IMG/VR virus record: IMGVR_UViG_3300044970_002308
Span: 16,669-80,668 of that record
Reading direction: 5' to 3' (one strand)
Length of the DNA: 64,000 nt
Source: a virus
The notes under the pieces were generated by a model. That model did not search any database. It had not been told where the DNA came from and worked only from the letters and a program-made list of their open reading frames with translations. The position numbers were made by a program, and so were the translations under genes. How positions within the stretch are numbered: position 1 is the first letter of the stretch; every line of letters begins with the position of its first letter. Shown here piece after piece: positions 1 through 64,000 of the stretch.

Positions 1-3000
1 CTGGATATTGTGTCGCTGTCTCTTGTTGTTGAATCCCGGCCTGCTTTTCCGCATCTTGCTTTTGATCCAATCCCCAACCTCCGCCAAATACTAAACCTCC
101 TTGATTATAGTACTGTACTCTTCCACCATTCGAGTATCCATTGTTAATAGATTTTAAAAGAGGTAGATTTTTTTGAGTAGCAGATCTATTGACAACAAAT
201 TCTCCTGGGGTCAACATAGCCGGTACTGTATCCGTCCCCTTTGGAGCAAAATTAATTAACTGACCCGCGGAAGCATATACAACACCTCCTCTTGCGAGCA
301 TCTCTGCCTCAGCTGCTGCTGGCTTCTTATCCTCCCTATTATTTTTAACAACAGTAATTAAATTTTTAATATTATCATTAATATCTTGCAGTTGCCTGCT
401 TTCAAAGTTTAATGAGACACCTCCGATAGCTGTAGCTAATTTAACAGCGGCGGTGTCAGAATTATTCTCCGCAATAAGCTGATTCAAGGCAGCTAACTGT
501 TCATTTGCAAATGCTTGTTCAGCTAGCGCTTCTCTATATATACCTATAGCTTCTGCCATTTGTGGATCGGCTTCTGGATTTCTTAAAGAATCTATCACTT
601 GCTGCATCATTGGCGAAGAGTTTATGCCAGATTCTCTAAGCATAGATTCTAGAACATTGGCCTTCATACCACTCTGCTTATCTCCGAGAAACGGCATGAT
701 CATGTTAAAAGCTTCTAGGCTGTCGCGTCTCTGGTCGGCATTGGTCCCAAAATTAGCCCGACCCTTCATATTGTTATCTAATCTAGCCAAGGCCTGATTA
801 AATTTATTAATTTCTGCTGGGGTGCTGGTGACCAATTTCTCAATGATGGCTACTCCAGCTTGTTGCTTCTGTTGAATCTCCGACATTTTATTTAACGCTG
901 CACTAGCAACAGTAGTGTTTTCGCTAAGGCCTTTAAGCGCATCGTATGACTCTCTTAACGCAACACTTGTTTCCCTCAGCCTTCCCTGCATCATCATAAA
1001 TTCGTCTTTACCAGAAAAACCCTTTTGAGCGGCGGCGTCGGATCTTGATTGTTGAGATTGTCTGGTCAATTCTAAATCTTGTATCTGTCTTCTAATATCT
1101 ACAGCAGATGTTGGGCCTCCGGTCTGAGACGCAGTTGCAGCTCTAGTGTCAGCCACTACGCTTTGTAATGATACTGTTTTACCTAAAACTCTATTAAGCT
1201 CATTTTGCCCAGAAACCAGGGTATCAGTAGCTCGTCTTAGCTTTTGATTACTATCAATTTGTAGATCTATCAATTGATTAGTTGTATTGGCATAATCGTT
1301 TAGTGCATTCTGCCAGTTTTCTAGAGCTCGTATCGCAGTTTCTTGAGCTCTCTTTGCACTGTCTACAACGTTTCCGAGTTGTGGAATTTTTTCTACCAAT
1401 TGACTAAAATCAATTTTATCATCCCCAGATTTCCTCATATCCTGTACGGCGCTCTTTACCTCGCCAGATAATTTAGTTGATAGGTCTGGTGGCAGCTCTA
1501 AGTCGTTTAAAGCTTTAAATATAGCTTGGTCTAATTTGATACCAACGGCCTCGTTACTTGCGGATGGATTATTTTTTAAAGTACTATTGATTGTAGATAA
1601 TAACGTATCCTCAAGTCTACCAGAAACCTGTAATATCCCTTTCATTGACTTAGCTTCGCTGCCGAACATAGAAGCTGCCTGGTCTACAGCTCCCGCATTC
1701 GCATTAGCCCCATAAGCTCTACTATTTTGCAATACGTTTATACTATCTAGCTTTACAGATCCTACCCTGGCAGATCCTGATAGTGCTGAGGTGGTGAGCT
1801 CTGCACTAGCGGTAAGCTTATCTAGCGCAAAAGCATTCGCCATAATAGACTGTTCCATATTTTGAAACATTCTCTCTAAGCTATTTTGTAAAACAATAGT
1901 AGACTTGCTAAGAGCTTCTAGATCCATCTCTTTTAGAGTTTGAGACTGAATTTCTCTGGCTTTAGCGTCTGCTACTGTCGCAATAGTACTATCTATGAGA
2001 GCTTTCTTTTTATTTTCTTCTAACGAAGTATTATTTTGTATAGTTAGAATTTGTTCTTGTAGCGCTGCGTCTGCAAGAGCTAAGCTTTTAGTGAAACCAG
2101 CAAAATCTTTGTCCGATTTGAGACCTTCAATAGAAGATCCTGATCTGATTTTACTTGTTATAAATTGTCTGGAGGCATCAGCCGCTCCGGTAAAATTCTT
2201 CGCTCTTTCTCTAGATAGTTCTGGTATATTTTGACTCATTGAAAACGCCCGGTTGGATTTAGCGTCTTCCCCACCAAACATCTCTGTAGAACGCAAATAT
2301 GCCATTATCCCTTGTTTATCCAATATTTGAGATCTTTCTGCTGCCGCTCGTTTCTCTGAGCTCGTACCATTATCGGCAGTGTCAAAAAAATTAAATAGTC
2401 CTCTTTTTACTGTTTGTGAGTCTGAGTCTGTGATAGCTTGGGCTTGTTTAGTGGCTTCTACTACATTTTTCTTGGCGTCTGTAGCAAATACGTTGTTCTT
2501 TATGTCTTTAGAGAATTTATCTAGGGACTTGGCTGCTGCCTCAAGCGTTTGCTCTAATTTATCTACCTTTAAACCTCTATTAAAATCATTTGCTGCATTT
2601 TCTGCGTCTGTAAATGCTTTAGCTAATCCTGCTGCTCCGGCTACTATACCAGCAGCTATGCCAACAGGACCCATAGAGGCAAGCATAGCTGCGCTACCAA
2701 TAGCTGTGCTACTACCAGATATCATAGCATTGTTCTTAGCCTGCTCTGCTGTTTTTGGGTCTGCTGTCGTAAACTGATCTGCGATCATTGGTATGGCAAA
2801 GGAAAGCCCCATAGCCGCATTTCCTATTTTACTACCTATACCTCCGCCAGCCGATCCTGCCATGCTATCTCTAAAAGCCTGACCTCGTAAACCTTGAGCC
2901 CTAGCATCTCTAGCCTGGGCCATCATATTTGCTCCTCTGCTGCCAGAAGGTATTAGTCCTCCTCCTGATCCGCCGCCAAAACCAGCAGACTTTTGTGCGG

Positions 3001-6000
3001 CCGTCGCCATTTTACTAATTCCCTGAGTAATTTTTTGAAATAGCGTTGGCTGTTGTTGTGCCGCAGTGGCGCTTTGTTTAGCAAAATTAGCAATACGAAT
3101 TCTAGCAGCAGCGTCATCAGCAGCGGCTTGTTGAGCAATCTGCATCTTAGCATTGATTTGCTGTACATAATTTTGTTGAGCATTTGCCGTTAATGATTGA
3201 TTAGCTCTAGCAAATACTTTGTTAGCTCTATCTTGAACCTTTTGTTTTTCTGCTGGATCGGACGCGGCATCGTATCTGTCTTTGAATCTTGCTGCTACTC
3301 TGTCTCTGAGGGAGCTTCTATCATTCGATAATTGAGTTCTCATCATTTGTTTTACTGAACCCGCTCCGCCAGCTCGTTCTCTGCCTAATACCGATTGAAC
3401 GGCTTCGTTTCTAGCATTATCTATAGCGCTAGGAGTTCTGGTAACAACACCCTTTTGGCCAGGCAGCAAAGGACCATAAGCATTAGTATCAACAGCTAAT
3501 CTTGTTCTAGAAGCTCTCCTTACAACCCTATTAGCTCTTTGATTGTCTCTATATTCTTTTTCTTTTGCTTGATCAAGAACGCCTCCGGTAGTAATATCCA
3601 CTCCTCTACCGGCTAACACATTCATACCTCTGTAACCAACGCTCTGAGATTGTTTTTTAAGACTCGCAGCCGTTTGTTGAGCCGCCTGAGACATAGACTC
3701 AATAGCTTTAGTTGCCTCGGCCAATGCTTTGGCAGCAGACATGCCCTGATCCATCAATTGTTTGGCTATTTGAACCCTACCCTGCCCTGACATAGCCATC
3801 TTAAGAGGAGAATCGGAACCTCTAGCAAATCTTTGTACTATTCCACCACTATGATATTTATTTAATGTATGAAGATTGCCATATCCTATAGCTTTTGCGG
3901 ATTTTCTATTAATAACATATTCCCCTTCCTGAGCCATGATGGGGACTTCTCCGCCAGAAGCCCTAGCTACTCTATTTATTCTAGGCCCTTTAGTTCTTAG
4001 TGCTTCAAGAGCGGGTAATTTGCTACCTCCTCTGGTAAATACCATATTTTGAACAGGTATACCGAATAATTGATTAATATGCTCAGCTAATCCAGGAGTT
4101 CTACTAGATTTACTAATTATAGATAAGTTTTTCGGCTGTATAACGCCCTTTTTGACTAGCTCTTGTAATTGTTTGCCAAATTGTGTTAATCTAGCACTTT
4201 GAGCATCTTTGATTCTTGCTTGGGGGTCTCTGAAATATTTGGTTAAAACCGCTTCTTTTTGTTCTGGAGTTTTTGCGCTTGCATATGCTGCATCTCCAGT
4301 GGTTCTTTGCAAAGTCCTATCATAATCAATAGCCCCTCCTCCATTACGTATTATTTCATATAATGGAGAACCAGGTTTCATACCAGGCATCGGCAACATA
4401 GATCCAGGAGCGTTGGGGAGATCGTCTACTAAAGGCATGCCTCCTTTAGCCATAGCTATAAAACCACCAAGAGCTCTAGATAATCTTTTAGTCCTTAACT
4501 TATCTCTACGACCTCTATCAAATTGTCCTTTTGTAAGTTTTCTTTTAGCCTGTTCTTTTGTTGCATCATTTGTGGCGTCTGTTAATGCTTTAGGATCTAC
4601 TCCAAAAAGGTTTGCTAATTTTTTACCTAATCCCATATTAAAATCAATAGCTTTTGATTTAGGATCATATGGAGCCCCAGCAACAGCCAATCCGCTCTCA
4701 AACATCAATCCAGATAAATTGGGTAACTGTTTAGTTAAAATTTCACTAATTCTTTTTTGGTCCGTAATAGGTGTTGTTCCGGCGGCTTTGGCAATAGCTT
4801 GACCTATTTGAGCTACTATGCTTTCTGATTGAGAACGTATAATATCTTCCACTTGTGTCGCTAGATCATTTGGTAGACTGCCGGTTTGCAGGGTCGCTGG
4901 GACCCCTCGTAATCTTTGTCTTCCTGTTTTATCTTTAAGTCCCGGAGTCGTAACGGTAGAAGAGGACGTATCGCCTCGTAGTCCAACAACGGCTAATTTT
5001 CTGTTTTTAGCCCTATTGGCAATATTCTCTTCGGATGTTTTGGTGATAGTTCTTTTTTCTTGTAGATCTTTAATGATCTTTGCTCTGGTCTGTTCAGACC
5101 CCTTTGCTCTTGGATCTAGAAAACGTCTAAGCTCTATAGGAATATTGACTCCTAGCCTTTCTGCTTCCTTAAGTAAATCAGCCTTACCCATGGCCTCCAA
5201 AGGCTTAGAGGTACCTCTGGCAAATTTTTGTATAAGACCTCCAGATGCAAAAGTTGAGCCGAAAGATTTTCCTAAAACCTTTTTAACAGCTGGGAGGGTT
5301 GTACGACCACCAACCTCTCTAGGATTGGTGAGCGCCTGGTACTGCATTAATTCATCCCACAAACTACCGACCTGAGTATTAATTTTAGATAAATATGGTT
5401 TAATATTCTTTTCCAGAATAAAGTCTAATTCTGAGTCTGATCTTAGAGTCTGAGGTACAGATCTAGACTTAACACCTCTCAACAAGGCCGTCTTAAGACC
5501 CTCAAGCTTTTTTGATGCAAGCAACTCTTTGAATATAACAGATGGTACGCCTCCATCGCCAAAAAGTTGTTCGGGGGATCTTTTTGAGATGTCTTCGACT
5601 AACTCTTTTTTAGTAACTCCAGTTTTTCCTGTCTTTCTTCTAAGTCTCTGATTTATTAACGTAGATATATTGGGTTCAAAATTAATTTGTCTTTCTGTTT
5701 TACCACTCACCACCTTTAGTGAACCGGTGCCTCTTTTTTTCGCTGCCATCGCCTCTCGATAACTAAGAGGAACTTTTGGTCCTATGTGAGTTCTTTGCGT
5801 CTCCTTGAGACCGGAAGAAGATCCTCCGCGGAATCTTTGCACAGAACCGCCGTATTGATAACCCGAAGACCCTAAAATACCTTCTGGTCCACCGAGTGCT
5901 TCCGTAGCCTTTTTTCTTATAACAAAACTACCTTCTGGAAGAGTAGTATAAAAACTATCGGTATTGCCAGATCCTGGAACCAATCCAACCTTACCTCCTT

Positions 6001-7738
6001 TGGCCATAGGTTTTCTGTCTGCATAATTCATTTTTCTTAATTTAGATACGCCTACTTCTTTAACCGCTTCAGGATATACCACGGCCTCTCCCGGCATCAA
6101 AGCAACTGGAACATCTACTGGTCCTCCTTTTTTATATCTACTTATATAACCCCCATAAGCATTTCTTCTAGGAGCAGCTGCTCCCCCAGCGTTGCCTCTA
6201 CGAAGACCTCCTATAAAACCAGAACCATATTGAGTCGCTACACTAGCTCCTCTAACGGCCATCATCAATCCAAGAATAGGCAAAACTCCTTTAACGCTAT
6301 CCGCTACTTGAATCAAACCACTAGCGAGCTGCAGCGCTCCCTTTGCCAGTGTCTGAAAAGTATCTGAGCCACCAATATCTCTTACAAGAGCAGTAAATTC
6401 TTCTCTTACTTTGGCTATCTGATTAGCCAGGGACAACTGGGCTGTTGCCGCGTCTGCCGCCAAAGACCCCTGCCCAGTCTGTGCTACCTTCAAAGCTTCC
6501 TGGGCTGTTCCGAATTGCTGAATTAATGGAATAACCTTACCGATCTGACGGAAGCCGCCAAGCTCCTCAACAATCTGAGAAAACTTTAAATCTCTCGGAT
6601 CTATTTGATTTAATCCTCTAGACAATAACTCAACAGCCTTATATGCTCCAACGAACTTGCCCTCTGCATCGGTTAGATTAACCCCGAATTCTTTCAGAGC
6701 CTCTATAGTTCCTCCTCTTTGAACTCTAGTAAAAATAGTACGTAAACCAGTAGCAATAGTTTCTGCGCTTTCACGAGTAGTGGCTCGTATACTAGTAAAT
6801 ACCGCTATAAACTCATTAAGGGCATCGGTACCCTGACTAACTCCATTACTAGCAGAAGCGAACACTCCACCAGTACGCTGAATAGCGGCTATAATATCGC
6901 TGGCTTCTACTGCGAATCTGGCAGCAACCGAGTTAACAGAGCCTAGCGCTTTTTCTAGATCAGACGCTCCAATGCCGAACTGTCTCATCAAAGCAATAGA
7001 GCCTTCCACCGTTTTATTCATATCATCAAAAGACGGAGCTAAAGCACTAAGAGCCAATGCTTTTAATGCTCTCTCGGTATCTTTGGCGCTTAAACCGGCC
7101 TGGGCTAATGTTGATGATACTTTGATAAGGTCTCCTGATGCTACTCCAAAATCAACAGATAATGACGTAATAGTATTCGATAGTCTCTTAAGACCATCTG
7201 CAGATTCGCCTGTAACCTGTTGCAGCTTAACGAATTCTTTATCAAACTCGATAAATGCGGCTATGCCTTTATTGATGGCTCCTGTAAAAGAAAATACGGC
7301 GCCGGTGGCTAAGCTAAATGCAGCAAATCTTCTAATAGCTAAGGCCGACTGTCTTCCGAACTCTTCCATTTCTGTTCTAGCAACATTTAACTGTCTGGCC
7401 GCTGTGGTGCTAGTAGCTCCGACTCTTTGTGTAGCGGTAACGACATTATTGAGCTGTCTTGGTAAATTAGCCACTCCGGCATTACCGACCGCCTGAGAAA
7501 AATCTCTAATAGCATTTGCAGCATTTCTGGCCGCTGTCTGAGTAGTGCCAAAAGTATTGTTAAGATTTCTTAAAGCAGCATTGAGCTGAGTAACATTGCG
7601 TGAGGCATTTTGGTCCAATCGTAAGTTCACATCTGCGGAAATTGACCCCAATTGTCTTCTAATATCAGATACAATATTTCTAACATTAGATGGTCCTCTT
7701 AAATTTAGCTGGGCTGTTAAATTAAACGATTGTGACAT
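1..7738 (-). CDS. Tail tape measure protein, C-terminus cut by window edge
   Basis: The frame is open from an ATG at 7738 to base 1, giving at least 2,579 residues. It sets tail length and is packed in the tube lumen. Residues about 70-330 match the TP901/PhageMin_Tail type core (alanine-rich helices, repeated TRESAETIATGL-like segments). Turns typical of tape measures recur: 'LMPGEAVVYPEAV' near residue 548, 'LPEGSFVIRKKA' near 590, 'AQEGEYVINRKSA' near 1265 and 'LTPGEFVVNRSA' near 2508. Three GG-hydrophobic-Q-[KR]F-x-[RG]G segments ('GGSVQRF', 'GGLIQKFARG', 'GGIVQRFARG') separate globular inserts. One insert has a HAD-like start, 'AIDYDRTL' (D1138, D1140). The C-terminal half is mostly predicted coiled coil with a Gly/Ala membrane-like stretch near residue 1640. 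There is no clear Shine-Dalgarno before the ATG. The gene follows the tail chaperone, as expected. The tape measure call is secure; the inserted domains are inference. Confidence 0.95.
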   Translation of the reverse strand, partial: MSQSFNLTAQLNLRGPSNVRNIVSDIRRQLGSISADVNLRLDQNASRNVTQLNAALRNLNNTFGTTQTAARNAANAIRDFSQAVGNAGVANLPRQLNNVVTATQRVGATSTTAARQLNVARTEMEEFGRQSALAIRRFAAFSLATGAVFSFTGAINKGIAAFIEFDKEFVKLQQVTGESADGLKRLSNTITSLSVDFGVASGDLIKVSSTLAQAGLSAKDTERALKALALSALAPSFDDMNKTVEGSIALMRQFGIGASDLEKALGSVNSVAARFAVEASDIIAAIQRTGGVFASASNGVSQGTDALNEFIAVFTSIRATTRESAETIATGLRTIFTRVQRGGTIEALKEFGVNLTDAEGKFVGAYKAVELLSRGLNQIDPRDLKFSQIVEELGGFRQIGKVIPLIQQFGTAQEALKVAQTGQGSLAADAATAQLSLANQIAKVREEFTALVRDIGGSDTFQTLAKGALQLASGLIQVADSVKGVLPILGLMMAVRGASVATQYGSGFIGGLRRGNAGGAAAPRRNAYGGYISRYKKGGPVDVPVALMPGEAVVYPEAVKEVGVSKLRKMNYADRKPMAKGGKVGLVPGSGNTDSFYTTLPEGSFVIRKKATEALGGPEGILGSSGYQYGGSVQRFRGGSSSGLKETQRTHIGPKVPLSYREAMAAKKRGTGSLKVVSGKTERQINFEPNISTLINQRLRRKTGKTGVTKKELVEDISKRSPEQLFGDGGVPSVIFKELLASKKLEGLKTALLRGVKSRSVPQTLRSDSELDFILEKNIKPYLSKINTQVGSLWDELMQYQALTNPREVGGRTTLPAVKKVLGKSFGSTFASGGLIQKFARGTSKPLEAMGKADLLKEAERLGVNIPIELRRFLDPRAKGSEQTRAKIIKDLQEKRTITKTSEENIANRAKNRKLAVVGLRGDTSSSTVTTPGLKDKTGRQRLRGVPATLQTGSLPNDLATQVEDIIRSQSESIVAQIGQAIAKAAGTTPITDQKRISEILTKQLPNLSGLMFESGLAVAGAPYDPKSKAIDFNMGLGKKLANLFGVDPKALTDATNDATKEQAKRKLTKGQFDRGRRDKLRTKRLSRALGGFIAMAKGGMPLVDDLPNAPGSMLPMPGMKPGSPLYEIIRNGGGAIDYDRTLQRTTGDAAYASAKTPEQKEAVLTKYFRDPQARIKDAQSARLTQFGKQLQELVKKGVIQPKNLSIISKSSRTPGLAEHINQLFGIPVQNMVFTRGGSKLPALEALRTKGPRINRVARASGGEVPIMAQEGEYVINRKSAKAIGYGNLHTLNKYHSGGIVQRFARGSDSPLKMAMSGQGRVQIAKQLMDQGMSAAKALAEATKAIESMSQAAQQTAASLKKQSQSVGYRGMNVLAGRGVDITTGGVLDQAKEKEYRDNQRANRVVRRASRTRLAVDTNAYGPLLPGQKGVVTRTPSAIDNARNEAVQSVLGRERAGGAGSVKQMMRTQLSNDRSSLRDRVAARFKDRYDAASDPAEKQKVQDRANKVFARANQSLTANAQQNYVQQINAKMQIAQQAAADDAAARIRIANFAKQSATAAQQQPTLFQKITQGISKMATAAQKSAGFGGGSGGGLIPSGSRGANMMAQARDARAQGLRGQAFRDSMAGSAGGGIGSKIGNAAMGLSFAIPMIADQFTTADPKTAEQAKNNAMISGSSTAIGSAAMLASMGPVGIAAGIVAGAAGLAKAFTDAENAANDFNRGLKVDKLEQTLEAAAKSLDKFSKDIKNNVFATDAKKNVVEATKQAQAITDSDSQTVKRGLFNFFDTADNGTSSEKRAAAERSQILDKQGIMAYLRSTEMFGGEDAKSNRAFSMSQNIPELSRERAKNFTGAADASRQFITSKIRSGSSIEGLKSDKDFAGFTKSLALADAALQEQILTIQNNTSLEENKKKALIDSTIATVADAKAREIQSQTLKEMDLEALSKSTIVLQNSLERMFQNMEQSIMANAFALDKLTASAELTTSALSGSARVGSVKLDSINVLQNSRAYGANANAGAVDQAASMFGSEAKSMKGILQVSGRLEDTLLSTINSTLKNNPSASNEAVGIKLDQAIFKALNDLELPPDLSTKLSGEVKSAVQDMRKSGDDKIDFSQLVEKIPQLGNVVDSAKRAQETAIRALENWQNALNDYANTTNQLIDLQIDSNQKLRRATDTLVSGQNELNRVLGKTVSLQSVVADTRAATASQTGGPTSAVDIRRQIQDLELTRQSQQSRSDAAAQKGFSGKDEFMMMQGRLRETSVALRESYDALKGLSENTTVASAALNKMSEIQQKQQAGVAIIEKLVTSTPAEINKFNQALARLDNNMKGRANFGTNADQRRDSLEAFNMIMPFLGDKQSGMKANVLESMLRESGINSSPMMQQVIDSLRNPEADPQMAEAIGIYREALAEQAFANEQLAALNQLIAENNSDTAAVKLATAIGGVSLNFESRQLQDINDNIKNLITVVKNNREDKKPAAAEAEMLARGGVVYASAGQLINFAPKGTDTVPAMLTPGEFVVNRSATQKNLPLLKSINNGYSNGGRVQYYNQGGLVFGGGWGLDQKQDAEKQAGIQQQETATQYP

Positions 7739-7761
7739 AATATTTTATACAATTGGAGGAT

Positions 7762-7806
7762 AATAAAAAACAAAATCCCTAGAATCAATAAAAGACGCTA
7801 GGGATT
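7762..7806 (-). terminator. Intrinsic terminator between chaperone and tape measure genes
   Basis: On the minus strand a perfect 9-bp stem (AATCCCTAG / CTAGGGATT, arms at 7798-7806 and 7774-7782) is followed by TTTGTTTTTTATTA. It lies after the chaperone stop at 7839 and before the tape measure start at 7738. It probably attenuates read-through from the tube operon, lowering tape measure relative to tube protein. Confidence 0.7.
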
Positions 7807-7838
7807 CTGAATGAAAACTATCTGATAGCAACAAAGAA

Positions 7839-8723
7839 TTATGTGGTAGACTCTGTGTTTTCTGTTGATGACTGATCTGTAGTCTTGTCAGATTCAGTAT
7901 TTGGTTCTTGTTTATCATTGTTTGCTTCGTCCAAAATGACAGGATTTCCATTTTCATCTAAAAACGGTTGAGGGTCAACAACATAATCACCATCTTTATC
8001 TACCTTATTGCCGAACTTATCTACAAAATTGCCTTCTTCATCAATAAATCTACCGTCTTCATTGACTAGCCTGCCTTCCGCGTCTATCAGTCTTCCTTTT
8101 TTGTCCACTAGTCTTAATTTATCATCAACAAATCTATACTTTTTAAGGAACTTATTTTCTGGCAAGTTAGATTCATAATCGTTATCCAAACCATATAACA
8201 TATTAGCCAAATTCTGGGCGGCCAATATTGCCACCTCTTCTGTGGCTCTATTCATATAGTCTTCCAAGCTAGAAAAAACAGTCTCTTTGGTATCATTATA
8301 CACCACGCATGATGATACTAAATAATTAAATCTAGCATTATCTGCCTGTCCTTCTGCACTATGGTTATCTAAAGAGGTTCGTACGCTTATTAAATCTCTG
8401 ATTTCGTCTCTAATAACCTTCATGCGAATGGCAAGATCCTTAGCTTCATTTAGGCCAAATCCGCCCTTAGCTAGTTTCTTTTCGCCCTCTAGTAGCTCCT
8501 TTTGAAGCTCGTTAAACTTCTTTTGCTTTTCAGCATTCCATAGTCCCTGATCTTCTAGTAAGTCATCGAGCTTGGCCCGAACCACGCTCTTGCTCTTTAT
8601 AGCGTCTGTAAAGGCCTGGTTATAAACCTTTTGAGCTTCTCTCTGGTCATTTAAAGAAGGGGTACGAACCAGTACTTCTCTATCACTATCGTTGATCTTA
8701 ACCTTAAAAGTTTTAGTTTTCAT
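7839..8723 (-). CDS. Putative tail assembly chaperone
   Basis: Length 294 residues. The start chosen is the ATG at 8723 (MKTKTFKVKI), because GGAGATAG sits 8 bases upstream; an in-frame ATG at 8738 lacks a site. Its position directly before the tape measure gene is where tail chaperones (lambda gpG class) sit. The N-terminal part is a compact alpha/beta and helical region with an internal charged helix (residues 50-110). Residues about 205-270 form tandem imperfect repeats of 'GRLIDAEGRLVNEDGRFID' type (VDxxGxhIDxxG). The tail is acidic and Ser/Thr-rich. The repeat looks like an acidic, possibly metal-binding, extended region. The chaperone role rests on position and general form, not on strong motif identity. 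The reading frame shows no obvious programmed slip site. Confidence 0.65.
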   Translation of the reverse strand: MKTKTFKVKINDSDREVLVRTPSLNDQREAQKVYNQAFTDAIKSKSVVRAKLDDLLEDQGLWNAEKQKKFNELQKELLEGEKKLAKGGFGLNEAKDLAIRMKVIRDEIRDLISVRTSLDNHSAEGQADNARFNYLVSSCVVYNDTKETVFSSLEDYMNRATEEVAILAAQNLANMLYGLDNDYESNLPENKFLKKYRFVDDKLRLVDKKGRLIDAEGRLVNEDGRFIDEEGNFVDKFGNKVDKDGDYVVDPQPFLDENGNPVILDEANNDKQEPNTESDKTTDQSSTENTESTT

Positions 8724-9027
8724 TGCTGCTATCTCCATCTTTAAAATAGAATTTATATCGATACGGATGTTTGTGTTTATCTTGCTTGCCAGAGCTATAC
8801 AAATAATTCCCCAAATCGTCTAAAGCTGATCTCAACTGATTATTACCATTATTCAAAACTTGATTTCTGGTGTTTTCCCAAATTGTCCAAAATCTTTCGG
8901 CCTCATCAGAATCCTCTTCTGTATTCCATAAATGACCAAAATTCTCTTCGAATCTGGCCAAAGCCCCTATCATAGTAGTTTGTATTCTTTTCTCTATAGA
9001 TTTGATTAGCTCTTGTTTATTTTTCAT
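8713..9027 (-). CDS. Small tail-region protein of unknown function
   Basis: Length 104 residues, mostly helical and charged, with no signal peptide and no recognised domain. It overlaps the chaperone start by 11 bases and lies 12 bases after the preceding gene, so it is co-translated in the tube-to-tape-measure operon. Residues 34-60 ('NTEEDSDEAERFWTIWE') are acidic and aromatic. Its place between the tube and tape measure genes suggests a tail assembly role, possibly a second chaperone subunit. That is inference from context only. Confidence 0.7.
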   Translation of the reverse strand: MKNKQELIKSIEKRIQTTMIGALARFEENFGHLWNTEEDSDEAERFWTIWENTRNQVLNNGNNQLRSALDDLGNYLYSSGKQDKHKHPYRYKFYFKDGDSSNEN

Positions 9028-9039
9028 AAAAACTTTCTC

Positions 9040-10077
9040 TTATTGTTTACGCATGCTTTGTGCTTTTGTAATTAAGTCTCTCTGTACATCCGGCAAATTA
9101 AAATCTTCTACTTCCGATCCTTTATTGCTATTGATATATCCTAGTTTTTCCTGTAATACAAATTTTGATTGATCGGTATTTAGATCTAATACCTTTCCAA
9201 TATCCTGTTCGTCCGTCATTAAAAAAACTTCAGAAGCATTCTCTATCTTAGCGTTTTTGTTTCCTAATTTTTGTTTTTTAGCCTGTTCATTATTCTTCTT
9301 TTGGATAATCATCCATCCATCCAGCATATCGTCATCTTCTATAACAATATCTTCTGGACATTCTGGATGCTCATATATACTGTCATACATTCTACTAATA
9401 TTTAATAAAGACCTTTGTTCATCTGTCAAGTCTATAGTATACTTACAAAATATCGATGTTTTATTCCCACAATTCCAATAAGATTTCCATAAAGCGCTTC
9501 TGGCTATGGACTTATAATCTGATACAGAGAGTACATAGGAATTAATTTCGTTTACTATATTATTAAAATGAACATACGAGGCTGAGTCTTTGGGCGAATT
9601 AGAAAAAACCCTTTTATTATTTTTATATAAAGTTGAACATATTATATATTCGTTCTTTATAGAGCTGGCATATCCTTCTAGGGTATTGGCCTGAAAATTT
9701 AGTTTGGTGTTGCTTATTTTATTTATTTCTTTATGAGTTGTTTTAATTTTTTTTCTATTATTCTCGGTTTCTTTAGTCTTTAATCTATCAGTATATAGGT
9801 CAACTTTTAACGCATCTAATTTATTCTCTAGCTGTTTGATCAAATTATCTGTATTCATATGCCAAACGCCTAACGATATCATAGTCGGAATAAGATTCTC
9901 TTCTCTAATCCAATTATGAAATTTTTCTTCATTAATTATATTATTATATAACAACTCTGCTTTATATCTTATCTCTTTGGATGGAGACCTTAGTTCGTAC
10001 TGCTCTCCACCATAATAAAAAAATAGGGCCCCAGTAAAAATTCTATATAAAGATAAAGCAATATCCGCATCAATCAT
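9040..10077 (-). CDS. Conserved tail-module protein (DDDMLDGW motif)
   Basis: Length 345 residues. I recall no named domain. The segment 'EHPECPEDIVIEDDDMLDGW' (about residues 237-256) resembles a motif present in proteins encoded before the tape measure gene in uncultured marine tailed phages. The N-terminus is 'DADIALSLYRIFTGALFFYY' and a Lys-rich coiled coil follows (residues 80-125). The ATG at 10077 lies 4 bases after the stop of a 47-residue gene, so translation is probably coupled. The role is probably tail assembly; it could be a chaperone or a tape-measure partner. The gene is certain, the function is not. Confidence 0.75.
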   Translation of the reverse strand: MIDADIALSLYRIFTGALFFYYGGEQYELRSPSKEIRYKAELLYNNIINEEKFHNWIREENLIPTMISLGVWHMNTDNLIKQLENKLDALKVDLYTDRLKTKETENNRKKIKTTHKEINKISNTKLNFQANTLEGYASSIKNEYIICSTLYKNNKRVFSNSPKDSASYVHFNNIVNEINSYVLSVSDYKSIARSALWKSYWNCGNKTSIFCKYTIDLTDEQRSLLNISRMYDSIYEHPECPEDIVIEDDDMLDGWMIIQKKNNEQAKKQKLGNKNAKIENASEVFLMTDEQDIGKVLDLNTDQSKFVLQEKLGYINSNKGSEVEDFNLPDVQRDLITKAQSMRKQ

Positions 10078-10081
10078 TTAT

Positions 10082-10225
10082 CTAGTCGTTTTGCGCGCCC
10101 TTATTTTTAAGCGCCAGAAGCTCCTGTTCCTGTTCTTTAAGTTTATTCTGTAATACTTCCATATACTTTTGCATATTATACATATCGGTATATAGTCGTC
10201 CTATAATCTGAAATAGTTCTTCCAT
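10082..10225 (-). CDS. Small coiled-coil protein, 47 residues
   Basis: The ATG at 10225 follows an excellent ribosome site (TTAGGAGAATGT). The product starts MEELFQIIGRLYTDMYNMQK, continues into a Glu/Gln/Leu-rich amphipathic helix (residues 20-42) and ends KGAQND. It lies between the tube gene and the DDDMLDGW gene, 4 bases before the latter. A single helix of this size in a tail operon suggests a small assembly or scaffolding factor. No family is recognised. Confidence 0.75.
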   Translation of the reverse strand: MEELFQIIGRLYTDMYNMQKYMEVLQNKLKEQEQELLALKNKGAQND

Positions 10226-10287
10226 ACATTCTCCTAATAAATGTCCGTCCTTTTATTCCTATATAACCGACTAGAATCAACCAAAAA

Positions 10288-11286
10288 TTAAACAGACTCG
10301 AAAGTGCCGTTTGCTGTGACCTTAAGGTAGTTATCTGTAGTAAAGCTATAAGTAATTGTAGCATTACCACCACCAGTATCTCCACCTTGATAGTTTACAG
10401 AAGTGATCTTGTTTTTCTTGCCAAGATCGATAGTTAGATTATCTCCTGTGCCACTACCGCAAATAACAAATTTAATTTCTTTATCTTGTACTCTACCCTC
10501 TCCTGTTCCGGTGCAGGAATATGTGGCTTCGCTGATGTTTAAATAATCACCAGTAGTAGCAAGAACCTCAATTTCCGAAGTGACTTCAACGGGGAAATTG
10601 ACGTATCTATGATATGGAGTATACGAACCAAGTTCGTAAATAGACTCTCTACCAAAGTCAGCATTTACTGATACGCTTTGAATAGGAGCGGTACTACCTA
10701 TACCACCTGCGCCAGTAGGAAATACGCTCTCTGCTCTATTGAACTTCCATCTGCGAGCTGTGGCTGGGGCTGTGTATGGGCCGGAACTTGGTACGAAAGC
10801 ACTGAGACCACCAGCGCTCCAAGTCTTACTGTTGCCAACTAAGGTAACATCTTCTGTAGCATTACCATCGGTTGGGAAGGTAAAACCAACACTGGAAACA
10901 TACATGCCTGTGCATGTTACTGTGTGCTGTGCTGTGCCACTAGCTAGGGCGCCGGTATCACTATAGATGCCAAGCTTAACATTTGCTCTGTTGTTGGCAA
11001 AATCGCCTATATTGCCCTCTACCTGACCGCCACCCATCGCTAAAAGATAAACAGGTACGGTTCCGTCAAATACTTTATTGACTGTGATTTCAACTTCGGG
11101 ATTGTTCTCGATATTATCATAAAGATCGATTTGACCAAGCTGGAAGATCTTTTCGAGATTGAAGTTGGTGTTCATTCCAACGCTCTGTACACCCTTGGGC
11201 TTAACAGCTGTACTTGTTGTACCATTTGCGGCTATTGGCTGAATTTCGATTGCCTGGCAAGCGTAAAAAATTCTTTTATTACTCAT
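10288..11286 (-). CDS. Major tail tube protein (probable)
   Basis: Length 332 residues. The ATG at 11286 is preceded by ATGGAGATATTCAA. The protein is rich in Gly, Thr, Ser and beta structure, with two similar halves: 'GVQSVGMNTNFNLEKIFQLG' (from about residue 32) and 'PIQSVSVNADFGRESIYELG' (from about 201). This internal duplication is typical of tail tube proteins built from two fused tube-like domains. The C-terminus is an Ig-like or carbohydrate-binding type beta domain. It lies after the neck genes and before the chaperone and tape measure. It has its own upstream GGTGTATTTGATTA motif, fitting high expression. A sheath protein is not seen, so this is probably the only tube component. Identity is by position and duplication rather than a signature. 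Confidence 0.7.
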   Translation of the reverse strand: MSNKRIFYACQAIEIQPIAANGTTSTAVKPKGVQSVGMNTNFNLEKIFQLGQIDLYDNIENNPEVEITVNKVFDGTVPVYLLAMGGGQVEGNIGDFANNRANVKLGIYSDTGALASGTAQHTVTCTGMYVSSVGFTFPTDGNATEDVTLVGNSKTWSAGGLSAFVPSSGPYTAPATARRWKFNRAESVFPTGAGGIGSTAPIQSVSVNADFGRESIYELGSYTPYHRYVNFPVEVTSEIEVLATTGDYLNISEATYSCTGTGEGRVQDKEIKFVICGSGTGDNLTIDLGKKNKITSVNYQGGDTGGGNATITYSFTTDNYLKVTANGTFESV

Positions 11287-11326
11287 TTGAATATCTCCAT
11301 GTTAATTTTGGCTTGGTCAATAATCA

Positions 11327-11334
11327 AATACACC
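11327..11334 (-). promoter_or_regulatory. Candidate late promoter motif before tail tube gene
   Basis: Minus strand TTAGGTGTATTTGATTATTG lies in the 60-base gap upstream of the tube gene, 41 bases from its ATG. The core GGTGTATTT recurs at 16012, 38467 and, with small changes, at 23741, 47084 and 60146. It is proposed as a promoter box; no experimental support is visible. Confidence 0.5.
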
Positions 11335-11346
11335 TAAAAAATCAAA

Positions 11347-12282
11347 TCAGGGGAAAATCTCTATGGTCCATCTTGCTAATGTGCTATATAAATTACTAGT
11401 CAACGAAGAAAACCCATTTATAGTAGAGTTTTTTATAATGCATTTATTAGTAATATAATTAATATTTTCAGACAATAGTCTATATGCCTGTCTATTTGGA
11501 TTTTTTTGGCCGATATAATCTACATCAGAAAGGTTATCAATAGCTATTTTTCTCAGATTTAGTAGATTGAAAGTATTATCTTTTTGCATTAACAATAAAT
11601 CGGCTATATTTTTAGACTTATTAGTATTTTCTGTTAGAATATGGAATAATACGTCTTGAGTAATATAGTTTTTAACATTTCCTAGTTCATATGGAGCTAG
11701 AATAGTTCTAGGGGCTAGTTCTATAATTATGCAAGGTAGTTGAACCCTATGATTTGCTGTTATGAAACTATCGCCAAAAAATTGAAACTGAGATTTGTCA
11801 AAAGACTGTTTTTGTATTTCTTTAAACCATGGGGCATTGTCGGGTATATAGGTTTGAATATATCTATACGAATAGCTTGCTTCAACCTTTAGACTAGTGC
11901 TCATGGGACTATTAAAAACAACTCTACCCAAAGGATAGTTAATCTTATATGAGAAAGGACCTGTGTCGGTTATGGGAACAAATGTGTCATTTATATAAAT
12001 TCCGGACGGACTATTGGGGGAAACGCCATTATAAGCCACTTCGGTTTCATATACCCAATCTTTTTTATTAGATTCCCAAACCCTGCCTAGCATAGCTGGG
12101 TCATTAACATAGTTTAAGATATGAAGACCTTGAGTTTGAGCGCCAGATGATGGCTTATTAATATTGATAAATCCGCCAATTTCTAATAAGGCATAATCTA
12201 AAAATAGTTTTATATTCTCTTCTAATGTAGATATAGAAGGAGAAGACGATATATCTGAAATATTATGAAATAGATTTGTCAT
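11347..12282 (-). CDS. Tail terminator or neck protein (probable)
   Basis: Length 311 residues, starting in an ATGA overlap with the previous gene. An N-terminal helix (LEENIKLFLDYALLEIGGF) leads into beta-rich sequence with 'SYKINYPLGRVVFNSPMST' (residues 113-131) and 'QLPCIIIELAPRTILAPYEL'. It ends with a helix and 'ARWTIEIFP'. Its place between head completion protein and tail tube is where tail terminator/completion proteins lie. No catalytic motif is present. The sequence does not let me name a family with certainty. Confidence 0.6.
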   Translation of the reverse strand: MTNLFHNISDISSSPSISTLEENIKLFLDYALLEIGGFININKPSSGAQTQGLHILNYVNDPAMLGRVWESNKKDWVYETEVAYNGVSPNSPSGIYINDTFVPITDTGPFSYKINYPLGRVVFNSPMSTSLKVEASYSYRYIQTYIPDNAPWFKEIQKQSFDKSQFQFFGDSFITANHRVQLPCIIIELAPRTILAPYELGNVKNYITQDVLFHILTENTNKSKNIADLLLMQKDNTFNLLNLRKIAIDNLSDVDYIGQKNPNRQAYRLLSENINYITNKCIIKNSTINGFSSLTSNLYSTLARWTIEIFP

Positions 12283-12923
12283 AAATTCTTTTCAATATGT
12301 GTTTGAATAGTGGTGGGTATATTTTTTTCAATGCGCTCTATTGCTCTAGTAGACCAATTATTCTCTGCGACTCCCGCAAATTCAGAAGGGACTCTCCACG
12401 AATTAGTATCTGTAACCATCAGTGCCATACCGCTTCTGGAATTAGGATTCGATGTCATATCAACGGTATAATTTTTAACTATCTCAGAAGTACCTCTTAG
12501 CATGAGCCATTCTAGCCAAGGTAAAGAATAACCATTTAAGCTATCCTGAACAAAAGCGTCGGGATCTCCTATCAAACCCCCGATATCTAGAGAAGATATG
12601 GCAGTTAATGTGAATCCGCCTAAAACGCCTCTATTTGTAGCCCTAACAGGATTCATAGATATAGTAACTGTGTCTGCTATTTTGTTGACAATAGAATCCA
12701 CTATCGACGGATTTGGAATACCTAACTCTGCTCGTAGCTTACCGCTTGTTAAGGATGAGTATTCTGGTTCTTGTTTCAAAGCATCTCTTATCAAACCGCG
12801 AATATCTTCCAATATAGATGGTTGAGACTTAACCATAGTCTCTCTCATATGATCTGCTATGCCAGATAATATAGACTTATTAATTTCACTATTTGTTTCT
12901 AATAGGGCGAGAGAAATTTTCAT
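12279..12923 (-). CDS. Head-tail joining / head completion protein
   Basis: Length 214 residues from the ATG at 12923, which overlaps the preceding stop as ATGA. A GTG 12 bases upstream would add four residues. The central segment 'GYSLPWLEWLMLRGTSEIV' followed by 'NPNSRSGMALM' and 'WRVPSEFAGVAENNW' matches a conserved head-completion/neck protein I associate with uncultured marine tailed phages. The N-terminal third is helical. It sits between the Cys-motif neck protein and the tail terminator candidate. A neck role is well supported by context; the exact ring is unknown. Confidence 0.65.
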   Translation of the reverse strand: MKISLALLETNSEINKSILSGIADHMRETMVKSQPSILEDIRGLIRDALKQEPEYSSLTSGKLRAELGIPNPSIVDSIVNKIADTVTISMNPVRATNRGVLGGFTLTAISSLDIGGLIGDPDAFVQDSLNGYSLPWLEWLMLRGTSEIVKNYTVDMTSNPNSRSGMALMVTDTNSWRVPSEFAGVAENNWSTRAIERIEKNIPTTIQTHIEKNL

Positions 12924-14296
12924 TTTCTTTTCCACATCGTAAAAACGTATTTATTGTGTCCTAATCCAGCCGGTTGGGGATCAGAATATCTTTCGTAACG
13001 ATAATGACCTAATGCGCTAATATCTTTATCAAAAATAACTTCGCTAGCATTTCTTAGTTTAGGCAATAGACTAATACATGATATGGACTGAGCCATGCCT
13101 TCGACTATATTAGTATTTTTATTAGACCAATTCATAAAATATTTGCTATCGAAAATAACCATCATATTAACGATTTCTTCGCTAGTGGAATTAGAAATAA
13201 TACCGTTCCCAGCACATATAGGACATACTGACCCATCAGCAAATGGTACGGGACCGCCTATCAAATATTTGCCAGATGACGAGCGGGTTGTTGTGCTATA
13301 AATACAATTATTACATAAATTATTTTGTTGAGACGCGTTGGCGTATCTTAGTATACAAGGAACAGATAACGCATTAATATTTAATAAGGAGTCTATAGCG
13401 TTATTAAAAAGACTTTGAAACTCATCTCCTAGTAAACCGGAAAAGATCCCGGTCCCGCATGATAAATCGCTGCTTAATTTTGGTGTTTGTAATTTTCTAT
13501 GTGGCGGTATAATTACATTATTAGAAGGACTAACTGTAACGGTAGGAGATGGTGTTACAGTAGGGGTCGCTGTCGGCGTAGCTGTAACAGTACTAGTTAT
13601 CGAAGGAGTAGGAGTAGCGGTACCGGTATGGGTAACGGTTGGTGTTGGCGTACTGGTAACCGTACCGGTTATAGAAGGTGTAGGAGTAGCGGTACTAGTA
13701 ACAGTACTGGTTATGGACGGGGTGGGGGTGGCGGTACTGGTTGCCGTACTGGTGATTGAAGGGGTAGGGGTAGCGGTACTGGTACGAGTAACGGTCGGTG
13801 TTGGGGTAGGAGTGTTAGAGCTAGTAATGGTTGGTGTAGGCGTAGGACCAGCACACAGAACTTCCACAGACCATCTGACAGATATAATAGGGCTATCTAC
13901 AACTAACGTAGCGGTATTGGGTGCGGCAGAAGATTTGTTTAGTATGATCGAACCAATACCATTTCCGGATATATTTTCTACCGGCCTGCCTAACTCTAAT
14001 AACTTGTTTGTAAGAGAGGTGTTGAATGCGCTACCTCCCCTATACCCACTAGTAACGCTCTGTCCATTCCATATCACAGTAAATTTGTCGGGTACTGCCA
14101 GCTCTGGATCTCCGAACGAGGTTCCGCAATTTAGTTCTCCGCTCGCACATGGAGGATTAGCATGATAATTAATGGTTATAGGACCAACTCCCGATCCTAG
14201 ATCCATGTTAAAGGTATAGGTATTAGGAGTAGAATTTCTAAACAGAGAGATACTGTTACAGCTAATGGTGTCGGGTGTATTTATGAATTGTACCAT
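12920..14296 (-). CDS. Neck protein with Thr/Pro stalk and CPxCxGxG motif
   Basis: Length 458 residues in three parts. Residues 1-150 form a beta domain ending 'VRWSVEVLCAGPTP'. Residues about 150-260 are a low-complexity stalk of TPTPSITST-type repeats. Residues 265-458 contain 'CNNC' and 'GGPVPFADGSVCPICAGNG', a DnaJ-like zinc-binding pattern of four or more cysteines, then 'GHYRYERYSDPQPAGLGHNK'. The C-terminal part resembles a small virion protein usually encoded alone in the neck cluster. Here a surface-type stalk domain appears to have been added in front, which could make it a neck fibre or whisker. The neck assignment is by context; zinc binding is inference from the cysteines. Confidence 0.65.
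   Translation of the reverse strand: MVQFINTPDTISCNSISLFRNSTPNTYTFNMDLGSGVGPITINYHANPPCASGELNCGTSFGDPELAVPDKFTVIWNGQSVTSGYRGGSAFNTSLTNKLLELGRPVENISGNGIGSIILNKSSAAPNTATLVVDSPIISVRWSVEVLCAGPTPTPTITSSNTPTPTPTVTRTSTATPTPSITSTATSTATPTPSITSTVTSTATPTPSITGTVTSTPTPTVTHTGTATPTPSITSTVTATPTATPTVTPSPTVTVSPSNNVIIPPHRKLQTPKLSSDLSCGTGIFSGLLGDEFQSLFNNAIDSLLNINALSVPCILRYANASQQNNLCNNCIYSTTTRSSSGKYLIGGPVPFADGSVCPICAGNGIISNSTSEEIVNMMVIFDSKYFMNWSNKNTNIVEGMAQSISCISLLPKLRNASEVIFDKDISALGHYRYERYSDPQPAGLGHNKYVFTMWKRK
13530..13845 (-). repeat. Minisatellite encoding Thr/Pro/Ser stalk
   Basis: Degenerate tandem copies of a unit read on the plus strand as ggtgtaggagtagcggta and related forms. On the minus strand they encode TATPTPSITST-type repeats. 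Copies differ by point changes, so this is not a recent expansion. Length changes by slippage would lengthen or shorten the stalk. Confidence 0.75.
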
Positions 14297-14315
14297 AATA
14301 AATCTTTTCTATTTA

Positions 14316-14507
14316 TTATTGCTTCAAAGGAATGGTATTGTCCGACTTAATCACAGAGATCCGCTCCTCTGTTGCGTATTTAGGTTCTAATATTATATTG
14401 CGTTGTATAGTTATCTTATTTGCTATGGTGTCAATCAGAACCGGTATCAAGTTTTGACTCACAACAACTAATCCGTATTTTTTAAATAGCGCTATGTTAT
14501 AATTCAT
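14316..14507 (-). CDS. Small hypothetical protein, 63 residues
   Basis: The product begins MNYNIALFKKYGLVVVSQNL and is a beta-strand and helix mix without cysteines or a signal peptide. It lies 3 bases after the P-domain protein and 19 bases before the next gene, in a tight operon. The ribosome site is weak. Position suggests a neck accessory protein. Nothing else supports a function. Confidence 0.55.
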   Translation of the reverse strand: MNYNIALFKKYGLVVVSQNLIPVLIDTIANKITIQRNIILEPKYATEERISVIKSDNTIPLKQ

Positions 14508-14510
14508 TGA

Positions 14511-15428
14511 TTATTCTGAATGATATGTGACTATCAGGGTCCAAGAAACGATACTGCCGGACTCGCTTGGATCGGTATCTTCAATTAACAATTCCCAGGT
14601 TCCATTAGCCAGCTGGTTTTGCAGATGGACAAAGGAGGGGACCAACGGGGAATCAGAATTGATAATCTGTGTCTTATCATAAATTCTACATTTACTATTA
14701 TTAGTTATATTATGTAAGTAGGCATCCGCAGGAGCGGAATCAGAAATAATATAATTGAATCCTGGTCTATAATTTTTAATTTTTTGATTTGCCGACAGTA
14801 GAATAGACGACCCTGTTGGTGGAACTAAAACAAAGACTAGATCTTGTGGATTTTTATGCACCAACCCGTTGATTGCTAGTTCTATATTCTCGATGGTTCT
14901 GGTGTCTGTTATTTGTATAGTCGAAGAGGCTGATCCATTATCTGGAATATTAATGCCTCCACCAGAATATTTAACAGCATAAATATCTGTTGATAAGCAT
15001 TCTGTTGGACATACAGATTCTGTTGATGGTAAATCTATACAGTTGGTGATTAGTTCTTGGGGGTTAGATCTTCTTATAATAAACGCCCTTCCTGTAGACA
15101 ATCTAAAAGTTCTATAGCCGCTACCCTGATATTGCTCATTGGGTTCTTGAAGATCCAGATCGTATAAAGCAAAATCAAAAGAGTATGTATTCGTTGTAGT
15201 AGCCGGTAGACTAAATGTTATCCTGCCATCCGAATAAGTAGATAAGTCATAATTTAAATTTTTATTTCTATTACTAAATACTGTCCTATTATTATTCGAG
15301 TCTGTCCACTGGAGTACGGCGCACCAGTCGGATATATCTACAGGATTACCATTAGGGTCCTGATAGACAAATGTAATTTCGTAATAAGACCCTTGCTCTA
15401 TATTGAAGTCGTAAGTAATAGCTGCCAT
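14511..15428 (-). CDS. Structural protein with proprotein-convertase P-like domain
   Basis: Length 305 residues. Residues 1-125 form a beta-sandwich that starts 'YDFNIEQGSYYEITFVYQDP' and contains 'VDISDWCAVLQW'. The same module makes up the protein encoded at 46622-47026. Residues about 150-305 resemble a P/Homo B domain: 'TIENIELAINGLVH', 'DLVFVLVPPTGSSILL' and the ending 'NGTWELLIEDTDPSESGSI' then VSWTLIVTYHSE. In cellular proteins the P domain accompanies subtilisin-type proteases and binds calcium. No protease domain is attached here, so an adhesion or stabilising role on the virion is more likely. It precedes the connector-like gene in reverse order, within the neck block. The domain calls are by eye but the P-domain ending is distinctive. 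Confidence 0.7.
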   Translation of the reverse strand: MAAITYDFNIEQGSYYEITFVYQDPNGNPVDISDWCAVLQWTDSNNNRTVFSNRNKNLNYDLSTYSDGRITFSLPATTTNTYSFDFALYDLDLQEPNEQYQGSGYRTFRLSTGRAFIIRRSNPQELITNCIDLPSTESVCPTECLSTDIYAVKYSGGGINIPDNGSASSTIQITDTRTIENIELAINGLVHKNPQDLVFVLVPPTGSSILLSANQKIKNYRPGFNYIISDSAPADAYLHNITNNSKCRIYDKTQIINSDSPLVPSFVHLQNQLANGTWELLIEDTDPSESGSIVSWTLIVTYHSE

Positions 15429-15437
15429 AGTTTATTC

Positions 15438-15959
15438 TTATGAAAAAAAGTTTCTGTTGCGAACGCTGTTATTATGGAAATTAATATTTCTTGGATCAAA
15501 ATTATTACCCACAAACGGACTAAGCACAGCTCGTATAGCTGTGGCCTCTTTAACATCCCAATGAGAAGTAAGCTCTTCGTATAAAGCGCATGGGCCATGC
15601 TCTATTATTGTTTTCCACGCGGCGCTTTGTCCCGCAACACTTAGGCTAGCAGGGCCAAGAGCGGCTCTTATGCCTTCCAAAGCGGCTTTGGTTCTTAGAG
15701 CACTTTGATCTATGATACAAGCAGCCTTCAAACTGACCAAACTAATAAAGATTTCATCTCGGTCGCTAGTTGGGTCTGGGCTAATATTTGGATTAGCCAC
15801 GTCAATATTATATTTATGGTCTAATACCACGTCGAATTGAACGTATTTAGCAGCGACCGCTATAGTCTGCTGTATTCTTTCATCGCTATAAACCGGCGTA
15901 TCTCCCAAATCATTAATCAGAGTACGAACAATTATAGGTATTTCTATTTGCCAGCTCAT
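15438..15959 (-). CDS. Head-tail connector / adaptor protein
   Basis: Length 173 residues, ATG at 15959 after AAGGCTAATTT. The N-terminus 'MSWQIEIPIIVRTLINDLGD' with 'YSDERIQQTIAVAAKYVQFD' and the helical core 'LVSLKAACIIDQSA' match the adaptor (gp15/gp6-like) proteins that dock below the portal in HK97/SPP1-type phages. 'HGPCALYEELTSHWD' follows. The ending is disordered and Asn-rich. A GGTGTATTTTTTATTA motif lies 53 bases upstream, so this gene may begin the neck-tail transcript. The family match is from memory of metagenomic phages and not from a search. Confidence 0.7.
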   Translation of the reverse strand: MSWQIEIPIIVRTLINDLGDTPVYSDERIQQTIAVAAKYVQFDVVLDHKYNIDVANPNISPDPTSDRDEIFISLVSLKAACIIDQSALRTKAALEGIRAALGPASLSVAGQSAAWKTIIEHGPCALYEELTSHWDVKEATAIRAVLSPFVGNNFDPRNINFHNNSVRNRNFFS

Positions 15960-16011
15960 AAATTAGCCTTTTAAATATACGGGTTCAAAGTTTTGATAGC
16001 ATCTAATAAAA

Positions 16012-16019
16012 AATACACC
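16012..16019 (-). promoter_or_regulatory. Candidate late promoter motif before connector gene
   Basis: Minus strand ATGGTGTATTTTTTATTAG in the 76-base gap between the FkbM-type gene and the connector gene, 53 bases from the connector ATG. It matches the core seen at 11327 and 38467. Confidence 0.5.
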
Positions 16020-16035
16020 ATATAATCAACGGCGT

Positions 16036-17280
16036 CTATTTATGCAAAAAGACTCGTTCTACTTGGTTTAGATCTTCTGATATTTGAGATTTTAGCCCTT
16101 TTATTATATCAATGTCTACTAAATCTGGGTGAGCCCACCAATCCTCAAAAGAACTATTTTGATCGGGAGATACGTCATTGACCACTAAAATATAACCCAG
16201 AGACTGTAAATACTCTCTAGATTTTTGTTTATATGAACGAGATATATCTATATAGTCATCGTGCTCATATGTTATTACGGCAAATTTATATTTATCAAAA
16301 GGAATACTTAATAAGGCCTCATATGTGTTTTTGGGCGGCTCTATATCTAGTTGTAAATAATCTATATTGTTTTGACCTGGAAAATATTTAGTTAACAATT
16401 TCTCATAGTTCACGATCAGAGCATCCGTACATAATACAGGGTTTTTTCTTTGATTTTTATGGGTGTTAACAAAGTCCTGATTAAATTCTATACCAATTCC
16501 TGTCCAATCAAACTTGGTCTCTAGTAGTGCGGTATTGCTGTTTTTTAAAGCGTCGGACGAGCCTATTTCTAAGTATGACCCATTACGCTTGCCATTTAGG
16601 GCAGTCAGTATAAACATATCCTGATATACTTGAGAAAAATTATGATCTACTAAATCTATACCTTTAAAAGTAAAGTTTAAGTTATCTTTAAGATTTTTAT
16701 TGTATGGTCTTATGGCCTGAGACTCTGGGCCACTACCTAGTCTAGATAAATTATTTTCTAATAAAGTTTTATACTTATCTGTCATCTTATCAATATAATT
16801 ATTAAACAGCTCCTTAAATAATTTCCTTGCCTCTAGGGGTTTTCCTATCCACCACGCCGAGGCCGCTTTCTGGAATAACAAAGCATATAAATCAGGAAAT
16901 TCTATTGTAGAAAAAAATACCGACTTCTCTTCGCAGATATCTAAAGATATACTAGCATAGGTATATATGCTAGACCAATCTGATTTAGCTTCGTAATATT
17001 GAGTGAGAAAAAAATAAGCTTCTGGTTTGCGTGGACACAAAGATATAGCTTGTTTTAATAGTGTTTCACATGTATAGTCTCTGCCTCCTAGATTTCTATA
17101 GCATAGATACATCCTTAATAAAGACTCATATCGTAAGTCAATACTAGAAGTTTTTTCTGCACACCTCAAATAAAAACCTGATGCGGGAGCGTGGTGGTTC
17201 TGATTCTCATAAAATAGACCTAAATAAAAATTATTGAGATCATTGTCGGGGTCTTTTATATAATCTGATAACTCTCTCAT
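16036..17280 (-). CDS. TPR-FkbM-type SAM methyltransferase
   Basis: Length 414 residues; the ATG at 17280 overlaps the previous stop. Residues 15-190 are TPR-like helical repeats ('YLGLFYENQNHHAPASGFYL', 'KPEAYFFLTQYYEAKSDWS'). Residues 215-414 form a methyltransferase of the FkbM family: 'FSQVYQDMFILTAL', SAM-binding motif 'GSYLEIGSSDALKNS', then 'WTGIGIEFN' and 'DYLQLDIEPP'. FkbM-type enzymes usually O-methylate sugars of surface glycans. It is paired with the GH130-like gene, and the two probably modify phage fibre glycans or host surface glycan. The substrate is unknown. The methyltransferase fold is secure; the TPR part is moderately sure. Confidence 0.8.
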   Translation of the reverse strand: MRELSDYIKDPDNDLNNFYLGLFYENQNHHAPASGFYLRCAEKTSSIDLRYESLLRMYLCYRNLGGRDYTCETLLKQAISLCPRKPEAYFFLTQYYEAKSDWSSIYTYASISLDICEEKSVFFSTIEFPDLYALLFQKAASAWWIGKPLEARKLFKELFNNYIDKMTDKYKTLLENNLSRLGSGPESQAIRPYNKNLKDNLNFTFKGIDLVDHNFSQVYQDMFILTALNGKRNGSYLEIGSSDALKNSNTALLETKFDWTGIGIEFNQDFVNTHKNQRKNPVLCTDALIVNYEKLLTKYFPGQNNIDYLQLDIEPPKNTYEALLSIPFDKYKFAVITYEHDDYIDISRSYKQKSREYLQSLGYILVVNDVSPDQNSSFEDWWAHPDLVDIDIIKGLKSQISEDLNQVERVFLHK

Positions 17281-18266
17281 AATCCCATAATCTCGTCTAT
17301 AGTAGTAGTATTAACAGCTAGTAAATAAGAGGCATTGTCTTGAAACCCAAAAGTTATTAATATTTGATTGTTATAACGTGTCATACCGCAAGCGAATTCT
17401 ATTTCTCCGCCCATAAAGTCAAACAACGGAGATACTCTAAGTAGATTAAAGTCCTTGTCCCATAAAATAAACCTATGTCTATATGTGGCATTTTTGCGAC
17501 CCGCTTCACTCTTAAATAAGTCTACTTCATGAACAATAGCTAAGTAATAATCTTTATAGGGGATAACCTGAGAACCGCCCCTTAAATCTCTAGTGTTCAA
17601 ATTTTGATATTCTGTTAAAATAACCGTTTTAGTCTCTTTAGTTTCTGGATTATATTCCACGACTTCTGTGGGGTTTGTCCATTTCACATACTGATACGGC
17701 CTATCCATAATGGGCATCCAATTTTTTTCACAATATGAATTATCTGGATATGGAGCCGGTAGTCTTTGTCTCGAAATTTCTTTCCAGCTATTTTGTTCAG
17801 AAACTATTTCCGATAGTTCTATTCTTCCTTGACCATTTGGTGTTGTATCCCGTCTCACGCCGCTCAAAAATAATTTCTGATCCCAATGAACCAGCCTGCA
17901 GTCTTCTAGTCCAATAAACTCCCATAGTGGCTTAGCGTCTAGATTCTTAGTGTCCGCTATAGAATTAGAAACTATATTTAGATTACTATCTAATTCGCAA
18001 AGTATATTATGGGTTGCTAATACTTGATGTTGTTCGGTGTGTAAGTAGCATAATGGTCCCCATACGTGTTCATTAATGCCGTGTTCAGCATGGTATAGGA
18101 CATAATTAACATTACGTAAATTAACTAATAATTGTCCATTTAGATTAATAATAGAAGGATTAGTTAATGATGGTCCAATTATGTCATTACTAGATACTAA
18201 TAATGGATATAAGCCACCTCCTTGGTCTACACAATATTTGACAAAATTTGAAAGTTCGCTTTTCAT
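17277..18266 (-). CDS. GH130-like five-bladed beta-propeller protein
   Basis: Length 329 residues. Blade motifs in order: 'NPSIINLNGQLLVNLRNVNY', 'FIGLEDCRLVHWDQKLFLSG', 'YCEKNWMPIMD', 'DLRGGSQVIPYKDYYLAIVH', 'YRHRFILWDKDFNLL' and 'GGEIEFACGMTRYNNQILIT'. The EDxR, EKNWMP and RGGSQ motifs are those of mannoside phosphorylase/beta-mannosidase-like (GH130, GH43/32 clan) propellers. The catalytic Asp of GH130 could be the D in GLEDCR, but I cannot confirm activity; some relatives are thought to act as glycosyltransferases or glycan-binding proteins. It has its own sigma-70-like promoter 20-50 bases upstream and overlaps the methyltransferase gene by 4 bases. Together they form a two-gene glycan unit inside the fibre island. 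Confidence 0.65.
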   Translation of the reverse strand: MKSELSNFVKYCVDQGGGLYPLLVSSNDIIGPSLTNPSIINLNGQLLVNLRNVNYVLYHAEHGINEHVWGPLCYLHTEQHQVLATHNILCELDSNLNIVSNSIADTKNLDAKPLWEFIGLEDCRLVHWDQKLFLSGVRRDTTPNGQGRIELSEIVSEQNSWKEISRQRLPAPYPDNSYCEKNWMPIMDRPYQYVKWTNPTEVVEYNPETKETKTVILTEYQNLNTRDLRGGSQVIPYKDYYLAIVHEVDLFKSEAGRKNATYRHRFILWDKDFNLLRVSPLFDFMGGEIEFACGMTRYNNQILITFGFQDNASYLLAVNTTTIDEIMGL

Positions 18267-18286
18267 AAGAATTCTCTAGAGTATAA

Positions 18287-18317
18287 ATTATACTAATGAG
18301 TTCTTAAATAATGTCAA
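18287..18317 (-). promoter_or_regulatory. Sigma-70-like promoter for glycan gene pair
   Basis: Minus strand TTGACA (18317-18312) is followed either by TAGTAT after 16 bases or by TATAAT (18292-18287) after 19 bases. The gene start is 20 bases further on. The same TTGACA-N16-TASTATA layout is seen at 58424-58477. It suggests host-type transcription of the two glycan genes independent of the late motif. Confidence 0.5.
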
Positions 18318-18330
18318 ATCTATTAATTTA

Positions 18331-19125
18331 TTAGACACCATATCTTCCTCTCAATTGATTGAAATTGGAAGAAATTTCTGATTGCGATAAAGCTCTGTTA
18401 TAAATTCTCAAAACAGGCAGTCGTCCTAAAAACCGACCGCCGCCAGAACCCCAAGCAGCAGAAGTACTAACCAGAGTGACACCGGTGCCATTTGTAAAAG
18501 AAGTCAAATTATATGTAAATCCAGTGCCTTGCGCCAAATTTTGCTGAACCCCACCAAGAAAAACTCTATTAACTCCTGACTGTCTAGTCCAACATAAATG
18601 TCTCCAGGTATTGACCGCGCCCGCTTTATTTAAGCTTGTATTAAAACAACCATTGACCGTGCTCAAATCAACCCCTACTTGAAGCCTGTCTCCAAATCCA
18701 GTATTACCAAATCTAATTCCCAGAAGACCAGAAGTAAACAACTCTCTATAGTTTGCATCCGTTGTCGTCAAAAAAAACCAAGTTTCTATGCTAAAATCTG
18801 TAAGCGATGACATTGTGTTATTCATGACTATTGAATCATTTACCCCATCAAATGTAAAATAGCCACTATTTAGCGAAGAATATCCAACGCCGTTTAATAA
18901 TGTGCCTGAATTCCTATTTATACTAACATCGTTTACAACAGTGCCAGATCCAGGATAGCTGTTTGGGTTTGCTGCATCAAAAAATAGTATTAGTCCATCA
19001 ACGATACTTGGCCATTGATTATTCCTAATAGATGAACTTACTTGATCTAAAGACCAAACTCCACTAGCTAGTAAATCTGTGGGAGTGTTTGCGTTTCCTA
19101 TTGTATTTGCAAATCTTTTTCCCAT
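18331..19125 (-). CDS. LamG/ConA-like virion protein
   Basis: Length 264 residues; start overlaps the upstream stop as TAATG. Residues 1-35 form a fibre-attachment segment ('SGVWSLDQVSSSIRNNQWP') shared with the upstream paralogue. Residues 40-250 are a laminin-G/concanavalin-like jelly roll: 'GLILFFDAANPNSYPGSG', 'SGYFTFDGVNDSIVMNNTMS', 'FSIETWFFLTTT' and 'WRHLCWTRQSGVNRVFLGG'. The protein ends 'FNQLRGRYGV'. Such domains bind glycans or protein ligands on cell surfaces. The tandem paralogue at 19125-19913 suggests local duplication and divergence. A role as a fibre or head decoration adhesin is inferred. Confidence 0.8.
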   Translation of the reverse strand: MGKRFANTIGNANTPTDLLASGVWSLDQVSSSIRNNQWPSIVDGLILFFDAANPNSYPGSGTVVNDVSINRNSGTLLNGVGYSSLNSGYFTFDGVNDSIVMNNTMSSLTDFSIETWFFLTTTDANYRELFTSGLLGIRFGNTGFGDRLQVGVDLSTVNGCFNTSLNKAGAVNTWRHLCWTRQSGVNRVFLGGVQQNLAQGTGFTYNLTSFTNGTGVTLVSTSAAWGSGGGRFLGRLPVLRIYNRALSQSEISSNFNQLRGRYGV

Positions 19126-19913
19126 TAAACACCATACCTGTTTCGGAGAGCATTGAAGTTTTGAGATATCTCGCTTGCCGAAAGCGATTTGTTATATATT
19201 TTAACGCTACTCACAGCACCCGAGAAAAGACCGTATTGACCGGCGATAAACTCTCCCGAATTATAAAAAACGCTTGCTCTCAGACTCGTAAACCCATTTT
19301 TTATAAAAACATTATTGATATACAGACTTGGCAGTTTGTTGGTATAAACAATGACAATATTAGTAAAAATAGTATTGGATATGGCTACAGCATGAGATAA
19401 TAAAGGGGCGAGATAAGCGTTTCCATGCTCATAAACACTGAGGCCGTTCGTCCCAAGAGATATTCCTGCTCCACCGTTTGTTGCGGACTGAGCTGGGAAA
19501 AGAAGATATCTTTGTCCTGTCAATCCTGTTGTTCCAGAAGTGGCCTGGGCGTTAACGGTTATGGTCGCGGTTGGTCTCGCCCACACGTCTAATGAAAAGT
19601 TGTTTGTTCCGATGTTTTCGTATGTTCGGTTTGCACTCTGGTTGGTTCCGTTGAAACTTAAAAATCCCCCGTTATTTGAACTGTATGAGGGAGAGTTAAC
19701 CAATGTTACGTGACGATTGTTTCCGCTTAAATCATTCCATGTGCTACCCGACCCGGCATATGACTCGGGAATGCCCGCATCCATATTCATTTGCAATCCA
19801 TCTCCGACTATCTGAACTGGCCACTGATTCCGTCTATTCCTATTTTCAATCTCATAAATATTCCAAATTCCATTACCAGCAGATAATGAAGATGTTCTTG
19901 TTGCTCCTATCAT
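19125..19913 (-). CDS. LamG/ConA-like virion protein, paralogue
   Basis: Length 262 residues from the ATG at 19913 (MIGATRTSS), chosen for its AGAAGGAAAC ribosome site; in-frame starts further up at 19940-19943 exist but do not align with the paralogue. The layout matches the downstream gene: 'GNGIWNIYEIENRNRRNQWP' as attachment segment, then 'ESYAGSGSTWNDLSGNNRHV', 'GGFLSFNGTNQSANRT', 'NFSLDVWARPTA' and the ending 'FNALRNRYGV'. It is a glycan- or protein-binding beta-sandwich. The pair lies between a beta-rich fibre gene and the glycan enzymes. Confidence 0.8.
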   Translation of the reverse strand: MIGATRTSSLSAGNGIWNIYEIENRNRRNQWPVQIVGDGLQMNMDAGIPESYAGSGSTWNDLSGNNRHVTLVNSPSYSSNNGGFLSFNGTNQSANRTYENIGTNNFSLDVWARPTATITVNAQATSGTTGLTGQRYLLFPAQSATNGGAGISLGTNGLSVYEHGNAYLAPLLSHAVAISNTIFTNIVIVYTNKLPSLYINNVFIKNGFTSLRASVFYNSGEFIAGQYGLFSGAVSSVKIYNKSLSASEISQNFNALRNRYGV

Positions 19914-19939
19914 GTTTCCTTCTCGAAAAACAACACCCA

Positions 19940-20311
19940 TCAACGCACCTCTTCATAAGAGCACACAATTGTCAGATCTCCACCCGCACTAGCCTGAACT
20001 GTGAGCCTTCTGTCTTCTTCAAGCCAAATTGGAGCGTCTCTGCCTACTAAAACAACGGTAGCATCCGCTGGAACAGTAACGGTATTGACGATTGGAAAAC
20101 CCGTTCCAGCCGTGGCGGAATTGTATATCCTCAAAGTACAATCGACCGAAACCACTCCGTCAATATTCGCTGCATAAATAGATACTATTTTTATAGCAGC
20201 ATCGGAGTTAGCTGCATTAACTAAAAGATTGGTTTCTGTTGTGTTTGCGAGCGTTAAATATGTTGTTTTTCCATTAACGGTCGTTGGCGACATGAGATTA
20301 GGCGTTACCAT
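19940..20311 (-). CDS. Small beta-sandwich virion protein
   Basis: Length 123 residues, strong GGAGGG site 8 bases before the ATG. It is all-beta and Thr/Val/Asn-rich, with 'TTYLTLANTTETNLLVNA', 'VSIYAANIDGVVSVDCTLRI' and 'LEEDRRLTVQASAGGDLTIV'. This pattern is typical of short jelly-roll proteins that cap or decorate phage fibres. No enzyme motif is present. It overlaps the upstream DUF4376-like gene by 14 bases. Confidence 0.65.
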   Translation of the reverse strand: MVTPNLMSPTTVNGKTTYLTLANTTETNLLVNAANSDAAIKIVSIYAANIDGVVSVDCTLRIYNSATAGTGFPIVNTVTVPADATVVLVGRDAPIWLEEDRRLTVQASAGGDLTIVCSYEEVR

Positions 20312-20882
20312 AATTTATTCCCTCCAGTTCCTCTATAGTGGTTGATGATTTTATTTGAAGTCTTAACAATGAATCTTCTTGGCTTAGTTGAGATCTTGCT
20401 TGTCCATAGGCTAGCATCAAAGAAGTCAAGTCCTGAATATTCAATTCGTGGCTAACTCCTTCAATATCTATGATCGTGGTTGAGTTCTGCAATCCCAGAG
20501 CCGAAGCTTCTTTGAGCAATAAGAATGCTCCCATAAGCAATGTAACATCAGAAATATCTAAACCGAGGCTCCAACCATAAGGAGTAGCCCATCCCGATTT
20601 GATTTTTTCTTTCCAAACCTCGTCAAGAGCTTCTAATTTTTGTTGTTTGGCTTCTTCAAGGCTGGGCATTTTTAAATTAATATCTTCTTGAGTAATCTCC
20701 GTGATCATAAAGCCGGACAGCTCTAATATTTCGGGATCATTTGACCATTGTGATGGATCCGTTCTTGTTGACCCGTCAGGTAATCTAATTCTATTAGGAA
20801 GCGTCTCAATTAGCCCGGTTAATTTATTTCTGTAATAAGGAGGCTGTCCATAGTATTTTAAAATTAAATTATTATCAATCAT
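20298..20882 (-). CDS. Tail fibre assembly-like protein (DUF4376 type)
   Basis: Length 194 residues. Residues 1-70 form a small phage-type domain ('LPDGSTRTDPSQWSNDPEIL'). Residues 75-190 match the DUF4376 pattern: 'AKQQKLEALDEVWKEKIKSG' followed by 'TPYGWSLGLDISDVTLLMGA' and a helical ending. DUF4376 proteins are encoded next to tail fibre genes and are regarded as fibre assembly factors or fibre ends. Here it follows a collagen-like protein and precedes a beta-sandwich protein, consistent with that role. Confidence 0.75.
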   Translation of the reverse strand: MIDNNLILKYYGQPPYYRNKLTGLIETLPNRIRLPDGSTRTDPSQWSNDPEILELSGFMITEITQEDINLKMPSLEEAKQQKLEALDEVWKEKIKSGWATPYGWSLGLDISDVTLLMGAFLLLKEASALGLQNSTTIIDIEGVSHELNIQDLTSLMLAYGQARSQLSQEDSLLRLQIKSSTTIEELEGINYGNA

Positions 20883-20893
20883 TTATTAGTTTC

Positions 20894-21526
20894 CTAGTTA
20901 AAAATTGTACCTATATAGTAAGAGTTTTTAGTGGCATTGGTTCCTTGAATGCCTTGAATGCCTTGACTGCCGGTCAAACCTTGACTGCCGGTCAAACCTT
21001 GAACGCCGTCTATTCCTTGACTGCCGGTTAAGCCTTGGACTCCTTGACTGCCCGTGATACCTTGACTGCCGGTTAAACCTTGACTGCCGGTTAGGCCTTG
21101 AATTCCTTGACTGCCGGTTAGGCCTTGAATTCCTTGACTGCCCGTTAAGCCCTGACTGCCGTCTATTCCTTGACTGCCGGTTAAACCTTGACTACCCGTA
21201 ATACCTTGAATACCTTGGCTGCCCGTGATGCCTTGAACGCCTTGACTTCCCGTACTACCGGAGGTGCCTTGACTACCAGTTATTCCTTGAACACCCTGAC
21301 TACCCGTGCTACCGGCGGTACCTTGACTGCCCGTGATACCTTGAACGCCCTGACTACCGGACGGACCTGCGGTATTTACATAGACTAACGTGTTCCAAGC
21401 AGTAACACCGTCTCCTACTTTAAACCTCTGTGTATCTATTTCAAAAACAATTTCGCCGGCCGCAAGTATAGGATTAACAGAAGCCAAAGTAGCGGCTGTT
21501 CCTCGTTTGTTTTGAATTGTTGGCAT
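20894..21526 (-). CDS. Collagen-like fibre protein, short
   Basis: Length 210 residues. Residues 1-50 are an RRGT-type fibre attachment module: '[20 protein letters not shown]' then '[20 protein letters not shown]'. Residues 54-197 are an uninterrupted Gly-X-Y repeat of [10 protein letters not shown] and [10 protein letters not shown] kind, about 48 triplets, without Pro or Lys. A short '[11 protein letters not shown]' tail follows. It should form a triple-helical trimeric stalk. It shares repeat DNA with the longer collagen gene at 22009-23712, and the two flank an oxygenase-like gene. The tail lacks a receptor-binding head, so the partner at 20298-20882 may supply it. Confidence 0.85.
20940..21370 (-). 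repeat. Collagen-type DNA repeat array
   Basis: Plus-strand units like ccttgactgccggttaag and ccttgactacccgtaatac repeat throughout with minor variants. They match units in 22620-23460 closely enough to allow recombination between the two arrays, which would delete or exchange the intervening 2OG-oxygenase-like gene. Confidence 0.8.
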
Positions 21527-21565
21527 TATAACAACCTCTATAAAAACTTTTTTATCAGTATATTC

Positions 21566-22012
21566 TTAGCCTATATCAAATCCGATAGAAAATCTATTAC
21601 ATTTTGACCAAACACAGTGCCACTGGGGGATATTAAATATTCTAATATTAAAACCAATCTCATCTCTATCTATTAGAATATTATCTTTTTCAATATCGTA
21701 CCAATTCATACCACTATCACCACTTTCTGACCATGATATATATATTCTTTTGCCAGATTTTGGACCGTTAGTATGCCACCCCATACCGCCGCGTGGTGGA
21801 TAAAATATGAGATTTTTGCATCTGTACCCTAAAATTTCCATGTGCTCTTCTAAAAATATTTTTTGAAAATAGCCGGTTTTGTTTTCATAATCCAACAAGT
21901 CTGATGGCCTATCAAATAATTTATCAAAATTAAAACCTGGCGTATTAACATAATTTATATGTTTATTACTTAATAGTTCTGTAATATTGATGTTATTTAA
22001 TTTAAAATTCAT
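21566..22012 (-). CDS. 2OG-Fe(II) oxygenase-like protein
   Basis: Length 148 residues; start overlaps the stop of the long collagen-like gene by 4 bases. The double-stranded beta-helix pattern is visible: 'FYPPRGGMGWHTNGPKSGKR' then 'IYISWSESGDSGMNWYDIE', 'RIFNIPQWHCVWSKCN' and 'RFSIGFDIG'. The first ligand pair reads H-T-N instead of the usual H-x-D/E; the distal His is in WHCVW and the 2OG-binding Arg would be in NRFSIGF. A wider group of phage proteins with GWHTN is known to me as oxygenase-like. Sitting between two collagen-like genes, it may modify their side chains, but those repeats contain no proline. Activity is uncertain because of the Asn ligand. Confidence 0.65.
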   Translation of the reverse strand: MNFKLNNINITELLSNKHINYVNTPGFNFDKLFDRPSDLLDYENKTGYFQKIFLEEHMEILGYRCKNLIFYPPRGGMGWHTNGPKSGKRIYISWSESGDSGMNWYDIEKDNILIDRDEIGFNIRIFNIPQWHCVWSKCNRFSIGFDIG

Positions 22013-23712
22013 TGTATATTAGCCGAAAAAGATTGTACTCTCGCTCCCCATTCATTTAAGATATATAATCTGATTATATCATTAGTAGCTACAGAAAATG
22101 TCGTAGATCTAGACAGCGTGGCTCCGTTTGTTAAGGGTATCTCCCAAGCCAATAGATTGTTTTTCGTGACCTGTATTACATCGCACCCAAAATCGCCACA
22201 ACCACTGCGTACTGTCGTTGTTAGGTTTAATGTTCCTGTAGCAAGACATGTGAACATTAAATATGTGCCATTATTTTCAACCAACCCATTCCATGTTAAT
22301 GGGCTAGAAGATGTACCAGAACCTGTAGCCGAATCAAATACTCCAGTTGAAGCTTTTTGTAAAGAGGCTGATAATACCGAACTGGCTGTTGGAGTGGGAG
22401 TCAATGTGGGCGTCTGAGTAGGAGTACTGGTTATTGTGGGAGTATTGGGAGGTAGGATCACGCCACAATCGATGGTAATATTAGTATCTAGTTTTGATGT
22501 GGTAATAGCCCCGTTAGCAATATCTACTGTTGTAACAGAGTCGGTATTAATACTCAAAGTAGCTCCGCCATTGCTTATCGTAATATCTCCTTTATTACCA
22601 TCTGAAAAACCTTGACCTACAGGACCGGTTGCTCCAATGGTACCCTGCGGGCCTGTTATCCCCTGACTACCCGTAACGCCTTGACTGCCCGTGATACCTT
22701 GAACACCTTGACCTCCCGCGCTACCGGAGGCTCCTTGACTTCCGGTGGTACCTTGACTACCGGTTAAGCCTTGACTGCCCGTGATACCTTGACTTCCAGC
22801 AATACCCTGGCTGCCCGTTAAGCCCTGACTACCAGTAGTACCTTGACTACCCGTAATACCTTGAATACCTTGGCTGCCCGTGATACCTTGAACTCCTTGA
22901 CTGCCAGCGCTACCCGTGGTGCCTTGACTACCCGTAATACCTTGAACTCCTTGACTGCCAGCGCTACCCGTGGTGCCTTGACTACCCGTCAAACCTTGAA
23001 CGCCTTGCGAACCCGTTAAGCCTTGACTACCAGTCAAACCTTGACTGCCTGTTAGGCCTTGAATACCTTGATTGCCCGTTAAGCCTTGACTGCCTGTGAT
23101 TCCTTGGCTACCCATGGTGCCTTGACTGCCCGTTAAGCCCTGACTACCGGTCAAACCTTGAACGCCATCAATTCCTTGACTTCCTGTTAAGCCCTGACTA
23201 CCAGTAGTGCCTTGACTACCGGTTACTCCCTGACTACCTGTGGTTCCTTGTAAGCCAGTTATTCCCTGACTGCCAGTGTTGCCCGTAGTTCCTTGACTAC
23301 CAGTTATTCCTTGAACGCCTTGACTACCCGTAATGCCTTGAACACCTTGACCTCCCGTGCTACCCGTGGTACCTTGACTACCAATAAACCCCTGAATACC
23401 AAATAAACCCTGTATTCCTTGTGTACCAATAATTCCCTGAACGCCCTGAGTACCTTGAATAGTGGATATATTATTTAGTGTAGACTGTAAATTATTAATA
23501 TCGGAAATATTATGTGAATGACCACCAATACTAACGCCCGTGCCATTAACAAAAATACCCTGACTAAAATTACCAGTACCAGCCACATCTAATTGATATA
23601 ATGGATTGCTAACATTTATACCAACATTATTATTAGCTATATAAATAGTATCACTAATGCCAGAAGCATTAATAGACTGTCCTAAATTAGCGTTTTTTCT
23701 AGATATGGTCAT
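22009..23712 (-). CDS. Collagen-like tail fibre with C-terminal beta domain
   Basis: Length 567 residues. Residues 1-85 form an attachment module ('NANLGQSINASGISDTIYIA', 'HSHNISDINNLQSTL') shared with the protein at 35119-35430. Residues about 86-365 are Gly-X-Y repeats (GSQGTTGSQG types, few prolines). A short 'TPTQTPTLTPTPTAS' linker leads to a C-terminal jelly roll (residues about 460-567) with 'NGTYLMFTCLATGTLNLT' and 'LAWEIPLTNGATLSRSTTF', a likely receptor- or glycan-binding head. It is a trimeric fibre by analogy with phage collagen-like fibres. It carries a GGTGTAAATAAATA motif about 30 bases upstream. Confidence 0.85.
   Translation of the reverse strand: MTISRKNANLGQSINASGISDTIYIANNNVGINVSNPLYQLDVAGTGNFSQGIFVNGTGVSIGGHSHNISDINNLQSTLNNISTIQGTQGVQGIIGTQGIQGLFGIQGFIGSQGTTGSTGGQGVQGITGSQGVQGITGSQGTTGNTGSQGITGLQGTTGSQGVTGSQGTTGSQGLTGSQGIDGVQGLTGSQGLTGSQGTMGSQGITGSQGLTGNQGIQGLTGSQGLTGSQGLTGSQGVQGLTGSQGTTGSAGSQGVQGITGSQGTTGSAGSQGVQGITGSQGIQGITGSQGTTGSQGLTGSQGIAGSQGITGSQGLTGSQGTTGSQGASGSAGGQGVQGITGSQGVTGSQGITGPQGTIGATGPVGQGFSDGNKGDITISNGGATLSINTDSVTTVDIANGAITTSKLDTNITIDCGVILPPNTPTITSTPTQTPTLTPTPTASSVLSASLQKASTGVFDSATGSGTSSSPLTWNGLVENNGTYLMFTCLATGTLNLTTTVRSGCGDFGCDVIQVTKNNLLAWEIPLTNGATLSRSTTFSVATNDIIRLYILNEWGARVQSFSANIQ
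22620..23460 (-). repeat. Collagen-type DNA repeat array, long
   Basis: Dozens of 18-base units and multiples, on the plus strand of ccttgactgcccgtgatac or ccttgactaccagtagtac kind. One longer unit (encoding [18 protein letters not shown]) occurs in perfect or near-perfect tandem at about 22878-22985. This indicates recent unit-length duplication. Confidence 0.85.
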
Positions 23713-23740
23713 ATTGATAATCTCTTGTAATATTTATTTA

Positions 23741-23750
23741 TTTACACCTT
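23741..23750 (-). promoter_or_regulatory. Candidate late promoter motif before long collagen gene
   Basis: Minus strand AAAGGTGTAAATAAATAAA in the 97-base gap, about 30 bases upstream of the ATG at 23712. It is a variant of the GGTGTATTT core, with ATAAATA following that is also close to a T4-type late box. Confidence 0.4.
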
Positions 23751-23809
23751 TATCATAATTCCTGGTCATGAAAGGATAGATACCATAAAAAACAAACCTC
23801 ATTGACCCA

Positions 23810-26800
23810 TTAAGCCCGTAAAATATTACTATTAAAAGCGTTTAATATCTGATTTAAGCTAATAATTTCAGCATCCGTAAAAGATAATCCCACCGAATAC
23901 ATTCCTATAGCAGCATTTGTTAGTACGCCTGGGCCATGTGTTGATGAATTTTTGTTAAAAATCCCAATTGTGGACGATCCTGGAGTTCCGGGGGTTACAA
24001 CGGTCGAACCGTCAACGTCAAATATCCCGTTTTTATAAATCCTTCCTTGAGTAGAAGAGCCTGTACCTAACCAAAAAGTAGGAGGAGTATAAGAAGTACC
24101 CCAAACATAATCATTCCCAGCCCCTGAATAATATCCCATAGAAGAGGCCTCTCCGTTTGCGCTGATACTCCATGAGCTAACATTACTAGCTCCATTATCG
24201 GATCCTATTAAAGCTCCATAACCTCGCGTATTTTTTACCGTTTCATAAGCAGATAAGTGGCGATTATTCGTGGTTAAAACCGATTGAGCCAAATTGGTCA
24301 ACAAATACTTATTACCAGAAAAAGACCCTTGTAATCCAGAAGTTTCTGAGTAATCGGAAGCTATAAAATTATTATTAATATCAATATGAGATCCATAAAG
24401 AACAGTAGCTGAAGGGCCTAAATATAACGGAGTCAAAGCAGAAACTAGATTGTTTCCACAAAATAGATTTAATCTATAAAATTTATCTCTCAAACCATTT
24501 GCATTAATACTATTGCAAAAACTATTTACAGAGCTAGCAGTATTAGAAGATATAGAACCTCCATTTGTATAAACTCTATTAATCCATAGTTTAGCATCAT
24601 TGTTTGTTACGGAAGCGAAGGTGTTGCTTGGTTTGCCTCTAGCAAGACCATCATTAAATGCGTCTATAATAGATGTTAGTGTGGCTATTTCTGAACTTGT
24701 TAAATTTATACCAATAGTATATAAAGACAATCTAGCGTCTGTATGAGTACTACCAACACTTGTTGCTCCTATTTTTTGAGCAAATATTCCTATAGAAGTA
24801 GTATCTGGGGCACTGATAGTGTTAACAGAATTGGTGGTTAAAGTATCCGAATATAGCTTATTCAACCCATCACTATCGGTAAGACCAATCACAAATGTTT
24901 TTTCCGTCATTAACATACTAATACCTGTGGATAGTTGTCCAGACGCATTACCTGTCCAAAAACTTGCTACATTTGTACCAACATCTGTTTGTAGTCTGGT
25001 ATCAGAAGTCCAGTCGAGCGTAGCGGCATTGGTTTTTGCGCCCATAATCATTCTGTATGGCGCAGAAGGTAACTTATTCATAACCACGCCCAAATGTCTA
25101 TATGTAGCAAAATTTTGTGGCAGCATAGTGTCTAGCCACTTATTTGAGGCGTTGCCTATTAATCCACTATTTTCACTATAGTCAGCTGATACAAAGTTAT
25201 TATTTGTGTCTTCTACGCCTCCGTATCTGATTCCAGAAGTTGTTTGGCTACAATATATCGGCGTTAAACAAGACTCCAAGCCGTTTCCGCAAAATAAATT
25301 AACTCGATAGAATTTATTTCTTAATCCGGCAGCGTCTATACTATTACAAAAAGTATTAACCAAATTAGCGGTGCTAGACGATGCCGAACCGCCCTTAGAG
25401 TATACCGTATCTATCCAAATTTTAGCGTCTTCATTATCTATTCCCGCAAATCCAGTACTAGATCTACCTCTATTTAAACCCAAATTAAATGTTTCTATAA
25501 TTTGATATAATACGTTGTGTTCGGAGTCTGTGAGCGGCAAGCCTATGGTATAACCAGCAACAGTAGCGTCAGAGTGCGAGGATACACCAGCACTACTATT
25601 TGTAGCTAAAATAACAAAAGAATTAGGGTTTGTGTCTGATAACTGACCGCTAATATTAGTGGTTGTAACTACGCCTCCTACTCCTCCAGTATAAAATCTA
25701 GCGCTATTATTGGCATTGCGATTAACTACATAAAGTTCTTGAGCATTGTTTTTATAAGATATTATTGTACCACCACCCCCCGATCCGCTAAAAACCGCAG
25801 ACATAGTATTAGATAAGACAGCATGATTTATTTGAAATCTGTCATTATTTAAGTCGTTAGTTGTGCCTATCAATCTTCTGTTATTAGATTGACTGCTTTT
25901 GGTCATATATATGCCAATATGTCCTGTTCGGAGATTGTCGGGAAGTTTATTGGGGGCCAAACCAGTATTCAAAAATTTGGTGGATCCATCACCACGTAAC
26001 CCTGCCCCTACTCCTGTTTCAACATAATCCGAACTAGTAAAGTTATTGTTAGCGTCAATTAAACTACCATACTGAATAGTGCGATCAATTCCTTTGTACA
26101 GCGGAACACTCGCTGCATTCACATTATTTCCGCACATCAAATTTAATCGATAGATTTTACCCCTAAGACCAGCAGAATCTATACTATTGCAAAACGTATT
26201 AAGAAGATTTGCTGTAGTACTAGATACCGTGCCGCCATTATAGTATACATTATCTACCCAAATCTTCGCATCTTCATTCGTAACTGATGCAAAAGAAGCG
26301 CTTGGTCTTGTTCGACCCATAGACGTATTGAACGCATCGATGGCGTTGTAAAGAGTAACGGTTTCGGCCGAAGTTAATCCTAAGCCTATATGATACATTG
26401 AAATTCTACCATCTCCGTAATTCGCTAGTGTTCCGTTATTATTTAGAGCGTGAATAACAAATCCGTCTGATCCTCTGGCTGCAGACACGGAATTGGATGA
26501 TGAGCCAGATATTCCGTTCCAAGAATGGAAGAAATTATTACCGGCTGTCCTAGAATAAACATGATAACCAAAAAGAGTAGAGTTGGTTGGTTCAGCTGGA
26601 TAGTATGTGGCACCATCCAACCCTCTAGTAAATCCATCTCTATAATACAAAACGGTCGTATCTGCATTAGTGTTTTGGGCGACTCCTAGATAGGTACTAA
26701 ATGCTTTGGATGTAGGCTCAGAAATAAATGCTCCAAAAGATATACTAGAATTATTAGTATAATCTGTGCCAAGTCCGGTGTCTAACCTTTTATTTGAACC

Positions 26801-29800
26801 ATTGCCCTTAATACCAGCAAAACTACCGCTCTGATTATAGTCGGAACTAGTAAAGTTAGTATTTATATCAATTAGAAATCCATGCTGTGTACTGCTAACA
26901 CCCTGTCCTCTATAAAGAGGTACAGTAGCAGCATTTAAGTTGTCTCCACAGAATAAATTGAGTCTAAAGAACCTGCTTCTTAATCCGGCAGAATCTATAG
27001 TGTTACAAAAATTTTGTACAGCAGTTGCGGTTGACAGGCTGACAGTTCCACCGTTTTCATATACTCTAGTAAGCCAATCTCTAGCATCAGCATTAGTGAT
27101 ACTATCAAAAGTTGAACTTAGTGTTGTTTGTTGTGCTCGTGATAATGCCGCTTGGAAAGTTTGCATTATATCGTAGTAATTCTGTACATCAGCAGATGTT
27201 AATGATGTTCCTATAGAATAGCCTTGTAATCTATCCAAATAATTAAATAGAGCAATGCCGTTTCCTACTCTATTTTCAGCAAAAATTGAAACAGTACTAA
27301 CTGTGGTGGGATTCAAAGCATTTGCAAACGTTAGATCTCGCTGTCCCACCACATTAGCTCTACCCTCATAAAGATTAAGTATGTAATTAGAATAATTACC
27401 AACATAAAGTCCTTTTCTTGTTGGATATATAGCTGTGGTTGAGGTATTAGTTTGATTTAACCGAGCATTAGCAAAAGCTCCAACATTATACCCGGCCAAA
27501 CCTATTTGTAATGAAAATCCTGTACTAGCACCATCATATGCTCCCATAGCATATCCACCACTAGTTAGATCTTTGCTATAAATAGCATAGTGCATGTCGT
27601 TATTTAACTGACTAATAGATCCTGTAATAAGACCAGTGTCTAAATATCTTCTAGAAATATTGCTATTTCCAGCAATTTCTTGAGTATTTCCTAACAATCC
27701 TTGATTTTCTATATAGTTAAAATCGTCAGAATTAACATAGTATCCGTATGATATAGGTATATTAATGTCATTTTGATTGCCATATCTAGGACCTAGGCGA
27801 GCTGGTGCTCTATATAAAGGCACTAAGCAACTATTAATAGTATTTCCACAGAATAAATTAAGTCTATAAAACTTATTTCGTAATCCAGCAGCATCTATAC
27901 TATTACAAAAATTATTAACAGCCAAAGCCGTACTGATACTTACAGTGCCATTATTAGTATAAACAGCATCTATCCAAGATTTAGCTTCGCTATTTGTAAC
28001 GGAGGCGAATTGTGCCGATGGTCGAATTGGGAGTCCTCTTCCAAGAGACGTTTGGAAATCTTCCATAATACTACTATATGTTGATACTTCCGCATCAGAC
28101 ATGCTATGGCCAAAACTATACCCTTTAAGATATCCGGAAATATATGTGAAACCAGAAGCTCCTACTGATCCATTAGTAAATATGCCGATCTGTGATGTTT
28201 GGGGTGTTTGATACAACATATTAAGAGAGTTTTGGGAAACGGTGCTACCTTGTTCATACGATTTAAAATTGGTAGCACTGCTTCTATTTGATACAAATAA
28301 ACCCCCGAAATAAGAGCTTCTTGTCGGCACAAACGGCCCATAGTTAGAACCTAAATAGTGTCCGTCTGTGGTATCAAAAAAAGCAATACTAATTGATCCA
28401 CCGCCCATAACTACTCTGTTACCACCAGCATATTCATTAGTATCGATATTGTATTGAGTCTGATAAAAAGCCATATGACCAAAATCTGACGCTCCTATAG
28501 CATCAAAAGATACTCCTGTCAATAAATGGTTTCCCTGTGCTGTTGAAATCAGCCCATTTTTTTCATCATAATTAGGTCCTACAAAACCGTTATTTGTATC
28601 CGTTCTACTTCCATAAAATGTATTATTATCAGGACCCAAATATAACGGCGTTAAGCAAGCAGCTAGGTCATTACCACAAAATAAGTTAACTCTATAAAAT
28701 TTCTTTCTAATTCCAGCAGCGTCTATTCTATTGCATAAAGAGTTGACCCGATCCGCTGTTCGTTCACTAACGCTTCCTCCGTTTTGAAAAACTCTATCTA
28801 CCCAATTTTGAGCATCTTTATTGGAGACTTTAATGTTGTGTCGAACAATAGACGATCCAATACTATTTGGTGAAGAGTATGATCCTAATCCCCATTTTTC
28901 AGAGAGATAGTTCTCAACCATGGCTCTTTCATTATCTGTTAATACACGATCATATCTGATACATTCGGCAACATACCCGATCATTCTTCTGGCTGTTTGC
29001 CCTCCTCCTGTTCTTGCACCTATTTGAACTCTGTTTGCTGCGGCGTTTAATGTAACTCCGGTACCCGTAAAGTTTTCTTCTAGATTTCCATTCACATATA
29101 TTAGAGAATTGGAGGTATTGCTTTGATTATAAACTCCCGTAATAACCCTGGGCAAACCCAGCATACTAGAGTTTGTGTTACTAGAAGAGGTTGTACCAGC
29201 GCCAGCACCATCCAAAAACACCAAGCAAGCTCCTGCCGCCGTTGATCCTATATAACAAAATCCTGGACCATTAAGTCCTCCAGTACTATCTCCGTGTGTC
29301 ACAATACCAGAAACATCTCCGGAGTGAGAATCTATTCTGCACACCACAAATAGTGTGCAAGGAGCCGCATATGGTCTATTTACCTGAGATAAAAGATCGT
29401 CTCCGCCATCAAAATAAAGCATAGGTCTGCCATTTTGCATATTCGTGCGATATGTCGGGCGAGCAGAAACCGTAGCCTGAATAACGTCTTGTCCAGAAAC
29501 TTTATCAGCCCAGTATGCAATAGTTTGTCCGTCCGCTGAAACATTAGTACTTGCCGCCGTATCAACAAATAGTGTTTTAGGGTCATTCGCATCAAGCCAC
29601 ATAGAGCATCTTGATATGTCTGTTGGTTTAGATATAGATGTAGTTAATTTGTTGATATTCCATTTATCGTGCAGATATTTTTCAACTAATTTGCGCTCTT
29701 GATCGCTCACAGCCCTATTGTAACAAATAAACTCTCCTATGATCATACCGCCGGTACCAAGAAAATTAGCATCCGAACTATAACCGGCTATAATCAATAC

Positions 29801-32719
29801 ATCATTAGATCCAGTAGATAGGTTACCATCTACTCCGAGGTTGTTCTTTGGTAATAAAATACCATTACGATAAACGTTAGTAGAATTCCATATTGTTCCA
29901 TTACTTTTAATAACAGATTCTATAATTGGTAAGTTCTTCGTTTGTGGAGGATTATTAATGGTTATTCCATTAGTTCCGCCATATTCTATACGATCATCAA
30001 ATTTTGCTATTTGAGTATATCCACTATAATTACCAAATCTAAAAACTACTTGATTATTAACACCAGGCTTTGTAATATTACAAACCCAAAAAAAACTTAG
30101 TTCCTCTCCCGGTACAGTATTAGCTAGATAAGCAAGTAAAAAGCCAGAATTATTTTCAAAAGACACGGCTCTTTTACCATTAATAAAACCAATTTCTCCT
30201 TGTTTTTCTATTCTATACTGAGAAAGAGCAAAATTTAAATCTGTTTTATTCTTCCAATAACCTATTTTTTCTCCGGGCTGACTGCTTTTGTCATGCAATG
30301 TAGTCTGCATACCCCATTTTTTAGACAAGTATTGTTCTACCCGTGCTCTATTTTCAGTTCCTATATCAGTATTAAAGGTAATAACTTCTACTATTTTACC
30401 TTTCATGACGACTCCCGAAACTCCACCTCCGCCCGAGTAAGTAAAACCAATAGCGTGATTGTTTCCTCCGTCGTGACCAAGACCTGATTGCGAATATATG
30501 TGATTACCATTCAATCTAACAAATAAAGTTCCAGATGCTGACCGAACAGAAGTAATATTAGTTCCAGTCCTGGGCCTATCCCAAGTGAAGGTTGCTGATT
30601 TATTATTAGTAAAATATCCAAAATTACTAGATCCGTCATATGTAAAATACGCATAGTTAACTTTAGTCTGATAAAGAGAATACGATACTGTATTATCAGG
30701 TTCAAAAACAATAAAGACTTCGCCAAAAGTAGGAAACACAGCAGATAAATTCCCTATTAAAAAATGATCATCCGCCCCATCAAATGTTATAGCAGGAAGG
30801 TCGTTGATAGATCCTGAATATGATGGCCTATAGCTAGAAACATCTTGTCTAGCATGGCGATTATTTCCTGTTTTATCTGCCCAATATCCTACCTTGCTAT
30901 TAGCGGTTGTTGCAACGTGGTTGTCTGTTGTATTCCACTTATTAGCTAAGTACTTTTCGACAGAAGCTCTTTCTTCTCTGGTTAAATTACGATTATATGC
31001 TAAAATTTCATAAATATACCCGGTCATTCCGGATGACCCATTGCACGATGCCCCAATATTAGAAAGCAGAGACGATGCAGGGCCAGATCCCATAGAAGAA
31101 TCGATAAAAGAAGATAGTCCTGCTTGCCATCCACTATAATTAGTAGATCCAGATCTAGATAAACATATCATTTGTACGGAGGTGGGTATGCCGACTTCTG
31201 TTGGAAAAGCTATTTCTGGTCCAGAGTTATAAAACTGAATATTTGTTGAATTTGCTCCAGGATTATTGTAGTACAAAGCGCTTGCGTAACAGCCCGGGGT
31301 TCGCCTACCTAAAATTACTTCTCCATCATGAACTGCTGTTCTTTGACATACTAAAAACACAGTATAGTCTTGCGTACTACTAGTAAGAGAGCCCGATATT
31401 TGAGTAGTTAATAATGTTGAATTAGCATTAGAAAATTGTAATCCCTGTAAATTATTTTGTGGATTAATATTTCTAGAAGGCCTTTGATTATTATTAAGTT
31501 GAGTCGCATGGAAGCCGTTGCCACTTTTATCTCTCCAGGCTCCAATTGTATCTCCGCTATTCGTAACGGTACCATTAACATCAGAAATATTCCACTTATC
31601 GGCTAGATATTTTTCAACTCTATATATTTCATCATTCGTCAACCTGCGATTAAAAGCACAGACCTCGGCCAGCCTAATATCTCCGAACCTAGAGCCAGCG
31701 TATGAGTTGTGAGAATCTGCTCCTACCGAAAGACCAAAATTCGGGGACACTCCGCTAGTAGCGACATTAGTATTGACCGTTGTAATTGTGCGATCAGAGC
31801 CCTGTCCTCTCATGAATACAGATGGAGTAGAAGCTTCATAGGCCAGAGTATGCAGCCATATTGTTGCGTCAGGGGAGCTATTTGTATCAAAAGTTACGTT
31901 CTGTTTATTGTGGGCGCCACCTTGGCTTATGACAAATTGTAAACGACCATTATGAGGATTTTGATCTTCTACAAATATCCCGAAGCTATTGATGTTTGAT
32001 TGATATAATGGCTCTCCGTTTCCAAACCAGTAACGATAATCTGATGATACGGACGGGGTGTCGCCTCGTTGACCAACGAAGATCCATGTCATACTACCTC
32101 CTGTAGCCCATCCCCATTCTGAAGCGGTCTGATTAGAAAGGATATCATCTATGCCATCAAAATGCACCGCTCCAGAAGAGAAGACAGATGTTGACCGAAT
32201 TGGTTTTTTAGACCCGGTTGCCTGCTGAACATGTCTGGCATTACCGCTCTTATCTCTCCATAGTCCAACCGTATTGCCCACCGAAGAAGGAGTGAGTCCC
32301 GCTGTATCTTCAAACATAGAAGCCGGATCTGAAGCATCAAGCCAGAATTGACAACCGCCAATGTCTGTAGGCGCAGATACAGGAGATAGTGGTCCTACAT
32401 TAGTTTTATATATTGATGTATTATCAGCAGCATCCAGCCACAAAGCACACCCACTAACTTCTGTTGGACTAGAAACCGCAGTAACTGGCCCAGCACTAGT
32501 ATTATATAATGTAGAGGCATCAGAGCTATCATACCAAGTAGAGCAACCGCCAACACTGGTGGGTGTAAAATTATCAGGAACAGTTACAGATCCTTGATAA
32601 TCGGTGGTAAATAGTGTAGATTCATCAGTAGCATCTATCCAAACCTTGCATCCAGGAAGTTTGGTTGGATTAAAGTCTAAATTATCATCATTATTATTTG
32701 ATGGAATTAAATTTCCCAT
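23810..32719 (-). CDS. Giant 2,969-residue repeat adhesin
   Basis: AAGGATAACTT precedes the ATG. Residues 1-110 hold four short degenerate copies of a 'GCxxWxDAxDxSTxY' segment. Residues about 110-1290 hold five LamG/ConA-like modules, each with 'GxWxDKSGNxxHA' and 'FDGxDD' like sequences and ending 'VEKYLxxKWN'. Residues about 1300-2969 hold six copies of a second module of roughly 230-300 residues. Each starts near 'FASVTNxDAKxWIDxVY', then 'NGGTVSxSTA', 'FCNSIDAAGLRxKFYRLNLF', a 'CGNxLxAxLxPLY' segment and 'GLxLTxAE' at the end. Cysteines are conserved in FCN and LFCGN, suggesting a disulphide or metal site. It should project from the virion as a very long adhesin. The second module is not a family I can name. 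Confidence 0.85.
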   Translation of the reverse strand: MGNLIPSNNNDDNLDFNPTKLPGCKVWIDATDESTLFTTDYQGSVTVPDNFTPTSVGGCSTWYDSSDASTLYNTSAGPVTAVSSPTEVSGCALWLDAADNTSIYKTNVGPLSPVSAPTDIGGCQFWLDASDPASMFEDTAGLTPSSVGNTVGLWRDKSGNARHVQQATGSKKPIRSTSVFSSGAVHFDGIDDILSNQTASEWGWATGGSMTWIFVGQRGDTPSVSSDYRYWFGNGEPLYQSNINSFGIFVEDQNPHNGRLQFVISQGGAHNKQNVTFDTNSSPDATIWLHTLAYEASTPSVFMRGQGSDRTITTVNTNVATSGVSPNFGLSVGADSHNSYAGSRFGDIRLAEVCAFNRRLTNDEIYRVEKYLADKWNISDVNGTVTNSGDTIGAWRDKSGNGFHATQLNNNQRPSRNINPQNNLQGLQFSNANSTLLTTQISGSLTSSTQDYTVFLVCQRTAVHDGEVILGRRTPGCYASALYYNNPGANSTNIQFYNSGPEIAFPTEVGIPTSVQMICLSRSGSTNYSGWQAGLSSFIDSSMGSGPASSLLSNIGASCNGSSGMTGYIYEILAYNRNLTREERASVEKYLANKWNTTDNHVATTANSKVGYWADKTGNNRHARQDVSSYRPSYSGSINDLPAITFDGADDHFLIGNLSAVFPTFGEVFIVFEPDNTVSYSLYQTKVNYAYFTYDGSSNFGYFTNNKSATFTWDRPRTGTNITSVRSASGTLFVRLNGNHIYSQSGLGHDGGNNHAIGFTYSGGGGVSGVVMKGKIVEVITFNTDIGTENRARVEQYLSKKWGMQTTLHDKSSQPGEKIGYWKNKTDLNFALSQYRIEKQGEIGFINGKRAVSFENNSGFLLAYLANTVPGEELSFFWVCNITKPGVNNQVVFRFGNYSGYTQIAKFDDRIEYGGTNGITINNPPQTKNLPIIESVIKSNGTIWNSTNVYRNGILLPKNNLGVDGNLSTGSNDVLIIAGYSSDANFLGTGGMIIGEFICYNRAVSDQERKLVEKYLHDKWNINKLTTSISKPTDISRCSMWLDANDPKTLFVDTAASTNVSADGQTIAYWADKVSGQDVIQATVSARPTYRTNMQNGRPMLYFDGGDDLLSQVNRPYAAPCTLFVVCRIDSHSGDVSGIVTHGDSTGGLNGPGFCYIGSTAAGACLVFLDGAGAGTTSSSNTNSSMLGLPRVITGVYNQSNTSNSLIYVNGNLEENFTGTGVTLNAAANRVQIGARTGGGQTARRMIGYVAECIRYDRVLTDNERAMVENYLSEKWGLGSYSSPNSIGSSIVRHNIKVSNKDAQNWVDRVFQNGGSVSERTADRVNSLCNRIDAAGIRKKFYRVNLFCGNDLAACLTPLYLGPDNNTFYGSRTDTNNGFVGPNYDEKNGLISTAQGNHLLTGVSFDAIGASDFGHMAFYQTQYNIDTNEYAGGNRVVMGGGSISIAFFDTTDGHYLGSNYGPFVPTRSSYFGGLFVSNRSSATNFKSYEQGSTVSQNSLNMLYQTPQTSQIGIFTNGSVGASGFTYISGYLKGYSFGHSMSDAEVSTYSSIMEDFQTSLGRGLPIRPSAQFASVTNSEAKSWIDAVYTNNGTVSISTALAVNNFCNSIDAAGLRNKFYRLNLFCGNTINSCLVPLYRAPARLGPRYGNQNDINIPISYGYYVNSDDFNYIENQGLLGNTQEIAGNSNISRRYLDTGLITGSISQLNNDMHYAIYSKDLTSGGYAMGAYDGASTGFSLQIGLAGYNVGAFANARLNQTNTSTTAIYPTRKGLYVGNYSNYILNLYEGRANVVGQRDLTFANALNPTTVSTVSIFAENRVGNGIALFNYLDRLQGYSIGTSLTSADVQNYYDIMQTFQAALSRAQQTTLSSTFDSITNADARDWLTRVYENGGTVSLSTATAVQNFCNTIDSAGLRSRFFRLNLFCGDNLNAATVPLYRGQGVSSTQHGFLIDINTNFTSSDYNQSGSFAGIKGNGSNKRLDTGLGTDYTNNSSISFGAFISEPTSKAFSTYLGVAQNTNADTTVLYYRDGFTRGLDGATYYPAEPTNSTLFGYHVYSRTAGNNFFHSWNGISGSSSNSVSAARGSDGFVIHALNNNGTLANYGDGRISMYHIGLGLTSAETVTLYNAIDAFNTSMGRTRPSASFASVTNEDAKIWVDNVYYNGGTVSSTTANLLNTFCNSIDSAGLRGKIYRLNLMCGNNVNAASVPLYKGIDRTIQYGSLIDANNNFTSSDYVETGVGAGLRGDGSTKFLNTGLAPNKLPDNLRTGHIGIYMTKSSQSNNRRLIGTTNDLNNDRFQINHAVLSNTMSAVFSGSGGGGTIISYKNNAQELYVVNRNANNSARFYTGGVGGVVTTTNISGQLSDTNPNSFVILATNSSAGVSSHSDATVAGYTIGLPLTDSEHNVLYQIIETFNLGLNRGRSSTGFAGIDNEDAKIWIDTVYSKGGSASSSTANLVNTFCNSIDAAGLRNKFYRVNLFCGNGLESCLTPIYCSQTTSGIRYGGVEDTNNNFVSADYSENSGLIGNASNKWLDTMLPQNFATYRHLGVVMNKLPSAPYRMIMGAKTNAATLDWTSDTRLQTDVGTNVASFWTGNASGQLSTGISMLMTEKTFVIGLTDSDGLNKLYSDTLTTNSVNTISAPDTTSIGIFAQKIGATSVGSTHTDARLSLYTIGINLTSSEIATLTSIIDAFNDGLARGKPSNTFASVTNNDAKLWINRVYTNGGSISSNTASSVNSFCNSINANGLRDKFYRLNLFCGNNLVSALTPLYLGPSATVLYGSHIDINNNFIASDYSETSGLQGSFSGNKYLLTNLAQSVLTTNNRHLSAYETVKNTRGYGALIGSDNGASNVSSWSISANGEASSMGYYSGAGNDYVWGTSYTPPTFWLGTGSSTQGRIYKNGIFDVDGSTVVTPGTPGSSTIGIFNKNSSTHGPGVLTNAAIGMYSVGLSFTDAEIISLNQILNAFNSNILRA

Positions 32720-32736
32720 AAGTTATCCTTATAGAT

Positions 32737-33429
32737 TTAGAGCAATACTGAAGCTTCTCTAAATGCTTGGTCTATTTGTTCACTACTCAGTCCTAACGAG
32801 GCACCCAAGGTATTTATCATAGGATGATCACGCTCTACATAAGGAGCATATTCCCACTGAACTTCTATTTGTGCTTTTAATAATGGGTCTGGAATCTGAG
32901 AAATAATATCATATATTTGATTCATTGAGAAGCCATTGTTGACCAACCATAGTCGGATTTGTGTTGCTGTAATGGTTTGTGGAACTGGTATTTCTTGAAG
33001 TATTTTGCTCCATCCCGCTGGCAATTGATCATCAGGAATTAAACTAAAGCCTTCTGGAGCTTTCCAGCCAAGTGGTAAATCAAGTCTCAGAAATGTTTCA
33101 ACTAATCCATCCGAATCTCTTACCAAAGCCCAAGACTGTGTTAATTCAGTTATCTGTGGCACTATAGCTGGTGTTGTAGTCGGAATAGCGGGAGTTTCTA
33201 CGGGGCTTTCTACTACGGGTTCTGGTGTTGCTTCCGGTGTAGTCTCTGGGGTTAATTCTGGAGTCACCTCTGGTGATACGTCCGGAACGGGTGGTGTTGT
33301 GATTTCTGGATCTAATACTACCTCTGGACTATTTGTAGGATCTGGAACAATTTCAACAACTGTCTCAACAGTAGGCTCAGGTGGAGTATTAGTGTTATCG
33401 ATTTCTGGATTGTTATCAAATTCATTCAT
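32737..33429 (-). CDS. Fibre-associated protein with Pro/Glu/Thr linker
   Basis: Length 230 residues, TATGGAGCTAATATA before the ATG. Residues 10-90 are a low-complexity Pro/Glu/Thr/Val segment ('PEVTPELTPETTPEATPEP'). Residues 95-230 form a small globular region: 'ALVRDSDGLVETFLRLDLPL', 'GWSKILQEIPVP', then a helical end 'WEYAPYVERDHPMINTLGAS' and 'LGLSSEQIDQAFREA'. The helical end resembles short proteins encoded beside phage fibre genes. It lies just before the giant adhesin gene, so a chaperone or adaptor role is possible. Function is not established. Confidence 0.65.
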   Translation of the reverse strand: MNEFDNNPEIDNTNTPPEPTVETVVEIVPDPTNSPEVVLDPEITTPPVPDVSPEVTPELTPETTPEATPEPVVESPVETPAIPTTTPAIVPQITELTQSWALVRDSDGLVETFLRLDLPLGWKAPEGFSLIPDDQLPAGWSKILQEIPVPQTITATQIRLWLVNNGFSMNQIYDIISQIPDPLLKAQIEVQWEYAPYVERDHPMINTLGASLGLSSEQIDQAFREASVLL

Positions 33430-33433
33430 TATA

Positions 33434-34729
33434 TTAGCTCCATACTGTAATTCTTACAAAACCATCTCCGCCATTCCCTCCAGCTCCACTATTAAATCCA
33501 TTAACAGAAGCACCTCCTCCGCCACCACCACCTCCTACACTAGCAGTACCACCAACACCACCTGCGCCAGCATTATTAGCTCCTCCACCGCCGCCTCCAC
33601 TACCTATTCTGTTCAGATATACTACAGCAGGAGCACTTTCTCCATTGCCTCCTCCAGCAACTCCTCCAGCGGGATTATAACTTCCAGTTGACGTATATCC
33701 GAACAGATCGCCACCAGGAAAAGTCCCAGTACCACCAGCATAATGAATATTTGACGAACTTATACCACCGCCACCGCCACCACTTTTGCACCATCCGCTA
33801 GAATTATTAGCAGAACCGGCTACAGATTGGCCATTACCTCCAGCATTTCCTGTTCCCCCAGTACCTCCAGTAGAACCTTGATATGTCGAAGGTCTTCCGT
33901 TTCCGGAATTAGCAGCGATACCACCGACACCTCCAGAAGTAGACCCTCCACCACCACCATCTCCAGGACCAGTACTAAAATTATAGTTACTAGGAAAAAA
34001 CACAGTAGTAAATGTAGTAGGATTAGCTCCACTATTTCCATTCGTATCATTTGCTGTTACAGCAGCCCCTCCAGCGCCGCCAGCAGCAACTGTTATTGTT
34101 GTAGTTAAGGAAGAGAATAATGATGTGGATACTCTATGTATACTAATACCACCAGATCCTCCTCCGCCTCCACCACCCCTAGTAGATCCAGCAGCACCTC
34201 TTCTTCCACTACCGCCTCCTCCACCCGCTCCAATAGTTATAATCTCTATAAACTTAGCGGAAGATGGTAGGGTCCATGTCCACGATCCAGATGATCCTGT
34301 TGCGGTACTTGGAGCGCTTGTAACAGTAAAATCATAAACATTAGCAAAAGTAAAATCTGTTGGATTATAGGCTTTAATAACCCCTGCTGTTCTCCAAAGC
34401 TTATTAGAATCATCATAAAACAAAGTAATAGATTCGTTAGGAGATAGAATAACATCATTATTATTAGAAACTAAGATTTTATTCGTAGAAATACTAAAAG
34501 AAGATAGATTAGCTATTCTAATATCATAAGATCCAACGTTAAACATGGTAAAAATCTTGTCCTTGATACCTACTAATCCTGTTATGGTTATTACAGACGA
34601 ACTAGTAAGTCTGATTATATCATAATTTTTGGGCAGAGAAAGGTTGTCGGTATCTACAGTTAAATTAATAACAGGATATACTGAAGAATCATATCTTGTA
34701 TTATATGCGCTAAATATGCCATTGTTCAT
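33434..34729 (-). CDS. Glycine-rich tail fibre protein
   Basis: Length 431 residues from the ATG at 34729, which overlaps the previous stop as ATGA after GGGGATCT; an in-frame ATG 15 bases upstream lies inside the previous gene. Residues 1-140 are a beta-rich shaft ('VITITGLVGIKDKIFTMFNV', 'ILSPNESITLFYDDSNKLW'). Residues 165-431 are extremely Gly-rich with 'GAGGGGGSGRRGAAG' and 'GGGGGGGASVNGF', then 'GDGFVRITVWS'. The ending is that of Gly-rich phage receptor-binding domains (polyglycine-II type sandwich adhesins such as the T2/S16 gp38 family and related fibre tips). The ligand is unknown. Confidence 0.8.
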   Translation of the reverse strand: MNNGIFSAYNTRYDSSVYPVINLTVDTDNLSLPKNYDIIRLTSSSVITITGLVGIKDKIFTMFNVGSYDIRIANLSSFSISTNKILVSNNNDVILSPNESITLFYDDSNKLWRTAGVIKAYNPTDFTFANVYDFTVTSAPSTATGSSGSWTWTLPSSAKFIEIITIGAGGGGGSGRRGAAGSTRGGGGGGGSGGISIHRVSTSLFSSLTTTITVAAGGAGGAAVTANDTNGNSGANPTTFTTVFFPSNYNFSTGPGDGGGGGSTSGGVGGIAANSGNGRPSTYQGSTGGTGGTGNAGGNGQSVAGSANNSSGWCKSGGGGGGISSSNIHYAGGTGTFPGGDLFGYTSTGSYNPAGGVAGGGNGESAPAVVYLNRIGSGGGGGGANNAGAGGVGGTASVGGGGGGGGASVNGFNSGAGGNGGDGFVRITVWS

Positions 34730-35106
34730 AGATCCCCACCCCAAGCCATAACGTTGAAGGTTTCTGCATTTGCTGTAGATGCTCTAAGAGTATTGCCAGA
34801 AGGTAATACAAAATTATCATAACTTTTATATGTTCTATAAGCTGTGGCACTAGACGAAGGAATAGTGGAGGATATAGGAAACTCATCAAATAGATAATTG
34901 GTAGTTCCGTCAAAAATGAATAATCTAACCATACCAGAAGTAACAGTACCGGCCGCCTGTATAGTAATCTCATTAATTTTGGTGCCAGAAGCACCAGCTA
35001 CAACAACATTAACTAGAGTTCCTGATCCATTAAGATTGGTGTTTGCAGTAGATATTGTTGCTATTCCTAGTCTTGGTGATGATGCAAACTGTGGTGTTGC
35101 TGCCAT
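34726..35106 (-). CDS. Small beta-barrel virion protein
   Basis: Length 126 residues, AAGGATCAATAACA before the ATG. The sequence 'SPRLGIATISTANTNLNGSG', 'VVAGASGTKINEITIQAAG' and 'MVRLFIFDGTTNYLFDEFPI' forms an all-beta fold commonly encoded with fibre proteins in metagenomic phages. No catalytic motif. It probably trimerises as a fibre or decoration element; this is inference from composition and neighbours. Confidence 0.7.
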   Translation of the reverse strand: MAATPQFASSPRLGIATISTANTNLNGSGTLVNVVVAGASGTKINEITIQAAGTVTSGMVRLFIFDGTTNYLFDEFPISSTIPSSSATAYRTYKSYDNFVLPSGNTLRASTANAETFNVMAWGGDL

Positions 35107-35118
35107 TGTTATTGATCC

Positions 35119-35430
35119 TTATCTATAATTTGACCATAAAAATAAATTGTTTGTGCTTTGTGAATTGGTTGGTGCTATTCCTGATAGTGATGTTATGGTA
35201 TTTTGTAAATTTTGTATATCTTGTATAGTATGTTGATGACCGGATAATGCGACACCACTACTGTTAATAGTTAAATTATTAACAGATATATTATTAAAGG
35301 CTGCGTCTGGTCCACTAATAACACCGCTTACTACTGACACATCATGATTACTGTCTACTAAAATAGTGTCTCTAGAGCCAGAAACATTTATGGATCTACC
35401 CAGTAGCGCATTTTTATAAGCTATACTCAT
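35119..35430 (-). CDS. Short fibre protein with shared attachment module
   Basis: Length 103 residues, ATAGGGAACTACT before the ATG. It matches the N-terminus of the long collagen fibre: 'NALLGRSINVSGSRDTILVD', 'GVALSGHQHTIQDIQNLQNT'. The HQH and 'DIxNLQxTL' segments are shared. It ends soon after with 'NLFLWSNYR' and lacks collagen repeats or a head. It could be a truncated fibre remnant or a minimal baseplate peg that occupies the same binding site. Confidence 0.7.
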   Translation of the reverse strand: MSIAYKNALLGRSINVSGSRDTILVDSNHDVSVVSGVISGPDAAFNNISVNNLTINSSGVALSGHQHTIQDIQNLQNTITSLSGIAPTNSQSTNNLFLWSNYR

Positions 35431-35447
35431 AGTAGTTCCCTATATGT

Positions 35448-38048
35448 TTAATAAAATAACAAACATCTATAGCATTCAGTATTAGAATGTCTATTGAGCC
35501 ACAAATATTTCAAGTGGTCGGGTGTTTCAAAAATTTCCATTCTATTTCCTATGATAGCCGTTCCAGCGACGAAGGGGTAGATACCAGCCCCATGCACTAT
35601 ATTAGTATTTATATCTAAATAATAACATCTTAAAGTGGCTTCCTTAGTAAAATAAATTCTATCTTGTCCATCATAGATATACATACTACCAGTAGTTAAT
35701 GTTTCTGATTGTGGACTAACTACTATAGTATCCCAAGTATCGGTATTTAAGTTAAGCCTATCAAAACCAGAAGCGGCACCACCTCTAGCCACAAACATAA
35801 ATCTGCCTCTTTTGGCAAGATCCGAAGACCCCTGATTCCAGCTAAGCTCTATACCCGCACCTCTTGCTGGTATGCCCAATATCGAATAAGTAGTATTCGC
35901 AGTTACTGCTGCTGTTGTTACAGCCGCTGAAAAGGTCAAGGTATTACTTGTATTAGATGATATAGTGGCTTCTTGATTCATACCCGTACCACTGGTAAAT
36001 CTAACTCTTCTACCGGCGAAAATATTGACTACCCAATTCTTAGAGGTGTCCTGTATAGTAGTAGTACTCTGTGTTCCTGTGGCTAAACCACTATCTATCG
36101 CGCCGATAGCAGGAGCTGTCGATATAACATATCTAGATACTCCATTAACAGGGGCTGTACCAGCCGCTTGAAAAGTTAAAGTATTGCTTGTATTAGACGC
36201 TATTCTAAAGGCTTGTACAGTATTGGTGCTTGTTCCAGGACTTGTCTGATTGGTGTTCATATATACAATATAACCAGCCCACTGATTAGTTGTCCAATTT
36301 TTAGCAGCATCTACGAGAACAGACGTTGAAATCGTATTAAACACAGCATTAGCTGATGGAGTACCGCTCATTGTATAAGTATATGTTGTTGTAGAGGTAA
36401 CGGTTATGCTAGCTGTAATATTATATAGCGCAGCATCTGCTCCTGTGGCACCAAGATGGGATATGGATTGTCCAGTTCTAAAGTTGTGAGGCACTGCCGT
36501 TGTGACCGTTGCGGTAGTTCCCGATCTGGTCGTTGACGTTATAGGAATGGCATAGTCGCTACCATATCTAGCGGAGCCGCTCCTACAAAGACCATTATCA
36601 TATTCTCTACCATAAGACATAGAATCTCGTTCTAGATTATGAACTACCACAGCAGCTTGTCCACCATACATAACGAACAATTTATCAGAATCTCCTTGTA
36701 TTTTATACGTAGATGTAGAATCTGGATTGGTATTCCATGGGGGGCTCACAGTAAGTGTAGTACTGGTATTGGATATAATACTACGTTGTTGTCCCGCGCC
36801 TGATCCAGATGTAATATATACAGACATGTTTTTCCATCTGTCTACCGCCCACGATTTGGTAGAATCAACAAGCGCTGTAGCAGTAGCGCTAGTCGTGGTT
36901 CCTGCGTCTAGTCCTTCTATAAGATATCTAGAGGTCGAGTCCGGGGAAGTACCAGATCCCGACCAGGTAAGAGTATCCACGGTATTGGATACTATCTGAC
37001 GCAATTGATTCTCACCAGTACCGGTGTAAATCCTAACATAATAACCGGCGAATTGATTAACCTTCCATTGTTTTGTATTATCTACTAAAGTAGTAGTGGT
37101 GCCTGAAGTCGCGACACCCTTTTCCCATATTGTAGAGTTTTCGGTTTGTCTTTCTATGGTGAGATCGGTAGGTGTACCGCTAGATAAGTTCGTAGTACTT
37201 CTATAATACCACGTATCTGCTGCAATATCATAATAAGCCGAAATGCCTGTAGCATATGTATATAAAAACACGCCACCAGACTGTACCATAAATCTAGATG
37301 TAGCGTCTGGCTGTGTAGCCCAGTTGGTATCAACAGTAATAGTGGAACTTTCAATAGAGTATACGGTCTGAGAACCAGCAGTTGAAGAAACAGCCGTTCC
37401 TAATGGAGCCATAGCGTCCCATGGATTAGTAGCAAATAAATTAACGTCACCAAACGTTAATGTATTATTACTGTTATATAATATTTTTCTCACTTGACTG
37501 ATACCAGAACCAAAAGTGATTCGTAGCTGATATCCCACCCATTGATTAGCTGTCCAGTTTTTGGTAGAGTCTGTAATCTGTAACAAAGAAGTTGTGGATG
37601 AAACACCTGTAGCAATACCTGAGTCTATAGTTACTGGATCGGAAACAGCTGTTATTACTCTTTGTTGTCCTGCTCCTGTGCCCGATACGATGCGAACATC
37701 AAAACCTTTTAAAATTTCTCCATAATGTGCCGATGACACCATATTATTAGCGCCAGCTGATATAACACGACCATAGTACCCTACAGCCCCAGCAAATCTC
37801 ATACTTGAGGCAGTAGTGGGCGTATAGGGAGGATTTGCTAGCTGTAGATAGGCATCTGTAATAGTGTCATATCTCCAAAAGCTGTTCGTTCCTATAAGAT
37901 AGTATATGTATCTGCCATGATTAGGGTGATATAGGCTATTGTCCGCTGAACACGAGGCACTAACGGCAGAAGAAGCAGCAGGAGCAAATCTCAGCCATTC
38001 CCATACTGGAAGGTCTACTTGTGTTCTAAGAGTATTGACTAAGGTCAT
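35448..38048 (-). CDS. Repeat-containing virion protein, 866 residues
   Basis: AGGAATTTAAA precedes the ATG. The N-terminus 'VDLPVWEWLRFAPAASSAVS' is one I associate with a conserved virion protein of uncultured marine phages. Residues about 115-640 carry at least seven copies of a 50-75 residue unit: 'DSTKNWTANQWVGYQLRI', then SGTGxxQxRxI, SNTxxTLT and 'PDxTSxYxI'. The unit is a likely beta-sandwich. The C-terminal quarter has kelch-like or propeller-like sequence ('RGRFMFVARGGAASGFDRLN', 'YIYDGQDRIYFTKEATLRCY'), and a matching 'YIYYLIGTNSFWRYDTITDA' lies near the N-terminus. That suggests a propeller whose blades are interrupted by the repeats. It is a probable major fibre or side structure. 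Confidence 0.75.
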   Translation of the reverse strand: MTLVNTLRTQVDLPVWEWLRFAPAASSAVSASCSADNSLYHPNHGRYIYYLIGTNSFWRYDTITDAYLQLANPPYTPTTASSMRFAGAVGYYGRVISAGANNMVSSAHYGEILKGFDVRIVSGTGAGQQRVITAVSDPVTIDSGIATGVSSTTSLLQITDSTKNWTANQWVGYQLRITFGSGISQVRKILYNSNNTLTFGDVNLFATNPWDAMAPLGTAVSSTAGSQTVYSIESSTITVDTNWATQPDATSRFMVQSGGVFLYTYATGISAYYDIAADTWYYRSTTNLSSGTPTDLTIERQTENSTIWEKGVATSGTTTTLVDNTKQWKVNQFAGYYVRIYTGTGENQLRQIVSNTVDTLTWSGSGTSPDSTSRYLIEGLDAGTTTSATATALVDSTKSWAVDRWKNMSVYITSGSGAGQQRSIISNTSTTLTVSPPWNTNPDSTSTYKIQGDSDKLFVMYGGQAAVVVHNLERDSMSYGREYDNGLCRSGSARYGSDYAIPITSTTRSGTTATVTTAVPHNFRTGQSISHLGATGADAALYNITASITVTSTTTYTYTMSGTPSANAVFNTISTSVLVDAAKNWTTNQWAGYIVYMNTNQTSPGTSTNTVQAFRIASNTSNTLTFQAAGTAPVNGVSRYVISTAPAIGAIDSGLATGTQSTTTIQDTSKNWVVNIFAGRRVRFTSGTGMNQEATISSNTSNTLTFSAAVTTAAVTANTTYSILGIPARGAGIELSWNQGSSDLAKRGRFMFVARGGAASGFDRLNLNTDTWDTIVVSPQSETLTTGSMYIYDGQDRIYFTKEATLRCYYLDINTNIVHGAGIYPFVAGTAIIGNRMEIFETPDHLKYLWLNRHSNTECYRCLLFY

Positions 38049-38085
38049 TTTAAATTCCTATTATTTTAAATTTTGAATTAATTAG

Positions 38086-38427
38086 TTATGAAAAATCTAG
38101 CTTGCTTCTGATTCCATTAGCATATGCGTTTCTTGCTATATCTACAAATTGTTGAAGTCCATGGCCAGCAATAGCAGCCATATTACTTACTGTAGACACG
38201 GTATTAACTGTAGCCAAAGTTGGTAAAGTATCTACTACCATTCTTTGTCTATTAGCGCTATCTACAACAGCATTGCTTTCGAGTAACTTAACCATTCTTC
38301 TAAGTAAAATTAATGCCTCTTCGCTAGCTAATTGATTATTACTTATCTGGTCGCTAGAAATAGTAACAGGTGCGCTGTTGGCATTATTGTTTTGGCCGTT
38401 TTGATTATTTCCTATGATATATGCCAT
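38086..38427 (-). CDS. Small conserved virion protein
   Basis: Length 113 residues. The start chosen is the ATG at 38427 (MAYIIGNNQNG). A longer frame to 38517 would run over the late-promoter-like motif and into the preceding gene. The middle is Asn/Gln-rich then helical ('SEEALILLRRMVKLLESNAV'), and the C-terminus 'NMAAIAGHGLQQFVDIARNA' with YANGIRSKLDFS resembles a phage protein encoded beside the 866-residue type protein. A helical oligomerisation role is likely; function unknown. Confidence 0.7.
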   Translation of the reverse strand: MAYIIGNNQNGQNNNANSAPVTISSDQISNNQLASEEALILLRRMVKLLESNAVVDSANRQRMVVDTLPTLATVNTVSTVSNMAAIAGHGLQQFVDIARNAYANGIRSKLDFS

Positions 38428-38466
38428 AATTAGCCTATTTAAAGAGTTGAAAGACCACAAAGATAA

Positions 38467-38474
38467 AATACACC
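38467..38474 (-). promoter_or_regulatory. Candidate late promoter motif
   Basis: Minus strand TTGGTGTATTTTATCTTTG, 40 bases upstream of the corrected start at 38427 and just after the stop of the preceding gene (38477). Core identical to 11327 and 16012. Confidence 0.5.
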
Positions 38475-38476
38475 AA

Positions 38477-39853
38477 TTAAATAATGATCCAGTTTTGACT
38501 ATTACTGACCAGATCAATAGAAACGTATTGATTTATTATAGCAATAATAGACTGATTGTCTATAGTTTGTCCACTTTGTGGTATTACGTTGATTGTTCCA
38601 TTACTTAAATTTTTAATAGTATACCTATTATTATTATCAACAGCCGATGGCATCGTGACGGTGACACCCGGTGCTGTCGCTACATAAATATAATCTGTTT
38701 GTGGTGTGGTGCCAGCGGTAGTTGACGCCGATATAGTATTTATGCTTCTTCTAGCTTTACCCGAAATAAAAGACACATACTCGATTACCGATCCAGAGGC
38801 GGCTGGCGTATTAAGCGTAACAGTAGCCCCATCGTTGGCCGTATACTGGGCGTTTTTAATTAATTTTAATCCATCTTTATATATATCTAAACCACCTACA
38901 TCATATCCGCCGACTATATTAATAGTACTCAATGAACCCGTGACACTAATAATATCTCTACTAATTTCGGCGCTATATTGATCGGTAGCAATATGTAATG
39001 GATTAGCAAGGGTCAAACTAATATATTCCAATACGCTACCAGAAGGTATCGGGGATATTGTGCTGAACGAGTACCCATTGGTTGCTGTAAAATCTATATC
39101 ATTAACTAGTTTAACTCCGTTAAGAAATAGATCGAAGGCGCCAGCGGTATATCCACCAGGAACATTAAAAGACGAAGTGTTAGAAGTAACATTAATAGTA
39201 CCTCTATTGGCTCCATAATAATTTTCTGAGCTTACTATTAAACTATTATTAACATCATCATAATTAATATTTATGCCTGTTCCTGCCACCAGAAGAGAAG
39301 CTACTCTGTCATCTACTTCTTCTGTGGTAAGTCCTAAACTCCCACTAACTCCAATAGAATAATTACCACTACTATTAGTAATAGATACGTTCGGCCCTGC
39401 TAAAATATTTTTAACGGGTAATAATCCGCTGACATTGGCCGCAAAATCATTATAGCTTAGAAAAGAAAAATCGGTAATAGTAGGCGAAACCGCCATATAC
39501 TCTATAACAGACCCGCTGGGAGCAATATCTGTTAAAGAAAATGTGGATCCGTCATTGGCGGTATAGTCTCCATATTGAGATAGTTTAATACCATTTAAAA
39601 ATATATCTAGAGTACCAACCGTATATCCGCCAGAAACATTAAAAGTGCCGCTAGGACTATTTAATATGATAGTTTCTTTAATTGTTCTAGGATTAATACT
39701 AGACAAAGAATTCCAGTTATTAATACCGTTACCAATTTTTAAGATATTATTAGTAACATCATATCCAGGCTCTCCACTAGCCAATACAGGATTGGTAGAA
39801 CTCCATAACGAAGCTGTTCCTTTTCGTAAAGTTATGGTTGTATTAGCTGGCAT
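38477..39853 (-). CDS. RRGT-type tail fibre with three beta repeats
   Basis: Length 458 residues. Residues 1-55 form the fibre attachment module 'TLRKGTASLWSSTNPVLASG' and 'EPGYDVTNNILKIGNGINNW'. Then come three copies (residues about 60-130, 215-290 and 300-365) of a unit with 'FNVxGGYTxGxxDxFLNGxK', 'FTATNGYSFS' and 'PSGSVLEYISL'. Between copies is 'AGTGININYDDVNNSLIVSS', a unit also found in the 725-residue fibre. The C-terminal 75 residues ('TMPSAVDNNNRYTIKNLSNG', 'VIPQSGQTI') are a fibre tip seen in many phages. It is a trimeric fibre; its ligand is unknown. Confidence 0.8.
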   Translation of the reverse strand: MPANTTITLRKGTASLWSSTNPVLASGEPGYDVTNNILKIGNGINNWNSLSSINPRTIKETIILNSPSGTFNVSGGYTVGTLDIFLNGIKLSQYGDYTANDGSTFSLTDIAPSGSVIEYMAVSPTITDFSFLSYNDFAANVSGLLPVKNILAGPNVSITNSSGNYSIGVSGSLGLTTEEVDDRVASLLVAGTGININYDDVNNSLIVSSENYYGANRGTINVTSNTSSFNVPGGYTAGAFDLFLNGVKLVNDIDFTATNGYSFSTISPIPSGSVLEYISLTLANPLHIATDQYSAEISRDIISVTGSLSTINIVGGYDVGGLDIYKDGLKLIKNAQYTANDGATVTLNTPAASGSVIEYVSFISGKARRSINTISASTTAGTTPQTDYIYVATAPGVTVTMPSAVDNNNRYTIKNLSNGTINVIPQSGQTIDNQSIIAIINQYVSIDLVSNSQNWIII

Positions 39854-39932
39854 AAAAAACTTTCATTGTATTATTATATATAAAATCAATCAGCTTTAGA
39901 ACAAGTGGCATGCTTTTATTTTTATCTATTAA

Positions 39933-40658
39933 TTAACAAGTCAGAGGATTACCGCTTATAGAACCATTGACAGTACCACAATTATAAGACGTATTAGCAA
40001 ATATAGCATTTCCTCCAATATATCCGCCTATTGTATTATAAGAACTGTCATTAAAGACAACATTACCATAAACTGCGCCCGTATTCTGTGAGTTGCCATT
40101 AAAAGTAGCGCTCCCGTAGACATCGCCTGATTGGTTGACTGAACTATTTTTAAAAACAGCATTTCCTGTTACAACTCCAAAATAGTTGATAGAAGTATCA
40201 TTGAAAGAAGCACTACCGTTTACATAGTCCATGTTATACGAATTACCATTAAAAATAGCATCGCCGTTAACAGTCCCTTGATTTCTTGCAGTGTTACTAA
40301 AAGCTGCGCTTCCATTGATAGTACCAGCAGCGCCAAGTCTTGAGTTATTTATAAAAGAGGCAGTTCCGGTCACAGTGGCAACAATACCCAGAGTATTATT
40401 ATTCATTGTTAGATCCACAACTGTTGGAGCATTACCGCTGTTAGTCAAACATGATGTTTTCAGTATCACGCTATCAATACTACGTGGCAAATGACTAGAT
40501 GGAATAGTATTCTGTTCATTAAGCCACCAATTATTTAAATTATTCCAATCACTACTAGTACCAAAGTAATATAGGACTTTAGATTCTGCTGTTCTAATCT
40601 TCGCCACACCGCCAACTATTCTTAGGCCATTACGTATTGTGCTTGAAAAATTAGTCAT
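39933..40658 (-). CDS. Beta-solenoid-like repeat protein
   Basis: Length 241 residues from the ATG at 40658. Residues 1-100 include 'YYFGTSSDWNNLNNWWLNEQ', a segment common at the start of phage and bacterial surface proteins. Residues about 105-240 are seven to eight repeats of roughly 16-17 residues with the pattern V-x-G-x-A-x-F-N-x-x-S-x-N-x-G, such as 'VNGDAIFNGNSYN' and 'VYGSATFNGNSQN'. Each repeat should form one turn of a parallel beta-helix with Asn/Ser ladders. It is a compact fibre or a cell-binding tip. I do not recognise a named family. Confidence 0.75.
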   Translation of the reverse strand: MTNFSSTIRNGLRIVGGVAKIRTAESKVLYYFGTSSDWNNLNNWWLNEQNTIPSSHLPRSIDSVILKTSCLTNSGNAPTVVDLTMNNNTLGIVATVTGTASFINNSRLGAAGTINGSAAFSNTARNQGTVNGDAIFNGNSYNMDYVNGSASFNDTSINYFGVVTGNAVFKNSSVNQSGDVYGSATFNGNSQNTGAVYGNVVFNDSSYNTIGGYIGGNAIFANTSYNCGTVNGSISGNPLTC

Positions 40659-40675
40659 CAAAATAAATTCCTATT

Positions 40676-43600
40676 TTAGAAACTTGGAAATCCTGTTAAA
40701 TTAGCTGTAGATAATTGATATCCTCCACCTAAAGTATTCATCATTGTATTAATAGCACTAATGTGAGGAACAAGAAAAGTACCAGAAGTAAATAGTCCTC
40801 CATACGTTAGGACCGTAACCAAAACCAATTCGTTATTAATAACAACGAACCCTGGGCTGCCAGAATCACCAGTAATAATAGATTCCCAAAACGCTAATCT
40901 TTGAGAGTTTACGGGCTCTGCTATAGTTAGAGAATTAGATACTGAAACAATATCTCCGACTAATGCTTTCTCTTCTTGATCCACAATGATTATTGGCACT
41001 CTAGCAGCATAAGAAATATTAGGTAAATAAGAGGCCCAATTGGTCGGTAATACCTTAGCAAAAGATACTGTTGCTGGCACGTCTGAATCTAGAACTCCTA
41101 TAGCTATATCAGGATAATAGGGTTTGTAATCTGGATGTACTAATTTATTAACCATAGTTCTATTAACGACATTACCAGAACTATCTATAAATCTAACGAT
41201 TGCTCCTGTATTGATTTGGTAGTGAGCAGCAAATAGTATGTGCCTTGGACTAATAAGTGTCCCACCCATCGTATTTAGTCCTGTAGAATTCCAAACAGAA
41301 CAACAACTAAAATTAAGAGCAGAAGCCCAAAACGAAGCATTGGAAGGATAGCTTGGAGGATTTGTGGTATGATTTTGAGCGGAAAATCTTCTAATAGAAC
41401 TCGAAGCTGTTTTACCTGCTAATAACGTATCTACTGTAGACGATATATTGTGCGCAGTTGTACCATTAACGAATGACGAAAAAGTATCAACCACAGAACC
41501 CTGTATTCTTTCTGTGACTACTTGTACAGAAGCCGTAGCGCCGGAGGAGTCTGTTCCGGTTATTTTTGTCACGCCAGGAAAAACAAATGAGGCTAGACCA
41601 CCAGAAGCAGGAACTGGGTTAGTAATAACATTAGTATTATTGCTTACTAATATTCCACTAACTGGAGTATCTCCATTTTTAAGTAATCTTACGTCATAGT
41701 CTGTTTCAAATTCTCCATTGGTTTGTCGCGTATAATTAGAGTCTTTGACTACGACATTGGTCGTGGATGCTGGTACCGTTTGTCTTAATATTTTATTGGC
41801 GATGACTACTAATTCGTTTGCTGATACATCTCCGGTAATAGACCATCCGGCACCTCCATTTGCTATTGGCGCAGTTAAATAATTTCTTGCTGCGCTAGCT
41901 GAAATATATTTGCCTGTATTAGAAGAATATGCGTACAAATTATCAGATCCGAAAACAAAAAATCTATTAGCATTAGCATGATAGCCTGGAGTATACCATT
42001 CATTGTTTTTCTTAAACGGAAATCTGATCCAATCCTTGCCATCTCTGCTATATGCTAATCCCGTGTATCCGCATTTAATAAAAAGACCGTTAGCATATAT
42101 AACGCTATACCAAAAAAAATCTGGGGAATCGTCGGCCCCTTTATAGGTTTGCCAATTAATGCCGTCAGTGGATACTGCTGTGTTGTAGGAGCTATTTCCT
42201 CCTCCAACCATTACCAATACGTTATTGCCAAAAGCAATATCGTACCAGTTAGCATCTGTAGAATTAGATGTGGTTAGCTGTGTCCATGAAATAGCATCTA
42301 TTGATCTAAAAAGCCTACCATGTATACTATCTAAAACATAGTAAGCCCCATTTAAATATCGTATTCTATTACAGCGAGCTCCGGCACTAGCTGTAATATC
42401 GCTTATTTTTGTCCAACTATTACCATCTAATGAACTAAAAATCTCTAATATATAACTAATGCCATATAGAGAGGTGGGACCAAATGTGGTACCGACACCA
42501 ATAAAACGACTACCGTCATAGCATACTCCAATCATACGCATATTAGGAGATTGGGTCGCCGCAATCCATGTTTCTCCAAAGTCTACAGATCTTATAATTG
42601 TAGGCTCAGAAACCACGCCCCCAAAGAAAGGATAGTCAACCCTAGATACTGCCACAAACACACCATTGCCATAAGCTATATCGGCCCAGTTTTGTTGAGA
42701 AATAGTTTTATTAGTCCACGATATGCCATCATCAGATACTACTACTGTATTGGCTCCTACTCCTACGGAACGACCATTTCCATATGCTACAGCTCCAACT
42801 CCACCGGTAATACTGAGATTATTTTCTTTCCAAAAAGGTCTATATTTAGGCATATCAAAAGTATATTCTATATCATGATATTTTCTATTATTAGATAATA
42901 AGCTTACTCCTGTTGGAGCGCCTCCATTATCATTAACAAAATTAGCCCAGCCAATCAAAGTTCTACTATAGTTTTCTATATCGATAGGAATATTACTAAA
43001 ATTGAAATATGTATTAACATCAAACCCATAAATAGGCCAAGCGGCTAAGGATTGATTAAACGAAATATTGTCTCTTAGTAAGTCTTGAGTATTATACAAA
43101 TTTGAAATATTCCAGTCTTCTATTGGCTGATTAAAACTTCTTGCATTATCTAACATATATATAGCGTCTACGACTGACGACAAATCCCATTTATTTAATG
43201 GCTGATTAAAAGCGAGAGCATTATTAAATATAAAATATGCATTCGTAAGCTTAGATACGTCCCAAGAATTCAAGGATCTGTTAAAAGACGAAGCGTTAAC
43301 AAACAAATCAGTCATATTTGTAATATTAGATACATTCCACATACCAATAGGCTGATTAAAAGACGTACAACCCTTAAACATACTGGACATATTGCTTACA
43401 GCAGATGGGATGCTCAATGGGACTTGTATTAGATTTATGGAGTTTAGAAAACAGGAAGAAAGACTCGTAATACCTATATTTCCAAAAGACAAACATCTGA
43501 CAAGCTTTCGTCTATTTCTGTTTGATGAAATATTGACTACCGCTGTGGGCGAAGAACCATCAAGAGATGTTCCAAACCTAGTCATAGAACCACTAATCTG

Positions 43601-44146
43601 TACTACATATATACCTGGAGATGTATATGTCTTAGTTTGAGTCCCTGTGGCTGTATAAGTAGAAGACGTTCCGTCTCCCCAATCTACTAAAATATTTGGC
43701 GAAGTACCATTAACATGAAGCGTGATAGTATTATTAACAGACTCTTTGCTGGTATCGTATACTAAAACTAATTTATTAGGATCATAATTAAATGGAGCTA
43801 AACTATTACTGTTTATCGAATAAGAACTGGTACCAACCTGATTGACGGCCGCTACACGAAAAAGATAATCTTGTGCATTTACTAGTCCCGAAACTAATAA
43901 AGAAGTTGAGGTAGATACTGGTTTTGATACCGTAGTCCAAGAACCTCCATTATCAGAGCTATACTGAACTATATAGTCGGTTATAGGACTAGTGCCGCTA
44001 AACTCCGGCGCTGTCCAAACCAACGATATAGAATTGTTGCCAGAAGAACCTGTAACTTCTGTTGGAGGATCCGGAATGGAACGAAAAGCTGTTTTGATAC
44101 CGTTTCGAAAAAATATTTTATCAGATTTTATTCGAAAACTGGTCAT
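40676..44146 (-). CDS. Multidomain fibre with trypsin-like protease
   Basis: Length 1,156 residues, GGAGGAACTCC before an ATGA-overlap start. Residues 24-120 are fibronectin type III ('PPTEVTGSSGNNSISLVWTA'). Residues 130-215 resemble a PKD-like or BspA N-terminal part. Residues about 250-375 are BspA/DUF285 repeats ('MFKGCTSFNQPIGMWNVSNI' then repeats of FNxxLxxWDVS). Residues 440-735 are BNR/Ycf48-like blades with 'AYGNGxFVAV' and 'SxDGxxW'. Residues about 935-1140 are a trypsin-like serine protease: 'GGTLISPRHILFAAH' (H975), 'YYPDIAIGVL' (D1013) and 'ITGDSGSPGF' (S1095), the full triad in order with correct flanking residues. It could cleave host surface proteins, or process itself or other fibres. 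Domain calls are clear; the target is unknown. Confidence 0.9.
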   Translation of the reverse strand: MTSFRIKSDKIFFRNGIKTAFRSIPDPPTEVTGSSGNNSISLVWTAPEFSGTSPITDYIVQYSSDNGGSWTTVSKPVSTSTSLLVSGLVNAQDYLFRVAAVNQVGTSSYSINSNSLAPFNYDPNKLVLVYDTSKESVNNTITLHVNGTSPNILVDWGDGTSSTYTATGTQTKTYTSPGIYVVQISGSMTRFGTSLDGSSPTAVVNISSNRNRRKLVRCLSFGNIGITSLSSCFLNSINLIQVPLSIPSAVSNMSSMFKGCTSFNQPIGMWNVSNITNMTDLFVNASSFNRSLNSWDVSKLTNAYFIFNNALAFNQPLNKWDLSSVVDAIYMLDNARSFNQPIEDWNISNLYNTQDLLRDNISFNQSLAAWPIYGFDVNTYFNFSNIPIDIENYSRTLIGWANFVNDNGGAPTGVSLLSNNRKYHDIEYTFDMPKYRPFWKENNLSITGGVGAVAYGNGRSVGVGANTVVVSDDGISWTNKTISQQNWADIAYGNGVFVAVSRVDYPFFGGVVSEPTIIRSVDFGETWIAATQSPNMRMIGVCYDGSRFIGVGTTFGPTSLYGISYILEIFSSLDGNSWTKISDITASAGARCNRIRYLNGAYYVLDSIHGRLFRSIDAISWTQLTTSNSTDANWYDIAFGNNVLVMVGGGNSSYNTAVSTDGINWQTYKGADDSPDFFWYSVIYANGLFIKCGYTGLAYSRDGKDWIRFPFKKNNEWYTPGYHANANRFFVFGSDNLYAYSSNTGKYISASAARNYLTAPIANGGAGWSITGDVSANELVVIANKILRQTVPASTTNVVVKDSNYTRQTNGEFETDYDVRLLKNGDTPVSGILVSNNTNVITNPVPASGGLASFVFPGVTKITGTDSSGATASVQVVTERIQGSVVDTFSSFVNGTTAHNISSTVDTLLAGKTASSSIRRFSAQNHTTNPPSYPSNASFWASALNFSCCSVWNSTGLNTMGGTLISPRHILFAAHYQINTGAIVRFIDSSGNVVNRTMVNKLVHPDYKPYYPDIAIGVLDSDVPATVSFAKVLPTNWASYLPNISYAARVPIIIVDQEEKALVGDIVSVSNSLTIAEPVNSQRLAFWESIITGDSGSPGFVVINNELVLVTVLTYGGLFTSGTFLVPHISAINTMMNTLGGGYQLSTANLTGFPSF

Positions 44147-46320
44147 GGAGTTCCTCCGTCTACAAACGCTATTTCAATATTAGCAGAACCGTTAAAACTA
44201 GTTCCGTTAATAGTCCTTGCTGTTTGAAGAGTTGTAGCCGTACTAGCATTGCCAGTCAAAGCCCCGGTAAAACTCGTGCTAGACACACTAGTTAAACCAG
44301 CTATTGTAGTAGCTGATCCACCAAGGCTGATACTGGTTGAGCCAACTGTGACAGAACTATTAGCAAGCTGACTATTATCGACACCTCCGGTTTTAATACT
44401 AACAGCACCGCCGCTAACGCTAAAGTCTCCGGTATCAAAACTAGCAATACCTTTAACCGAAGTTGTTGCGTCTTGCACGGCCGCTGTTGTGACTCCTGTG
44501 ACTCTACCATAACTATCTCTAGTAACAGATTGAACAAATGTAGAGCCTGCTGATCCGCTACCATCAGACTGAGTAACTGTAGCAAGATCAATATTGTCTG
44601 CGTTTACAACAATTCGACTAGTACTGGCAGTACCAACATCTAGAGTATTGCCGCTCTTGACCATACCAGCACCAGCAGTAATCTGACCAGCACCAGAGAA
44701 TTGAGCAAAAGTTAGAGCTGTTGTTCCAAGCGTAATAGTATCATTTGTTGTAAGTACCCAACCACTATCGGCATTGACAGTACCTTCTGTAACAAATACG
44801 AACATACCAGCGGTAACTTCAGCATCACTATTGGCATCTGGCGCCCTTGATAGTATTTGCTGTCCAGAATATGTGGGGCTTGGAGTAACATTATAAATAC
44901 CATTTTTTGTAGCATCTGATTGATTTTTAACTAACACCCTATCACCAACATTCAATGATACTCCATCAATTATAAAAAATCCTGATCCGGAACCACTACC
45001 ATTGCCCGCTCCTCCAGAATTTGCAAAAACAGAAGAAAGCTCTCCTTCTTGAGTCAATGCTACGGTAGTAGCCACCCTAACACTTTGTTTTACGTCCAAT
45101 CCGCTGCGAGCAGCATCAACATAAGCTTTTGTTGCAGCATCTTGGTCAGCAACAGGATCGGCCAAACTAGTAATTCTTTGACTATTCAGAGACACGCTGG
45201 TTGTTGGAACAGCCATTTGGTCCAAACGACTGGTTCTTACTTGAGAGTCAAAGTTATTTATATTACTAGCAACTAGACCACTACCACTAACAGTAAGATT
45301 TCCATTGACTGTCACCCCGCTCATAGTAGGATTATTAGCAAATACTAGCGAGCCCGTGCCCGTTTCGTCGCTAACTAAAGATCCTAAATTAGCACTAGAT
45401 GGTGTTGTTAAAAAGTTTCTAACTGCTGTGGTCATATCTGTAATATCCACAAGCTGAATAGAAGGATCGCTTAGAGATACGACATAAGCTCCACTAGAAT
45501 GAGTAAGAGCAATACCACTACCAGCAGTTAAAGCGCTACTAATACTTAGCGTATTGTTGCCACTATTATAAATAATATCAACACCGCTACCAGCAACAAT
45601 ACTTGTGCTAACAGCTCCGTCGATAAGATCATTAACACTAGATGTAAAGTTTGTTATTAAACTACTAGGAATTCCAGTGACACGAACCTGTAGAGAATTA
45701 GCATTATCGTCATAGGTCAAACCTATACCAGAACCAGCTGTTAATAGATTAGATACTCTATCATCTACAGCCTCGCTAAAATCCGTAACATCAGCAGCTT
45801 GAATAGTAGGATCACTCAAGCTAATGGTTGTATTGCCGCTAGTGTCATTATAGTTAACGCTAATACCAGAGCCTCCGACAATATGGGCTCCGATAGCGTC
45901 TTGTACTTCTTCTAAACCAAGACTACTATTAATAGTTAAAGTACCAGCAGTATCATTATAAGTTAAAGAGATATTATTTCCAGCTTGTAGTAGCGACGCA
46001 ACTCTATCGTCTACGCCCTCGGCGAAATCTGTTATATCTCCTACTTGTATGGTTGGATCACTAAGACTAATAGTCATAGTGCTGCCGTTTAGGCCTGGGG
46101 TTAAAGAGATGCCGCTTCCAGCAACAAAATTAGAAGGTAGAACACTAGCATATGACAAACTACCCCAAGCAGTAGTTCCATCTCCTATTTTAAACCGACC
46201 AGTATCTGTTTCGTATCCAATTTCTCCTTGGTATAAAATACCTTGACCAGCCACTGCTGCGGCTGTGTTCCATTGCGATAAAGTTCCTCTGCGAACCTGA
46301 ATTCTTGTTTGAACTGCCAT
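44143..46320 (-). CDS. RRGT-type long tail fibre
   Basis: Length 725 residues, AAGGTTAAATATC before the ATG. Residues 1-60 are the attachment module 'TRIQVRRGTLSQWNTAAAVA' with 'GYETDTGRFKIGDGTTAWG'. Repeats of 'AGSGIxxxYNDxxGxxTISL' with 'DPTIQxxDxTDF' follow to about residue 310. A phage fibre segment 'ITSLADPVADQDAATKAYVD' lies near residue 385. The C-terminus 'ATTLQTARTINGTSFNGSAN' is typical of long tail fibre tips. It is a trimeric host-recognition fibre. It overlaps the protease-bearing fibre gene by 4 bases, so the two may form one appendage. Confidence 0.85.
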   Translation of the reverse strand: MAVQTRIQVRRGTLSQWNTAAAVAGQGILYQGEIGYETDTGRFKIGDGTTAWGSLSYASVLPSNFVAGSGISLTPGLNGSTMTISLSDPTIQVGDITDFAEGVDDRVASLLQAGNNISLTYNDTAGTLTINSSLGLEEVQDAIGAHIVGGSGISVNYNDTSGNTTISLSDPTIQAADVTDFSEAVDDRVSNLLTAGSGIGLTYDDNANSLQVRVTGIPSSLITNFTSSVNDLIDGAVSTSIVAGSGVDIIYNSGNNTLSISSALTAGSGIALTHSSGAYVVSLSDPSIQLVDITDMTTAVRNFLTTPSSANLGSLVSDETGTGSLVFANNPTMSGVTVNGNLTVSGSGLVASNINNFDSQVRTSRLDQMAVPTTSVSLNSQRITSLADPVADQDAATKAYVDAARSGLDVKQSVRVATTVALTQEGELSSVFANSGGAGNGSGSGSGFFIIDGVSLNVGDRVLVKNQSDATKNGIYNVTPSPTYSGQQILSRAPDANSDAEVTAGMFVFVTEGTVNADSGWVLTTNDTITLGTTALTFAQFSGAGQITAGAGMVKSGNTLDVGTASTSRIVVNADNIDLATVTQSDGSGSAGSTFVQSVTRDSYGRVTGVTTAAVQDATTSVKGIASFDTGDFSVSGGAVSIKTGGVDNSQLANSSVTVGSTSISLGGSATTIAGLTSVSSTSFTGALTGNASTATTLQTARTINGTSFNGSANIEIAFVDGGTP

Positions 46321-46361
46321 GATATTTAACCTTTATATATGTTTATGTGAATAAAAAATAG

Positions 46362-46625
46362 TTATGGTGTACCGCAATCAAATTCATACTCATCTAAATA
46401 CTCAGACAACCCACTAATTCTAGCAACATCTAAATTACCTACTATTTTACTCATGGGTATGTTATCTGGTAAGTCGCTTGCCAAAATTTTTTCTGTATTA
46501 ATTAATTCAATATTAAAAGATTCTGATCTTTCTATCTCAATATTGTTCAGATTATCAACAAAACTGGTTTCTACTTCTATAAGATGTATCTGAGGGTCAA
46601 GTATTTCCAAAATAAAATTACTCAT
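46362..46625 (-). CDS. Small fibre-linked protein
   Basis: Length 87 residues from the ATG at 46625, an ATGA overlap with the previous stop and GGAG 7 bases upstream. An earlier in-frame ATG at 46634 is less likely. The N-terminus 'NFILEILDPQIHLIEVETSF' is beta; the C-terminus 'ASDLPDNIPMSKIVGNLDVA' then 'GLSEYLDEYEFDCGTP' resembles segments near fibre attachment sites. It ends in the same GTP tripeptide as the next gene product. The function is unknown; linkage to fibres is by context. Confidence 0.65.
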   Translation of the reverse strand: MSNFILEILDPQIHLIEVETSFVDNLNNIEIERSESFNIELINTEKILASDLPDNIPMSKIVGNLDVARISGLSEYLDEYEFDCGTP

Positions 46626-47026
46626 GTAGAACACTCCAATGAAGAACCTGCTTGACTAAATCTCTTGACTATACTTATAGTACCAAACAATAGCCTCGTA
46701 GTATATTTGCCTCCGCCAGCATAAATATCTTCTGGAGATTGTAGCTCTAGATCATATTTAGCCGTATTAAAATTAAACCCATTGGTTGTAGATACAGGCA
46801 GTAATAATGTTAATTTACCATTAGTATCATCAATAGTAAATTTATATACACTATGATCTATGTTGTCAGAAGAAAAGGTTTGAATAATACCAGTATTGGT
46901 TTTCCATACTATTCTAGCGCACCAGTCTGTTAGATTTACGGGCGTTCCATTAGCGTCTTTATATATTAACGATAATTTAAAAGATGTCCCTTGTTCTATA
47001 GCGAAATCATATTTACTAGCTGCCAT
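46622..47026 (-). CDS. Beta-sandwich virion protein, paralogue of neck-block protein
   Basis: Length 134 residues. 'YDFAIEQGTSFKLSLIYKDA', 'PVNLTDWCARIVWKTNTG' and the ending 'FGTISIVKRFSQAG' align throughout with residues 1-135 of the P-domain protein at 14511-15428. The module occurs once immediately after the major capsid gene and once in the neck block. It has no enzyme motif. It is plausibly a head decoration or collar subunit. A GGTGTATCTATAATC motif and the capsid terminator lie upstream, so it starts a new transcript. Confidence 0.75.
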   Translation of the reverse strand: MAASKYDFAIEQGTSFKLSLIYKDANGTPVNLTDWCARIVWKTNTGIIQTFSSDNIDHSVYKFTIDDTNGKLTLLLPVSTTNGFNFNTAKYDLELQSPEDIYAGGGKYTTRLLFGTISIVKRFSQAGSSLECST

Positions 47027-47083
47027 ATATTATATGCCTTTGATATAGTTTTTACTTGGCAGAAAAATGCCCTGCTGATTATA

Positions 47084-47091
47084 GATACACC
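47084..47091 (-). promoter_or_regulatory. Candidate late promoter motif after capsid terminator
   Basis: Minus strand AAAGGTGTATCTATAATCA, 58 bases upstream of the ATG at 47026 and directly after the capsid gene terminator. It fits a restart of transcription into the adhesion island. Confidence 0.45.
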
Positions 47092-47102
47092 TTTAATACA
47101 TA

Positions 47103-47139
47103 TATAAAAAAAGAAGGGCCAGGATATTCTCCCGGCCCT
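47103..47139 (-). terminator. Strong intrinsic terminator after major capsid gene
   Basis: Minus strand hairpin AGGGCCGGG-loop-CCTGGCCCT (arms 47131-47139 and 47115-47123, with a wobble pair) followed by TCTTTTTTT. It lies 34 bases after the capsid stop codon. It would keep the abundant capsid transcript separate from the fibre genes. Confidence 0.85.
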
Positions 47140-47172
47140 ATCTTTAGATAGTAACTGATTGTAGAGTCTAAA

Positions 47173-48180
47173 TTAGAGAGAGCCGAGAATAACTCTGCGA
47201 TTATCTAGAACCGCAAAGCCCTGCTCGCTCCAGCCGTAGAAACCGGCTCTCTTCTGACGATGTAGTGTTTCGTCTTCGAAGATTTGAACCTGTTCACGAA
47301 CTGGCATAATGAAGCTGTCTCTCTTGCGTAGATCAAGACCAACAACAACTTCTGTATCTCCACTTGGTAGTGTGCCATTGAGTACGTTGCTATAGAATAG
47401 CTGATACTCTTGACCAACACCAAGCTCGTCTCTGTCGTGAAGATTAACGCCGAAAACACGGTTGAGAGTACCATCAGCGGCTGTGTAGATCTCTCTGCGT
47501 GTTACTTCGTCAACCTGATCAAGACCCCAGTTGCGGATATCTTCCATAGCTTCTGGTGAAACATAGAGGTCTGTTAGCATACCTCTGTTGACACTAGCGC
47601 TATTACCGCCACCGTTTCTACGCATAACAGTCTTCATGAGACTGACTAGTCTCTTGGTGAACTGATTTGATGCAGCGTCGCTGTCGAACACAACGATATT
47701 GCGATCAACACCAGCGGCCAAGAGTGTGTGCCAGCCGTCGTCGTTCATTTTCTTTACGAACGAAGCTTCTAGCACTTCCATAGCGCGACCCACAACGTCC
47801 CAGCGAGCGTCACGAGCATACTTTAGGAGATAATCAATCGAGGCACCGATGTCATAGGTTGGAACCATGACATAATCGCCTTCGACATGACGCTCTGGAA
47901 TATAACCGTGGTTAGGGATAGTGTAAGCCACAAAGTCTTTTTCTGTGCCAGGGGCAAGAAAATCTAGTGGGAATTCTGGAGTGGCACCGGGCTGGAGCTG
48001 AATTGGCTCGAAGATGCCGTCTAGGATATCTCCACTGAGTAGACCTTGACGTAAAGGTAATTCTAGTGCTTTAGCAAACTCTCTGTTGGCTGCTAAGGCA
48101 ACTTGTCTATCTGGTGAGCCAGAGCGAACGAGAAGATCTGTTAGTTCTGGCGAAGGTTGAAACTGAGTTTTCGTTGACAT
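47173..48180 (-). CDS. Major capsid protein
   Basis: Length 335 residues from the ATG at 48180 (MSTKTQFQPS), preceded by AGGGAGAACAAA; an upstream ATG at 48210 lies inside the previous gene. The N-terminal arm is followed by 'EFPLDFLAPGTEKDFVAYTI', then a spine-helix-like 'YLLKYARDARWDVVGRAMEV', 'MRRNGGGNSASVNRGMLTDL' and 'YVSPEAMEDIRNWG'. The C-terminal beta part is 'FIMPVREQVQIFEDETLHRQ'. This is the HK97-fold arrangement with a P-domain ending. The gene follows protease and decoration-like genes and is closed by a strong terminator, as capsid genes often are. Codon use is more GC-rich and regular than neighbours, fitting high expression. Confidence 0.9.
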   Translation of the reverse strand: MSTKTQFQPSPELTDLLVRSGSPDRQVALAANREFAKALELPLRQGLLSGDILDGIFEPIQLQPGATPEFPLDFLAPGTEKDFVAYTIPNHGYIPERHVEGDYVMVPTYDIGASIDYLLKYARDARWDVVGRAMEVLEASFVKKMNDDGWHTLLAAGVDRNIVVFDSDAASNQFTKRLVSLMKTVMRRNGGGNSASVNRGMLTDLYVSPEAMEDIRNWGLDQVDEVTRREIYTAADGTLNRVFGVNLHDRDELGVGQEYQLFYSNVLNGTLPSGDTEVVVGLDLRKRDSFIMPVREQVQIFEDETLHRQKRAGFYGWSEQGFAVLDNRRVILGSL

Positions 48181-48193
48181 TTTGTTCTCCCTA

Positions 48194-48652
48194 TTAGGTA
48201 ATATTGACATCTACTTTGACATAACCATCAGAATCTTTGCTGCTCAAAAATCTACCAACTTTAGTACTACCGGTACTGGTGGTTGTAAATAATCCATTAC
48301 CGTCATAGTATGCATCGGACCCAGCAGCGGGTGTTACTCCCGTAGCGACCATGTTTGTTGTAACCTGGCCCTGACGAAGTAGTGTGACCTTGCCGCCAAG
48401 CTGCATCTCGTCTCTATGATAATTAAGATGCTGTCTGGTTAGATCAAGATTAACGACATCGTTTAGCAATACTCCGGCTGGCTTAGTGCCTGAAACAACG
48501 CCTGTTGGATAGGCAACTGTAGCCCCAGCGTCATCTGTCGATGCGCCGGCACCAGAGGTACCGTGAACAACAACGCCACCTCTTTCGCCAACAACATTCA
48601 TGAAATAGGAAATATCTGTGTAACTTTCGATACGATCTGGTTTAAGAGCCAT
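48194..48652 (-). CDS. Capsid decoration-like protein
   Basis: Length 152 residues, GGGAGAAACAC before the ATG. It is beta-rich: 'IESYTDISYFMNVVGERGGV', 'VHGTSGAGASTDDAG', 'AGVLLNDVVNLDLTRQHLNY' and 'RFLSSKDSDGYVKVDVNIT'. It lies between the protease-scaffold and the capsid genes, the usual place for head decoration or stabilisation proteins. The ribosome site is strong, like that of the capsid gene. A decoration role is inferred from position, fold and expression. Confidence 0.7.
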   Translation of the reverse strand: MALKPDRIESYTDISYFMNVVGERGGVVVHGTSGAGASTDDAGATVAYPTGVVSGTKPAGVLLNDVVNLDLTRQHLNYHRDEMQLGGKVTLLRQGQVTTNMVATGVTPAAGSDAYYDGNGLFTTTSTGSTKVGRFLSSKDSDGYVKVDVNIT

Positions 48653-48667
48653 GTGTTTCTCCCTTAT

Positions 48668-50170
48668 TTATTGTGCTTTTTTACCTAATCTACTGCAAAC
48701 ATACTCGACAAGAGCTGCACGAGTTGATTCAACTGAATTGTCTGAGTCGCCTCCGACACCAAGATTAACTTCCTCGACTGTTTCAACCGTGTCTAGTACA
48801 GAAGCATCAGCTGTATCTACTACTGGCTCTTCTGTGGCTATAACTGGTTCGGCTGGTATAGAAACCGGTGACTTAGAAGCTAAAAGAACGGTCATAGCTT
48901 CGAAAGCGTCGTCTTCTAAACCTTCAAACTTATCAACTGTTGAGGCTGCTACTTCATTAGCAATACCTGCTTCGAGAAGAGAGGCGATTCTTTTCATCTT
49001 CTTTTCCTTCTTTAACATCTCTTCTTCTTTGGCTTTGTATCCAGCTAAAGCTTCAAGAGCTTCGTCAAGAGCTGCCTTCATCTTGTCTTTCTCTTCTTCC
49101 TTTTTCTTCATCTCTTCATACCACTTTTTAGCGGCTTCTTCCTTTTCTGCAAGAGCTGCTTCGAGCTGAGCCTTAGTCTCGGTAAGGATGGTCTCATTCG
49201 TCTCGATGGCTGTTTCAAGAGCGATTGTTTTTTCTTTAAGTTCGTTAGCAGTAGCCTGTGCTTCCTTGACGGCCTCCGAGCAGTCGGTCGTTGATTCAAC
49301 TTTCTCTGTTAGGCCCGTCGTTTCTGTTTCTAAACTCATAGTATTATTCTCCGAATTAAAGGTTAACTGATTATTTGATACACCCGCAATCGATAAATCG
49401 TTATTTTTTTGCTCTTTTTTTTCTGGAATATCTACTTGAATAGAATTTTCAGTAAAAATAATACTGTCAGGATTAGCTGGTTTATTAACAAATCCCTTAC
49501 CAGAAAACGTAATGCCTCTTAAAACTCTACCTATTTTAAAGCCCTCGTGCTCTCCTTGTCCACCATATGCTCTAAGGTGTTTAGTTAAGTGAGCTGTTTC
49601 TTTATTTCTTGGTAAAATTTGATAACTACCATTGGACTGATTAACTAATCCATAATCAAAGCCCTTAAAAAAGCACTCCATACTTACATATTTTTCACCA
49701 GACTCTATTTCTGATATTAGCTTATCTGCTCTGCCTCGTAATTCTGGATTACTAAACCCCTTATAAATAACTGATCCTGTTAATATATGGTATTTATTTG
49801 GCAGGTTTTCTATTGGGGTATTTTCATCTATAAGGATACCATCTTCCGTGATGGGATAATTAGAGACTATATGTCCTATAATAGTATTTTCATCATGCTC
49901 TAAGTTTGTAGGCTTATCTTCTGGTGTGTGCTTGGCGCTCCAAACCTCGGCCTTATCAAATATATCATCATTTTTATTCCATGAGGAACTAACTAAAATA
50001 GACTGTACATAATACAGATCTTCATCAGACATAGACGCTAAGCTTTTAAAGTGCTTACCGGCCACTATAGTGTCATTATACGGAATAGCCTGAGTAGCGT
50101 AAGTCACACAAGCCTTCGAGGAGACAATTTCTTGTAAGCCGTCTTCTATTTCTGCTGGAAAAACTTCCAT
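48668..50170 (-). CDS. Prohead protease fused to scaffold
   Basis: Length 500 residues from the ATG at 50170 (MEVFPAEI), preceded by GGAGATTATT. Residues about 1-215 form a prohead protease: 'LVSSSWNKNDDIFDKAEVWS', 'DKPTNLEHDENTIIGHIVSN' (likely catalytic His in LEHDE) and 'GEKYVSMECFF' (likely Ser), in the order of gp21/U9-type serine proteases. Residues about 280-415 are a charged coiled coil ('EEAAKKWYEEMKKKEEEKDK') of scaffold type. An acidic, Val/Asp-rich end follows. A protease joined to its scaffold in one chain is known in several phages. The scaffold is expected to be degraded or released as the head matures. Confidence 0.8.
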   Translation of the reverse strand: MEVFPAEIEDGLQEIVSSKACVTYATQAIPYNDTIVAGKHFKSLASMSDEDLYYVQSILVSSSWNKNDDIFDKAEVWSAKHTPEDKPTNLEHDENTIIGHIVSNYPITEDGILIDENTPIENLPNKYHILTGSVIYKGFSNPELRGRADKLISEIESGEKYVSMECFFKGFDYGLVNQSNGSYQILPRNKETAHLTKHLRAYGGQGEHEGFKIGRVLRGITFSGKGFVNKPANPDSIIFTENSIQVDIPEKKEQKNNDLSIAGVSNNQLTFNSENNTMSLETETTGLTEKVESTTDCSEAVKEAQATANELKEKTIALETAIETNETILTETKAQLEAALAEKEEAAKKWYEEMKKKEEEKDKMKAALDEALEALAGYKAKEEEMLKKEKKMKRIASLLEAGIANEVAASTVDKFEGLEDDAFEAMTVLLASKSPVSIPAEPVIATEEPVVDTADASVLDTVETVEEVNLGVGGDSDNSVESTRAALVEYVCSRLGKKAQ

Positions 50171-50185
50171 AATAATCTCCATATG

Positions 50186-52375
50186 TTAGTCGGTTTCAAG
50201 AGAATCATACACCATAGCGTAAAAAGATGCTTTGGCTTGCTTTTGTTGATCAGAATTTAATTGACTACCTAGATCTAGTTCTAATGTTTTTAGCCAATTA
50301 TTATATAAAGAAATAGTATCTAAACTCGCTTTAGAGTTTATACTACTCATTATGCCCTCTATTGAAGAGTCAATTTTAGAGAATGGTTTGATGCAGAAAA
50401 GTGTTTTGGTTTTTATATCTTCTAATTCTTGATATTCCTTACTAGAAAGACTTCTTAGATTTTTTTTCTGATAAAACTCTAACATTATTGGGTTTAATAT
50501 TTGAGCTATATCTTCTTGTGCTTGTGAGGCCCATATGGCCAAACTTGCTCCTGTCTGTGGGGAAAATACTTTTGTTTTTCTTTTTTCCGTATCCTTGCTT
50601 AATTTGGGTCTTCCCTCGCCCGGCTGTCCAGGTAACGATTTTGGCAAATCGTTTCCCAACTGCGTTGGTTGTTTCTGCTGCTGCTTCATATCTAGGGCCG
50701 TTTGCTCTCCTTTCTTTCTTGGGGGCAAATCCAGGCCAACTTGACTAGGCGTAACCGTACCTATTTGTAGTGCTATCTTTTTAAGAGAATTTTGAAATTG
50801 TGGGTCGTGCCAAGGTCCAGATTTTTGTATCATTCTATCGCTCTTTCTCTCTCTGCTTTCTCTATTTAGTCTAGATTTTTCCATATCTGGATCGAAACCA
50901 AAACGGCTTTGCAATAGCTCGTCCGATATAAGATTTCTATCAGCTAACTGGACTAATAGAGCTTTTTCAGCATCCTCATTGCTTAGATCCATTCTGTCAA
51001 ATTCTATTTTGGCTGGGTATTTAAAACCCATAGCTTTTTGTACTAGCGCGATTTCTTTATCCCAAAACTCTACTAAAATATCTCGGCCATACTGAAGTCT
51101 TTGAGTTAAGGTTTTGAGACTTATAAAGTTATTTGTGGTTCCAGACGCTCCAAAAGTACCAGTAAGAGTAGGAGGAATACCTAAACCAGCATATACGGCA
51201 TTAAGATGCGGAACGTATTTGCCTTCTCCTAAAAAATTATGTACGTTAGTGTTGGATTCTAATAATTCTATATCGGGACCCCAAACCACATCCATAGTTC
51301 CGCCACCGACATTATTGCCTAAGATCTGTGCTAGTTTAGCTGTAGCCGCTTTAGTAGGAGCTATTTTATGCTCTAGGCTGCCTAGTTTAAAAATTCTAAT
51401 ATTAGAAATAGCACCATCAAGAGCGGCCATATCGGCTAGTTTGAGTTTCTCTATAACGGTTATATCATCCATGATAGCATAAATCATAGGATAGGCCCAT
51501 GTCTGCCAATCATCTTTTTTATAGTGAAAAACAAGTGTTTTGTCTTTGTCTAATGGATAAGGCTTTCTGGTTTTAGCTGCTTCTATAATAGCTGATGGTA
51601 ACTTAGCAATCACTTCTCTTTCTGAATCAGTTTTGGGAGAATTAATTGTTTTTCTAAGATCGGATGGTAAAATCAACTGATACTGTTTTTCTTGTACGAA
51701 TGAAGATAAGGCCCCAGCGGCCACCTCGACAAATACAGGATCAATAAATGTATATTTCCAGGGTATTTCTCTTTTTTCTAGATTATTGATATCTAGATCA
51801 GATATCTGCATATCTGGAGAAGCCACAGCCCTATATAGTTGTTCCGTTACTTTAGTATTAAGTTTTCCTGTTTGCCTATTTAATACAACATTACCTGTTT
51901 TATATAAATTGTTTAGAAATCTTTCTGAACGGTCTTTGCCTCTTACTTTTTGAAACCATTTGCGATAGAATCTTTCAACTCTCTTGTTCTTATGTACCAG
52001 TCTTATACCTTGAACCGCAAAATCGCCCATGAGATCTATAACGTTTTTTACAAGACCAACTCTTTGATATATGTCTTCTGCTCTGCGTATGACCGGCTTG
52101 ATTTTTGTAGGTACGGCCTCGTCTGCTCTAAATTGATCATAATCAAAACGAGTCAATCCGGGACGACTAGAAATATTGCCATCAAGATTAGAAAAATCTC
52201 GTCGCCATCTCGCTTCCGCTTTTTGAATACCTGTAAATTCGTCCAGAGAATCCGAACAAGACTGCATCGCCGCTTGTTTACTGGCTAAATCCTCACCCCA
52301 GGCAACATACGCTTCGGGATTTTTGGGCTCGGCGTTCGGAATAGAATTATTTTGATTATTTGATTTTTTGCTCAT
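50186..52375 (-). CDS. Portal protein
   Basis: Length 729 residues. 'GLVKNVIDLMGDFAVQGIRL', 'RFYRKWFQKVRGKDRSERFL', 'NNLYKTGNVVLNRQTG' and 'TFIDPVFVEVAAGAL' are a typical portal wing and stem region. 'TLTGTFGASGTTNNFISLKT' with 'ILVEFWDKEIALVQKAMGF' is the clip/crown part. The C-terminal 200 residues are helical and charged, and include 'QAQEDIAQILNPIMLEFYQK', a possible crown barrel. It forms the dodecameric DNA gate. It lies between large terminase and the protease, as is standard. No Shine-Dalgarno is evident before the ATG. Confidence 0.9.
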   Translation of the reverse strand: MSKKSNNQNNSIPNAEPKNPEAYVAWGEDLASKQAAMQSCSDSLDEFTGIQKAEARWRRDFSNLDGNISSRPGLTRFDYDQFRADEAVPTKIKPVIRRAEDIYQRVGLVKNVIDLMGDFAVQGIRLVHKNKRVERFYRKWFQKVRGKDRSERFLNNLYKTGNVVLNRQTGKLNTKVTEQLYRAVASPDMQISDLDINNLEKREIPWKYTFIDPVFVEVAAGALSSFVQEKQYQLILPSDLRKTINSPKTDSEREVIAKLPSAIIEAAKTRKPYPLDKDKTLVFHYKKDDWQTWAYPMIYAIMDDITVIEKLKLADMAALDGAISNIRIFKLGSLEHKIAPTKAATAKLAQILGNNVGGGTMDVVWGPDIELLESNTNVHNFLGEGKYVPHLNAVYAGLGIPPTLTGTFGASGTTNNFISLKTLTQRLQYGRDILVEFWDKEIALVQKAMGFKYPAKIEFDRMDLSNEDAEKALLVQLADRNLISDELLQSRFGFDPDMEKSRLNRESRERKSDRMIQKSGPWHDPQFQNSLKKIALQIGTVTPSQVGLDLPPRKKGEQTALDMKQQQKQPTQLGNDLPKSLPGQPGEGRPKLSKDTEKRKTKVFSPQTGASLAIWASQAQEDIAQILNPIMLEFYQKKNLRSLSSKEYQELEDIKTKTLFCIKPFSKIDSSIEGIMSSINSKASLDTISLYNNWLKTLELDLGSQLNSDQQKQAKASFYAMVYDSLETD

Positions 52376-52433
52376 ATTTTATAATAATAATAGGATCGCA
52401 ATACAACCGCAATACTAATACAATAGTACACTG

Positions 52434-54461
52434 TTATCTATAAATACCCGTATAAATATCGTCATTAGCTCCAGCTATAAACCATTCGGGTCCTTTATAC
52501 ATTTGACCAGTATTATTAGCTACATTTCGAGCATTATCTCCGATAACTTCATATTCTATTGGTTTTAAAGCCCTTTGGGATTGTCTAGCTAACATATTAG
52601 CTATTACTAATGAGCTATATCTATCTTTTCTTAATCTTCCCTTTTTACCTCCGCTAAGCTTAACCTCTGGAGTATCCCATCTGTCTCTAGCATTTGGACC
52701 AGTACTCGTTTGTGTCATGACTATAGTTGTGAGTTCATTTTTAAGCTCTTCTATCTCTAGTATACATTCGCTTAAACTATCATAAATAGGATTCAACTCA
52801 GATGACATGATATCTTTATTTTCTGCTTCTAGAGCCAAGCCAAGCGTTAAATTATCGAATCTTGGAAATAATAATACCTTATCTTCTAGGTCTTTCCTAA
52901 GACCGTGGTTAGCCTGACTGGTCCAATCGGCCTTAGCAAATTGAACAAGTTCTAATATGTGTAGACCGGCTTGATTATCTGTATCTTTGCTTTTAGCGGG
53001 ATCTATGGCTGGCCAAATCAATATTTCTCCCTCTTCAAGCTTAGAAGGGTCATGAAAAGCCTCTTCGATAGCCACTCCTCCTCCCTGAGCATCCATACCG
53101 ATTCTTACCGGCGGAAACGTTTTCATGAGATTTCGTATTTTTCTCACACAAAAACCATAAAAATCGTGCTCTGTAACTAATCCTGTTTTGAGTCGTTCTT
53201 TAAAGTTACTCCTATTAGTAGTCCAGCAATATACGACCCTATTGTGATCCGGATGCATCTCTAAAACTACAATGCTAAAATTATCTTGCTCGGATGCTGG
53301 ATCGATTCCGTATATGTATTTGCCTGTTGGGTTACCTGTTGTTGTGGCCTCAAAGGTAATTTTCTTGTCTCCAAGAATTATAGGAGAAGAATCGTTGGCC
53401 ACACAACTTTCTATAAGACTTCTCCTAAAAAATCCTTCACTATCATTAATAAAACAAGCAGCGTACTCCATATTATATATACCAGTATGAATAGTCGCTT
53501 TTGCTCTAGAAACCTGCTTGTCATCCATGAAGCCTTTTGGGATTAATTCATAAGGAATACGTATAATGGAGTAGTCTCTCCAATTAAAATTATCTGGAAC
53601 CTCTCCTTTAAATATTTCTTCTAGTTTTTTCCTATCTCCCTTACTTTCGATAATATTCTTATATCTTTTCCAGTATTGGGCAAAGTGTTTGAAACCATAA
53701 TCTGCCGTGCCAGATATAATAGCCTGATTACCCATTTTAGTATTTAATATATCTAAATCTTCATTCCATAATCCTGCTTCTTTCAACGCTGTTTGTTTGG
53801 CTTGTTCCTTAACATTCTGAATAGGACTGGCTGATACCGCTGCGAAACCAGATACTACTGTTTCATAAATATCCGGAGATATAGAAGCAAATTCATCAGC
53901 AATAATAATATGTGCTCTTAATCCTCTAATCTTACTACCATCGCCTAAAGGAATAGCTATAGTCCAACTATCTCCTAATCTCATAGTGCAACGATCAACA
54001 TCTCTTCTAGGACCATCGTCATTACCATTAAAAATACTACGAAGTATAGGACTATTCCTCCAAATAGTTTCCATATATTCAAAAATAATTTTACTTTGTC
54101 TAAAAGCTGCTCCAACAACAACAATTTTAGTTCCAGGATAAAATGTCATTCTGAGTACGCAGTACAAAGATAACAAAAAAGACTTTCCCCAACCTCGACT
54201 GGCGATATACATAGGAAAAGCTCTTATCCAAAACTCTTGTATAATAGCTATTTGTATTGGGTGTAATTCTATATTAAATAATAATTTGCAGGTCGAACCA
54301 ATATGCCTAGGACCTCTTAAAATCTTCATCAAATGAAGATCTGGTCTCTCTATATCTTCCTCGGTTCTATTAATCATAAGATTTTTATGATCAACAGACA
54401 ATAGAGATAGATCACCCAGTCCTAACCATGCGTCATCATATATAGAATTTTTTATAGACAC
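52434..54461 (-). CDS. terL: Terminase large subunit
   Basis: Length 675 residues, beginning with GTG at 54461. The ATPase domain has Walker A 'ASRGWGKSF' (residues 87-95), Walker B 'AHIIIADEFA' (D189, E190) and a coupling motif 'AIISGTADYG'. The RNase H-like nuclease has 'YIYGIDPASEQDNF' (D387), 'VRIGMDAQGGG' (D457) and a third acid in 'RLRKDRYSS'. It packages DNA through the portal using ATP and cuts concatemers. A headful-type enzyme is likely, given the strong nuclease motifs, but the strategy cannot be read from here. It follows the Cys-motif protein and precedes the portal gene. Confidence 0.95.
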   Translation of the reverse strand: MSIKNSIYDDAWLGLGDLSLLSVDHKNLMINRTEEDIERPDLHLMKILRGPRHIGSTCKLLFNIELHPIQIAIIQEFWIRAFPMYIASRGWGKSFLLSLYCVLRMTFYPGTKIVVVGAAFRQSKIIFEYMETIWRNSPILRSIFNGNDDGPRRDVDRCTMRLGDSWTIAIPLGDGSKIRGLRAHIIIADEFASISPDIYETVVSGFAAVSASPIQNVKEQAKQTALKEAGLWNEDLDILNTKMGNQAIISGTADYGFKHFAQYWKRYKNIIESKGDRKKLEEIFKGEVPDNFNWRDYSIIRIPYELIPKGFMDDKQVSRAKATIHTGIYNMEYAACFINDSEGFFRRSLIESCVANDSSPIILGDKKITFEATTTGNPTGKYIYGIDPASEQDNFSIVVLEMHPDHNRVVYCWTTNRSNFKERLKTGLVTEHDFYGFCVRKIRNLMKTFPPVRIGMDAQGGGVAIEEAFHDPSKLEEGEILIWPAIDPAKSKDTDNQAGLHILELVQFAKADWTSQANHGLRKDLEDKVLLFPRFDNLTLGLALEAENKDIMSSELNPIYDSLSECILEIEELKNELTTIVMTQTSTGPNARDRWDTPEVKLSGGKKGRLRKDRYSSLVIANMLARQSQRALKPIEYEVIGDNARNVANNTGQMYKGPEWFIAGANDDIYTGIYR

Positions 54462-54464
54462 AAA

Positions 54465-55040
54465 TTAACTCTGCTTTTGGACTTTGGCTAGTAATCTTCG
54501 AGATTTATTAATAGCTCGTTGCACCATTAATCTAGCCACGGTTTCGACAAATGGTAATTTTCTCTTCGAGCTTTCTTCTTTCAGCCAACCAAGAATAGTA
54601 TCCATGTTTTGCTCGCACCAATCTGGGCCACTGGCGTTCATTTGTAAAGCGTGGCGCCTACAACTACAATTTGGAGTAGAGTGGATACCTAATGCGCTAA
54701 TCATACCTGATAAGATAGTGCCCGGGCCGTTAGGATCAGACTCTAGCGTTCTAGGAAATAAAGACTGTAAATACGCTTGAGCATTTTCTCCAATTTTTTC
54801 TCTGAGAGACCCTTCCAAAGCAGCAATAGATAGATCGGTTACTTCGTGAAAATCTGCCGGAGTAGCCAATGAGATTGGCGATGGCACCTTTAGAATAGTA
54901 GCATATATATTTTTTGCTTTAGGATTAATATGGTAAGTTACATCTAACTCATTCAATACGATAGGTCCCGGTGTTATAGTTTTTCCTGTCTGATCAGCAT
55001 AGGGAGGTTGTGTCAGTACGATAGGGTTATTTAGGATCAT
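54465..55040 (-). CDS. Conserved phage protein with CxCxxH motif
   Basis: Length 191 residues, GGAGTACCAAGCA before the ATG. The centre reads 'GIHSTPNCSCRRHALQMNAS' then 'GPDWCEQNMDTILGWLKEES', with three cysteines and a His in a compact arrangement that could bind zinc. The C-terminal 40 residues are basic and helical ('LMVQRAINKSRRLL'). Versions of the WCxxNxDTIxxWL segment occur in many phage proteins without known function. The position directly before the large terminase suggests a packaging or DNA-binding role. This is inference only. Confidence 0.65.
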   Translation of the reverse strand: MILNNPIVLTQPPYADQTGKTITPGPIVLNELDVTYHINPKAKNIYATILKVPSPISLATPADFHEVTDLSIAALEGSLREKIGENAQAYLQSLFPRTLESDPNGPGTILSGMISALGIHSTPNCSCRRHALQMNASGPDWCEQNMDTILGWLKEESSKRKLPFVETVARLMVQRAINKSRRLLAKVQKQS

Positions 55041-55521
55041 TGCTTGGTACTCCTTTGTTTTTAACTACTTCTATATAATGTATCTTTTTTAATATATGCT
55101 CAGCCATCTTTCCAGCGTTATCAGCGTCTCCACAAAAATATACTATAATATTATGGTTCAATTGCAACTCTAAAATGTTCTTTAATAAAAACGCTGGACT
55201 AATCTTAATTTTATCCCACATTCTTCTTGGCACGGTGGACCCAATAGGATAAACCAATAAATCTTTTAGATCAAACTCTAGTAATAAAAAAGCGTATTTT
55301 ATATTACTCATTCTCTCGATAACATCTTTAAATCTACTTTCTACAATATTATTAGCAAATTCACTAGAGCTCTTTTTACGCTCTATGCATAATATATTCT
55401 CTAATCCTTCTATACTATAATCACCAGTATCTAATTTTCTATTAGCTATTGTATAGTTAGGAAACTCCCATGGTTGTTGTTCTCTGGTGTCTACTACTAT
55501 TGTAAAATCGTATTTATTCAT
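55027..55521 (-). CDS. ERCC4-type nuclease
   Basis: Length 164 residues; ATGA overlap with the HNH gene. The ERCC4/XPF nuclease motif is complete: 'IVVDTREQQPWEFPN' (D, R, E), 'KLDTGDYSIEGLENILCIER' (GD and ERK), 'SRFKDVIERMSN' and 'AFLLLEFDL'. Such domains cut branched or structured DNA near single-strand junctions. Phage versions are commonly linked to recombination or concatemer resolution. It is beside HNH and terminase genes, so it may help clear branches before packaging. Confidence 0.85.
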   Translation of the reverse strand: MNKYDFTIVVDTREQQPWEFPNYTIANRKLDTGDYSIEGLENILCIERKKSSSEFANNIVESRFKDVIERMSNIKYAFLLLEFDLKDLLVYPIGSTVPRRMWDKIKISPAFLLKNILELQLNHNIIVYFCGDADNAGKMAEHILKKIHYIEVVKNKGVPSNDPK

Positions 55522-55793
55522 AGTAATCGTTTATTGGCTAATATTTTAAGGAAAACAGAAGCGTATATTTCTTCCATACCCCTGATCATTTTGTGATGAT
55601 TGTAGCATAATGTTATACCGTTATTAATATCGAATCTTAACCCAGGATTATGGGCCCAAATCTGAATGTGGTGAGCGTTAAGCTTATTCTTTTTCGTACA
55701 CCCTGGCCACTGGCATGTAAAATTATCTCTCTGATATACCTTTTTTCTCCACTGTACATAGGCTGGGTCTTTAAAGTCTCTAGGCATTGGCAT
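55518..55793 (-). CDS. HNH endonuclease
   Basis: Length 91 residues. HNH motif order: C27 and C32 in 'FTCQWPGCTKKNKLNAHHIQ', HH at 41-42, then 'DINNGITLCYNHHK' with C and HH. This is the C-x4-C / HH / N / HxxC-type ring. A second in-frame ATG lies two codons in. Small HNH proteins near terminase genes are required for packaging in several HK97-like phages; others are homing nucleases. Position next to terL and the ERCC4 nuclease favours packaging. It overlaps the upstream dehydratase gene by 14 bases. Confidence 0.85.
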   Translation of the reverse strand: MPMPRDFKDPAYVQWRKKVYQRDNFTCQWPGCTKKNKLNAHHIQIWAHNPGLRFDINNGITLCYNHHKMIRGMEEIYASVFLKILANKRLL

Positions 55794-56778
55794 ATGCCTT
55801 AATGTCGCTATCTACCATATCTTGAACCAAATCATCAAAAGTTATGGATGGCTCCCACCCCAATTCTTTTTTGGCCTTTTGATTTCTACCGCATAGATAT
55901 TCTACCTCTGCTGGTCTGTATAAGTCGGGATCTATCTCTACATATTCTTTATAGTTTAATCCGGCATAGCTAAACGATTTTTGCAGAAAATCTAAGATAC
56001 TCCACGTTTTACCCGTACATATTACATAGTCCTGTGGAGCATCTGTCTGTAGCATAAGATACATGGCGTATACATAATCTTTAGCGTGGCCCCAATCTCT
56101 CTTTGCGTTTAGATTACCAAGCTTTAGGGTGGTATTAGTTGTGCGATTAATAACTTGGCCAATATATTTTGTTATTTTACGCGTAACAAAATTTTCGCCC
56201 CTACGAGGACTCTCGTGATTAAACAGTATACCGCTGCAACCAAAAATACCGTATGCCTCGCGATAAATCTGTACTAAACGATGACTTGCTAACTTAGCTA
56301 CTCCATAAGGACTTTGAGGCAATAGAGAGGTGTCTTCATCTTGATATTTTTCTTGAGTATTTGAATCAACATTATAACTACGACCAAACATTTCGCTAGT
56401 GCTAGCCTGATAAAATTTTGTAGCAGAAGAGCAGTGGCGAATAGCCTCTAGTATATTTACTACTCCGATAGTATCTATTTGAATAGTCGCTGTGGGTTGT
56501 TTGAAACTGGTGCCAACATGACTTTGAGCAGCTAGGTTGTAGAATTCGTCTGGTTGGTAAGAATCTATGATCTTCATACAGTTTGCGGGATCTGTTAAAT
56601 CAAATTCTTCTAGCTTAAATAGTTCGTGATTTATAAGATGAGATACTCTATCTAAATTATTAGTACTATTTCTACGATGTAGGCCAACAACCCTATATCC
56701 CTTATCTATTAATAGGTCGGCCAAATAAGAACCATCCTGACCAGTAATACCGGATACTAGCGCTAATTTATTTGTCAT
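55780..56778 (-). CDS. gmd: GDP-mannose 4,6-dehydratase
   Basis: Length 332 residues, TAATAGGAGCAAATA before the ATG. Extended SDR motifs are intact: 'GITGQDGSYLADLL' (residues 10-23), 'DEFYNLAAQSHVGTSF', the active-site 'STSEMFG', 'YGVAK' (catalytic Tyr and Lys), and 'SPRRGENFVTRKIT' (GDP-sugar binding). It converts GDP-D-mannose to GDP-4-keto-6-deoxy-D-mannose, the precursor of GDP-fucose, rhamnose and related sugars. No downstream fucose or rhamnose synthase is in the window. It could feed the glycan genes at 16-18 kb or a host pathway. Such genes are known in cyanophages and large marine phages. Confidence 0.92.
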   Translation of the reverse strand: MTNKLALVSGITGQDGSYLADLLIDKGYRVVGLHRRNSTNNLDRVSHLINHELFKLEEFDLTDPANCMKIIDSYQPDEFYNLAAQSHVGTSFKQPTATIQIDTIGVVNILEAIRHCSSATKFYQASTSEMFGRSYNVDSNTQEKYQDEDTSLLPQSPYGVAKLASHRLVQIYREAYGIFGCSGILFNHESPRRGENFVTRKITKYIGQVINRTTNTTLKLGNLNAKRDWGHAKDYVYAMYLMLQTDAPQDYVICTGKTWSILDFLQKSFSYAGLNYKEYVEIDPDLYRPAEVEYLCGRNQKAKKELGWEPSITFDDLVQDMVDSDIKAYANA

Positions 56779-56794
56779 TATTTGCTCCTATTAT

Positions 56795-57610
56795 TTAGTC
56801 CACACTCTCTGGCGTTAAAAAAGGTTTGTCTACCACGTTATCTGCATAGTTATGATATTCTTGCATTTTAGCCTTTGCTTTTTCAGTAGCCATGGCCAAA
56901 ATCTCAATTTCTCTACCCTCTTTCTCTCTGATCTCTTCGTCCTCTAGCATTCTAATAAGCCCCGTCCAGCTGCTTTTTCCGTCCTCAATACGCTTAATTC
57001 TCTGCTCTCTTGTCGCTTTAAGGTCTTTGCTAATCTTTTGTTGTTCGTTTAATAGTTTCGTATATTCATTAGTATAATTAGCAATGCTATTGCGAGCAAA
57101 GCTCAGTTGAGTTTCTAGATTAGCTAGCTTCGGGATGTCTCTCTCTGGTTCTGGTTTGCTGTATTCTTGATCTACTAGTTTTTGTAGCTTATCTGTTTCA
57201 GCAATATGTCTTTTGCGCTCTTTCATAGATCTATTAATCAAAATATCTATTGTGATAAATTGTTTAATCTGGAGTTCTTCTGCGGGTAACACGTCTTCCC
57301 TAAACTGCTTAATTAATCCCACCCACGTATCCTCAAAATATTCTAGTTCTCCACTTTCGCTATCAAACTGTCGAACAATTTCTGGCCAAAATGTTTTTGT
57401 ATGGAGTTTATGTTTGAGGATCTCTGAATCTTTGGCTTCTTCCTGTGATGCTATAAGCTTATTCTCGTTTACATATCTCTGGATAGGAGCAATATTCCTA
57501 TTTAACGAGTCTGCAATCTGCTGTACTGTTAAAGAGGCATAATTTTCTCTTATGAATTTTTCTTCATCAAGACTTAATTGTCCTCGTTTTTTAGGTCCTG
57601 ATTTATCCAT
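56795..57610 (-). CDS. HTH protein, candidate terminase small subunit
   Basis: Length 271 residues, TATGGAGAATAAAGA before the ATG. Residues 10-50 form a helix-turn-helix: 'EEKFIRENYASLTVQQIADS' then LNRNIAPIQRYVNE. Residues 60-250 are mostly coiled-coil and helical with many Lys/Glu. This layout, an N-terminal HTH plus helical oligomer core, is that of small terminase proteins. It lies near the packaging genes, though a dehydratase, two nucleases and the CxC protein separate it from terL. It could alternatively be a transcription factor. Confidence 0.65.
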   Translation of the reverse strand: MDKSGPKKRGQLSLDEEKFIRENYASLTVQQIADSLNRNIAPIQRYVNENKLIASQEEAKDSEILKHKLHTKTFWPEIVRQFDSESGELEYFEDTWVGLIKQFREDVLPAEELQIKQFITIDILINRSMKERKRHIAETDKLQKLVDQEYSKPEPERDIPKLANLETQLSFARNSIANYTNEYTKLLNEQQKISKDLKATREQRIKRIEDGKSSWTGLIRMLEDEEIREKEGREIEILAMATEKAKAKMQEYHNYADNVVDKPFLTPESVD

Positions 57611-58275
57611 TCTTTATTCTCCATAAGTTCGGCTATGTGTGATTGTAGTTTTAAGATATCGTGCCTAGATACTTTGTTTCCGTGTTTGAGTTTGAGATAT
57701 GATTCTCTAAACTCTGCTTGTATATTCTGGTCTAAAAAGTCTACAATTTCTTTGTTTGCTACTAAATTGTGTGGATCCAATAAATTTCTAGTGGGAACCT
57801 CAACTTCTATACCAGACGGCTGCATAATATTTTTCTTAGCTTCATTCCTATTAGCCCATGCTGCGTATAGTTCACAATCTTTTTTATTAGTGAATTCTGT
57901 ACACTGATTATTGGAGCATTTATATGTTTTATCGAAAAATGGACAACTTAAACACGGCTTATCCGGTCTTTGATAATGGTTACGTTTATAGTTAAATAGT
58001 CTATTTCTAACATGAGTCCATAGAAAATTCTCTAGTGGCCTAGAATGATCGTATCTCTCTAGTCCTTCTAGTGCAAAGATAGCGGCTTGTTGTTTCATAT
58101 CATCGAAGCTGTGATATCCAAATTTAAATTTATGACCAAGTCTTTTGCCTATATTCTCTAAAACTTTTAAAAATTCTTCTTGTGAAACACCATGTAAGCC
58201 GTCTTTATTCTTGCTCTTTTTCTTGACTATTTTTGTTTTCTTCTTGTTGTTCTTCTGTATTTGTTTTTTCTTCAT
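57574..58275 (-). CDS. Sigma-70-like (gp55-like) phage transcription factor
   Basis: Length 233 residues. Residues 1-25 are Lys-rich. Residues 28-100 look like sigma region 2: 'FLKVLENIGKRLGHKFKFGY', 'FDDMKQQAAIFALEGLERYD', 'RPLENFLWTHVRNRLFNYKR'. Residues 106-130 are a cysteine cluster 'CLSCPFFDKTYKCSNNQC', possibly zinc-binding. The C-terminus is helical without a clear region 4, as in T4 gp55. It would direct host RNA polymerase to late promoters, perhaps the GGTGTATTT motif. The annotated ATG has no ribosome site and lies 70 bases inside the preceding gene, so the true start is doubtful; a later non-ATG start or coupling is possible. Confidence 0.7.
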   Translation of the reverse strand: MKKKQIQKNNKKKTKIVKKKSKNKDGLHGVSQEEFLKVLENIGKRLGHKFKFGYHSFDDMKQQAAIFALEGLERYDHSRPLENFLWTHVRNRLFNYKRNHYQRPDKPCLSCPFFDKTYKCSNNQCTEFTNKKDCELYAAWANRNEAKKNIMQPSGIEVEVPTRNLLDPHNLVANKEIVDFLDQNIQAEFRESYLKLKHGNKVSRHDILKLQSHIAELMENKEWINQDLKNEDN

Positions 58276-58414
58276 TTAATAGTTCTGCTATAGATTTGCC
58301 TTCTTCTTGTAACTCCAAATCTTGTTGTGCGCTAGCTTCACATTCTTCTGAAGCCCTGGTCTTTAACACAGAAGGGACTATTGGAAGATCTTGATTGTGT
58401 TGTTCGTAGCTCAT
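58205..58414 (-). CDS. Small acidic protein, operon leader
   Basis: Length 69 residues, strong CAAGGAGTTAAA site before the ATG. Sequence begins MSYEQHNQDLPIVPSVLKTR, then becomes Glu/Gln-rich ('EEKTNTEEQQEENKNSQEKE'). It ends inside the sigma-like gene in a different frame. No domain is recognised. Being first in the operon with a good start, it is probably real; the disordered acidic tail could bind a polymerase or a basic partner. The shared A-rich DNA encodes Glu-rich sequence here and Lys-rich sequence in the sigma frame. Confidence 0.6.
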   Translation of the reverse strand: MSYEQHNQDLPIVPSVLKTRASEECEASAQQDLELQEEGKSIAELLNEEKTNTEEQQEENKNSQEKEQE

Positions 58415-58423
58415 TTTAACTCC

Positions 58424-58477
58424 TTGACTAAACTTACCAATACCATACTATAGTAACGGGTCGAGAAAATATGTCAA
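58424..58477. promoter_or_regulatory. Symmetric bidirectional promoter
   Basis: Plus strand: TTGACT (58424-58429), 16 bases, TACTAT (58446-58451). Minus strand: TTGACA (58477-58472), 16 bases, TACTAT (58455-58450). The two -10 boxes overlap in the palindrome TACTATAGTA (58446-58455), so the unit is symmetric about 58450.5. The plus side serves the DNA-binding gene at 58497, the minus side the operon from 58414. Both genes have good ribosome sites shortly downstream. Confidence 0.7.
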
Positions 58478-58496
58478 TATAGAAGGAATAAAAAAT

Positions 58497-58727
58497 ATGG
58501 CTAATTATAAAAAGTGGACAAATTCCGAAACAGATTTTATCAAAGATAACCATAATGTGCTATGTGATGAGGCTTTGGCCGCTAAGTTAAGCCAAATGAC
58601 CGGCCAAAATGTTAGTACCGCTATGGTGCGTCGTCAAAGACGAAAGCTTGCTCTGAAAAAGAGTAGAGGTCGTCCAAGTAAGAATAAGACCAATTTGGGC
58701 GAAACTAGTGAATCAGTCAATATCTGA
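58497..58727 (+). CDS. Small DNA-binding protein with AT-hook
   Basis: Length 76 residues, AGAAGGAATAAAAAAT before the ATG. Residues 4-52 form a SANT/HTH-like three-helix unit ('KKWTNSETDFIKDNHNVLCD', 'ALAAKLSQMTGQNVSTAMVR'). The basic end 'RRKLALKKSRGRPSKN' has an AT-hook core RGRP. It is one of only two plus-strand genes, and is expressed from the symmetric promoter facing the sigma operon. A regulator that binds its own promoter region would fit. It is closed by an intrinsic terminator. Confidence 0.8.
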   Translation: MANYKKWTNSETDFIKDNHNVLCDEALAAKLSQMTGQNVSTAMVRRQRRKLALKKSRGRPSKNKTNLGETSESVNI

Positions 58728-58761
58728 ATGATTTCTATAGAAACTATCAATCTATTAAAGA

Positions 58762-58791
58762 GGGCGAGCAGGGAATGGCTTGCCCTTTTTA
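58762..58791 (+). terminator. Intrinsic terminator after DNA-binding gene
   Basis: Plus strand stem GGGCGAGC / GCTTGCCC (58762-58769 and 58778-58785, one wobble pair), then TTTTT. It lies 35 bases after the stop codon at 58727. Confidence 0.85.
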
Positions 58792-58824
58792 TTTATACTC
58801 TCTCTAATATAAGGAAATAATTAA

Positions 58825-59136
58825 ATGATTAAGTCTATTTTTATGGTTATGTTGATGATTATGTTGAGCGTGGTTTGTGATAGATCTTATGCTAATGATT
58901 GGGTAAGCTATAATAGTTTTCCACAACCAGCGCAGCCCTTATTGTTCCCGGTTAATACCGTTCAAACACAATACGTTAATACGGTACAAACGGTTTTTGT
59001 TCCTGTACAGACTATAGTACCGGTTCCTGTTCCGGTAGTATATTATCCCATTGTGAGATACGTGGAAGTTATACCTAATTATACTTCTATACGACTTTAT
59101 AGCTATAGAAGATGTTGTATTAATTTAAACTATTGA
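58825..59136 (+). CDS. Secreted Val/Pro/Gln-rich small protein
   Basis: Length 103 residues, ATATAAGGAAATAATTAA before the ATG. Residues 1-24 are a signal peptide (MIKSIFMVMLMIMLSVVCDR, cleavage likely after SYA). The mature part is low-complexity: 'TVQTQYVNTVQTVFVPVQTI' then VPVPVPVVYYPIVRYVEV. It ends with a 'YRRCCINLNY' tail with adjacent cysteines. The style recalls secreted planctomycete proteins. No lysis or holin pattern is seen. It may be exported to the host envelope; its role is unknown. Its gene converges on the Cys-rich gene at 59157 with 20 bases between. Confidence 0.65.
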   Translation: MIKSIFMVMLMIMLSVVCDRSYANDWVSYNSFPQPAQPLLFPVNTVQTQYVNTVQTVFVPVQTIVPVPVPVVYYPIVRYVEVIPNYTSIRLYSYRRCCINLNY

Positions 59137-59156
59137 TTAACGAATTCCAAATCTAA

Positions 59157-59585
59157 TCAAACGATACAAGATCCAACGGGTCCTATTTCGCTACTTATCA
59201 ATGTTAAATTAGGAATATATAGACACGGAACAACACCAGGATAAGCATATGCTCCTGTGGTCCCGTCCAAAGCGCTGTAATAACAGCATGTTTCAACATC
59301 ATAATTAATATAACAAAAATCATTGCACGACCCCTGACCACCAGTCGCTAAAATATCTCTAAATACAGAAAGAGCTATGCCATTAGAGGATGGAGGGCAT
59401 TGGCTACATGTATCGGTAGTGCCTGTTATACATCCGTCTTCTCCCTCATAGACACAACAACGAATCGCAGGGGTAGGCACACAAGGAGAATCATCACATC
59501 CCTGCTGGCATTCCGCCAAGGTATTATACGGGCCGCTTATAGAGTTTAATGGGGGATTATTTACTGAAAATTGTTCGCATGGCAT
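59157..59585 (-). CDS. Cys-rich cap-family protein A
   Basis: Length 142 residues. Residues 1-30 are the constant cap 'MPCEQFSVNNPPLNSISGPY' plus NTLAECQQGC. The remainder is unique, with about 16 cysteines ('CPTPAIRCCVYEGEDGC', 'TTDTCSQCPPSSNG', 'ETCCYYSALDGTTG'). There is no signal peptide, so the disulphides would form after lysis or in the virion. The cap is shared by four other genes in this region. The product could be a head or neck decoration protein. Confidence 0.75.
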   Translation of the reverse strand: MPCEQFSVNNPPLNSISGPYNTLAECQQGCDDSPCVPTPAIRCCVYEGEDGCITGTTDTCSQCPPSSNGIALSVFRDILATGGQGSCNDFCYINYDVETCCYYSALDGTTGAYAYPGVVPCLYIPNLTLISSEIGPVGSCIV

Positions 59586-59628
59586 AATATAACCTTTATA
59601 CTATTTGCTCTGAAAATAGCAATAAATC

Positions 59629-60123
59629 TCAAACCTCATCAGGAGGACAAATAATAATATTGTTTTCGTTTCTTACGCACGCAACACCGGGCTTCCAGAC
59701 GTTCCCCGGATAGGGCTCCCTCACCAGGCAATTGCCTCCTTCAAGCGGGAATTCTCCCGGCGGTGGCGTGGGCAGGCAGCCGCAACTGTTCGGGTCTGGT
59801 GCTGCGTCAAGCCAGCGATACAACCTTGTCCTATTACAATGTTTTTTCCCCGCGTATGGCCCGTCTGGTAGGGGTTCTCCATCCCAGGTCGGCACCCAGC
59901 CTTCTGACGCATCGCACTCCTCGTCGGCGCCTATGTACTTCCATTCATCACACCAAGCTTCAAACTTTGTGCAGTGATTCTCATTAGGCATATCTTGGCA
60001 GCCACCCCACGCATCACAGCAGGCTCCGCTTGAACATCCCGCTTGACACTCCTCCAAAGTATTATACGGACCGCTTTTAGGGTTGAGTGGTGGATTATTT
60101 ACTGAAAATTGTTCGCATGGCAT
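59629..60123 (-). CDS. Cys-rich cap-family protein B, GC-rich variable part
   Basis: Length 164 residues. Cap: 'MPCEQFSVNNPPLNPKSGPY' plus NTLEECQAGC. The variable part is Cys/Trp/Pro-rich ('ACCDAWGGCQDMPNENHC', 'WCDEWKYIGADEECDASEG', 'CGCLPTPPPGEFPLEGGNC'). By hand count, bases 59701-59820 are 62-67% GC, against about 25% at 62221-62280, so the variable part has foreign composition while the cap DNA matches its siblings. This points to recombination replacing the 3' part. Function unknown. Confidence 0.75.
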   Translation of the reverse strand: MPCEQFSVNNPPLNPKSGPYNTLEECQAGCSSGACCDAWGGCQDMPNENHCTKFEAWCDEWKYIGADEECDASEGWVPTWDGEPLPDGPYAGKKHCNRTRLYRWLDAAPDPNSCGCLPTPPPGEFPLEGGNCLVREPYPGNVWKPGVACVRNENNIIICPPDEV

Positions 60124-60145
60124 GATTAATGTCTCTTATAAATTA

Positions 60146-60153
60146 AATACACT
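60146..60153 (-). promoter_or_regulatory. Candidate late promoter motif before protein B gene
   Basis: Minus strand TTTAGTGTATTTAATTTATA in the 42-base gap, 23 bases upstream of the ATG at 60123. It is a one-base variant of the GGTGTATTT core. Confidence 0.35.
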
Positions 60154-60165
60154 AAAATTGACGTA

Positions 60166-60834
60166 TCAGCAAGAACCAATCTGTTCGTTACACCAAATAC
60201 CTCCACCGCCAAAAGCGGCGCAACATGTTAAATTGCCCGGACTAACCGAAATACAATGACCTCCCCAACAAACTGAAACAGAAGCTCCGTCAGGTCCAGC
60301 AATAGTCCCCACAGCAGAAGCGCCGCATCCAGCAAATGACCAACTACCAGTAGTTGCTCCGCCGTTATGGCTGCGTCCATCAAAAACACGAATACCATTT
60401 GAGTCCACACACTGAACTTCTACCGAACTATAACCAGCTGAGTTAGCCGCGCCTCCAGTACGATAACACGTAACGGGATAAGCCGGACAAACTGTGGGGC
60501 AATCGCCGCAGTTTGTAAGATCTCCCTGGTATGTACCTCCTCTAAAATCACAATCACACTCCTGAAGTTGCTCACACGGCTCATTAGGAGGGGATAGATT
60601 ACAGCAGGCGCCGAATACTGGCGGACATTCCTCTTGACATCTTGAGCCATCTCCGCGATAGTCTCCACCGGCACCTGCGCATTCTTCAGCGGTTACCTCG
60701 ATGCAAATTGCGGGACAGGTTTGGCAACAGGCTCCGCTCACCACACACCCTTGCTCGCAATCTGATAGAGTATTATATGGGCCGCTTATTGCGTTTAACG
60801 GGGGATTATTTACTGGAAACTGTTGACAAGCCAT
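60166..60834 (-). CDS. Cys-rich cap-family protein C
   Basis: Length 222 residues. Cap: 'MACQQFPVNNPPLNAISGPY' plus NTLSDCEQGC. Residues 32-115 contain two 'GACC...C...GGxYxGxGxxC' units ('GACCQTCPAICIEVTAEEC', 'GAGGDYRGDGSRC', 'FGACCNLSPPNEPCEQL', 'FRGGTYQGDLTNCGDC'). This is a motif I know chiefly from Planctomycetota extracellular proteins. The C-terminal part is beta-like ('GYSSVEVQCVDSNGIRVFDG'). It is 11 bases from the coiled-coil/Cys gene upstream, the same junction as at 63868-63880. Confidence 0.75.
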   Translation of the reverse strand: MACQQFPVNNPPLNAISGPYNTLSDCEQGCVVSGACCQTCPAICIEVTAEECAGAGGDYRGDGSRCQEECPPVFGACCNLSPPNEPCEQLQECDCDFRGGTYQGDLTNCGDCPTVCPAYPVTCYRTGGAANSAGYSSVEVQCVDSNGIRVFDGRSHNGGATTGSWSFAGCGASAVGTIAGPDGASVSVCWGGHCISVSPGNLTCCAAFGGGGIWCNEQIGSC

Positions 60835-60845
60835 GTTTTAACGCC

Positions 60846-62210
60846 TTATGCTACACAATAGTATTGTTTACATTCGCAAGTGTCAGGATCTTGCTCCTGT
60901 CCATTAGGGCAAGAATTCTTACAAACCCATTCACAAGCATTCTCGTCCCATCTATATTTCGAAGACCCAAACCAACCCAGCTCACCAGAATCTGGTTCTG
61001 GATCCGTGCATACGACCTTACCTACACAATCCGCCGTTTGACAAGGTTTAACTATTTTATTCGGATCTGAGCAAAAACACTCGCATACTCCTGCGCTAAC
61101 ACCAGGAACTAGTTCCATACCGGGGCAACACGGATCAACACAAGTATTCCATTCGGTACCGGATCTTATACCAGGAAGCTGAGGTAAATAGGACGATAGC
61201 CATCCGCTTGGTTTACTACACAACACTTTATTAGAAGGACATTCAGTGCATTCACAAGTTTCTTCATTTAACATGGACTCTTCCATGCAGTTTACTTTTT
61301 CAACAATGCTTAATGAGGCCAATAAATCTAGTAATAAATCCGCGGCCCTGGCTCCTATCTCGCTCCATCTTCCTCCTATTTCATCCGCGACAGCGACCAT
61401 ATTATTTTGGTTACCTCCTGCAATGGTCTCCCTGCCTTTCTTGATAATACTATTGATGCTATCTTCATCTGCTTTAAGAACTGATGTTAAATTTTCTAAT
61501 TCTGTTATTTGATTTAAAATCGTATTTTCGCCGATAGTATGATTTCCTATAGATATGGAAGGCCCATGCATAGACTGTAAACTGGTATTCAAGGCCTTTT
61601 GTTTAGCTAATAAAAATTTATATCCATCTTCGCTAAATTGAAGACCTAGTTCTAGTGAGGCCAGGTGTTGCTTAAGCGGAATTAATTGAGCTCTAGTGCT
61701 ATTATAGTTTGATAATAATGTTGCAATTTGTGGAGTAATAACATTAGGAACAATTGGCGAGCCATTAGGACTCCATTGAACAAGCCCGCCTGAATATTGA
61801 TCAATTAAAATTCTATACTGAGAAGCCAGTTTGGTATTTGTTTGTATGTTTATCATCGTTTGTTTAATATCTTGAAACAAATACTTTGCTTGCTGAGTAG
61901 CTGTTCTGATTTTATCTGCAATATCTTGTAATTCTGTTATAATCCCATATGTTTTACTTTTAAGTGACGATAAAATTCCACTCGCATATGTTCTAATAAC
62001 TACAGCGTTAGCCAGTGGTGTTCTTAATAATGTTAATTGATAAGATAATAGTTGTTTAGCAAAAAACTTTCGACCAGCATTCCTAAATATACCAAATATT
62101 GATCCAACGGGAAATAAAACATCTACGTAGCAATCGCAAGGAGGAGGAATCGTAGGAGGGTACAGTAATATACCTAAGTCTCTTTTGGCTCCAGTACACG
62201 GTTCACTCAT
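60846..62210 (-). CDS. Coiled-coil protein with CXCXC-type Cys-rich tail
   Basis: Length 454 residues. Residues 50-300 are helical and coiled-coil ('LLSYQLTLLRTPLANAVVIR', 'QYRILIDQYSGGLVQWSPNG', 'NQITELENLTSVLKADEDSI'). Residues 310-454 are Cys-rich: 'NEETCECTECPSNKVLCSKP', 'CECFCSDPNKIVKPCQTADC', 'CEWVCKNSCPNGQEQDPDTC' and ECKQYYC. The CPNGxxxDxxTCECxxxYC pattern resembles silk-like CXCXC repeats. A near-identical C-terminus lies at the right edge, encoded by a paralogue. It is probably a virion fibre shaft or whisker with a disulphide-bonded tip. The family is not recognised. Confidence 0.7.
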   Translation of the reverse strand: MSEPCTGAKRDLGILLYPPTIPPPCDCYVDVLFPVGSIFGIFRNAGRKFFAKQLLSYQLTLLRTPLANAVVIRTYASGILSSLKSKTYGIITELQDIADKIRTATQQAKYLFQDIKQTMINIQTNTKLASQYRILIDQYSGGLVQWSPNGSPIVPNVITPQIATLLSNYNSTRAQLIPLKQHLASLELGLQFSEDGYKFLLAKQKALNTSLQSMHGPSISIGNHTIGENTILNQITELENLTSVLKADEDSINSIIKKGRETIAGGNQNNMVAVADEIGGRWSEIGARAADLLLDLLASLSIVEKVNCMEESMLNEETCECTECPSNKVLCSKPSGWLSSYLPQLPGIRSGTEWNTCVDPCCPGMELVPGVSAGVCECFCSDPNKIVKPCQTADCVGKVVCTDPEPDSGELGWFGSSKYRWDENACEWVCKNSCPNGQEQDPDTCECKQYYCVA

Positions 62211-62212
62211 AA

Positions 62213-62716
62213 TTACTCACCATAATAATTAGCGGGACCTATAATATTTAGTAATTCTTTATCTGGATCATATAGATTTTCATATAATAACATTACCATC
62301 TTTGAATTTGTCATATGTTCCATCTCATCTTCTATTATAGCGTTGATTCTTTGGTCAAATTCTGTCATATAATTAGATATTTGATTTGGGTCTAAAGACA
62401 CATTAGAATTTGTAAAAATGGTATTGGTAGCATTAGTAACAGCATTATTGATGTGCCTATTTATAAAAGATGATAAGTTATACGCGTTTCCCGCATCAGG
62501 AACAGACCCATTCGCAAAAATTGGATTATATATCTGATTTTCAGTATTGCCTATACTTAATGATATAAAATTCAAAAAATCTAATGAATTATGAGTAGCT
62601 TTAGTGTTTTTATTGGTTTTAGCCGATTTATCATTAGATATGATTTGTTCTTGATATTTAACATTAGCTTTATTAGATGGTTTGTTTGAATTATTAAAAA
62701 TATTGAAAATGCTCAT
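62213..62716 (-). CDS. Hypothetical protein, 167 residues
   Basis: It starts MSIFNIFNNSNKPSNKANVK, has an Asn/Lys-rich disordered first 50 residues, then 'LDFLNFISLSIGNTENQI', 'SSFINRHINNAVTNATNTIF' and a helical acidic end ('EFDQRINAIIEDEMEHMTNS'). No cysteines. The stop lies 2 bases before the coiled-coil/Cys gene, so the two are probably co-translated. A sigma-70-like promoter lies about 60 bases upstream. Function unknown. Confidence 0.6.
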   Translation of the reverse strand: MSIFNIFNNSNKPSNKANVKYQEQIISNDKSAKTNKNTKATHNSLDFLNFISLSIGNTENQIYNPIFANGSVPDAGNAYNLSSFINRHINNAVTNATNTIFTNSNVSLDPNQISNYMTEFDQRINAIIEDEMEHMTNSKMVMLLYENLYDPDKELLNIIGPANYYGE

Positions 62717-62772
62717 AAGATTTAATTTACCTAAAAAACATGATTGAGTTGTCGGGGCTACGCCAATAACAT

Positions 62773-62802
62773 ATTGTAATACACGAAACGAGATTCGTTC
62801 AA
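62773..62802 (-). promoter_or_regulatory. Sigma-70-like promoter before 167-residue gene
   Basis: Minus strand TTGAAC (62802-62797), 18 bases, TACAAT (62778-62773). It lies in the 135-base gap, the largest in this block after the capsid terminator gap, and 57 bases upstream of the ATG at 62716. Confidence 0.4.
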
Positions 62803-62851
62803 GTCTTAATTTTTATATACTCAAACAAAAGATCGTGGTGTTGGGTTCGAG

Positions 62852-63298
62852 CTAGACACAAATTGCTCCGCCGTTCACAGGGTGGTCGAGACTATTTGTA
62901 GCCGCTACTAATAGCTGTTGGTATGCGGCACAATCGCCTAGATTAGAACCTGGGACGCAGCAAGTAGCATAATCGGCGGATGCCTCGCCGGTGCATCGAA
63001 TGAGTTTGTAGGCTTGTATTGTTCCTGAGTCATCCCACGGCGGAGGCCCCGTCTCCTCTAATAGCTCTTCGGCAAATCCGTTGGGACAACCGCAAGGTAG
63101 CGGCTGGGGTGAGAGGGTTTGGTATCTCTGCCACTCTCCATTTATCTTAACGCAAGCAACTTGGCCGTCAACAAACGCCTTGCATTCTTGACCCGATGGA
63201 CATCCGGAGCACCCCTGATTACACTCCTCTAGACTGTTGTATGGTCCGCTTATAGCGTTTAACGGAGGATTATTGAGTGAAAATTGTTGACACGGCAT
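62852..63298 (-). CDS. Cys-rich cap-family protein D, GC-rich variable part
   Basis: Length 148 residues. Cap: 'MPCQQFSLNNPPLNAISGPY' plus NSLEECNQGC. The variable part has 'GCPSGQECKAFVDGQVAC', 'QPLPCGCPNGFAEELLEETG', 'YATCCVPGSNLGDCAAYQQL'. The DNA of the variable part is GC-rich (57% by count over 63061-63120), unlike the cap. No family recognised. Confidence 0.75.
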   Translation of the reverse strand: MPCQQFSLNNPPLNAISGPYNSLEECNQGCSGCPSGQECKAFVDGQVACVKINGEWQRYQTLSPQPLPCGCPNGFAEELLEETGPPPWDDSGTIQAYKLIRCTGEASADYATCCVPGSNLGDCAAYQQLLVAATNSLDHPVNGGAICV

Positions 63299-63340
63299 AT
63301 TTAGATTTTTTTACTATTTTAAAAGATAGTAATTCTATTT

Positions 63341-63868
63341 TTATGTAATAACTTCTACTGTCGGTTTATCGGATATATAAGGAGCAATAGCAGATTCGCA
63401 TTGAGCATCTAAAGGACTACCTATAATTGTATTTTCGATTACTTCATTTATGGATATTGATCCTGTTTTCGGAGCTATGTTTTGCCAGACCCAATTCTTT
63501 CTGTATCTAATAATACTACTACTACTATTGTACGCACCAGACCAAACTAAAACTCCCACGGCTCCAAACATTCCATTTGCATTACAAAAATGCGTATTAC
63601 CATGAGCCAATTGCACATTCCAGCCATTACAAATATTCAAAATAGCTGCTCTATATCCACCAAGAGTTGAATAACAATTAGTATGTCCTACGCACGGAGG
63701 ATAGGGCCAAGTTGTGTTTATTTGAAGCCCTCCAATAGAAGCGTTATAATTTTTTATTTCGCTACACTCAATACTATTACACCCCTGCTCGCACTCCTCT
63801 AGACTATTGTATGGTCCGCTTATAGCGTTTAACGGAGGATTATTTAGTGGAAACTGTTGACAAGCCAT
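63341..63868 (-). CDS. Cys-rich cap-family protein E
   Basis: Length 175 residues. Cap: 'MACQQFPLNNPPLNAISGPY' plus NSLEECEQGC. The variable part is AT-rich, less Cys-dense and beta-like: 'YNASIGGLQINTTWPYPPCV', 'GHTNCYSTLGGYRAAILNIC' and 'HFCNANGMFGAVGVLVWSGA'. This could be a lectin-like or C1q-like fold but no signature is certain. It is 11 bases downstream of the paralogue of the coiled-coil/Cys gene, copying the arrangement at 60834-60846. Confidence 0.75.
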   Translation of the reverse strand: MACQQFPLNNPPLNAISGPYNSLEECEQGCNSIECSEIKNYNASIGGLQINTTWPYPPCVGHTNCYSTLGGYRAAILNICNGWNVQLAHGNTHFCNANGMFGAVGVLVWSGAYNSSSSIIRYRKNWVWQNIAPKTGSISINEVIENTIIGSPLDAQCESAIAPYISDKPTVEVIT

Positions 63869-64000
63869 GTTTTAATTCCTTATCCCACACAATAGTATTG
63901 TTTACATTCGCAAGTGTTAGGATCTTGCTCCTGTCCATTAGGGCAAGAATTCTTACAAACCCATTCACAAGCATTCTCGTCCCATCTATATTTCGAAGAC
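63767..64000 (-). repeat. Duplicated gene junction
   Basis: Bases 63767-64000 align with about 60732-60965 at a constant offset of 3,035. Both contain the cap of a Cys-rich gene, an 11-base gap and the 3' end of a coiled-coil/Cys gene. The last 100 bases or so differ at only a few positions. This marks a tandem duplication of a two-gene unit, continuing beyond the window. Confidence 0.85.
63880..64000 (-). CDS. 3' end of second coiled-coil/Cys protein, cut by window edge
   Basis: The frame reads 'SSKYRWDENACEWVCKNSCP' then NGQEQDPNTCECKQYYCVG and a TAA stop at 63880. It differs from the end of the 60846-62210 product at two residues (N for D in QDPNT, G for A at the end). Most of the gene lies beyond the window. 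Confidence 0.85.
   Translation of the reverse strand, partial: SSKYRWDENACEWVCKNSCPNGQEQDPNTCECKQYYCVG

What the first reader, a model, noticed from the sequence alone, without database searches (positions are those of the whole stretch)
59157..64000. Cassette family of Cys-rich proteins with constant cap and swapped C-termini
Five genes begin with almost the same 30 residues (M-x-C-x-QF-x-x-NNPPLN-x-x-SGPYN[TS]L-x-[ED]C-x-x-GC). They then diverge completely. The first 65 or so bases of each gene are conserved at DNA level, while some variable parts have a different base composition (62-67% GC by hand count in 59701-59820, 57% in 63061-63120, against 25% in 62221-62280). This looks like repeated capture of new domains behind a fixed attachment cap, a modular display system. 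The cap would dock to a virion or host partner and the variable part would interact outside. I know of no described system of this exact form; novelty is inference.
Basis: partly seen in the sequence, partly recalled or inferred. Interest (0 to 1): 0.75.

Follow-up and report, generated by a model that had tools for sequence, protein, structure and literature searches.

The report
Plug-in Cys-rich proteins of freshwater phages
A large uncultured tailed phage carries a row of small proteins that all start with the same 30-residue cap and then carry completely different disulfide-type domains; related phages do the same with a different cap, which suggests an interchangeable set of parts shown on the virus particle, although the location on the particle is inferred and not shown.

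Summary
Five minus-strand genes at 59157-63868 share a 30-residue N-terminal cap (19 positions invariant); similarity falls to random level right after it. The cap is under strong purifying selection with mostly saturated synonymous sites, so it is conserved as a peptide, not as a recent DNA repeat. Three of the five genes are the most GC-rich of 44 in the window over their whole length; two are ordinary. This cap occurs only in this virus and one near-identical contig. The format, however, is wider: terminase relatives and other large phages use a second, unrelated N-terminal cap (M-x-Y-[DN]-N-x-GPIYS-x-L-x-GK) before 14 different proteins, in one relative at the same site beside the terminase. 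One such domain recurs (53% identity) on a large scaffold protein of the tail gene cluster in another relative, cut at the cap border. Variable parts almost always hold an even number of cysteines (16 of 17), as self-contained disulfide domains would. Best explanation: a short N-terminal docking peptide that puts exchangeable disulfide-rich domains on the virion, working like the conserved peptides of branched receptor-binding proteins. An injected-protein signal like the T4 capsid targeting sequence is the main rival.

The parts
63341..63868 (-). capped protein, 175 aa (cap + 145-aa variable part, 6 Cys)
   Evidence: ORF and cap alignment; in sister contig G001 the same variable part follows a different cap allele
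62852..63298 (-). capped protein, 148 aa (variable part 10 Cys; GC 0.515, GC3 0.46)
62213..62716 (-). 167-aa protein without cap, GC 0.272, inside the array
   Evidence: no family
60846..62210 (-). 454-aa protein without cap: helical-looking middle, Cys-rich C-terminus; relative of a 930-aa protein at the same locus in L091
60166..60834 (-). capped protein, 222 aa (variable part 24 Cys, two GACC-type repeats)
59629..60123 (-). capped protein, 164 aa (variable part 12 Cys; GC 0.529, GC3 0.50)
59157..59585 (-). capped protein, 142 aa (variable part 12 Cys)
63869..64000 (-). second, slightly diverged copy of the end of the 454-aa gene (frame kept), cut by the contig end; natural or chimeric

Best explanation
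The five proteins are virion-displayed, disulfide-rich accessory domains that share one short N-terminal docking peptide. The cap binds one constant acceptor on the particle (unknown; the neighbouring 454-aa protein or a tail protein are candidates), and the C-terminal domain faces outward, where it contacts the cell surface. The phage gains and swaps C-terminal domains behind the cap at a variable locus beside the terminase. Shown: constant cap, unrelated C-termini, selection on the cap peptide, a second cap family used the same way in related viruses, re-use of one capped domain on a tail-cluster scaffold. Inferred: location on the virion, the acceptor, contact with the host, disulfide formation.
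For: Cap/variable border is abrupt and the cap is kept by purifying selection. No Pfam, PHROG or NCBIfam family for any of the five. A second cap (M-x-Y-[DN]-N-x-GP[IV]YS) is always at the protein start, its GP[IV]YS core within 3-7 residues of the Met, before 14 distinct proteins of 56-351 aa. In terminase relative G009 (84% terminase) three of these lie at the same locus beside the terminase. The variable domain of the 138-aa capped protein of G009 is 53% identical over 120 aa to the C-terminus of a 421-aa protein in the tail gene cluster of L088, the match starting 6 residues after the cap. That carrier (272-aa N-terminus with a GDPH motif, Thr-rich linker) is 75% identical in G047 but there bears another Cys-rich module, itself similar to a different capped protein (41% over 56 aa, E 0.002). 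Cys parity: 16 of 17 Cys-bearing variable parts have an even count (13 of 14, then 3 of 3 found later), against 57% of other ORFs and 28 of 62 Cys-rich ORFs. No signal peptide is apparent by eye in the caps, so virion assembly is the natural way out. The phage is rich in display modules: collagen, fn3, Mtd_N.
Against: No proteomics or structure; AlphaFold models were unusable (pLDDT 30 and 42). No acceptor with a T4 gp10-like domain was found among the structural proteins searched. The array is beside the terminase, not inside the fibre cluster. This cap itself occurs in one virus only. Domain re-use was shown for the second cap, not for the window's own five C-termini. The parity test was devised after seeing the data, apart from the last three proteins.
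Confidence: 0.5

Rival explanations
1. The cap is a packaging signal for proteins carried inside the head and injected, like the capsid targeting sequence (CTS) of T4 internal proteins; the variable parts then act in the new host cell, for example against defences.
For: T4 internal proteins are a highly diverse set sharing only a CTS (PMC3012670). The array is next to terminase, portal and head genes. Five of six cap alleles contain L-x-E near the end (the sixth L-S-D), the form of the T4 head protease site as I recall it; not tested.
Against: The second cap has L-x-G, not L-x-E. Variable parts with 6-24 even-numbered cysteines are poor candidates for threading through a tail tube. One capped domain recurs on a tail-cluster scaffold. 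No head protease family was recognised.
Confidence: 0.2
2. The capped proteins are released at lysis or exported and act on the Cys-rich protein envelope of a planctomycete-type host, the cap being an interaction motif for host wall proteins and not for the virion.
For: Subtilases with a LExR/K..LL N-terminal motif that I know from planctomycete exported proteins lie at the locus in G001, L023, L025, L028, L035 and L173. Cys-rich YTV proteins are reported in planctomycete cell walls (PMC8567305). Phages were inferred to infect lake planctomycetes (PMC9040852).
Against: No signal peptide apparent in the capped proteins; the host is inferred from one motif only; the GDPH-type carrier of the same domains lies in the tail gene cluster.
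Confidence: 0.12
3. Plain gene duplication with fast divergence: five old paralogues whose N-terminus is a functional domain and whose C-termini have merely drifted; no capture of foreign domains.
For: Cap paralogues are old (dS mostly saturated), which leaves time for C-termini to diverge.
Against: No residual similarity between C-termini, lengths 112-192 aa, and GC3 of 0.23 to 0.54 within one array; in relatives a capped domain matches a non-capped carrier from the cap border on.
Confidence: 0.13

Closest known systems
Conserved N-terminal docking peptides of branched receptor-binding proteins (phage K1-5, KP32, KP34, Menlow group; PMC6872550)
   Same: Short peptide at the extreme N-terminus, constant within a phage group, different between groups, before unrelated C-terminal parts; several such genes per genome
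   Different: There the C-terminal part is a large depolymerase or tail spike and the acceptor a T4 gp10-like domain; here it is a small Cys-rich domain without family and no acceptor was found
T4 internal proteins with a capsid targeting sequence (PMC3012670)
   Same: Diverse proteins in one virus that share only an N-terminal targeting peptide
   Different: T4 proteins are packed in the head; here C-termini are Cys-rich, and the second cap lacks the L-x-E form
Modular phage tail fibres and tailspikes with conserved N-terminal anchor and swapped C-terminus
   Same: Fixed attachment part, horizontally exchanged receptor part
   Different: Anchors are usually whole domains, with one or a few genes per genome; here a 16-30 residue peptide serves 4-6 small genes in an array

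Membership tests
RBP with conserved docking peptide (anchor-branch type) | Short constant peptide at the extreme N-terminus, differing between phage groups | tested here: met
   Two unrelated caps, always at the start
RBP with conserved docking peptide (anchor-branch type) | Unrelated C-terminal parts behind the same peptide | tested here: met
RBP with conserved docking peptide (anchor-branch type) | C-terminal part is a beta-helical depolymerase or tail spike | tested here: not met
   112-192 aa Cys-rich parts, no Pfam/PHROG/NCBIfam match
RBP with conserved docking peptide (anchor-branch type) | Acceptor protein with T4 gp10-like docking domain in the same genome | tested here: inconclusive
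   None among the structural proteins searched at sequence level
T4-type internal proteins (CTS) | Cleavage site for the head protease (I/L-x-E) at the end of the signal | tested here: inconclusive
   L-x-E in five of six cap alleles, L-S-D in one, absent from the second cap
T4-type internal proteins (CTS) | Located inside the head and injected | not testable with these tools
   Needs virion proteomics
Known curated domain family for the cap | Match in Pfam, PHROGs or NCBIfam | tested here: not met

The most novel reading that the evidence does not exclude
A general plug-in display system of large freshwater phages: each lineage keeps its own short N-terminal docking peptide and mounts on it a changing set of self-contained disulfide domains. 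In the window virus the cap brings an odd, invariant set of three cysteines (C3, C26, C30) while every variable part has an even number, so one cap cysteine could stay free to bind covalently to the particle or to a Cys-rich host wall.
Probability: 0.2. Interest if true: 0.8.

Novelty: new variant of a known kind. Interest (0 to 1): 0.6.

Why it matters
It would be a compact, natural display kit: a 16-30 residue tag that mounts many unrelated disulfide-stabilised domains on a phage, used by abundant uncultured freshwater viruses that may infect planctomycetes. It gives a testable handle (tag fusion, virion proteomics) on how such phages vary their host contacts, and a search rule (constant N-terminus, even-Cys variable part) to find further caps.

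Tried and rejected
Cap profile in GTDB genomes gave one 14-residue chance-like match in an Oceanospirillales contig. Cap and variable parts against cultured phages and plasmids: nothing. Fifty terminase relatives searched with the cap: none has it. AlphaFold models of the 175-aa protein and of a GPIYS-cap protein were too poor to search by fold, so no fold search was run. A link of the window cap to the GPIYATLSECNANC stretch of the G047 scaffold protein is suggestive but short; not relied on. Subtilase search in plasmids did not identify a host. Cassette exchange by site-specific recombination at the cap DNA was considered and dropped as main mechanism: synonymous sites of most cap pairs are saturated, so there is no conserved DNA target.

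Full report
What the window is. The window is bases 16669-80668 of an 80,668-base IMG/VR virus record, and its right end is the contig end. Terminase, portal, tape-measure-type tail protein, collagen, fn3 and Mtd_N fibre proteins make it a tailed phage. Its terminase has at least 600 relatives in IMG/VR, on contigs up to 244 kb, but only distant matches (about 25% identity) among cultured phages.

Check of the observation. Five minus-strand ORFs share a 30-residue cap with 19 invariant residues. DNA identity is 0.70-0.84 through nucleotide 90 of the genes and 0.26 afterwards. dN is 0.06-0.19; dS exceeds 1.5 or cannot be estimated in 10 of 15 pairs. Composition: the 164-, 148- and 222-aa genes are the three most GC-rich of 44 genes in the window, the first two also in third codon positions (GC3 0.50 and 0.46, mean 0.30); the other two are ordinary. 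The stated refutation test (shift vanishes over whole genes) is thus not met for three genes and met for two.

How widespread is the cap. It was found only in a second contig, G001 (IMGVR_UViG_3300036398_003287, 31,938 bases), 99.9% identical over 7.8 kb. Cultured phages, GTDB genomes and 50 terminase relatives lack it. In G001 the 175-aa gene has the same variable part but a different front: identity is complete from about nucleotide 63 of the gene onward and lost upstream, where the window runs into a roughly 96% copy of the end of the 454-aa gene and G001 into a non-coding stretch and a divergent subtilase gene. The differing bases keep the reading frame of the 454-aa gene copy, so a diverged second copy probably exists in the sample.

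The format is wider than the cap. In relative G009 (238 kb, terminase 84% identical) three ORFs at the same locus beside the terminase start with another constant peptide, M-x-Y-[DN]-N-[NT]-GPIYS-[VI]-L-x-GK, and continue into unrelated, Cys-rich parts. Scans for this peptide gave 14 distinct proteins in several viruses, with the motif at the protein start in every case, including an array of four genes in tandem plus one divergent gene on contigs of 146 and 381 kb whose records have no match to this terminase. In the G041 group two such genes lie at the same kind of locus with GFAT, subtilase and sulfotransferase-like neighbours (gene names from sequence inspection). Other relatives carry different cargo there: GFAT, sugar-nucleotide enzymes, endonuclease-like ORFs.

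Evidence for swapping of whole domains. The variable part of the 138-aa G009 protein is 53% identical over 120 aa to the C-terminus of a 421-aa protein in the tail gene cluster of L088; the match starts 6 residues after the cap and, in L088, right after a Thr-rich linker. The 272-aa N-terminal part of that carrier is 75% identical in G047, where it carries a different Cys-rich module that resembles another capped protein (41% over 56 aa, E 0.002). So the same pool of small Cys-rich domains is mounted on two carriers, a short cap and a large scaffold.

Cysteine parity. In 16 of 17 Cys-bearing variable parts the number of cysteines is even: 13 of 14, and 3 of 3 proteins found later. Other ORFs of these viruses give 57%, Cys-rich ones 28 of 62. 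This fits self-contained disulfide domains. The window cap adds three invariant cysteines, so all five whole proteins have an odd number. The first 14 were counted before the rule was stated, so only the last three are independent.

Mechanism. Most likely the cap is a docking peptide and the variable domain is displayed on the particle; no signal peptide is apparent, and the domains recur on a tail-cluster protein. This is inference: no proteomics, no usable model, no acceptor identified. The 454-aa neighbour belongs to a family of the same locus (30% over 151 aa to a 930-aa protein in L091) and is a candidate acceptor, nothing more. An internal, injected protein set like that of T4 is the main rival.

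Comparison with known systems. Short conserved N-terminal peptides that differ between phage groups and attach variable receptor-binding proteins are described (PMC6872550), and T4 internal proteins share only a targeting sequence (PMC3012670). The window proteins work like these by format; membership fails on the C-terminal part for the first and is undecided for the second. Hence: new variant of a known kind.

Noticed in passing
   Followed up: partly
L009:11030-12274 (G001); also L023, L025, L028, L035, L173: Subtilase genes beside the array locus whose N-termini carry a LExR/K..LL motif typical, from memory, of planctomycete exported proteins; a hint to the host.
   Followed up: partly
window 58825-59136 and 58497-58727 (+): Small protein with signal-like N-terminus and VPVP-type repeats, and an AT-hook-like protein, both on the opposite strand and kept beside the variable locus in most relatives.
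   Followed up: no
window 54465-55040; L021:1193-1795; L091:3330-3929: 191-aa protein family beside the terminase with a C-terminal NC[STA]C...WC pattern; a paralogue lies inside the GPIYS-cap array of G009.
   Followed up: no
L088:20584-21849, L115:17520-19046: Carrier protein with GDPH motif and a long Thr-rich (TDAPTT) linker bearing exchangeable Cys-rich C-termini in the tail gene cluster.
   Followed up: partly
window 55027-56778: ERCC4-type nuclease, HNH nuclease and a GDP-mannose dehydratase-like gene kept together next to the terminase in the relatives viewed.
   Followed up: no
L161:4015-4611, L173:5940-6452: Sulfotransferase-like gene directly after the Cys-free 312/277-aa GPIYS-cap protein in two different viruses; possible functional pair.
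   Followed up: no
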